Assembly: GCA_016763795.1 (NCBI GenBank)
Contig: JAESTF010000345.1
Location: 1-42,226, forward strand
Length of the DNA: 42,226 bases
Source: Flavobacteriales bacterium
Lineage (GTDB): Bacteria > Bacteroidota > Bacteroidia > Flavobacteriales_E > Vicingaceae
Direction: 5' to 3'
The notes under the pieces were generated by a model. It was not told where the DNA came from, ran no database searches, and saw nothing but the letters and a program-made list of their open reading frames with translations. Below, one piece after another: positions 1 to 42,226 of the stretch (positions are counted from its first letter, which is position 1; the number at the start of each line of letters is the position of its first letter). The position numbers were made by a program, and so were the translations under genes.

Positions 1-1233
1 AAAACAAAAACAGAAATATTAGACATTGAAAAAATTCGGAAAGATTTTCCAATACTTTCTAGAGAGGTAAACGGAAAACCGTTAATTTATCTTGACAATG
101 GTGCTACTTCACAAAAACCTTTATCGGTTATTTCTGCTATTAATAAATATTATACTTACGAAAATAGTAACATTCATAGAGGAATACATACACTAAGTCA
201 AGAAGCTACAACTGCTTATGAAGAAGCTAGAACAACTGTTCAACAATTTATTAATGCAAAACATACCCACGAAGTAATTTTTACAAGTGGTACTACAGGG
301 AGCATTAATTTAATTGCAACTTGTTTTGGAAAAAAACATCTAAAAAAAGGAGATGAGATTATTATTTCTACCATGGAACATCATTCCAACATTGTCCCTT
401 GGCAAATGGTTTGTGAAGAAAAAGGTGCTATTTTAAAAGTAGTTCCCATTAATGATAGAGGAGAATTTTTGATGGATGAGTTTGAAAACTTGCTTTCTGA
501 TAAAACTAAATTAGTTTCCGTTACGCACGTTTCAAATACACTCGGAACAATCAACCCTATTAAAGAAATCATTGCTAAATCACACCAGAAAGGTGCATTA
601 GTAATAATTGATGGAGCTCAAGCTGTACCACATACTAAAGTAGATGTACAAGATTTAGATTGTGATTTTTATGCTTTTTCTGCACACAAAATGTTAGGTC
701 CTACAGGCGTAGGAATTTTGTACGGGAAAGAAAGTTTACTGAATGATTTACCTCCCTATCAAGGTGGTGGAGATATGATTAAAACAGTAACATTTGAAAA
801 AACGACCTACAACGAATTACCACACAAATTTGAAGCAGGAACACCTAACATTGTTGGTGGGATTGGTTTAGCTGCCGCTATCAATTACATAAATAAGATT
901 GAAATCGATAAAATTGAAGCTTATGAACACGAATTGCTAGCTTATGCAACAGAACAAATTAAACAAATACAAGGCGTTCGGATAATTGGCGAAGCAGAAA
1001 ATAAAGCAAGTGTTTTATCATTTGTTGTTGAAGGAACACATCCTTCAGATATTGGAACAATAATAGACAAATTAGGAATTGCTATTAGAACTGGACATCA
1101 TTGTACAGAACCATTAATGAACAGATTTGATATTCTAGGTACAGCAAGAGCTTCTTTTGCCTTCTACAATACATTTGAAGAAATAGATATTTTTATTAAC
1201 GCACTGAAAAGAGCAGTTAACATGTTAGTGTAA
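1..1233 (+). CDS. sufS: Cysteine desulfurase SufS family, 5'-truncated by the window edge
   Basis: ORF track starts at Met 373, but frame 1 is open back to base 1 (KTKTEILDIEKIRKDFPILSREVNGKPLIYLDNGATSQKP...). PLP-lysine region FSAHKMLGPTGVGILYG and C-terminal RTGHHCTEPLM are typical of SufS. Followed directly by sufE. Confidence 0.95.
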   Translation, partial: KTKTEILDIEKIRKDFPILSREVNGKPLIYLDNGATSQKPLSVISAINKYYTYENSNIHRGIHTLSQEATTAYEEARTTVQQFINAKHTHEVIFTSGTTGSINLIATCFGKKHLKKGDEIIISTMEHHSNIVPWQMVCEEKGAILKVVPINDRGEFLMDEFENLLSDKTKLVSVTHVSNTLGTINPIKEIIAKSHQKGALVIIDGAQAVPHTKVDVQDLDCDFYAFSAHKMLGPTGVGILYGKESLLNDLPPYQGGGDMIKTVTFEKTTYNELPHKFEAGTPNIVGGIGLAAAINYINKIEIDKIEAYEHELLAYATEQIKQIQGVRIIGEAENKASVLSFVVEGTHPSDIGTIIDKLGIAIRTGHHCTEPLMNRFDILGTARASFAFYNTFEEIDIFINALKRAVNMLV

Positions 1234-1652
1234 TGACTATTAAAGAAATACAAGGTGAAATAGTTGATGAATTTGCACTATTTGATGAGTGGATGGACAA
1301 GTATGAACACCTCATTGAATTAGGAAAAGAATTACCAATTATTGAAGAACAATTTAAAACAGAAGGTAATTTAATAAAAGGCTGTCAGAGTAGAGTTTGG
1401 TTACATGCTGATTTAAAAGATGGAAACATTGTTTTTACTGCTGATAGCGATGCTATTATCACTAAAGGAATTATTGCATTAATGATTCGTGTTTTTTCTA
1501 ATCATACACCATTAGAAATAGCTCAGTCAGATTTATTCTTTATTGACCAGATTGGATTAAAAGAACACTTATCACCAACAAGAAGCAATGGCCTAGTTTC
1601 TATGGTAAAGCAAATTAAAATGTACTCAATCGCTTTTCAAATTAAAGCTTAA
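1233..1652 (+). CDS. sufE: SufE family Fe-S cluster assembly protein
   Basis: 139 aa; GCQSRVWL motif with the SufE cysteine; overlaps the sufS stop codon. Confidence 0.95.
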   Translation: MTIKEIQGEIVDEFALFDEWMDKYEHLIELGKELPIIEEQFKTEGNLIKGCQSRVWLHADLKDGNIVFTADSDAIITKGIIALMIRVFSNHTPLEIAQSDLFFIDQIGLKEHLSPTRSNGLVSMVKQIKMYSIAFQIKA

Positions 1653-1655
1653 GAA

Positions 1656-1988
1656 ATGGAAAATCACAAAAAAGAAATATCAAAAAAAGACGTTGAAGAG
1701 TTAATCATTGAAACTCTCAAAACAATTTATGATCCTGAAATTCCTGTTGACGTTTATGAAATGGGGCTAATCTATGAAATTAATGTAGATGATGATTTTA
1801 ATGTTGAAATTATAATGACACTTACCTCTCCGTCTTGTCCTGTTGCAGAAAGTATGCCTGAAGAAATTAGGCAAAAAGTTGAAGCCATGTGGAGTGTTAA
1901 ATCTGCTACAGTAGAACTAGCATGGGAACCACCATGGGATAAAGAAATGATGAGTGAAGAGGCCAAACTAGAATTAGGATTCATGTAA
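1656..1988 (+). CDS. SUF system protein, MIP18/DUF59 (SufT/PaaD-like) family
   Basis: 110 aa; IYDPEIPVDVYEMGLIYEI and TLTSPSCPVAESMPEEI are DUF59 hallmarks; in operon with sufSE. Confidence 0.9.
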   Translation: MENHKKEISKKDVEELIIETLKTIYDPEIPVDVYEMGLIYEINVDDDFNVEIIMTLTSPSCPVAESMPEEIRQKVEAMWSVKSATVELAWEPPWDKEMMSEEAKLELGFM

Positions 1989-2143
1989 GTATTATTACCT
2001 ATTTTTTTCATTATTTATTAAACTATAATAGCTATTCATAGAGAAATTGTCTTAAATCTGTAAAAATTACGTATTTTTACTTAGTATTAATTAGTATTAA
2101 TACGCAACCTTTGCGTATTCAAATACGTATTTAAGACACAGCT

Positions 2144-5100
2144 ATGAAACCATATCTTCTTCTTATTGTATTAGCCTTTGGTGTTTATGAATTTAACGCC
2201 CAAGTAATTCAACTCGGAACGGGTACAGCTATTAATACGGTTACCCAAGCAAGTCCTATTAACATTTATTATAGAAGACAAGTTAATCAATTTGTTTATA
2301 CAGTAGCAGAATTGAATGCGGCAGGAGCAAATGGATCAAACATCCTCTCTCAACTAGGTTTCTTTGTAACTAATCAGCCTGTAAATGCAATACCTGGCTA
2401 TACTATTAAAATAAAACACACTAATGCTGCAAACGTAAGTAATGCTCTAGGTACAACTGGATGGACTACTGTGAAAAATGCTTTTACATACTCTCCTACA
2501 CCAGGCGGCTATGACATGATTGTTTTTGACACTCCTTTTAATTGGAATGGAACTCAAAATATTGGAATAGAAATTTGCTGGTCCCAAATACAACCAGGAT
2601 TCGACCCTTCTGGCCAATTAAGAGTTTACAACGCAACAAGAGGTTACCGCTACAGAAGAGATGATAATGCAGGAAGTATTTGTGGGCAAACTCCAAATAC
2701 GCGAGTAAATACTAAACCTCAGGCACAACTAACATTTAGAACAACAGCCACTTGGAACGGGTCAGTTAGCACTGATTGGTTTAATAATTCTAATTGGGAT
2801 ATTGGTACTCCGAATAATGAGTTAGATGCTATTATTCCTTCTGGAATGTCAAATATGCCCACCATTAATGCTGCTGGGGCAGAGTGTAAAAATTTACAAA
2901 TTAGCTCAGGTGCGAGTTTAACTTTAGCTGGTGCTAATAATATCGATATCTACCGAAATTGGACGAACAATGGAATTTTTACACCAAATACTGGAACGAT
3001 AAGTTTCAAGGGAAAAATAACCAATCAAATAAACGGATCAACCAATCAAAACTTATATAATTTAACTATAGATAATAAGAGTGGTGCCAATATCGCTTCT
3101 GGGAGCATTAACCTACACGGAACTTTAGGTATTGGTATTTCTACAGGTAGTTTTAACACTAACAATTCTTTAACTATTATTTCTGATGCATCAGGAACTG
3201 GTAGAATTGATGAATTAACTCCTAAATGCATCTACACATTAAATATGACCGACACATATGGTGATAGCTGGAACGGAGCTTTCATTACTGTTTTAATTGA
3301 TGGAATTCCGGAAGGAGATTATTTTGCTTTAGGAGCTAGTTCAAGTAATGTATTTATTGCTCCTGCAGGCTCTACAGTTCAATTAAACTATACCGCGGGG
3401 CTTTATGAGTATGAAAATGCATACACTTTAGTTGATGCTGGAGGGGTTACCATATTTTCTGACGGAACAACACCAGCTACAGGAACTAATGTCTTCAATA
3501 CAACATCTACCTGTTCGTTTTTTAATCCTATTACCGGCAACATTACCATGCAACGATATATCAATGCTGGATCTACCAATTGGAGGTTTATAAGTTCTGC
3601 AATTACTGGAGCTACTTTAGCGGACTTAAATGATGATTTTGAAACTAGTGGATATCCTGGTTCTGGTTTCCCCAATTGGCCAACGGCAGCTAATCCTTGG
3701 CCATCCATCTATAGCTATGATGAAACGCAGGCTGGGGTTCAGAGTAATGGCTTTACTGCTGCTACTAATGCATCAAACAGCATGAGTCCTGGACAAGGTT
3801 TTTGGGTCTGGAGTGGTGATACAATTACAGGGACTCAACCTTTTACAATTGATATTGATGGGCCTCCAAATGTTGGCACAATTAATATTCCTTTAAGTTT
3901 TACTAATTCAGGTAATACTGATGATGGTTGGAATATGGCTGGAAACCCCTATCCTTCTACACTTGACTGGGATTCTCCAAACATCACAAAAACAAACATT
4001 AACAATGCTATTTACATTTGGAATCCTGATAATGAACAGTTTGCAAGCTATGTTGCTGGCATAGGAACAAATGGAGGGTCAAGTAATATTGCTTCTTCTC
4101 AAGCTTTTTGGGTGCAGGCTACAAGCGCTGGAGCTGCTATCCAGGTAACTGAAGCAAGTAAAACAAGTACTGATGGGGCATTCTTAAAACAGGCCTCTTC
4201 TATTGCTCCTTTAAGGATTAAAACAGAAAATATTTACGGAAATGATGAATTGGTAATTAATTTTGAAAGCAATGCTACTAATAGTTTTGATCCATTATAT
4301 GATGCTGAAAAAATAGCTTCGTCAAATGTTTCTTTGCCAAAAATATCAAGTATTATAAATGGTTTTGAGTATTCTATCAATCAAATTAGTCCTCAAGAAA
4401 TTAGTATTCCTATTAAAATCTTAACTGGGGTAACTGCAACTCATCTTATAAGGTTTGAAAATGCGTATGATTTCAATTCTTCTTCTTGTCTTATTTTAGA
4501 AGATCTTTTCTCTGGAATCTTTTATGATTTATCCTTGGTTGATTCTTTTTCAACTATGATTTATGATACAACTCAAACTGCTCGCTTCTTATTACATATA
4601 GGGGCTCCTATTGATATTATTTCTGCTAATATCAGCTGTTTTGGAAATAATGATTCTAAAATAGTTTACACTAAAAATAATTCGACTCCTTTCGATATTA
4701 TTTGGAAAGATAGCTTAAATAATATCATTGCTGCAAATACTGCTATTATTGGATCGGATTCTTTAATGAATTTAACTGCTGGAACTTATTTTATTGAAAC
4801 AACTGATCCTTTATGTGGAAATAACATTGATACTGTTACAATTACTGAGCCTTCTCAAATTGTAGCTCAATTTTCTTCTGATGTTGATACTGTTTATTTA
4901 TCTAATGGTGGTAATGTTATATTTACGAATCAATCAACTAATGCAACTTCTTTTAACTGGAATTTTGGTGATTTAAATACTTCAAATCTAATTTCTCCTA
5001 TTCACCAATACACGCAAGCCGGAGATTATTTGGTGTCATTAAATGCCAATCAAAGTAATGATTGTTATGTTTCTTATTCTAAAACTATTACGGTATTAAG

Positions 5101-5356
5101 CATCATTACAAATATTCAAAATACTACTACTTCTAATTCTATTAAAATGTGGATTAACAATAATACATTATTAATTCTGGGGGAGGGTATTACTCATGTT
5201 GATGTTAGGAATATTTTAGGTCAAGTTTTATTCAATTCTACTAATCAAAATCAAAACACTTTTGATTTATCGGCATTAAGTAGTCAAGTACTTATTATTA
5301 GTGTTGTTGATGGCAACAATCTTTCTTCTTCTAAAGTCAACTACATCAAAAAATAA
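2144..5356 (+). CDS. Large secreted protein with PKD-like domain and T9SS type A C-terminal sorting domain
   Basis: 1070 aa; N-terminal signal peptide; PKD-like FTNQSTNATSFNWNFGD...YTQAGDYLVSL; C-terminal beta domain (VDVRNILGQVLF...KVNYIKK). Confidence 0.85.
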   Translation: MKPYLLLIVLAFGVYEFNAQVIQLGTGTAINTVTQASPINIYYRRQVNQFVYTVAELNAAGANGSNILSQLGFFVTNQPVNAIPGYTIKIKHTNAANVSNALGTTGWTTVKNAFTYSPTPGGYDMIVFDTPFNWNGTQNIGIEICWSQIQPGFDPSGQLRVYNATRGYRYRRDDNAGSICGQTPNTRVNTKPQAQLTFRTTATWNGSVSTDWFNNSNWDIGTPNNELDAIIPSGMSNMPTINAAGAECKNLQISSGASLTLAGANNIDIYRNWTNNGIFTPNTGTISFKGKITNQINGSTNQNLYNLTIDNKSGANIASGSINLHGTLGIGISTGSFNTNNSLTIISDASGTGRIDELTPKCIYTLNMTDTYGDSWNGAFITVLIDGIPEGDYFALGASSSNVFIAPAGSTVQLNYTAGLYEYENAYTLVDAGGVTIFSDGTTPATGTNVFNTTSTCSFFNPITGNITMQRYINAGSTNWRFISSAITGATLADLNDDFETSGYPGSGFPNWPTAANPWPSIYSYDETQAGVQSNGFTAATNASNSMSPGQGFWVWSGDTITGTQPFTIDIDGPPNVGTINIPLSFTNSGNTDDGWNMAGNPYPSTLDWDSPNITKTNINNAIYIWNPDNEQFASYVAGIGTNGGSSNIASSQAFWVQATSAGAAIQVTEASKTSTDGAFLKQASSIAPLRIKTENIYGNDELVINFESNATNSFDPLYDAEKIASSNVSLPKISSIINGFEYSINQISPQEISIPIKILTGVTATHLIRFENAYDFNSSSCLILEDLFSGIFYDLSLVDSFSTMIYDTTQTARFLLHIGAPIDIISANISCFGNNDSKIVYTKNNSTPFDIIWKDSLNNIIAANTAIIGSDSLMNLTAGTYFIETTDPLCGNNIDTVTITEPSQIVAQFSSDVDTVYLSNGGNVIFTNQSTNATSFNWNFGDLNTSNLISPIHQYTQAGDYLVSLNANQSNDCYVSYSKTITVLSIITNIQNTTTSNSIKMWINNNTLLILGEGITHVDVRNILGQVLFNSTNQNQNTFDLSALSSQVLIISVVDGNNLSSSKVNYIKK

Positions 5357-5378
5357 TAAACTGATAGCTTTTCTAGAA

Positions 5379-5603
5379 ATGAAATCTTTAAAATATTTTA
5401 TATTCACCTTACTCTTTATCTTCCTTAATACTGTAGATATCTTTTGTCAGCCTGGACCTCCAGGCGGAACAGGAATGGGAGGGCCTCCTTGTTGGCCTCC
5501 TTCAACTTGCGAAACGCCAATTAATAATGAATTAATCTTCTTATTAATAGCAGGACTAAGTCTTAGCTTCTACTTCTTTAAAAAGAAAAATCTTGTTACT
5601 TAG
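5379..5603 (+). CDS. Small secreted protein with Pro/Gly/Met-rich segment and PID-CTERM-like C-terminal anchor
   Basis: Likely start ATG 5379 (not 5301): MKSLKYFIFTLLFIFLNTVDIFCQPGPPGGTGMGGPPCWPPSTCETPINNELIFLLIAGLSLSFYFFKKKNLVT. Signal peptide, short PG-rich stretch, PIN + hydrophobic helix + KKK. Confidence 0.65.
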   Translation: MKSLKYFIFTLLFIFLNTVDIFCQPGPPGGTGMGGPPCWPPSTCETPINNELIFLLIAGLSLSFYFFKKKNLVT

Positions 5604-5618
5604 TTTCATTTCAACTTT

Positions 5619-5825
5619 ATGAAAAAAACTACCCTAAAACACTAATAATTATCACCTTAACCTGTCTTAGTTCTATTTGTTTTGCAGGAATGGGAAACAT
5701 GGGGCTGGGAATGGGAAATGGAAGCCCTCAAGTCCCTATTAATTGAACTATGGGTTTTATTAGTTATTGGATTAGCTTTAGGTATTTATTTTCTCAAAAA
5801 AAATAAGATTAACACTGCTTTATAA
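5619..5825 (+). pseudogene. Frameshifted paralog of the preceding small PID-CTERM-like protein
   Basis: ATG 5619 hits a stop after 8 codons, but the other frames give NYPKTLIIITLTCLSSICFAGMGNMGLGMGNGSPQVPIN and then ELWVLLVIGLALGIYFLKKNKINTAL, matching the layout of the 5379 gene (signal peptide, GMG segment, PIN-EL-TM-KK). Two indels needed: poly-A after ATG (7 A) and at aatTgaa. Confidence 0.65.
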
Positions 5826-7337
5826 CCCATTTCTTATTGCCCACCTTCTCCATTCAAGGGCAGCTTTTCCATTTAGTATCTCAAAAGAAGGTTTGCTATC
5901 TGTTAATATTTGAGCATCACTAAAATCTATTTTTTTCAAATCTAAATATTCTGGAAATATAGGGTAATCAGTAAAAGAAGAAATAAACAGCAAATTTCTA
6001 TCATTAATAATGGTATCAGTTGGCCAAACCTGTGTTTTAAACCCTGAATTAGTTAATGTCTTATATATTGATCTCAAGCCCAACCCTTTTTCTCCTTCAA
6101 TAAAATTAAAACTGTTAATCAATAAAAGACCATTAGGGTTAAGTAGGTTTTTCACTTCAACTAAGCTCTCTTTTGTAATAATATGATTTGGAGTTTCCTC
6201 GCCTTTAAAGGTATCAAAAATGATAGCATCATATTTCTTATCGGTTGTTTTAATATAATGACGTGCATCATCAATAGTTACTTTTATATTTTTAGGTAAA
6301 TTAAAATATTTTCTGGCAACATATTCAATTCTTGTATCTAATTCGCAAACTTCAACATTAAACCCATTTTCTGTTAGGTGCTTTACAATACTCCCGCCTC
6401 CTAAACCAAGTAATAAAACATTTCTCTTTCCTTCTGGTAAGTTATTTAACACTTTAGTAAAACAGTATATATAGGTAAAATATCTTTCCTCATCTTTTTT
6501 CTCTCGTGCAAAAGGATTATCCTTTGTTTGAGAAATTCTATTTACATACAACCACCTAGAATTTGTTCCTACAAGTGATGAATCTTGGTAGTAATAGGAA
6601 TTATCGTAATCAACTACTTTTATTTGACCTAATAAACCCTCTTGCTCATAAATGATTTTTTGATATTCATTATCAAAACTATTTTTCTGAGAATATACTT
6701 TTATAACACTCAAAAAAACAATTACCACATAAATAATTGCACCACTAGTATCTTTCTTTTTTAATATTGATATTAATGGAAAAACACCTAAGATTAAACC
6801 ACTTACTATTGCAGGAATTGTTAAACCGAATGTCGGAATAATATAAAATCCAAACAAAAAAGTAGCTAAGATACCTCCAGCAGTAGAAATAGCATAAACT
6901 GTTCCTGCAACTTTTCCAGAGTCTTTCCCTAATTTAGAAATAATACCAATAATTAAAGGTGAAACTGCACCCATTAGAAAAACAGGAGGAAATAATATTA
7001 ATAATGAAGATGAAATAACTGCTGGCAATAATGATCTTAATCCAAATAACGCCAATGCAACTTTAGAAGTATAAGGCATCAAAACAGTAAACAGGGCTGC
7101 AATTAAAAGCACTCTATAAAGCGTTAATTTATTGTTTTTCCGAGAAGAAAGTATTCCTCCAAAAAAATAACCACAAGCCAATCCGCCCAAGGTAATTGCC
7201 ATAACAGATGACCAAACATACAATGAGGAGCCAAAAAAAGGAGCCAACATTTTAGCACCCATCAGCTCTGTTCCCATAACTGTCGCGCCCTCAATAAACG
7301 AAAGTAATAGTAAATAGTATAAGGTGTTTTTTTTCAC
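5820..7337 (-). CDS. Fused multi-TM (MFS-like)/spermidine synthase-like methyltransferase domain protein
   Basis: 505 aa; hydrophobic N-terminal half (EGATVMGTELMGAKMLAPFFGSSLYVWSSVMAITLGGLACGYFFGG); C-terminal NVLLLGLGGGSIVKHLTENGFNVEVCELD...YDAIIFDTF SAM-binding region. Confidence 0.85.
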   Translation of the reverse strand: MKKNTLYYLLLLSFIEGATVMGTELMGAKMLAPFFGSSLYVWSSVMAITLGGLACGYFFGGILSSRKNNKLTLYRVLLIAALFTVLMPYTSKVALALFGLRSLLPAVISSSLLILFPPVFLMGAVSPLIIGIISKLGKDSGKVAGTVYAISTAGGILATFLFGFYIIPTFGLTIPAIVSGLILGVFPLISILKKKDTSGAIIYVVIVFLSVIKVYSQKNSFDNEYQKIIYEQEGLLGQIKVVDYDNSYYYQDSSLVGTNSRWLYVNRISQTKDNPFAREKKDEERYFTYIYCFTKVLNNLPEGKRNVLLLGLGGGSIVKHLTENGFNVEVCELDTRIEYVARKYFNLPKNIKVTIDDARHYIKTTDKKYDAIIFDTFKGEETPNHIITKESLVEVKNLLNPNGLLLINSFNFIEGEKGLGLRSIYKTLTNSGFKTQVWPTDTIINDRNLLFISSFTDYPIFPEYLDLKKIDFSDAQILTDSKPSFEILNGKAALEWRRWAIRNGL

Positions 7338-7374
7338 AATTATCTTACGGAAATACCATAAATAGAAATAATAC

Positions 7375-10212
7375 TTACTTAATTATCAATTTCTGACTGT
7401 AGATTTGATTTTCTGATGTTGCAGTAATTAAGTATATGCCCGCAGGAATAGCTGCATCAATCGGGACCCCAATTAATTGATCTCCTTCTATATTTAATAG
7501 AATTTTAGAATAAAACTCTTTCCCTGTAATATCTCGTAAAACAACTATTAATTCTGATTCAAAAACATCTCTAAAATCAACGATAAGCTCTTCCCCAATT
7601 CTTATCGGATTAGGAAATACACTAAGTGTTCCTTTAGAAATATTTATTTCAAATTCTACAGGAACAATATTGGAATACGAAAAGTCCCCATTAAAATCTG
7701 TCTGCTTTAAACGGTAATACGACACACCTCCTAAAGGTTCATAATCAGTATCAAAATACGTTATCGTTTGATTACTATTTCCAGCACCACTAACATTCAT
7801 TATCTCTTTCCAATTTTTAGCATCACCACTTCTCTCTATGGTAAAATAATCGTTATTTATTTCTGTCGATGTAACCCATTTTAAGTCTATCTTTTCCTCA
7901 TTTTTATTTGCCTCAAAATTGATTAATTTTATAGGAAGAGGTACTCCTGAAGAACCAAGAATAAATTCTGTACCCTGTGCCGTTGCAATCAATGTATTTG
8001 CACCTGTATTGAGTGTTGCACCTGTATTTGTCCATGTAACATCAGCATTATTATCTCTCTTAAAGAGCTCTACAGTTGGTTCACTGACAGTTCCAACATG
8101 TGTATTTCCTGAATAATTATATGTTGCTGTATAGGTTGCTGTAGCATCATTAACTTTAAACACTCCAAAATATCGGTTATTAGAACCTAGTCCTACTATT
8201 CCTGTGGTAACAATAGGAACTGTATTTACATAATAAACATGCACTCCTGCAGGACTTCCACTTACATTATCTACAGTTAAACTTTCTCCACCACAGTATG
8301 TCTGCGTTAGTGATTGTCCTCCCCAACTTCCTGGATAAAGATAAGTGCTATTATCTCCTATTGCGGCACCTGATGCTGTCCAAGTAGGGCCATTATTTAA
8401 TACTCCATCTAAACTATTTGTTGTTAAATCAGCTAGCTTTACTCCTACACCATCATCAAATCGATAATAAGCTACTAAACCCGTTTCTGAACCAATTAAT
8501 TTACTACACATCTTATTTCTTACTTCAGTTTGAGTTCTTGCTTCATTCCAAATTCTTAACTCCTCAATTTGTCCATCATAATTACTAACATAACCTTGAC
8601 CTATATAAATTGGATTTCCTCCTGCTGTAGCCGCTGCATAAGTTGCATTCGTCTGACTAGTTAATACTCCATTGATATACCAATACAACCTCATATTCGT
8701 TAAATCCCTAACTATTGCAATATGGTTCCATTCATTTAGATTAAGAGATGCTCCACTACCAAACCCTTGATAAGGAAACCCATTAACACCACTTGTTCCG
8801 TAATAAAAACTTAATGCCCCACTCGTTTCTTGAGTTATTGTTCCTTCCCCACCATAAGCTTTTGCATAAGGATTTTTTCTACTTGAAAAATTATCAGGTT
8901 TTAACCACATTTCTATGGTCATATCTCCTGTAATTTGTAATTGAGTAGGATTACCTAAAGCAACATAATCATTAGAACCATCAAAATCTAATGCACTTAA
9001 CGACCCACTAGCATTATTAATAATAATAGTATCTCCATCAGAACAACCTCCACCATCATTCACATCTACCCAATACTGAGCAGATGTACTTACAGTAATT
9101 ATCTGAGTTGTTGCCCCTGTACTCCATAAGTAATTTGTGTACCCTATTCCAGCATCTAATGTAATTGATGCTGTACCACAAGCAAAAACTGTATCATTAC
9201 CTAAATCTACACCAGAACCTCCACCTATCGTTGCTGTTACAGTAACTCTAGGGCTTTCACATGTAGGACATTGGTAATCATAATCTGCAACGAGCCAATC
9301 ACTTGAAGCATCCATATTCATTAGAACTCCATGGTTTGCATTTATTGTTAAGTCCGTTGCTATTGCAGAACCTGCTCCATCATTAAATTGATAATAAGCT
9401 GCTAACCCTGCTTCCGCACCCGTTAAACACAGCCCCTTATTTAATTGTATTTGGGACTGTCCTCTTACAATATTCCACACTCTTAACTCCTCTATTTGTC
9501 CATCATAATTATTAACATAACCTTGGCCTATATAAATCGGATTTCCTCCTGCTGTAGCCGCAGCATAATTAGCATTCGTCTGATTAGTTAATACTCCATT
9601 AATGTACCAATACAACCTCATATTCGTTAAATCTCTAACTATTGCAATATGATTCCACACCCCTAAATTAAGAGATGCTGCTGTATTAAAACCTTGATAA
9701 GGAGTCGAATTCCCTCCGTTTGTCCCATAATAATAATTTAAAGTACCATTTGGTTCTTGAGTAATTGTTCCTTCTCCACCATAAGCTTTTGCATAAGGGT
9801 TTTTTCTATTTGAAAAATTATCAGGTTTTAACCACATTTCTATGGTCATATCTCCTGTAATTTGTAATTGAGTAGGATTACCTAAAGCAACATAATCATT
9901 AGAACCATCAAAATCTAATCCATAATTAGTGTCTGCAGCTGCCACATAATATGCAGTAGTAGATAAAATATGTGCTGTGTTAAAAGCAGCACCAGAACCT
10001 AAGTAGTTTCCCCCAGTAAGAGCATCATACCAGCTGTAATAACCCGTAGATCCTGAGGCTCCCAACGAAACAACCCCTGCAGACAGCTTACAACCATCAA
10101 CACCTGTTGGGACTACAACGGGGCACTGCGCCATCATGTTAAAAGAAAAAAATAACAAGTTAATTATTATAAAAATATGTTTTTGATAATTCTTTAGTAA
10201 AGATATTTCCAT
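7375..10212 (-). CDS. Secreted protein with two tandem LamG/concanavalin-like domains and T9SS type A sorting domain
   Basis: 945 aa; signal peptide; two near-identical LDFDGSNDYVALGNPTQLQITGDMTIEMWLKPDNFS... domains; C-terminal FPNPIRIGEELIVDF...GIYLITATSENQIYSQKLIIK. Confidence 0.88.
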   Translation of the reverse strand: MEISLLKNYQKHIFIIINLLFFSFNMMAQCPVVVPTGVDGCKLSAGVVSLGASGSTGYYSWYDALTGGNYLGSGAAFNTAHILSTTAYYVAAADTNYGLDFDGSNDYVALGNPTQLQITGDMTIEMWLKPDNFSNRKNPYAKAYGGEGTITQEPNGTLNYYYGTNGGNSTPYQGFNTAASLNLGVWNHIAIVRDLTNMRLYWYINGVLTNQTNANYAAATAGGNPIYIGQGYVNNYDGQIEELRVWNIVRGQSQIQLNKGLCLTGAEAGLAAYYQFNDGAGSAIATDLTINANHGVLMNMDASSDWLVADYDYQCPTCESPRVTVTATIGGGSGVDLGNDTVFACGTASITLDAGIGYTNYLWSTGATTQIITVSTSAQYWVDVNDGGGCSDGDTIIINNASGSLSALDFDGSNDYVALGNPTQLQITGDMTIEMWLKPDNFSSRKNPYAKAYGGEGTITQETSGALSFYYGTSGVNGFPYQGFGSGASLNLNEWNHIAIVRDLTNMRLYWYINGVLTSQTNATYAAATAGGNPIYIGQGYVSNYDGQIEELRIWNEARTQTEVRNKMCSKLIGSETGLVAYYRFDDGVGVKLADLTTNSLDGVLNNGPTWTASGAAIGDNSTYLYPGSWGGQSLTQTYCGGESLTVDNVSGSPAGVHVYYVNTVPIVTTGIVGLGSNNRYFGVFKVNDATATYTATYNYSGNTHVGTVSEPTVELFKRDNNADVTWTNTGATLNTGANTLIATAQGTEFILGSSGVPLPIKLINFEANKNEEKIDLKWVTSTEINNDYFTIERSGDAKNWKEIMNVSGAGNSNQTITYFDTDYEPLGGVSYYRLKQTDFNGDFSYSNIVPVEFEINISKGTLSVFPNPIRIGEELIVDFRDVFESELIVVLRDITGKEFYSKILLNIEGDQLIGVPIDAAIPAGIYLITATSENQIYSQKLIIK
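8545..8991 (-). repeat. Second LamG domain repeat unit (intragenic duplication)
   Basis: Encodes LDFDGSNDYVALG...GQIEELRIWN; nearly identical to 9476..9919. Confidence 0.85.
9476..9919 (-). repeat. First LamG domain repeat unit (intragenic duplication)
   Basis: Encodes LDFDGSNDYVALG...GQIEELRVWN; long stretches nucleotide-identical to 8545..8991. Confidence 0.85.
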
Positions 10213-10325
10213 AGGAAAACTGTATTAATACGTAGTTACAATACGTGAAAATACGTATTATATAAAAAATAGTTACATTTTTCTACATAAGAAATAAGAA
10301 CTTAATATTATTTAAATTTGCTATT

Positions 10326-12119
10326 GTGCAAAAACTCGAATTAAAGAATATCATTAAAACGCTTCCCAACAAACCTGGAATTTATCAATATTACAATTCT
10401 GAAGGAACAATTCTTTACATAGGAAAAGCCAAAGCACTTAAAAAGAGAGTTTCATCATATTTTACTAAAAATCATGAAAATGGTAAAACAGCTATTTTGG
10501 TAAAACAAATTGCAGACATTAAAACCATTGTAGTTGAAACGGAAATTGAAGCTCTTCTATTAGAGAACAATCTCATTAAAAAATACCAACCCAAGTACAA
10601 TATTTTACTGAAAGATGATAAAACTTACCCCTGGATTTGCATAAAAAACGAGCGTTTTCCTAGAATTTTTTCTACTCGTAATATTGTGAAAGATGGTTCT
10701 GATTATTTTGGGCCTTATGCTTCGGTTAAAATGATGAATACTGTTCTCACTTTAATTAGAGAGTTATATCCATTAAGAAACTGCAACTATAACTTATCTA
10801 AAGAAAACATAGCTTCTCAAAAATTTAAAGTTTGTTTAGAATACCATATCGGTAATTGTAAAGGTCCGTGTGTTAATGAACAAAATGAGGAAGATTATGA
10901 TATCTCTATTACTCATATTAAATCCATCATTAAAGGGAATATCAATAGTGTTACGAAACACTTAAAACCCTTAATGCATTCATATTCTAACAATTTACAG
11001 TTTGAAAAAGCGCAACTCCTAAAAGAACGAATAGAAATCTTAGAAAAATACCAAAGTAAATCAGTAATAGTTAGTCCAACGATAAATGATGTAGATGTTT
11101 TCTCTATTATTTCTGACGAAAAATATGGCTTTGTAAACTATCTAAAAGTAATAAACGGAGCGATTATTCAAGGACACACTATAGAATTAAAAAAGAAATT
11201 AGACGAAACTGACGATACTTTATTACAAATTGGAATAGCTGAACTCCGTCAACGATTTGAAAGCAATTCTAAAGAAGTAATTGTCCCTTTTAAACCTGAA
11301 TTAGAAGATGATAATATTCGATTTCTAGTCCCCCTAAGAGGAGATAAAAAAAAGCTCTTAGAATTATCTGAGCGAAATGCTAAATACTACCGCTTAGAAC
11401 GAAACAAACAAAAAGCCAACATAAGCCCAACCAAACATTCTGACAGGATTTTAGAACGTATGCAAAAGGATTTACGAATGAAAGTAAAACCCGTACACAT
11501 TGAATGTTTTGACAACTCTAATATACAGGGAACAAACCCTGTTTCTGCTTGCGTAGTTTTTAAAGATGCCAAGCCAAGTAAAAAAGATTACCGCCACTTT
11601 AACATTAAAACAGTTGAAGGTCCTGATGATTTCGCATCAATGACAGAAGTGATTTACAGAAGGTATAAACGATTATTGGATGAAAAACAACCATTACCTC
11701 AACTCATCATTATAGATGGAGGGAAAGGGCAATTAAGTGCATCTCTAAAAAGTATTGATAAGTTAGGTTTACGCGGAAAAATAACCATAATCGGTATCGC
11801 CAAAAAATTAGAAGAAATCTATTTCCCTGGAGATTCAATCCCTTTATATATCGATAAAAAATCGGAATCATTAAAGGTTATTCAGTATTTGAGAAATGAA
11901 GCACATCGTTTTGGAATTACCCATCACAGAAACAAAAGAAGTAAAGCGGCAATTACTTCTGAATTAGATAAAATTGGAGGAATAGGTTATAAAACAGCTC
12001 AACAGCTCTTATGGAAATTTAAATCTGTTGCTCGGATAAAAAAAACAACATTACAAGAACTAGAAGCTACTATTAGTAAAAAAAGAGCGAAAGTAGTTTT
12101 TGATTTTTTCACTAAATGA
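10326..12119 (+). CDS. uvrC: Excinuclease ABC subunit C
   Basis: 597 aa, GTG start; GIY-YIG domain (PGIYQYYNSEGTILYIGKAKALKKRVSSYF), UVR motif, RNase H-like IECFDNSNIQGTNPVSACVVF, C-terminal HhH. Confidence 0.97.
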   Translation: MQKLELKNIIKTLPNKPGIYQYYNSEGTILYIGKAKALKKRVSSYFTKNHENGKTAILVKQIADIKTIVVETEIEALLLENNLIKKYQPKYNILLKDDKTYPWICIKNERFPRIFSTRNIVKDGSDYFGPYASVKMMNTVLTLIRELYPLRNCNYNLSKENIASQKFKVCLEYHIGNCKGPCVNEQNEEDYDISITHIKSIIKGNINSVTKHLKPLMHSYSNNLQFEKAQLLKERIEILEKYQSKSVIVSPTINDVDVFSIISDEKYGFVNYLKVINGAIIQGHTIELKKKLDETDDTLLQIGIAELRQRFESNSKEVIVPFKPELEDDNIRFLVPLRGDKKKLLELSERNAKYYRLERNKQKANISPTKHSDRILERMQKDLRMKVKPVHIECFDNSNIQGTNPVSACVVFKDAKPSKKDYRHFNIKTVEGPDDFASMTEVIYRRYKRLLDEKQPLPQLIIIDGGKGQLSASLKSIDKLGLRGKITIIGIAKKLEEIYFPGDSIPLYIDKKSESLKVIQYLRNEAHRFGITHHRNKRSKAAITSELDKIGGIGYKTAQQLLWKFKSVARIKKTTLQELEATISKKRAKVVFDFFTK

Positions 12120-12676
12120 TACAAGAAAACAAACAATACAGTAAAGAAGATTTTGCAAAATTAAAACTAGCTAATCAATACGATTGCTGCACTTTTATTG
12201 ATTGTACTTTTGAAAACGTACAACTCTCAAACATTACTTTTATTGAATGTAAATTTATAAACTGTAACCTCAGTAACATTAAAATTAATGTATCAGCATT
12301 TAAAGATGTTCTATTTAAAAAATGTAAACTTCTTGGTGTAAACTTTAACGATTCTAATCCCTTTTTACTCCATTTCACTTTTATCGAATGTGATTTAACG
12401 TTAGCTTCGTTTTATCGATTAGAGATTAAAAACACAACATTTAAAAACTGTAACCTGCAAGAAGTCGATTTTACCGAATCTATCTTAATACAATCAGTGT
12501 TCCACAACTGTGATTTATCAAAAGCTATTTTTGAAAATTCAAATCTAGAAAAAGTTAATTTTTCATCTGCGTATAATTTCAATATCAACCCTGAGATAAA
12601 CAATATTAAAAAAGCTCAATTTTCTAAAGAAAACATTGAAGGGCTTTTAAACCATTTACAAATTAGGATAAATTAA
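12116..12676 (+). CDS. Pentapeptide repeat protein (Qnr/McbG-like)
   Basis: 186 aa of A(D/N)LXX/CxFxxC-type repeats (CTFIDCTFENVQLSNITFIECKFINCNLSN...); overlaps the uvrC stop (ATGA); C-terminal EGLLNHLQIRIN resembles Qnr C-termini. Confidence 0.88.
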   Translation: MIQENKQYSKEDFAKLKLANQYDCCTFIDCTFENVQLSNITFIECKFINCNLSNIKINVSAFKDVLFKKCKLLGVNFNDSNPFLLHFTFIECDLTLASFYRLEIKNTTFKNCNLQEVDFTESILIQSVFHNCDLSKAIFENSNLEKVNFSSAYNFNINPEINNIKKAQFSKENIEGLLNHLQIRIN

Positions 12677-12763
12677 AAATCCTGTGAAAAATACTGAAAA
12701 GATTACATCACTTTAAAACCAAAATGAGTTCATTTCTAAATATAATTTGAAATCACTCTTTTA

Positions 12764-12787
12764 TTAAAGTTGTATATACAACTTTAA
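12764..12787. promoter_or_regulatory. Perfect 24-bp palindrome, candidate MarR operator
   Basis: TTAAAGTTGTAT|ATACAACTTTAA, 17 bp upstream of the likely marR ATG (12805). Confidence 0.7.
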
Positions 12788-12804
12788 TTCACTTGCTTTG
12801 TTCT

Positions 12805-13230
12805 ATGGAATTCAAAAACATACAAAAATTCAACCCCCGAGAGTGTATTTCGGGAAAAATAATGCGCTTAAATAGACTAACTGCAAACGTATTTAGAAAA
12901 CATCTATCTCCATTTAATATTACTGATAGTCAACTCACTTTACTTTTTATCCTTTCTAAAAAAGAGAAGTGCAATCAAAAAGAAATAAGTGATATTGCCA
13001 AGCTCGAAAAATCTTCTTTAAACAGAAATTTAACTCGTTTAATCGAAAAAGGTTTTGTCACTAAAAAAGAGTTCCCATTATTACAACTTACCCTCTCTGG
13101 AAAAGTATTTGTAAATGACATTATTCCTGAATGGGGAAAAGCAATGAACGAAATAAAAGAACTGATTTCGGAAGAAGGATTAAACGGAATAAATATAGCA
13201 TTAGATAATCTATCTAAAAACTCAACATAA
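12805..13230 (+). CDS. MarR family transcriptional regulator
   Basis: wHTH region LTLLFILSKKEKCNQKEISDIAKLEKSSLNRNLTRLIEKGFV; likely start is ATG 12805 rather than TTG 12793. Confidence 0.9.
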   Translation: MEFKNIQKFNPRECISGKIMRLNRLTANVFRKHLSPFNITDSQLTLLFILSKKEKCNQKEISDIAKLEKSSLNRNLTRLIEKGFVTKKEFPLLQLTLSGKVFVNDIIPEWGKAMNEIKELISEEGLNGINIALDNLSKNST

Positions 13231-13236
13231 AAATAT

Positions 13237-13341
13237 TGTCAGTTCGAGTGGTTTTCGTAGAAAACTGTATCGAGAACCAATGATTTTATTAAACTGTTGT
13301 TTTCGATACAAAATTCTTACAGAATTTCACTCGAACTGACA
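13237..13341. repeat. Palindromic REP-like intergenic element
   Basis: Perfect 14-bp terminal inverted repeat TGTCAGTTCGAGTG (13237-13250) / CACTCGAACTGACA (13328-13341), with further internal inverted repeats. Confidence 0.75.
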
Positions 13342-13369
13342 TTTCAAACATTTATATTAAAAACAATTA

Positions 13370-14083
13370 ATGATGATTTTACAGCTTGGATACCTCGGAC
13401 TAACAACATTAATGGTAATTCTTATTTCCATTATGGGAAAAAATGCAATTGACAAAACCGTTTCTGATAAAAAAACAAGAAAGAAAAAGCTTTTCCTTTT
13501 AGTGGGAGGACTAATTCTCTGGCAACTCTATCAATTAGCAATTGGGACCTCAGGTTTCCTCACTGATTTCTCTTTACCTCCAAGGTTTTTATTCTGCTTA
13601 GTATTACCTGCATTTTTATTTACAGGTGTATTCTTAACCAAAAATAGAAAAAAAGACTGGATCATGGCTATTCCAGAGAGCTGGTTAACCTACATTCAAT
13701 CCTTTAGAATTCTAGTAGAAATTCTCTTTATCTTTTCTGTTTCTGCAGGCGTGCTTCACCCTACTGTAACGATAGAAGGTTATAATTTTGACATGATATT
13801 TGGAGCATCAGCGTTAATAATGTGGTTATTCACCTATAAAATAAAACTCATTCCTAAACCAATTTTAATACTTTGGAACTATTTAGGGATAACTATTTTA
13901 ATGTCAGTCATCTTCTTATTTGTCAGCGCTGTTTACTTTCCTAATATTTGGGGAGAAACTGAAATGATGCCAACGGAATTTGCAAAAGCTCCTTATGTTT
14001 TGGTAGCAGGATTTTTGATGCCTTCTGCAATTTTTATTCATGTTTTGTCTATTATTAGGCTAAGGAGAGAGTTACATAAATAA
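13370..14083 (+). CDS. Hypothetical multi-pass membrane protein
   Basis: 237 aa, several hydrophobic helices, no recognised family; downstream of marR. Confidence 0.8.
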   Translation: MMILQLGYLGLTTLMVILISIMGKNAIDKTVSDKKTRKKKLFLLVGGLILWQLYQLAIGTSGFLTDFSLPPRFLFCLVLPAFLFTGVFLTKNRKKDWIMAIPESWLTYIQSFRILVEILFIFSVSAGVLHPTVTIEGYNFDMIFGASALIMWLFTYKIKLIPKPILILWNYLGITILMSVIFLFVSAVYFPNIWGETEMMPTEFAKAPYVLVAGFLMPSAIFIHVLSIIRLRRELHK

Positions 14084-14380
14084 CACGTTTACGAGAGATC
14101 GAGAATTTAGAAAAAAAATAAAATCTAATCTCCAAACCATTAATTACCTCAATTAAAAGTGATAAATTCGCTCAACAACATATAAGAAACATTAAAACGT
14201 TTCCAATAAGAACGTTGAGCGAACCACTTCAAAAACTCCCATAGAGCGAAGGAATTCTCTTCGCTATGTCCCGACAATCATCGGTAGCGAATTCAGATTG
14301 CTTACCTTTTCAAAGTACATTATTTTTTTCATGCTCCCGCATTCAAAACGCGCTTTTCAAGACTTTATGAAGCTTCCGAA

Positions 14381-14425
14381 AAACAAAGAAAAGCCCAACT
14401 CTATGAGTTGGGCTTTTCTTTGTTT
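14381..14425. terminator. Bidirectional Rho-independent terminator
   Basis: Perfect 21-bp stem AAACAAAGAAAAGCCCAACTC-TAT-GAGTTGGGCTTTTCTTTGTTT; downstream of acnB (minus strand). Confidence 0.85.
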
Positions 14426-14426
14426 G

Positions 14427-14505
14427 TGTCATCTTCAGCTTGACTGGAGATCTTTTAGATTCTTCACTTCGATTTGTTATACACTTCGACAAGCTCAGTG
14501 TGACA
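14427..14505. repeat. Palindromic REP-like element (imperfect)
   Basis: TGTCATCTTCAGCTTGAC...GACAAGCTCAGTGTGACA, imperfect terminal inverted repeat bounded by TGTCA/TGACA. Confidence 0.55.
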
Positions 14506-14527
14506 AATCATCGTTCTAAATGACAAC

Positions 14528-17305
14528 CTATTTAACCAATTGCTTATCCGATGGCTTAAACTTAGTTAATACAATACCATCAACTGCAGCTTCGTATTCT
14601 TCCATAGTAGGAGTTCTTCCTAAAATGGTAGATAAAACTACTACTGGAGTAGATGACAAAAGAGATTCTCCTTTTTTCTCATTAGAATCTTTTACCACTC
14701 TTCCTTTGAATAAACGAGTTGAAGTAGCAATCACCGTATCACCTGGCTCTGCTTTTTCTTGATTCCCCATGCATAGGTTACACCCAGGTCGTTCCAAGTA
14801 TAACATATTTTCATATTTAGTACGTGCTAAACCTTTTGGTGCATTATCATCAAACACAAATCCTGAGTATTTTTCTAAGACTTCCCAATCCCCTTCTGCT
14901 TTTAGCTCATCAACAATATTATATGTTGGAGGTGCCACTACTAAAGGAGCTTTAAACTCAACTTTACCATGTAGTTTCTCAATATTCTTTAGCATTTGAG
15001 CAAGAATTTGCATATCCCCTTTATGAATCATACAAGACCCTATAAATCCTAAATCTACTTTTTTAGTACCTCCATAGTATGAAAGAGGTCTAATAGTATC
15101 GTGTGTATAACGTTTAGAAACATCTGCATTATTTACATCCGGATCGGCAATCATTGGCTCTACAATCAAATCAAGATCAACAACAACTTCAGCAGAATAC
15201 TTAGCATTTGCATCTGGAGTTATAGCTGGTTTCTCACCTGATTTAATCTCTGCAATTCTCTTATTAGCAATATCCATTAATCCTTGAAGAACTTGTGGCT
15301 TATTATCCATTCCCTTGTTTATCATGATCTGAATTCGACCCTTCGCAATTTCTAAAGAATCAATCAACGTTTCATCTTCAGAAATACAAATAGAAGCTTT
15401 TGCTTTCATCTCTGCAGTCCAGTCAGTAAACGTAAATGCCTGATCGGCAGTAAGCGTTCCAATGTGTACTTCAATTATTTTACCTTGAAATACGTTATCA
15501 CCACCAAAAGTCTTCAGCATTTGCTGTTGAGTCGCATGAACAACATCACGGAAATCCATGTACTCTTTCATTTCACCTTTAAAAGTAACTTTTACTGATT
15601 CAGGAATTGGCATTGAAGCCTCACCAGTAGCAAGAGCCAAAGCAACAGTACCTGAATCTGCACCAAAAGCAATACCTTTAGACATTCTAGTATGAGAATC
15701 ACCTCCAATAGTTACTGCCCAATCGTCAACTACAAGATCGTTTAATACTTTATGAATTACATCAGTCATCGCATCGTATCCCCCTTTAGGATCACGAGCT
15801 GTAATTAGACCAAAATCGTTCATAAACTTCATTAACCTCGGGATGTTTGCTTTAGACTTATTATCCCAAACTGAAGCAGTATGACAACCTGATTGGTAAG
15901 CACCATCAACAATCGGTGAAATTGTTGTAGCCGCCATCATCTCTAATTCCTGAGAAGTCATTAACCCAGTTGTATCTTGTGAGCCTATAATGTTCACTTC
16001 AACACGAACATCAGAACCAGCATGCAATATTGCACCTGGAGTAGTACCAACGGCATTTTTATTAAATATTTTCTCTACTGCAGTAAGTCCTTGTCCATTA
16101 ATAGAAATTTCTTTTGATGGAGCAAATACAGGCACAACATCAACACCTAATACACTGGAAGCAAATGCCTGAAGTTTTTTACCAAATACAACAGCATATG
16201 AACCACCAGCTTTTATAAATTCAGCTTTTTGAGGTGTTAATGAAGCAGAAATATCAATCAACTCCTGATCTCCATTATATAATTTCTTCTTCTTCGTATT
16301 AACAGTAAGAACTGTTCCTGTCGCAACAGAATAAGCTTCCTCTAAAATAGAGTCTCCATTTTCATCTCTTACAGTATTACCTTCTACATCTTGTTTTTTT
16401 ACCCAGTTTTGAAGATCAATTCCAATACCACCAGTTACACTAACAGTTGTCAAAAAAATCGGAGAAATTCCGTTTGTTCCTGCAATAATTGGAGCGATAT
16501 TTATAAATGGAACATATGGACTAGCTTTTTTCCCAGTCCATAAAGCCACGTTGTTTACACCTGACATTCTAGATGAACCAACACCCATTGTACCTTTATC
16601 CGCAATTAACATTACCCTCTTACCAGGATGTTCTTTTTGCAACGCAAGAAGTTCGTTCTGTTGCGCCTTGTTGTGTTCAAATAAACATTGACCATGTAGT
16701 TCACGATCAGATCGTGAGTGTGCATCACCACCTGGGGAAAGTAAATCCGTAGAAATATCACCAATACCTGCAACAAAAGTAACAATCTCAATTTCTTCGT
16801 CAATTTCTGGAAGCTTAGTAAAAAACTCAGCCTTAGCGTAGCTCTCTATAAGTTCTTTAGCAATATCGCTCCCACTTTTAAATGCGTCTTCTAATCGAGC
16901 AGTATCAGCTTCATATAAAAATACTTGTGTTTTTAAAACATCTGCAGCTTGTTTTGCTAAAGCAGCATCAGCTCCTAAAGCCAAATCTAATAGCACCTCA
17001 ACTGAAGGACCACCTTTCATGTGCGACAATTGCTCAAAAGCAAAAGCAGTCGAAATTTCTTTAACTTCTGATTCTCCTAAAATGATCTCTTTTAAGAACT
17101 TAGCTTTTACACCTGCAGCACTAGTAGTTCCTGGTAAAACATTGTAGATAAAAAAGTGAAGAGAATCTGCTCTATACGCATTATCTACATCCTTAATTTG
17201 AGCAATAATTTCACTTAGTAAATCAGCGCCATCAACTGGTTTTGGATGAAGCCCCTGTGTTTTTCGGACTTCAATCTCTTTAATGTAATCTTGATAAAGA
17301 CTCAT
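14528..17305 (-). CDS. acnB: Bifunctional aconitate hydratase 2/2-methylisocitrate dehydratase
   Basis: 925 aa; DKGTMGVGSSRMSGVNNVALWTGKKASPYVPFINIAPIIAGTNGISPIF, TIGGDSHTRMSKGIAFGADSGTVALALATGE, ERPGCNLCMGNQ. Confidence 0.97.
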   Translation of the reverse strand: MSLYQDYIKEIEVRKTQGLHPKPVDGADLLSEIIAQIKDVDNAYRADSLHFFIYNVLPGTTSAAGVKAKFLKEIILGESEVKEISTAFAFEQLSHMKGGPSVEVLLDLALGADAALAKQAADVLKTQVFLYEADTARLEDAFKSGSDIAKELIESYAKAEFFTKLPEIDEEIEIVTFVAGIGDISTDLLSPGGDAHSRSDRELHGQCLFEHNKAQQNELLALQKEHPGKRVMLIADKGTMGVGSSRMSGVNNVALWTGKKASPYVPFINIAPIIAGTNGISPIFLTTVSVTGGIGIDLQNWVKKQDVEGNTVRDENGDSILEEAYSVATGTVLTVNTKKKKLYNGDQELIDISASLTPQKAEFIKAGGSYAVVFGKKLQAFASSVLGVDVVPVFAPSKEISINGQGLTAVEKIFNKNAVGTTPGAILHAGSDVRVEVNIIGSQDTTGLMTSQELEMMAATTISPIVDGAYQSGCHTASVWDNKSKANIPRLMKFMNDFGLITARDPKGGYDAMTDVIHKVLNDLVVDDWAVTIGGDSHTRMSKGIAFGADSGTVALALATGEASMPIPESVKVTFKGEMKEYMDFRDVVHATQQQMLKTFGGDNVFQGKIIEVHIGTLTADQAFTFTDWTAEMKAKASICISEDETLIDSLEIAKGRIQIMINKGMDNKPQVLQGLMDIANKRIAEIKSGEKPAITPDANAKYSAEVVVDLDLIVEPMIADPDVNNADVSKRYTHDTIRPLSYYGGTKKVDLGFIGSCMIHKGDMQILAQMLKNIEKLHGKVEFKAPLVVAPPTYNIVDELKAEGDWEVLEKYSGFVFDDNAPKGLARTKYENMLYLERPGCNLCMGNQEKAEPGDTVIATSTRLFKGRVVKDSNEKKGESLLSSTPVVVLSTILGRTPTMEEYEAAVDGIVLTKFKPSDKQLVK

Positions 17306-17585
17306 AATATATTGGTTTTTTGAAATAAGTTAAAAGTCAAAAGTTCATCAAGTAAAAAGTCTTGACTCTAATGTCTTTAATCTTAAATCTATTAATAAAA
17401 AAACAGCTTATTATGGATAATTTCTCTTACCAACTTCACATTATCCCAGATAGGATATCCCAACTTACTGTATTGAATTACGAAATTAAGCATTCATAAA
17501 AAAAGATGCAAATATTGCAGCTTAGATTTTGGGGCTTCCCTGCGGTCGGGCTGTGCGCTAAATCTTTTTTTCATTTTATTAAATT

Positions 17586-17632
17586 CTCCAAGAGTTATAA
17601 TTCATTAGCTAATTAACTCTTGGAGAGTTTTT
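17586..17632 (+). terminator. Terminator-like hairpin in the divergent acnB/aspS intergenic region
   Basis: CTCCAAGAGTTA (17586-17597) / TAACTCTTGGAG (17614-17625) followed by agTTTTTT; no annotated gene upstream on the plus strand. Confidence 0.6.
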
Positions 17633-17735
17633 TCAAAAAAAAGGATATCGCTTCCATCCCTAAGCCAAACAAAACTCGTCAAAGCATTACTTCTCATATA
17701 AAACCAAAATAAACAGCTTTTAATCAACCCTCCCC

Positions 17736-17866
17736 TGTCATTCTGAATACTATTTTGTCGAGAATTCATTCTCGTAACAAAATGAAATGAAGAATCTTTA
17801 ATTAGATACTTCATTTTGTTTTACATACGCAGCTAAAGCTGCGGTAAAACTTCATTCTGCATGACA
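17736..17866. repeat. Palindromic REP-like element with internal hairpins
   Basis: TGTCATTCTGAA...TTCATTCTGCATGACA ends; internal CGAGAAT-TC-ATTCTCG inside ATTTTGT/ACAAAAT, and CGCAGC-TAAA-GCTGCG at 17828-17843. Confidence 0.6.
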
Positions 17867-17918
17867 TCGTTTTTCGCAAGCATTTTTCTTAATTTTGTCT
17901 TCCAAAACAATTGAAAAA

Positions 17919-19655
17919 ATGTACAGATCACATACCAACGGAGAATTAAGATTAAAAAATGTAAACACAGAAGTTACCCTTTGTGGATGGGTACAAAAAT
18001 CGAGAGATTTAGGTGCCATGACTTTTGTTGATTTAAGAGATAGGTATGGTATTACGCAATTAGTATTTGGCGAAAACCAAAGCGAAATGGCGAAAGATTT
18101 AGGCAGAGAAGATGTTATTCAAATTAAAGGAACTGTAATTGAGCGTGAAAGCAAAAACAAAAAAATTCCGACAGGAGAGATAGAAATTACAGTTACAGAA
18201 TTAACTGTTTTAAACAAAAGTAAAACTCCTCCCTTCACTATTGAAGATGAAACAGATGGTGGTGAAGAGCTTAGAATGCAATACCGTTATTTAGATTTAA
18301 GAAGAAAACCTCTTCAAGAAAACCTAAAACTAAGACACAAACTTTCTATAGAAATTAGAAAATATTTAGATAGCATTGATTTCTTTGAAATTGAAACACC
18401 GTACTTAATTAAATCTACTCCTGAAGGAGCAAGAGATTTTGTGGTGCCAAGTAGAATGAACCCTAATCAGTTTTATGCTTTACCACAATCGCCACAAACA
18501 TTTAAGCAATTGCTAATGGTTGGTGGTTTTGATAAATATTATCAGATTGTAAGATGTTTTAGAGATGAAGATTTACGAGCAGATCGTCAACCAGAATTTA
18601 CGCAAATAGATTGCGAAATGGCATTTGTTGATCAAGAAGATATCCTTAACACTTTCGAAGGTATGATGGATTACTTATTCAAAAAAGTAAAAGGAATTAC
18701 TTTAGACAAGTTTCCTAGAATGGATTATGCAACAGCAATGGAGCAATATGGTTCTGATAAACCAGATATTCGTTTCGGGATGACATTTAATTACATTAAT
18801 GATGTTGCTCAAAACAAAGGCTTCCAAATTTTTGATGATGCTGAAGCTGTTATTGCGATTGTAGCAGAAGATTGTTCAACTTATACAAGAAAGGAATTAG
18901 ATAAATTAGTTGATTTTGTAAAGCGTCCACAAGTTGGAGCTAAAGGGTTAATTTATGTAAAATGCAATGAAGATGGAACATTCAAATCTTCAGCAGACAA
19001 ATTTTATAACCAAGAGGATTTAAAAGCTTGGGCAGATAAATGTAATGCAAAAGCAGGAGATTTAATCTTAGTGTTGTCTGGAGATAAAGCTACAATTCAA
19101 AACCAAATGAACGTTTTACGTTTACATTTAGGAAATGAATTAGGATTAAGAAATCCAAATAAATATGCTCCTTTATGGGTTTATGATTTCCCTTTATTAG
19201 AATGGGATGAAGACTCTAAACGTTACCATGCAATGCACCACCCGTTTACTTCTCCTAAAAAAGAAGACATGCATTTATTAGATTCTGCTCCTGGAGAGGT
19301 TCGTGCAAATGCTTACGATTTAGTAATGAACGGAACTGAAACTGGTGGTGGGTCTATCAGAATTCATGATAAAGCAACTCAAGCATTAATGTTAAAACAT
19401 TTAGGATTTTCTGAAGAAGAGGCAAATGCTCAATTCGGATTTTTAATGGACGCCTTTGAATATGGAGCTCCTCCACACGGAGGAATCGCTTTAGGTTTTG
19501 ATAGATTATGTGCTTTATTTGGAGGTCAAGAAACAATTAGAGATTTTGTTGCTTTTCCCAAAAACAATAGCGGAAGAGATGTAATGATTGATTCTCCTTC
19601 CCCAATTAGTAAAGAACAATTGGATGAATTATATTTAGATACCAAACCTGCTTAA
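17919..19655 (+). CDS. aspS: Aspartate-tRNA ligase
   Basis: Likely start ATG 17919 ([12 protein letters not shown]). Class II motifs [21 protein letters not shown] and GIALGFDRL. Confidence 0.97.
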
Positions 19656-19715
19656 TGCGCTTTATCAGTTTTTGATTAATTGAATTCCTGTAATTTTACG
19701 TTTCAACATATTAAA

Positions 19716-20771
19716 ATGGGAGAGAAAAAACAAGCTTTATTTAATAAATTAGGAAGACCTGAACTTGAAGAAGAACTTCGTAATGAAACTTTTAAAAGAA
19801 TAACTGTTTCTTTATATAGTTACGTTAACATCAAAAACCCTGATGTTTTTAGAGATGTTTTATACGGTCGTTGGGCTGGATTTAACATTAAAGGAAGAAT
19901 ATATCTTGCTAAAGAAGGTATAAACGCACAATTCTCTTGCCCAGAACAAAATTGGGAAGCTTTTAAAACTTCATTAGAAGATTACGACTACCTCAAAAAT
20001 GTCCCTTTAAAAATTGCTGTTGAAGATGATGGAAAGTCTTTCATTAAACTCACCATAAAAGTTAGAGATAGAATTTTAGCTGACGGAATGGATGATGATG
20101 CTTATGACACATCCAACGTAGGAAAACATTTAACTGCTGCCGAATGGAACAAAGACATGGCAGGTCCTGACACTATTATTGTTGATGTTAGAAATCATTA
20201 TGAACATGAAATTGGTCATTTTAAAGGCTCCGTCTGTGCTGAATCAGACACTTTTAAAGAGGATTTACCGAAAATACACGACAAATTAAAAGGCAAGGAA
20301 AATCAAAAGATACTCCTTTATTGTACTGGCGGAATTAGATGTGAAAAAACAAGTGCTTTCTTAAAACACAAAGGATTTGAAGATGTAAACCAATTACACG
20401 GAGGTATTATTGATTATGCTAGACAAATTGAAGCGGAAGGGTTAGAAAATAATTTTATTGGCAAGAACTTTGTCTTTGATGAAAGAAGAGGGGAACGGGT
20501 TTCTGATGATATAATTAGTTCTTGCCATCAATGTGGCGAGACATGTGACAATCACACTAATTGCGAATATTTAGATTGTAATCTACTATTTATTCAATGT
20601 AATAATTGTAAAGCGGAATTTGAAAATTGCTGTTCAACAGAATGCCTTGAGCATTCTAAACTACCTATTGAAGAGCAAAAAGAATTAAGAAAAATTAGAG
20701 AAAAAAAAGGTCTTTTGGATTATCAAAAAAGTCTAAGACCAAAAATTAAAGGGATAAGAAAAGAAAAATAA
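19716..20771 (+). CDS. trhO: tRNA uridine(34) hydroxylase, rhodanese-like
   Basis: Likely start ATG 19716. Rhodanese active site LLYCTGGIRCEKTSAFLKHKGFEDVNQLHGGI, N-terminal GRIYLAKEGINAQFS. Confidence 0.92.
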   Translation: MGEKKQALFNKLGRPELEEELRNETFKRITVSLYSYVNIKNPDVFRDVLYGRWAGFNIKGRIYLAKEGINAQFSCPEQNWEAFKTSLEDYDYLKNVPLKIAVEDDGKSFIKLTIKVRDRILADGMDDDAYDTSNVGKHLTAAEWNKDMAGPDTIIVDVRNHYEHEIGHFKGSVCAESDTFKEDLPKIHDKLKGKENQKILLYCTGGIRCEKTSAFLKHKGFEDVNQLHGGIIDYARQIEAEGLENNFIGKNFVFDERRGERVSDDIISSCHQCGETCDNHTNCEYLDCNLLFIQCNNCKAEFENCCSTECLEHSKLPIEEQKELRKIREKKGLLDYQKSLRPKIKGIRKEK

Positions 20772-20916
20772 TATTTTTAAACTATCATAATTTTAGGAAT
20801 AAAATATTGTGTCCTTCAATTATTTGATTTATCCTTCCAAATATCAAAATATAATTCTTTGTTTTAAATATTTTCTTTTCTATTATGTATTTTTACGAGA
20901 AATATAGAAATTTAGT

Positions 20917-21876
20917 ATGGAAGAGCGAATATTAGTTATTGGATCATCTGGTCAAATAGGAACTGAATTAGTTGAAGAATTAAGAAAATTATACGGAAAC
21001 AAAAACGTAATTTCTTCAGATATTAGAGACCCTCAAATTGCTCAAGACGGCCCTTTCGAACGGTTGGACATCCTAAACAAATTACAGTTGCTTGATATTG
21101 TAGAAAAATACAATATAAAAGAAGTTTATTTATTAGCAGCTATGCTTTCTGCAACGGCAGAGAAAAACCCTGCTTTAGGTTGGGATTTAAACATGAATAG
21201 TTTGTTTAACGTGTTAAACCTTGCCAAAGATAAAATTATTAATAAAATATTCTGGCCAAGCTCTATTGCTGTATTTGGACCAACAACCCCACAACAAAAC
21301 ACACCACAATACACCATAATGGAACCAACTACTGTTTACGGAATCAGTAAACAAACTGGTGAAAGATGGTGTGAGTATTATCACAAACAATTTGGAGTTG
21401 ATGTTAGAAGCATCCGTTATCCAGGTTTGATTGGGTATAAATCAAAACCAGGTGGAGGTACTACAGATTATGCTGTAGACATTTTTCATCAAGCTATTGA
21501 ACAAAGATCGTACGAATGCTTTTTGTCAGAAAACACTACTTTACCTATGATGTATATGAGTGACGCTATAAAAGCAACCATAAGCATAATGGATGCCAAG
21601 GATAGCGATATTAAAATTAGATCAAGTTACAATATTGCAGGAATGAGTTTCTCTCCAAGCGAAATTGCTAGTGAAATAAAAAAGTCAATTCCAAATTTTG
21701 AAATTTCTTATAAAATTGACTACCGACAAGAAATAGCGGAAAGCTGGCCACAATCTATCGATGATAAAAATGCTTCAAACGATTGGAAATGGTCTGCTGA
21801 TTTTAACCTATCTAAACTAACAGATATAATGCTAGAAAACCTAAAAGAATCTATCACTTCTAAAAAAAATCATTAA
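20917..21876 (+). CDS. NAD-dependent epimerase/dehydratase, L-threonine 3-dehydrogenase-like SDR
   Basis: ILVIGSSGQIGTELVEELRKLYGNKNVISSDIRDP Rossmann motif, YGISKQTGE catalytic YxxxK, SIRYPGLIGYKSKPGGGTTDYAVDIF. Confidence 0.85.
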   Translation: MEERILVIGSSGQIGTELVEELRKLYGNKNVISSDIRDPQIAQDGPFERLDILNKLQLLDIVEKYNIKEVYLLAAMLSATAEKNPALGWDLNMNSLFNVLNLAKDKIINKIFWPSSIAVFGPTTPQQNTPQYTIMEPTTVYGISKQTGERWCEYYHKQFGVDVRSIRYPGLIGYKSKPGGGTTDYAVDIFHQAIEQRSYECFLSENTTLPMMYMSDAIKATISIMDAKDSDIKIRSSYNIAGMSFSPSEIASEIKKSIPNFEISYKIDYRQEIAESWPQSIDDKNASNDWKWSADFNLSKLTDIMLENLKESITSKKNH

Positions 21877-22010
21877 ACATGTAACTTTCATTTAATGATA
21901 AACGTAATAAAGCACAAATGTGTCTATTAGTCGTAAAAAAAACATATTTTATCTAAAATTTAAAAAAGAAACATTAATATTTACCTATATTTATTTTTTC
22001 AAACCAAGGT

Positions 22011-22898
22011 ATGAGTAGAATGAAAAAAATATTATACATATTTATCCCCGTTTTTATTTGCAGTATAAGCGTTGCACAAAGTGTTCCTAACTTTATAATT
22101 ATTGAAGGTGATACTGTAAACTTGGTTGATGAAAATAATTTAAAACAAGGTTTTTGGAAGATTTTTGGTAAAATGAGAAAATTACCTAGATATGAGCCAG
22201 ACCAAGTAATTGAACAAGGAAAATACGCAAACAGCAGGAAACAAGGGCTTTGGACTAAATTTTTCCCTTCAGGAAAAACAAAAAGTGAAATAGAATATAA
22301 AAACAGCAGACCTAATGGGTCTTACAGAACATACTTTGAAAATGGACAAGTAGAAGAAGAAGGTAACTGGAAAAATAATCGTAATACAAATGATTTCAAA
22401 AGGTATTATGAAAATGGACAAGTATCACAAAATTTTGCGTTTAATACCTCCGGAAAAAGAAATGGTAGACAAACCTACTTCTATGAAAATGGACAAGTTA
22501 TGATTGAGGCAGATATAGAGTCTGGCAAAGAAAAATTTGTAAAGGAGTATTACGAAGACGGATCTATTAAAGCTGAGAAAAATTTTATTGATGGAAAGCT
22601 TGATGTTGTAAATACAAAGGTATACGAATCTAAAACTCCTGTTAAAGAAAAAGGTCCTGAAGGAGTTGTAGAAATTGTAACAGTCGACAAGACTGAAAAA
22701 TCCAACACAGGAAGTTTCCATGGAGAAGGACAGCATAAAATGTACAATGCTAACAGACAAATATCTAAAGATGGATTTTTTAAAGCCTATCGTTTAATAG
22801 ATGGGAAATGGTACATTTATGATGGAAATGGAATTTTAACTAAAATTAAACGATTCAAGAGCGGAAGATACATTGGTGATTCTCCTCTCCCAAAATAA
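22011..22898 (+). CDS. MORN-repeat/YwqK-family secreted protein
   Basis: Signal peptide followed by repeated YYENGQV.. units (YFENGQVEEEGNWKNNR, YYENGQVSQNFAF, FYENGQVMIEADI). Confidence 0.85.
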   Translation: MSRMKKILYIFIPVFICSISVAQSVPNFIIIEGDTVNLVDENNLKQGFWKIFGKMRKLPRYEPDQVIEQGKYANSRKQGLWTKFFPSGKTKSEIEYKNSRPNGSYRTYFENGQVEEEGNWKNNRNTNDFKRYYENGQVSQNFAFNTSGKRNGRQTYFYENGQVMIEADIESGKEKFVKEYYEDGSIKAEKNFIDGKLDVVNTKVYESKTPVKEKGPEGVVEIVTVDKTEKSNTGSFHGEGQHKMYNANRQISKDGFFKAYRLIDGKWYIYDGNGILTKIKRFKSGRYIGDSPLPK

Positions 22899-22914
22899 TA
22901 AAAAACAACCTTTA

Positions 22915-22947
22915 AAAAAGCCCAGTAAGATTCTTATTGGGCTTTTT
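22915..22947 (+). terminator. Rho-independent terminator
   Basis: AAAAAGCCCAGTAAGA...TCTTATTGGGCTTTTT downstream of the YwqK gene. Confidence 0.85.
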
Positions 22948-22990
22948 GTTTTTTAATTATACTTTTACAGTATAAACAAAGTGCAAAATA

Positions 22991-24472
22991 ATGTCCAAAA
23001 AAAAATCACTATATATATACAACAGCTTATCTCGAAAAAAAGAATTTTTTGAGCCATTAAACCCTCCTTTTGTTGGTCTATACGTATGTGGACCAACTGT
23101 TTATAGCGATGTTCATTTAGGAAATGTTAGATCCTTTATGACCTTTGATGTAGTATATCGATACTTAACTTATTTAGGATATAATGTTAGGTATGTCAGA
23201 AACATTACAGATGTTGGTCATTTATTAGATGACAGCGATACTGGTGATGATAAAATTGAAAAACGAGCTCGATTAGAAAAAATAGAGCCGATGGAAATCG
23301 TTCAAAAATACACGAATGGATTTCACAATACAGTCAATCAATTCAATTTGATTCCTCCAAGTATTGAACCAACTGCTACGGGACATATTGTTGAACAAAT
23401 AGAAATGGTGCAAAGAATCATCAAAAATGGATTAGCATATGAAGTGAATGGCTCTGTTTATTTTGATGTGAAAAAATATTCAGAAGAACATCATTATGGT
23501 GAATTATCTGGCAGAAAATTAGATGAACTTTTAGAACAGACAAGAGATAATTTGGAAGGCGGAGATGAAAAAAAATATTTTGCTGATTTTGCTATTTGGA
23601 AAAAAGCTTCTGAAGAGACCATTATGAAATGGGATTCTCCTTGGGGAATTGGAGTGCCAGGTTGGCATTTAGAATGCTCAGTAATGAGTACTAAATATTT
23701 AGGGCAAGAATTTGATATACATGGGGGAGGAATGGATTTAAAATTCCCTCATCACGAATGTGAAATTGCACAATCAGTTGGTGCAGACGGAGTAAATCCA
23801 GTAAAGTATTGGATGCACGGCAACATGTTGACTGTTAATGGTACTAAAATGAGTAAATCCTTAGGTAATTCTTTTTTACCACACGAACTCATTTCTGGAG
23901 ACCATCCTTTATTGGAAAAAGGTTACACTCCAATGACCGTTCGCTTTTTCTTTTTACAAGCCAACTATAAAAGCACTGTTGATTTCTCTAATGATGCATT
24001 ACAAGGGGCTGAAAAAGGACTTATTAAATTAATGAACGCTATTAAAACTTTGTCTAAACTAATTTCATCTGAAAAATCGAGTATTGATCTCAATACTATT
24101 ATTACAAACTGTAATGATAGTATGAATGATGATTTTAATACTCCAATGACAATCGCTCATCTGTTTGATGGTGTTAAAATGATAAACTCCATTAACGATG
24201 GAAAAGCAACTATTTCTCTTTCAGATTTAGAAAAGCTACAAGAACATTACAATATTTTTGTTTTTGAAATATTAGGATTACTTCCACAAAACACTGATTC
24301 ATCGAATGATGAATTACCAAGTGAACTAATGAACATTATTATTGAGTTGCGTAAAAAATCTAAAGAAAATAAAGATTGGGATACAGCAGATTTAATTCGT
24401 GATGAATTAAAAAAACTAAATATCTCCATTAAAGATACAAAGGATTCATCTGTTTGGAATTATGAAGAATAA
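22991..24472 (+). CDS. cysS: Cysteine-tRNA ligase
   Basis: 493 aa; GLYVCGPTVYSDVHLGNVRSFMTFD, HGGGMDLKFPHHECEIAQS, KMSKSLGN. Confidence 0.97.
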   Translation: MSKKKSLYIYNSLSRKKEFFEPLNPPFVGLYVCGPTVYSDVHLGNVRSFMTFDVVYRYLTYLGYNVRYVRNITDVGHLLDDSDTGDDKIEKRARLEKIEPMEIVQKYTNGFHNTVNQFNLIPPSIEPTATGHIVEQIEMVQRIIKNGLAYEVNGSVYFDVKKYSEEHHYGELSGRKLDELLEQTRDNLEGGDEKKYFADFAIWKKASEETIMKWDSPWGIGVPGWHLECSVMSTKYLGQEFDIHGGGMDLKFPHHECEIAQSVGADGVNPVKYWMHGNMLTVNGTKMSKSLGNSFLPHELISGDHPLLEKGYTPMTVRFFFLQANYKSTVDFSNDALQGAEKGLIKLMNAIKTLSKLISSEKSSIDLNTIITNCNDSMNDDFNTPMTIAHLFDGVKMINSINDGKATISLSDLEKLQEHYNIFVFEILGLLPQNTDSSNDELPSELMNIIIELRKKSKENKDWDTADLIRDELKKLNISIKDTKDSSVWNYEE

Positions 24473-25460
24473 AATTTACTACATTTTTATAACATTACTT
24501 ATTGCTAGTTGCGGCAATGATAAGCCTAAAAAAAAAGACTCTATTATTAAAATAGAACCTATCGTTTCTAAGCCCAAAATTGAAAAACCAGATTTCAATG
24601 CTGATTCAGCCTACCTTTACATTCAAGATCAAGTAGATTTTGGACCAAGATTCCCCAATAACAATGCTCATGCTAAATGTGCTGAATATTTAGAAACCAA
24701 ACTCAACTCATTTGGATTAAAAACAAACATTCAAATAGGTGAAGGAATAACTTTTAATAACCAAAAAATTATCATAAAAAATATTATAGGGGAATATAAT
24801 CCTGAAGCTCAAAAAAGAGTTTTACTTTTTGCTCATTGGGATACTCGCCCATTTGCTGACCAAGACAACAAAGACATGACTAAACCAATTTTAGGAGCTA
24901 ATGATGGGGGAAGTGGTGTTGGCATCTTATTGGAGGTCGCAAGACAATTGACCATTACAAAACCAAATGTTGGTGTTGACATTATTTTTTTCGATGCAGA
25001 AGATTATGGTCAACCTGCTGGAATTTCTGACAACATAAATAGTGAAAATTCATGGTGTTTAGGCTCTCAGTATTGGTCAAAAAATCCGCACAAAGAAAAC
25101 TACAAAGCAGAATATGGAATTTTATTAGACATGGTTGGCTCTTCAAATGCTACATTTTTTCAAGAAGAAATTTCAGTCCAATATGCCCCACAAGTTGTTC
25201 AAAAAGTATGGGGAAATGCTAAGAAGTTAGGCTACAATAATTATTTTATAACTCAGCAAATGGGGGGGCTCATTGATGATCATAAGTTTGTAAATAAAAT
25301 TGCTAATATTCCAAGTATTGATATTATTCATTACGAAAGAGGACAAAGAGGATTTCATCCTACTTGGCATACTCACAATGATAATATGGACGTAATTGAC
25401 AAAATGACTCTTTCTGTAGTTGGAGAAGTCCTATTATATACAATATATCAAGAGAAATAA
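24462..25460 (+). CDS. M28 family metallopeptidase / glutaminyl cyclase-like lipoprotein
   Basis: Lipobox LLIASCGND; LLFAHWDTRPFAD, GANDGGSGVGILLEVARQL, FFDAEDYG; overlaps the cysS end. Confidence 0.9.
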   Translation: MKNKIYYIFITLLIASCGNDKPKKKDSIIKIEPIVSKPKIEKPDFNADSAYLYIQDQVDFGPRFPNNNAHAKCAEYLETKLNSFGLKTNIQIGEGITFNNQKIIIKNIIGEYNPEAQKRVLLFAHWDTRPFADQDNKDMTKPILGANDGGSGVGILLEVARQLTITKPNVGVDIIFFDAEDYGQPAGISDNINSENSWCLGSQYWSKNPHKENYKAEYGILLDMVGSSNATFFQEEISVQYAPQVVQKVWGNAKKLGYNNYFITQQMGGLIDDHKFVNKIANIPSIDIIHYERGQRGFHPTWHTHNDNMDVIDKMTLSVVGEVLLYTIYQEK

Positions 25461-25488
25461 TTGATTTCAGCATCTAATCCTTTTAATC

Positions 25489-25520
25489 TTGTGATATTTA
25501 AAATTTTAAATCTATATTTG
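25489..25520 (+). promoter_or_regulatory. Bacteroidota-type promoter for the acidic lipoprotein
   Basis: TTG (25489-25491) and TATATTTG (25513-25520), matching TTG-N17-23-TANNTTTG. Confidence 0.55.
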
Positions 25521-25549
25521 CGGCAATACTAACTTAATAAATTAAAAAG

Positions 25550-25885
25550 ATGAAAAAATTATTTACAATACTAATGGTAGCAAGCATGTTTAGCTTAGTT
25601 GCTTGTGGACCATCTGCAGAAGAAAAAGCTAAAGCTGAAGCTGATGCTGAAGCAATGGTAAACGAAATGTTTGAAGGTTTAGAAGAAGCAATGGAAGAAG
25701 AAGTTGCTGAAGAAACTGAATTAGCTGAGCATGCATGTGATGCTAAATGTGAAGAAGCTGGATGTACTGGACCAAGATGTGGTGAAGCAGGACATGAATG
25801 TACTGACGCTTGTCATGCTGATGATGCAGAAGCAGAAGGTGAAGAAGGGCATGAGCACGTAGAAGGTGAAGAGCACGAACATTAA
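25550..25885 (+). CDS. Small acidic lipoprotein with Cys/His-rich C-terminus
   Basis: MKKLFTILMVASMFSLVACGPS lipobox; Glu/Ala-rich; HACDAKCEEAGCTGPRCGEAGHECTDACHADD...GHEHVEGEEHEH tail. Confidence 0.8.
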   Translation: MKKLFTILMVASMFSLVACGPSAEEKAKAEADAEAMVNEMFEGLEEAMEEEVAEETELAEHACDAKCEEAGCTGPRCGEAGHECTDACHADDAEAEGEEGHEHVEGEEHEH

Positions 25886-25918
25886 TAAGTAAATAATAAC
25901 CTAATAATAAAAAAAAAG

Positions 25919-26176
25919 ATGAAGAAATTTTTAACGTTATTGATGGTAGCAAGCATGTTTGGATTAGTTGCTTGTGGAGAACCGTCAGAAGAAGAAAAAG
26001 CTGCTGCTGAAGCTGAAGCTGCTGCAATGGTAGAAGAAATGATGGGTGGACTTGAAGAAGTTATGGAAGAAGCTACTGAAGAAGTTGCTGAAGAGGTTGC
26101 TACTGAAGAAGCAGTTGAAGAAGTTGCTACTGAAGAAGTAGTTGAAGAAGAAGCTACTGAAGAAGTTGCTGAATAA
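25919..26176 (+). CDS. Small, extremely acidic lipoprotein, tandem paralog
   Basis: MKKFLTLLMVASMFGLVACGEPSEEE; near-identical signal region to the 25550 gene; repetitive EEVATEE C-terminus. Confidence 0.8.
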   Translation: MKKFLTLLMVASMFGLVACGEPSEEEKAAAEAEAAAMVEEMMGGLEEVMEEATEEVAEEVATEEAVEEVATEEVVEEEATEEVAE

Positions 26177-26190
26177 TATCAAATTCTTTT

Positions 26191-26223
26191 AAAAAAAGGT
26201 TCAACTTAGTTGAACCTTTTTTT
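26191..26223 (+). terminator. Bidirectional Rho-independent terminator
   Basis: AAAAAAAGGTTCAAC-TTA-GTTGAACCTTTTTTT between the convergent lipoprotein gene and folC. Confidence 0.88.
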
Positions 26224-26239
26224 TTGCTTCAAACTTTTT

Positions 26240-27457
26240 TCAAATCACTTCTGCAACAACAAAAGTACTTCCTCCAACAAAGATTAAATCGTTTGCTAAA
26301 GCATTTTTCTTTGCCGTACTTAATGCATTCTCAACACTCGTATATTGTTTTCCTTTTAAACCTTTTTGTTTCCCTAACTCAAACAATTCATTTACTGCTA
26401 ATGCTCTAGGAATTTTAGCTTCACAAAAATAATATTCAGCATCTTTAGGAAATAAATCAAGTACTTTATCAATTGACTTATCATTAACTGCTCCAAATAC
26501 AACATGTAACTTATCGAACTTCATCGTTTTTATCTGACTCATAATTTCTTTTACACCCTCCTCATTATGTCCTGTATCACAAATTATTAAAGGTTGTTTA
26601 GAAAGTATTTGCCATCTGCCTAAAATCCCTGTATTTTTTACTACATGTTGCAAACCTCTTTCAATATTTTCCTGAGAAATCTTCCAACCTTTTTCAATTA
26701 AAGTATTAATTGTGGTTATACATGTTTTAACATTTTTACGCTGGTAAACACCTTTTAAATCAGTTTGAAAAATTTCATTAACAGCTTTATCCGCAAATTG
26801 AATTGAAGTTTTTACCACAGTAACTTTTTCTTGAAAAATAATGCTAGTTTCGGCTTGTGTTTCTCCTATAACTACTGGCACACCAAACTTAATAATTCCT
26901 GCTTTTTCAATTGCTATTTTTTCTAATGTATCACCTAAAAATTGAGTATGATCTATTCCAATATTAGTAATTACAGAAACCTCAGGAATCACGACATTGG
27001 TAGAATCTAATCTTCCTCCCAAACCTGTTTCAATAATTGCGATGTCTACTTTTTGAGTTGCAAAATAATCAAATGCTAAACCGACAGTCCACTCAAAAAA
27101 AGATAAGTTAATTTTTTCAAATTCCGTCTTATAATTAATTACAAAATTAATTACTTCGCTCTCAGGAATCATTTCTCCATTAATTTTAACCCTTTCTCTA
27201 AAATCTTTCAAATGAGGAGAGGTATATAACCCTACTTTATATCCTGCCTCCTGTAAAACAGAGGCTAACATATGTGATGTTGAACCTTTACCATTAGTTC
27301 CAGCAACATGCACTGATTTAGACTTGTTCTCAGGATTCTTCAACAACTTACATAACAAATGAGTATTTGTTAAATCTACCTTATAAGCAGCTTTTCCTAC
27401 TCGTTGGTACATTGGTAATTGTGTAAATAAATAAGCTAAGGTTTGTTGATAGTTCAT
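26240..27457 (-). CDS. folC: Bifunctional folylpolyglutamate/dihydrofolate synthase
   Basis: 405 aa; VHVAGTNGKGSTSHMLASVLQEAGYKVGLYTSPHL; ETGLGGRLDSTNVV; ICDTGHNEEG. Confidence 0.95.
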   Translation of the reverse strand: MNYQQTLAYLFTQLPMYQRVGKAAYKVDLTNTHLLCKLLKNPENKSKSVHVAGTNGKGSTSHMLASVLQEAGYKVGLYTSPHLKDFRERVKINGEMIPESEVINFVINYKTEFEKINLSFFEWTVGLAFDYFATQKVDIAIIETGLGGRLDSTNVVIPEVSVITNIGIDHTQFLGDTLEKIAIEKAGIIKFGVPVVIGETQAETSIIFQEKVTVVKTSIQFADKAVNEIFQTDLKGVYQRKNVKTCITTINTLIEKGWKISQENIERGLQHVVKNTGILGRWQILSKQPLIICDTGHNEEGVKEIMSQIKTMKFDKLHVVFGAVNDKSIDKVLDLFPKDAEYYFCEAKIPRALAVNELFELGKQKGLKGKQYTSVENALSTAKKNALANDLIFVGGSTFVVAEVI

Positions 27458-27476
27458 TCCTTTTATAAATATAAAG

Positions 27477-27529
27477 ATCCCGCATCAGGTGCGGGATAGT
27501 TCAATTTACTATTTTGTACAACAAAATAG
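27477..27529. other. Two adjacent intergenic hairpins between tonB and folC
   Basis: ATCCCGCA-TCAGG-TGCGGGAT (27477-27497) and CTATTTTGT-ACA-ACAAAATAG (27509-27529). Confidence 0.6.
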
Positions 27530-27536
27530 GATTTCA

Positions 27537-28298
27537 TTAGTTAAGGATAAAAACAAAAGTCATGGTTCCTTTTTGCTCAAAAGGGGCATTTACATCTCGT
27601 TTAAATTTAGCTTTGTAAGCTGCCTCTTCTGCTTTTTTCTGTAAAATAGTATTTGTAGTAGTAGTTCCTCTTGCTCCAGGTTTGGCTTTTATTACTTTCC
27701 CATCTCTGTTTACCCAAATTTCTACTACAACAGTTCCATCTTTTTGGGTTGGATTATTGGGTTTTTTAAAACTTATTTTCCCTCTACCTCCTAGATTATA
27801 GCCGATCCCGTCTCCTGCAACATTACTATTCCCATTGGTATTTGGATCTCCATTCGGATCTCCTTGATTACCAGGATTCCCTGTTTCACCCTGATTTCCA
27901 TCTTCAGTCGTATTTTGAGAGTTATTAACTGCATTTAATGCATTTAAAAGATTCTGACTAGCAACTTGCTCTTCTTGTACAGTTTCCTCTGTCTGTGTTT
28001 CTGATGAGCTTACAACAGGAGCTTCTACATTATCTTGAGTTAACACTTGCTCTTCAGCAGCACTTGCATTTTCTGAAGGCAACACACTTTCTGATGTTGA
28101 GCTTGCAGCTTCTTCAGCTTCAACTTCTCCAGAACCCTCATCACTTGTCCCAAAATTAATCATCATTGAGCCTTCATTTGGTTCTGGTGGATCTTGGTAA
28201 TTCATTCCAAAAGAAAGAAACATAAGCAACAGTAATAAGTGAACTAAGATAGTTCCTATTAACCCTGATCTGCTATTTTTATCTTTTACAATTTCCAT
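27537..28298 (-). CDS. Energy transducer TonB family protein
   Basis: N-terminal TM, low-complexity linker, C-terminal DGTVVVEIWVNRDGKVIKAKPGARGTTT...KAKFKRDVNAPFEQKGTMTFVF. Confidence 0.88.
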   Translation of the reverse strand: MEIVKDKNSRSGLIGTILVHLLLLLMFLSFGMNYQDPPEPNEGSMMINFGTSDEGSGEVEAEEAASSTSESVLPSENASAAEEQVLTQDNVEAPVVSSSETQTEETVQEEQVASQNLLNALNAVNNSQNTTEDGNQGETGNPGNQGDPNGDPNTNGNSNVAGDGIGYNLGGRGKISFKKPNNPTQKDGTVVVEIWVNRDGKVIKAKPGARGTTTTNTILQKKAEEAAYKAKFKRDVNAPFEQKGTMTFVFILN

Positions 28299-28335
28299 TT
28301 ATCAAATAGATGCTTTAAAAAAGCATTTCCATAAA

Positions 28336-28728
28336 TTATTTTGATGCTGTTGCTAAAACTAGTTTCAGCCTATTTCTGTTGGCGATATCCATAATTACTA
28401 CCACATTTTCAATTGGCACAGATTTATCGGCTTTTAATATAATCCCAGGATTTTCTTCTCCTTTCATCAACGCTAAAACTTGAGCTTCTATATCTTGTTT
28501 ACTTACTTCATTATCATTTACATGATACGTTAAATCCTTGGTTATTGCTATCGTAACCGTTTGAGGTCTTGGGGCCATATGACTTGCTTTTGGCAATTCA
28601 ACATCTAGGGAATTAGGGCTTATTAAGGTTGACGCAATAATAAAAAAGATAAGCAATAGAAAAACAATGTCGGTCATGCTCGACATGTTAAAATTTGTTG
28701 TGACTTTATTTCTAGATCTTATCGCCAT
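28336..28728 (-). CDS. exbD: ExbD/TolR biopolymer transporter
   Basis: 130 aa; FNMSSMTDIVFLLLIFFIIASTL; adjacent to exbB and tonB. Confidence 0.93.
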   Translation of the reverse strand: MAIRSRNKVTTNFNMSSMTDIVFLLLIFFIIASTLISPNSLDVELPKASHMAPRPQTVTIAITKDLTYHVNDNEVSKQDIEAQVLALMKGEENPGIILKADKSVPIENVVVIMDIANRNRLKLVLATASK

Positions 28729-29444
28729 TATACTGCAGGTTCGTGTAAAATATCCAAGAATTCCATTGTTCTAGCTTCCATCATAAAAACAATTTTTTCT
28801 ACTCTAGCTACTAAGGTATTATAACCTACATAAGCCATAATGCCAACAATAAGTCCCGCTACAGTTGTTACCATTGCAGTAAAAATCCCATCAGATAGTG
28901 TTTGTAAATCTACACCACCACCACCAGCAGCCATCTTATGAAACACCAATATCATTCCTATTACTGTTCCTAAAAACCCTATCATAGGTGCTGCACCAGA
29001 GATTGTTGCTAATGTAGATAGGTTTTTTTCTAATTTATTTAATTCAATTTTACCAGTATTTTCAACTGCCGTGCCAATATCACTCAATGGTTTTCCAATT
29101 CTACTAACTCCTTTTTCCATCATCCTAGCAATTGGAGAAGCATTAGAGTTACACAAAGCTTTTGCTGCATCAATTTTACCATCTAAAATATTATCCTTTA
29201 TCTGGTTCATAAAATTCTCATCCTCTTTACTCGCTTGTTTAATCACTAAAAATCGTTCAACAATAATATACACAGCTAAAATTGAAAGAATTAAAAGCGT
29301 AATCATAATAACTGCTCCACCAGTACCTCCAGAACTAACCAATTGCCATATTGTAAGCGTTTTTTCTTCTGGAACAATAGCTTCTGCAACTTCCACTACA
29401 GGTGTATTTCCAACAGTAACTTGTAATAAAAAATTTTGTAACAT
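28728..29444 (-). CDS. exbB: MotA/TolQ/ExbB proton channel family protein
   Basis: 238 aa; ISGAAPMIGFLGTVIGMILVFHKMA...GIFTAMVTTVAGLIVGIMAYVGYN. Confidence 0.93.
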   Translation of the reverse strand: MLQNFLLQVTVGNTPVVEVAEAIVPEEKTLTIWQLVSSGGTGGAVIMITLLILSILAVYIIVERFLVIKQASKEDENFMNQIKDNILDGKIDAAKALCNSNASPIARMMEKGVSRIGKPLSDIGTAVENTGKIELNKLEKNLSTLATISGAAPMIGFLGTVIGMILVFHKMAAGGGGVDLQTLSDGIFTAMVTTVAGLIVGIMAYVGYNTLVARVEKIVFMMEARTMEFLDILHEPAV

Positions 29445-29593
29445 TTTTCTGAAAATTTAATTCTAAGCTAAATTACGATTAAGGATTACTGCGAATAAAT
29501 AACACCTTTAGAATTGTAAACAGCTAAATGTTAGTTTTTATTGTATAAAAAAGGAAAGTAAATTATTTTCTAAAGTTAAGAAAAGAGTAAAAA

Positions 29594-32500
29594 TTATCGA
29601 AACAAATACATTTTACCAAAACCTTTCTTAAAATAATTATCAGAAGAATTGCCACGATGTTCTATATTTTCTGAGTTAATTTTAGTAATTACATGATATA
29701 AGTACAACCCATTAGCAAGCCTATCTCCATAAGTATCCGTCCCATCCCAAGCAAATTCCGAAATATTTCTACCAATATTTATTGCTCCTAATTCATCTTT
29801 ATGAATTTCTCTAACCACCTTACCTGTTATTGTCATAATTTGAATTTTAAATACATCTGGTATTTCACTCCCTGTTAACGTAAATACGAACCTTGTAGAG
29901 GTTGTAAAAGGATTTGGATAGTTTAATATATTTGTGATTGTAGATTTATTTATCACCTCAAAGCCTATAATATAATCAAAACTACCCGATCGATTTTCCG
30001 TTCTGTCATTTGCCTGAACTCTCAACCTATACCCTCCATCTTCTAAAAAGCTTCCTTGATAAATAATTTTCGAATTATTTCTTGGTAATGCCGCAGGAAT
30101 AAATTGCATTTTTTCTAACCCTCCAGAATAAAAATAAATTCTCTCTTCTACTCCGCTTGGATAAGTTATATAAACAGCATAAGCCGATGTATCGTTTAAT
30201 AATAAAAACTGATTTTCATCTGTCAGTTCCATCACAATATTAGTTTTTGGAGAAACAATATCCCCATCCAGAATATGAACTCCATCAAAAGTTACATCTA
30301 AAATAGGATTAATCTTATCTGCATTAACATAAAAAGGGATTTGTGCTACATTATTAAAATGATACTTTTCTAATTGATCATTATTAGGATTAACATCTAT
30401 TAATAAGCTATTAAGACCAGCTAGTCCAACAGTAGAAAACGTTAAAGTTGCTATAAAAATACTATCAGCAAGTAAAGGCTTTTGCCTCACATAAGGCAAA
30501 GATTGAATATTTGTATTCCTGTCTAAAACCTCAAATGAAATTAATAAACTATCCATATCATATCTACTAATATTTTTTACTGCTATAGAAACCGTAATAT
30601 CCACTCCTTCATCAACCGTATCATTTTGTATAGAAAAATAAATACTTGGGTCTAATGCTGCTTCAGGAACACCTGCATAAGTTATTTGCCAACGATCTAA
30701 TTGAGGAGCGGTTAATAACGAATCATCAGACAAACGTGCATTTAGTTTTAGATATGGATAAAGTGAGGCATCTATTTGATTAGTAATTCTAATATCCCCT
30801 GAATCGGTTGGCAAACTGTTTATTAAAAGCGTTTGATTTCCACTCGCATCAACACCAAAAACATTTAATACGGTGCTATCTCTAGTAGAAGGAAACTCTA
30901 AGGTATTTACTCTCCAAGATAATGAATCCCACCTTGTTGCAGGTCCTAATGTTTCAGAAAAAATATTACCAAAATTAGCACTTGTTGTTACCACTTTAGA
31001 TAACAATAAATTTTTATGCGTAATTGAATCACCTATAACTTCAATAGTTGAGGCAGGGTTTCCTTTTTGATGATACATTATAAAGGGATACAAATTAGGT
31101 ATTGTTGGCAATTGAGAAGCTCCCATATTGCTAAACTCAGTTCTTAAACTTGCAGGAATCGAATCAGAAAAGCCACTAAGATTTACAATATACCAAGTCC
31201 AAATTAATATATGGTTACCACTTGGAACAGTATCTTTAATAAATGTTTCCAAAGCTGCCATTTGAGTGGCATTATGCCTAAATACAAAAAATAAATCTTT
31301 GTTATTCGGACTAGGATTCGCTTGACCAACACTCCAGTCATCTATTGACCAAGGCTCTAATGTTGCTGAGTCTAATACTGCAACATGAATTGCTGTAGGC
31401 GTTCCTACTCCATTTCCTTCAATATAAGCTCCAGCTTTAAAATATGCTATTTGACCTATTTCAGCCCAACCTGCTTGACCATGAGTCACCACTTTTAATT
31501 CTTTAAGATCATTCACAAATGAATAATTTCTTGTAGGTCTATTGTATTTCACAAACTGGTAATCATCTTTTTCAAACTGAAAAAAATGGTCTTGTTCCCA
31601 ACCCTCTTTTCCTTGGATATATTGAAATGACCTCATCCTCCAACTGTACCCATTTGCATCTACAGAGTCTTTACTTACTCTCCAAAAATAAACAGTACTA
31701 TCTGGCATTGAAACCAATAATGATGGTGACCACGAAACAACTCCTCCTGCATGATTAATTGTAATCCTTTCTTTAACTGGGCTATTAAAATAATCTGTGG
31801 TGTCAATTTCAAATACATAATCTTTTATTGGCTCAAATGGAAATGCAGTAGAAGCTTTTAGTGTAACCCCTTGATCTGGCACTATCATATATTCATAAGG
31901 GTATATTGGTATGATTTCTCCTGAAAATATATTTAATGATTGATTTACCACATTGTTCGTTTCAAACCCCTCTACAACAGCATCAATAGCATCTACAGTA
32001 ATTTTAAAACTATTCAAGCCTAAGCCTCTGACAACATCAACTGGAAGTCGAAATGAAACTGTTTCTTGATAATTAGTCCCAGAAAAAAAATTTGTATAAA
32101 TTGTATCTGCAAAAGAAGTTCCTGGATAATTTCTAACTAGCTCTAAAATAATGGTATCATTTATCGCTTTTCCCAAGTTTGAAACCAACACATTTACATC
32201 AAATGAATCTATATCTGATGTAACAATTGTAGGGTTATAAGTAACGGTACTTGCTTCTATCATATAATCTGGCAATTCAAAAAAGTTTAATTTTACAGCA
32301 GGGTCTCCATGATATGCAAACGCAGAAGCTGTTTGATAACTAACAGGTCCTTGTTCTATTGAGTTTTTAATTTGGCGACCAACACTAATGCCATATTTGA
32401 TATACGCTAAATTTTTATAAAATTCAGAAGCTACTGAATTTAACGAAGTAACTGTAGATAAACCAACCGTAGATAAATAACCGATAACTCCTTTTTGATC

Positions 32501-34647
32501 ATGAATAACATACTCTTCGCTGGTACTATTTGCTGGGGCAGTATGTATATCTCCTGCAAAACATCCTAATCCTAACAAAAAAGGATATTTACCATTTTGG
32601 TTTGGCCACAAATTAACATCATCAATATTTTGATCGAACCCTCCAGATGTTGATGCATGTCCTAAAAATGTCATTAATGCAACCCCATTCCCAATATGGT
32701 CTTTTATTGTATCAGCTAATGTTGTTTGAATTGGCGCTGTAGAATTTTTAAAAAACGAAATTGTATTCCCTCCAAACAACGTATCTTCTATTATATTTTT
32801 ATAGTTATTTAAAAAATTTACAAACGACTGTTGTTCTCCAGCACTCGCTCCTCCTCCAAAATGTAAAACCTTTTTCATCCAATCATTAGAAGCAGTGGAG
32901 CTAATAGGTGCTGGGTTCTCATGTTCAATAATTTTATTTAAATACCATGTTACTTCAGTTCCATTTTTTGCTGCTAGTCGACCAGTTGGAATAAGGGGTT
33001 CTTTGGATGTTCCATTTAATCCTGATGTTAGCATATGATCTGAAGCTGGATCGCCAAAAGAAGGCACAAGGTTATTATGAAATTCATTTACATCTTTTCT
33101 TGATTCACTTGGCTTAACTGATTTTCCTATTAAAAAAAGATAATTAGGCGTTGTTATCCACGTATCTGATATATAATCTATGAAATTTCTAATCGAAAAT
33201 GGATGTTTTTCCACTCCGTAAGAAAATTGATCATACAAGTCTTCTATGTTATAAATTACTACATTCTGAGGTTCTGTATTTAAATTAATTGGATTTAATC
33301 GGTAATTCGCATAATCATTGACTTCCGTCATTAAGCTTGGATGTGTTATAATGACATATGCCGTGTCTATTGGGTTTACCCCATAATCAACAAAAGTTCC
33401 TGTTCCGTTAATAGCAGATAATGATGTAATATTAATTACTTCTCCATCAGAGCTAATAAAACATTGAACAGATGATGATGAAGAGTTTGGAACCAAACAT
33501 TGATGGTTTACACCTGAAGAGACTACATCAATTCTCTTATTATTGGTTAATTCATAAAAATAACATTACTCGATGAATTAAAATTATTAAAATTGAGATA
33601 TGATTTCGCTTCCGTGGGGTGCGATTCTAAAAATAAATTGTCAAAAGTCACTTTCCCTTCTAAATCCATTGTGTGAGGGTAATTAATTTTAATGTACGAA
33701 ACTGTTTGCCTAGCAGCCCCCGCCCCCAAATCATTAATGCTTTCAAAATTTATTGAAGTATTGGCTACTCCAATATCTCCTATAGGGATATTCATTTGAA
33801 TATTAATTTTTTGATACCCTGCAAACACAGAGTCTAACTGGATTGACCCTAAACTAACTCTTAAATGCTGATCTAAAATTAAATTTGCAAAATTTGATTC
33901 ACCTAAAACAACTGTTTCTACAACTGCATTTGGTCCACCTATGTAAGCATTTTGTGTTGGTATATTCTTTGTCTTATTTGCTCCTAATAAGTAATAATTA
34001 TCAAACCAGCCCTCTGTAGGAACATAACCCATAGAAAGTGCTCCACCAGCAAAAGATTCTCCGTCATAATATCTAAAAACACCTCCTGCCTGAGCTCCTA
34101 CCGTGTAATATTGAACAGATTCTTTATTAAAATAATTTATAGGCGTATAAAAAGAAAAATTAGTGTCCGTTTCTATTGTTAAACGATTATTTGATATAGA
34201 TGAATTCCACGTTAAATAGTAGCTAATTGTATCTGTGAATAAACTATAATAAGGGTTAGGCTGATTTGCAACACTTCCATAAAGTAACTCATCCAACCAC
34301 CCATCATTATACTCTCCATAAAACTCAATAAAATCAGTACCATTAAAAGCTCCATCATTCCCTCCTTTAATATACAAAGGCACTTCTACACCTCGAGCAA
34401 ATAATTGGAAATTTTGTGGGTCAATAGTTGAGAGTGGGATTCCTGAATTTACCAAAGCAATAGAATCAATTCTATAAATTCCAGTTTCAGCGACTTTAAA
34501 TTTATAGTATTTCTGAGAGTAATTTATCCAACTATTATTATATGGCTGAGAATAAGCAAATACTGCTACTCCTAATAACAAAATTAGAAATACTGACTTT
34601 TTAAATTTTAGATTTATTTTTTTGAAATTTATCAAACTAAAATACAA
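29594..34647 (-). pseudogene. C25 (gingipain-like) peptidase, PorU/PorU2-type T9SS sortase, split by a frameshift
   Basis: ORFs 33547..34647 and 29594..33496 join as ...NSSSNVIF-YELTNNKRIDVVSSGVNHQCLVPNSSSSSVQ... if one T is added to T5 (33556..33560 on the plus strand as A5). Catalytic-like MTFLGHAS and LGCFAGDIHTAP; C-terminal FlgD-like NYPNPFTTSTRFVFTL...FAWDGTDTYGDRLANGLYLYHV. No ATG; the apparent start is TTG 34647. Confidence 0.8.
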
Positions 34648-34736
34648 TTACTTCATCATAACAAATACGCATTTAAACACAAAATAGTTGCAAGCTAAAT
34701 ACAACATTAACTATGTTTTAATCCTAAATTAAAGAC

Positions 34737-35840
34737 TTACTCAAACCTCTTTTGAGTATAATTTTGTTTATTAATATCGAAACGCAGCGAAAATATGTTT
34801 GAATAAAGTGCATCTGATTGATCTCCAATATCAGAAAACGCATAATCTAACGTTATTCCTCTAAACTTTATTCCTATACCAAAATTAGGCTGATATGTGA
34901 TTTTATCATTTTTTAAAATATCTGTTACTTTTTGAAAATTTCCAACACCTAACCGTAAAAATATCATTTTGCTATAACCAAACTCAACGCCCATATGGGG
35001 ATCAATACTAACAGGATCTCCAGTAATCAAAACATTTCTTTTCCCATCAGTTGACAAATCAAAATCAATTTCTCCTAAAAAATCAAACTTATTGCTAATC
35101 TTAATTTCTCTGCCAATTCCTAAAATTACTTTTGGCAAAGTAATTTCTATTCCATTTTCTGGCAATTCATTATTCGTTCTTATAAACACCTCAATGGTTT
35201 CTTGATCCAAAGAAGAAGTCCATGCATTAAATGTTGAAGTAACATCTCTTGCCATTAAACCAAATTTCCATTTCTTATAATCATATTGGATTCCTCCATC
35301 TAAACCAAATCCCCAAGCTTTTGCAAACTCGCCCACTTGTCGATAAATAATTTTAACACTTGCTCCATATCTTAACCCTTTAATTTTAGATTTTCGAGCA
35401 TAAGAAAACATAAAGGCATAATCTACTGCAGAAAACGAAGAAATTCTATCAAAATCAATATTTCCATCAGCATCAATTAATTTTGTTGTATTTGGAATAT
35501 CATCTACACCAAAACGGACGATAGAAAATGCAAATGCACTTGCACTATCAATTCTAGCAGCAAAAGCTCCATAATCATACTTTGCAATACCAGCAAAATA
35601 TTCGGCATGCATTAAACTTACCTGAAAATCTTTTTCTATTTGAACCAACCCTGCAGGATTCCAGTACCCCGCAGTAACATCATTTACAGTTGTAACATAA
35701 GAGTTTGACATCCCTAAAGCTCTAGCACCAACACCAATAGATAAAAATTCATTACTAAATTTAGGCGCAGAGGTTTGAGAGAAAATATTTATAACACTCA
35801 AAAGAAAAATAAAAAAAAGTATCCTTTTCATTAATATCAT
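34737..35840 (-). CDS. PorV/PorQ family outer-membrane protein (T9SS-associated)
   Basis: 367 aa; signal peptide; NEFLSIGVGARALGMSNSYVTTVNDVTAGYWNPAGLVQIEKDFQVSLMHAEYFAGI; adjacent to the C25 sortase. Confidence 0.88.
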   Translation of the reverse strand: MILMKRILFFIFLLSVINIFSQTSAPKFSNEFLSIGVGARALGMSNSYVTTVNDVTAGYWNPAGLVQIEKDFQVSLMHAEYFAGIAKYDYGAFAARIDSASAFAFSIVRFGVDDIPNTTKLIDADGNIDFDRISSFSAVDYAFMFSYARKSKIKGLRYGASVKIIYRQVGEFAKAWGFGLDGGIQYDYKKWKFGLMARDVTSTFNAWTSSLDQETIEVFIRTNNELPENGIEITLPKVILGIGREIKISNKFDFLGEIDFDLSTDGKRNVLITGDPVSIDPHMGVEFGYSKMIFLRLGVGNFQKVTDILKNDKITYQPNFGIGIKFRGITLDYAFSDIGDQSDALYSNIFSLRFDINKQNYTQKRFE

Positions 35841-35930
35841 TAAAATTGGTACGAAAATTACCCTTTTTTAAATAAATAGCGTAATTAAAGCAATCTTTCG
35901 TTACACATGAACTTAATTTAAACTAAATTA

Positions 35931-35958
35931 TTGTTTCTACTTTAAATAATTAAATTTG
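35931..35958 (+). promoter_or_regulatory. Bacteroidota-type promoter for pssA
   Basis: TTG (35931-35933) N17 TAAATTTG (35951-35958), 16 bp before ATG 35975. Confidence 0.55.
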
Positions 35959-35974
35959 CTGTATAATTCAGTTT

Positions 35975-36703
35975 ATGAAAAATCAAATTCCAAATGCAAT
36001 TACAATTCTGAGTTTAATACTAGCTTGTTTAGCTATTATTTTAACTTTTGAAGGAGAATTAGCTATTGCCGCATATTTACTAATTGGGTCTTGTGTTGCT
36101 GACTTTTTAGATGGTTTTGCTGCACGCGCATTAAAGGTCAATAATCCTATTGGCAAAGAAATTGACTCATTAGTTGATATGATTGCTTTTGGTGTTGCAC
36201 CAGCAATGCTAATGTACCAAGTAACAAAAATGGCTCAAGAAACTGCTCAAATTCAAATTTTAATTGATTTTCCTTGGCTACATTACTTAGTTTTCTTAAT
36301 CCCAATTTTTTCTGCCATACGTTTAGCCAAGTTTAATATCGATACGAGACAAACAAAGTCATTTATTGGCTTAGCTGTTCCGGCCCATGCTGGATTTTAT
36401 ATTTTCTGTACGTTACTCTATCTATTTCCAAACCTTCCAAAAGTGATTAATGTTAACAGTATTGTAAATCCTATTGTTTCCAACCCTTTAATTCTACTCT
36501 TATTATGCATTCCACTTTCTTTTATGATGCTAGCAGAAGTTCCAATGTTTTCTTTAAAAGTGAAGAATTTAAAATGGTCGGAAAATAAATTACCGCTGAC
36601 TTTTCTATTTTTATGGCTAGGATTATTAGCGCTAACTAATATTGTTGCAATGCCAACAATCATTATCATTTATATAGTTTGGTCTATTTTCTTAAAATTA
36701 TAG
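35975..36703 (+). CDS. pssA: CDP-diacylglycerol-serine O-phosphatidyltransferase
   Basis: 242 aa; CDP-alcohol motif DFLDGFAARALKVNNPIGKEIDSLVDMIAFGVAPA. Confidence 0.93.
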   Translation: MKNQIPNAITILSLILACLAIILTFEGELAIAAYLLIGSCVADFLDGFAARALKVNNPIGKEIDSLVDMIAFGVAPAMLMYQVTKMAQETAQIQILIDFPWLHYLVFLIPIFSAIRLAKFNIDTRQTKSFIGLAVPAHAGFYIFCTLLYLFPNLPKVINVNSIVNPIVSNPLILLLLCIPLSFMMLAEVPMFSLKVKNLKWSENKLPLTFLFLWLGLLALTNIVAMPTIIIIYIVWSIFLKL

Positions 36704-36731
36704 AACAAATCTAACCCTGAAACAATTTAAA

Positions 36732-37178
36732 ATGTTATCTGCTTTTTCTGACGAACATTTTATGAAAGAAGCCTTTAAAGAAGCTCAAAAAGCTTTTGAT
36801 GAAGACGAAGTTCCTGTGGGCGCAATTATCGTTTGTGACAATAAAATTATCGCTCGCGCTCATAATATGACTGAACGATTAAACGATGTAACTGCTCATG
36901 CAGAAATGCTAGTTTTCACCTCAGCAACCGATTATTTAGGAGGAAAATACTTAAACGAATGCACGCTATATGTTACACTTGAGCCATGCGTAATGTGTGC
37001 TGGAGCAAGTTACTGGACTCAACTGAAAAAAGTGGTTTATGGTGCTTCTGATCAAAAAAGAGGGTTTGCGAAACACCAAGAAAATTTGTTACATCCTAAA
37101 ACTAAAATTATAAAAGGATTAATGGAGAATGAGTCTAGCAACTTATTAAAAAGTTTTTTTCAGAAAAAACGCGATTAG
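36732..37178 (+). CDS. tadA: tRNA-specific adenosine deaminase / nucleoside deaminase
   Basis: 148 aa; TAHAEMLVF and EPCVMCAGA zinc motifs. Confidence 0.9.
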   Translation: MLSAFSDEHFMKEAFKEAQKAFDEDEVPVGAIIVCDNKIIARAHNMTERLNDVTAHAEMLVFTSATDYLGGKYLNECTLYVTLEPCVMCAGASYWTQLKKVVYGASDQKRGFAKHQENLLHPKTKIIKGLMENESSNLLKSFFQKKRD

Positions 37179-37189
37179 CAAATCAACAC

Positions 37190-37936
37190 CTAAATTCCTA
37201 ACATAGTTTTTAATTCTTGGTAACGAGAACGGCTCACTTTTAAATCTGTTCCATTTTTTAGTACAACTTGATAGGTATCCTTTCCGTATTTCTCAATTTT
37301 ATTAATTTCTGAAATTTTCACGATGTAAGAACGATGAATTCTAATAAATTTTGAAGCGTCTAAATTTTCCTCATAAAACTTCATGGTTTGATGTTTCAAA
37401 TGCTTTCCCTTTGTGGTATGTATCATCACATAATCGTCTTCCGATTCAATAAACAACACTTCATCTAAAGGAATTACATGAATATTATTATTCGATTTTA
37501 CAACAATTTTATCCAGTACTTTACCCTCTAAAATATGTGATTTAAGTTGGTTTACATTATCTGAAGATTTACCACTTCCTATTTTTTGAAACACCTTATC
37601 TAACGCTTTGTCAAAACGTTCTTTAGAAAATGGTTTTAACAAATAATCTACTGCATTTAAATCAAAAGCATTAATCGCATACTCATCATAAGCAGTGGTA
37701 AAAATAATATGAGGATTCCCTTCAACCAATTCTAACAATTCCAAACCTGTGAGCTTTGGCATTTGCACATCTAAAAAAACAATGTCTGGCTTTAATTCGT
37801 TAATTGCTTTTAGCCCAGAAAATCAGTCAGCAAATTCACCAATCAATTCTATACTTTTTTGAGTAGATAAATAATTTCTAACTAAATCTCTAGCCAAAGA
37901 TTCATCTTCTACAATTATTGCTGTTTGTTTAGTCAT
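37190..37936 (-). pseudogene. LytTR family response regulator with in-frame TGA in the receiver domain
   Basis: ATG 37936: MTKQTAIIVEDESLARDLVRNYLSTQKSIELIGEFAD*FSGLKAINELKPDIVFLDVQMPKLTGLELLE...; TGA is codon 38 (plus-strand tca 37823..37825). The same frame continues through the receiver and LytTR domains. Confidence 0.88.
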
Positions 37937-38975
37937 TTTGTGGAATTTTAATGGAAACTGTAAATAGATTTTCTAACTTATCAATCATTAATAAATCATT
38001 CTTTTTATAAATTAGGAATAACCGTTCTCTAGTGTTTTTTAATCCAATACCTTCTCCTTTTGTTTGTTTTGCATCCTTATCAAAATCGTTCTGTAATGAT
38101 ATTTTCAATGTTTGGTCATTTACCTCACAATCTAATTTAATATGAATGGTTTCTACACTTTCATATACGCCATGCTTAATCGCATTTTCAAAAAGAGGTT
38201 GTAAAATCATTGCAGGGATGCTTGATTTTAGTGATTTATCATCACAGTTAAACTGGAAACTTAATCGATCTCCAAAGCGAATTTTTTCTATCTCTAAATA
38301 AAGCTTTATGTTATCTAACTCTGTTTTTAATGTTGTAATTTGTTGTTCTTCATTACTTAATGAATACCTCAAATATTCAGAAAGTTTAATAATCATTTCT
38401 TGTGCTTTTTGAGGGCTTGTAATCGTTAACGAACTCACAGAATTTAAACTATTAAACAAAAAATGAGGATTAATTTGATTCTTTAAAGCCTTTAGTTCTA
38501 CCTCTTTAATTAATGTTTTCAAATTGGCTTCTTGTTTAATCTTACTTTGAATATCTTGATAATACACCACCACATAATACACCAAAATAAATAACGAATA
38601 ATAAAATATTCCACTAATAATTCGCCAAGGGAAAGAGCTATCTAAAAAGGATAAATAATGAACATCAGATATTGCATATCTTAAAATTAAATACCCACTA
38701 ATTAACCAAAAACCTATTATCAATAAAGAAGAAACTATATGACTAATAAAAAGGTTAACAAAGTTCTGATTGCTTTTCCCATACCGAACCAAGTTCCATA
38801 AGCTAATACCTAAAAATGCAAAAAACACATTAAATAATAAACTATCTGCAGACGAAATACCTACCGACAAACCATAATACCAGTGTAAAACCGCAAAGTG
38901 AGCCCCTATAATTAAGGACCACACTAATGCGTAATTTATCGTATACTTGCTATTGCTTGTTATTGGGTTTAACAT
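37929..38975 (-). CDS. LytS/YehU-type sensor histidine kinase
   Basis: 348 aa; multi-TM N-terminus; LKALKNQINPHFLFNSLNSVSSL; PAMILQPLFENAIKHGV; GEGIGLKNTRERL. Confidence 0.93.
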   Translation of the reverse strand: MLNPITSNSKYTINYALVWSLIIGAHFAVLHWYYGLSVGISSADSLLFNVFFAFLGISLWNLVRYGKSNQNFVNLFISHIVSSLLIIGFWLISGYLILRYAISDVHYLSFLDSSFPWRIISGIFYYSLFILVYYVVVYYQDIQSKIKQEANLKTLIKEVELKALKNQINPHFLFNSLNSVSSLTITSPQKAQEMIIKLSEYLRYSLSNEEQQITTLKTELDNIKLYLEIEKIRFGDRLSFQFNCDDKSLKSSIPAMILQPLFENAIKHGVYESVETIHIKLDCEVNDQTLKISLQNDFDKDAKQTKGEGIGLKNTRERLFLIYKKNDLLMIDKLENLFTVSIKIPQND

Positions 38976-39038
38976 GCTAACTTAATTTGTTAAAGTTAAA
39001 AGAAGTTTTTTAACTTGATAAACTTTAAACTCTTTTTC

Positions 39039-39797
39039 CTAGTAACTCTTTACTTCTCCTCCTCCAAAAATGGCAAAACCTTTTATTATTAGAGTTTTCT
39101 TATCGTTATCTGAGCTAGGTTCAACCGGACCTCTTTTATCATTAAAGCCTCCAAAAATTGAAGTTACATCTACCTGAACTTCCCACCCTCTTGGAACAGA
39201 AATTTCTACACCTCCAAACATAGTGAAAACATCAACAACACACTCATTTTCTCTTAATTTTGCTCCTGTTAAATCAATTTCACTTCCTCCAAAAATACTA
39301 GTTACTTTTCCACCTAAAAATTGGTCTGAAGTAATTTTTCTATTCCCGCCACCAAACAGTGTCAACATGTCTATTTCATGCTCCAAAGATTCATTGTCAC
39401 CTGTTTTTTTATGCCTGTTTTTCACCGTTAGCATTATTACACCTATTGCTACAAATATTGCTGGCCAAAACATTTCTTTTACCTCAAAAGGAATATGAAA
39501 CATTTTTGGTAAAATAAAAAATGTACCCAAAGCGATTAAAATTAACCCTGAACTGTAGTTTTTATTCGTGACAATATTAAACGTTCCGATTCCTATCAAT
39601 AACATTTGCCACGAAATAATAATGTCGCTAATACTTTCCGGTATAATGTTCATTTTATTGGCAATTAAAGCAGTTCCTACTACTATAAAAATAATACCCA
39701 TTAAAGATCGTTTATTTGCTTTTCGTTTATGGTAATCTTCTCTAGATATTTTCCCTTTTTTTTCGATGTGTTTTTGATATTTTTCTTCTGAATTCAT
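39039..39797 (-). CDS. LiaF-like / DUF5668 membrane protein
   Basis: 252 aa; four TM-like segments; repeated FGGGNRKI/IFGGSEIDL/MFGGVEISVPRGWEV/FGGGEVKSY C-terminal pattern. Confidence 0.85.
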   Translation of the reverse strand: MNSEEKYQKHIEKKGKISREDYHKRKANKRSLMGIIFIVVGTALIANKMNIIPESISDIIISWQMLLIGIGTFNIVTNKNYSSGLILIALGTFFILPKMFHIPFEVKEMFWPAIFVAIGVIMLTVKNRHKKTGDNESLEHEIDMLTLFGGGNRKITSDQFLGGKVTSIFGGSEIDLTGAKLRENECVVDVFTMFGGVEISVPRGWEVQVDVTSIFGGFNDKRGPVEPSSDNDKKTLIIKGFAIFGGGEVKSY

Positions 39798-39953
39798 AGT
39801 TGTATGTTTTAAAATTATAGTTCAAATGTAAGTTAGCCTATTTCGATACGGAACAGTTTTTAGGCAAGTTGCTGCATATTTTCGGTAAACGGAGAAAACA
39901 ATGCTTTAATGCTTAATTTTGAATCATTATAAATAACAATTAAAACATAATAT

Positions 39954-40364
39954 ATGTATCCACCAGAATTAGTTACCCCAATGAAAGAAGAATTAACTTC
40001 TGTGGGCTTTGAAGATTTAACAACAGTTGAACAAGTTGATGAAGCAATAACTGCTGAAGGAACGACTTTAGTAATTATTAACTCTGTTTGTGGTTGTGCT
40101 GCTGCAAATGCAAGACCTGCTGCAAAAATGTCGATTACTAACGATAAAAAACCTAACAGAATTACTACTGTTTTTGCAGGTGTTGATAGTGACGCTGTTG
40201 CTCAAGCAAGAAAATATATGTTACCTTATCCTCCATCATCACCAAGTATGGCCTTATTTAAAGATGGTAAAATTGTACATTGTATAGAAAGGCACCACAT
40301 TGAAGGAAGACCAGCTGAAATGATTGCTGAAAATTTAGCAGAAGCTTTTAATGAATATTGCTAA
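39954..40364 (+). CDS. BrxA/BrxB family bacilliredoxin
   Basis: 136 aa; NSVCGCAAANARPAAKMS CGC motif; PPSSPSMALFKDGKIVHCIERHHIEGR. Confidence 0.92.
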   Translation: MYPPELVTPMKEELTSVGFEDLTTVEQVDEAITAEGTTLVIINSVCGCAAANARPAAKMSITNDKKPNRITTVFAGVDSDAVAQARKYMLPYPPSSPSMALFKDGKIVHCIERHHIEGRPAEMIAENLAEAFNEYC

Positions 40365-40398
40365 CCTGAAAAATTCGAGTAGTTATCACTTATTAAAA

Positions 40399-40440
40399 TA
40401 TAAAAAAGAGCCTTGAAAAATTTCAAGGCTCTTTTTTATA
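40399..40440. terminator. Bidirectional Rho-independent terminator
   Basis: Perfect 20-bp stem TATAAAAAAGAGCCTTGAAA-AA-TTTCAAGGCTCTTTTTTATA between convergent genes. Confidence 0.9.
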
Positions 40441-40454
40441 TTATACATATTGAT

Positions 40455-41414
40455 TTAAAATGTTCTAACAGCTCTTACCCCAAAAAGTTGTTCAGAACCC
40501 CCCATTCCTTCTTGCCCTGTATCAAATTTACGATACCAAACAATAGTTGCAGTTGGTGTTTCACTTGAACTCCAATAACTAATATTCTGGAAATTTCCGT
40601 AACCATTTAAATGTAAATTATTATACACTTCTGTTAACTCATCCCTACTTGGCAAAAACCAATCAGAGAAAGAATTCAAGACTAAATCATTACAAGCTTG
40701 AGCAGCATAACTACCCGCAAGTATCGTATTAACAATTGCATTAGTATTTAAAGGTCCATTTCCTATCGCATCATTTGTTCCTGCTGTACCTGAACCTGCT
40801 GGCTGATTAGGATCCCAAATAAGAGCAGTGCTTTGATCATTAGAAGCTACAACAAATCCATTTCCTCCAATTGTATTTAAATAAGCAATCAATCCTCCAG
40901 CATAAGTCTTTCCATATAAAGAATCTAGTAAAGAATTATTACTAATATAAATATCAATTGGAGTTTCCCCTCCATTCAAACGTTCTTGAACTGAAACTGT
41001 TGGAGGTGTCGTTTCTATTACATCAGTAATATTAACGGTAACAGAAAATGACACTCTAGTCTCATTATCCTTGCCATCAAAAGCTGATATTTCAGCAGTT
41101 CCTGAAATTGACGTTACTTGTTCAAAATCAAAAAAACTAGGATTAGATACAGTCATCTCTCCTGTGGCTCTATCCATAGCGATATGTTCTCCTATACCAG
41201 TATGCTCTGGTGTAAAATAATAACCAACACTTGTTGCGTTTTCTATACTAGAATTAACATGCCCTACATACTGTCCCATCACAGGATTTTCTGCTAATGA
41301 TGTTACGAAATTTTCTACTGTAACGATTGGCTTTTCTTCATCTTTACTACATCCTGTAGAAAGGAAACCTGTAGCTAATACCAATACCGATAATGTTTTC
41401 ACTTGTTTTTTCAT
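40455..41414 (-). CDS. Lipoprotein with cadherin-like segment and DUF1566/Lcl-type C-terminal domain
   Basis: Lipobox GFLSTGCSKDEE; C-terminal CNDLVLNSFSDWFLPSRDELTEVYNNLHL...YWSSSE...FGVRAVRTF. Confidence 0.8.
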   Translation of the reverse strand: MKKQVKTLSVLVLATGFLSTGCSKDEEKPIVTVENFVTSLAENPVMGQYVGHVNSSIENATSVGYYFTPEHTGIGEHIAMDRATGEMTVSNPSFFDFEQVTSISGTAEISAFDGKDNETRVSFSVTVNITDVIETTPPTVSVQERLNGGETPIDIYISNNSLLDSLYGKTYAGGLIAYLNTIGGNGFVVASNDQSTALIWDPNQPAGSGTAGTNDAIGNGPLNTNAIVNTILAGSYAAQACNDLVLNSFSDWFLPSRDELTEVYNNLHLNGYGNFQNISYWSSSETPTATIVWYRKFDTGQEGMGGSEQLFGVRAVRTF

Positions 41415-41442
41415 TGTTTTTGTTTTTAAATTTCTCTAGTAA

Positions 41443-42180
41443 TTATTTTCTTTTTGAAACTACTTTATTGTGTTTCTTTAATTTTCTTGCTGCAAAATCA
41501 ACCGTATATTCAGTCATTGTTTTTGTAAAACCTTCTAACAATTCTGATGCAGGAAAATTTATTTCCATGTATTCTAAATTTTCTAACTTATCTGTTTTTA
41601 TTAAAGCCGAACTAGCATGACCTAACAAAACACCCGATTTCATTAACATACTTCCATATTTTTTAACTTTCCCGCCTATTACCTCATAAAAAAATAAATG
41701 TGATTTAATCGCCATCCTATTGGTTGCTTCAAACACAGTCTTCCCACCTACTTCTTTCCGCTCTAAAAACCGTGTATATTCCCCGTAAATATCAATAATA
41801 GCATAAAACCCATCAGGTAATTTTGATAAATCCCTATAGCTTGTATTTTTTTTATCTGATACTGGTAATGAAGAAATATCTCCTTCAACAAAAGCTTCGC
41901 CAACTTTTAAACCATCATTTAATGCTTTAATTACATTCTTTCTAATTTCAGTGCTAGAAAATGCTTCAGGCATATTCGTTCTAATATCAGTTTTCGCTTT
42001 AGGCTTTAATTGCTGTAATTTCCTTTCGTGCTCCGCATCAACAATATCCCTAACACTAAAAAATATTTTTACTGTTTTACTTTTTTCAATTTTTTCTTTT
42101 AATGATATTTTATCTTTACCTGCATAAGCTCCTGTTGTCATTAACAAAATTGTTAAGGCGCTAATTATTGATTTTTTCAT
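41443..42180 (-). CDS. Hypothetical secreted protein
   Basis: 245 aa; signal peptide MKKSIISALTILLMTTGAYAG; no recognised family. Confidence 0.75.
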   Translation of the reverse strand: MKKSIISALTILLMTTGAYAGKDKISLKEKIEKSKTVKIFFSVRDIVDAEHERKLQQLKPKAKTDIRTNMPEAFSSTEIRKNVIKALNDGLKVGEAFVEGDISSLPVSDKKNTSYRDLSKLPDGFYAIIDIYGEYTRFLERKEVGGKTVFEATNRMAIKSHLFFYEVIGGKVKKYGSMLMKSGVLLGHASSALIKTDKLENLEYMEINFPASELLEGFTKTMTEYTVDFAARKLKKHNKVVSKRK

Positions 42181-42226
42181 TGTTTTTACTTTATAATTTA
42201 TTGTACATACACCACCCCAAAATGAG

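Follow-up and report, generated by a model that had tools for sequence, protein, structure and literature searches.

The window analysed here, the whole 42,226-nt stretch of Flavobacteriales bacterium contig JAESTF010000345.1, carries on its minus strand a putative PorU2 gene of about 5 kb, running from about 34635 to 29594 and split over two frames (Table 1). The two minus-strand ORFs given in the preliminary description, 33547..34647 and 29594..33496, were both recovered. The upstream ORF terminates in ...SSSNVIFMN* and the downstream frame reads ...FYELTNNKR...; in nucleotides, the former is ...AGT AAT GTT ATT TTT ATG AAT TAA and the latter ...TTT TAT GAA TTA ACC AAT.... Relative to the upstream frame, the downstream one is shifted by -1, and the two meet at a run of five T's (33556-33560), as had been proposed from the letters. 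The downstream piece is open throughout, and no second lesion was found in the gene. Elsewhere in the window, a Flavo-1 RNA (RF01705) lies at 17540-17670 on the minus strand (46.6 bits, gathering score 42), and a 295-aa repeat-like protein is encoded at 22011-22898; the orthologue of the latter in genome G009 (L053 7505-8306) changes frame mid-gene, and the piece in its G002 counterpart reads X, i.e., N's.

Table 1. Positions in the window of the PorU2 gene pieces, the frame-change point and neighboring features
Feature	Positions	Strand	Basis
PorU2 downstream piece: C25 peptidase and C-terminal sorting-like domain	29594..33559	-	PF01364, NF052324 338-879
Motifs FLGHAS and GLGCFAG, only in downstream frame	32552..32668	-	sequence
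TAA stop met by upstream frame past the lesion	33547..33549	-	sequence
PorU2 upstream piece: signal peptide and N-terminal domain	33550..34635	-	NF052324 3-337; start common to genus orthologues
T5 run, frame-change point	33556..33560	-	relatives in frame with T1 to T8
PorV2, intact, directly upstream of PorU2	34737..35840	-	NF052325 512.9 bits, cut-off 325
LytTR response regulator, in-frame TGA at 37823-37825	37190..37938	-	three genus relatives intact with Gly

That the two ORFs are adjacent pieces of one protein, the central claim of the preliminary description, is borne out by the NCBIfam model for PorU2 (NF052324): the upstream piece matches model positions 3-337 (1.7e-75, 254.8 bits) and the downstream piece positions 338-879 (3.7e-127, 425.8 bits). 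Both scores fall below the 450-bit cut-off when taken singly, but the matches are contiguous on one profile, so the pairing is not due to chance. An intact genus orthologue (G006) scores 694 bits against the same cut-off, which agrees with the PorU2-like label. The locus thus resembles the modelled family in its contiguous match over both pieces and in the adjoining PorV2 gene (NF052325), and differs from it in being read in two frames, neither of which reaches the cut-off alone. The downstream piece contains a C25 peptidase domain (PF01364, 8.1e-51, 173.8 bits, cut-off 23), and its FLGHAS and GLGCFAG motifs presumably hold the catalytic His and Cys of that domain. The C-terminal part, described earlier as FlgD-like, corresponds in the intact orthologue to a T9SS type A sorting domain, with a match slightly below the cut-off. 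The product is predicted to be a putative T9SS sortase paralogue paired with PorV2. This prediction draws only on the name of the model and on the C25 domain, no paper in the literature collection searched naming PorU2. When the downstream piece was compared with solved structures, no match was returned.

The 5' end of the gene needs one adjustment. The range 33547..34647 holds as an open reading frame, but the conserved start is probably the TTG at 34635 rather than position 34647. Most PorU2 orthologues in the genus lack an ATG before the signal peptide, and the shared start seems to be TTG or GTG (L004, L007-L015, L045). A missing start codon was considered as a further lesion and rejected, a TTG or GTG being found at the same place in the genus orthologues.

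Are the two pieces simply two genes? PorU2 was surveyed in 60 related genomes and matched in 59. Every full-length orthologue is one single frame (roughly 1650-1880 aa) and none is split at this point; other short PorU2 frames in these genomes mostly stop at contig ends. Within the genus, the orthologues not cut short by a contig end occupy one frame of about 1680-1715 aa. The exception is G013, which has separate lesions of its own: its frame changes twice in about 50 nt, some 25 codons upstream of the site (L045 2480-2620), in what is probably a low-quality stretch. Two other relatives have PorU2 breaks of another kind, G034 with a large in-frame deletion and G036 with about 700 bp (L044 4600-5313) that do not match the orthologue and lack a long open frame in the direction of the gene. 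The junction itself was recovered from more than 30 related loci and is in frame in all of them, across T-runs of 1 to 8; run length follows codon choice, and the frame is never broken at this site. The genus member G008 reads GTT-ATT-TTT-TAT, with the same codons and six T's. Since the relatives read through, and G008 does so with six T's, the window is one T short in comparison with them and does not carry two natural genes. Both pieces are long and open, as adjacent genes would be, but one profile covers the two of them, and the downstream frame does not reach an ATG until 33331, inside the conserved region; for the latter reason the downstream piece is probably not an independent exported protein. 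The possibility that homologs are naturally two genes, raised earlier as a check, was thus answered in the negative by the single-frame orthologues, and a natural two-gene arrangement can be given practically no weight.

Another possibility is that the break is bridged in the cell, by a programmed -1 ribosomal frameshift or by transcriptional slippage on the U-run, so that a short protein is made alongside the full-length one. The frames do overlap at the run, and a slip of one base would join them. The upstream frame, however, reads GUU AUU UUU AUG, without the X XXY YYZ heptamer whose absence the preliminary description had already recorded, and no RNA stimulator was found in a 91-nt segment taking in the site and the sequence that follows it (z +0.67; 156 of 200 shuffled sequences fold as well). 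A run of five U's is also short for slippage by RNA polymerase. No relative shows the frame transition: all recovered junctions cross the point in frame. Recoding, which had been left as an option, is accordingly very improbable.

Phase variation, the other option raised, supposes that the T-run changes length at replication and so switches PorU2 on and off. In its fuller form, T5 and T6 alleles coexisting in populations would act as an off/on switch of the PorU2/PorV2 branch while canonical PorU stays on. An expected site of action at the cell surface, a change of exactly one unit within a homopolymer, and a run length that does vary among relatives are all in keeping with such a switch. The minimum length applied to phase-variation tracts in one study is nonetheless 7 nt (PMC3711429), and the run at the lesion, at five, falls short of it; longer T7, T8 and A7 runs within the same gene are free of lesions. 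The variation in run length follows codon choice and is never out of frame at the site, and the G013 lesions sit at other sites of the gene. Replication slippage as a switching mechanism is therefore very unlikely, and the same small probability applies to the proposed alternation of alleles.

Very probably, then, the locus is one PorU2 gene from which a single T in a short T-run has been lost without any programming, the cause being presumably either an error or a fresh mutation. The relatives, the missing heptamer and the lack of RNA structure support the preference already expressed for error or mutation as the simpler explanation. How old might such a loss be? Third codon positions were saturated, and rates were informative only for amino acids and for first and second positions. 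On the branch of this genome (G000) the amino-acid rates were 0.272 for the upstream half and 0.189 for the downstream half, both within the genus ranges (0.103-0.592 and 0.130-0.349, respectively). Because both halves evolve at normal rates and the gene has no second lesion, the break is either very recent or an artefact.

The assembly gives some context for choosing between these. The source genome is a draft of 3.24 Mb in 377 contigs, 74.6% complete. The comparison of lesions with relatives took in 30.1 kb from the window plus about 38.8 kb from other contigs of this genome (about 69 kb together); contig C12 fell outside the comparison, its query gene having no match in five relatives. Only two sense-strand lesions were found, the PorU2 break and the unrelated in-frame TGA in the LytTR response regulator gene; the histidine kinase gene adjoining the latter is intact. 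The two lesions share one contig and are 4.3 kb apart, a clustering that is suggestive but, with only two events, not significant. The ORFs of the window contain 127 runs of at least six identical bases, with no comparable break wherever relatives allowed comparison. Homopolymer error of a systematic kind is therefore not apparent, which favors either a sporadic error or a mutation that is real. Neither a second strain copy of the locus in the same assembly, where only one copy was found, nor the same junction in viral contigs was detected.

Published work on spurious frameshifts bears on the same choice. In simulations, spurious frameshifts rose in number when coverage was low, and poor reads led mostly to additional internal stops; many one-off frameshifts have been attributed to errors of assembly, above all where coverage is low (PMC11017572); BLAST-validated singleton frameshifts are likewise expected to be sequencing errors (PMC3711429). 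The PorU2 break is like these cases in being a one-off lesion in a draft assembly with intact relatives. On these grounds, an assembly error of the fragmented draft genome is placed somewhat ahead, at slightly better than even chances, of a very recent inactivating mutation in the sampled population, which is a serious contender at somewhat less than even.

The main lesson is one of caution: where a draft metagenome contig shows a one-base break, it should be compared with relatives before recoding or switching is called. Taken as sequenced, the gene would be read by the ribosome through the signal peptide and N-terminal domain, translation would end at the 33547 stop, and no C25 catalytic domain of PorU2 would be produced. 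Canonical PorU is intact elsewhere in the genome (contig C53; NF033707, 1356 bits). If the mutation is real, the organism would have lost the catalytic domain of PorU2 while keeping its main sortase, canonical PorU, and a real loss would point to PorU2 being dispensable for the lineage.
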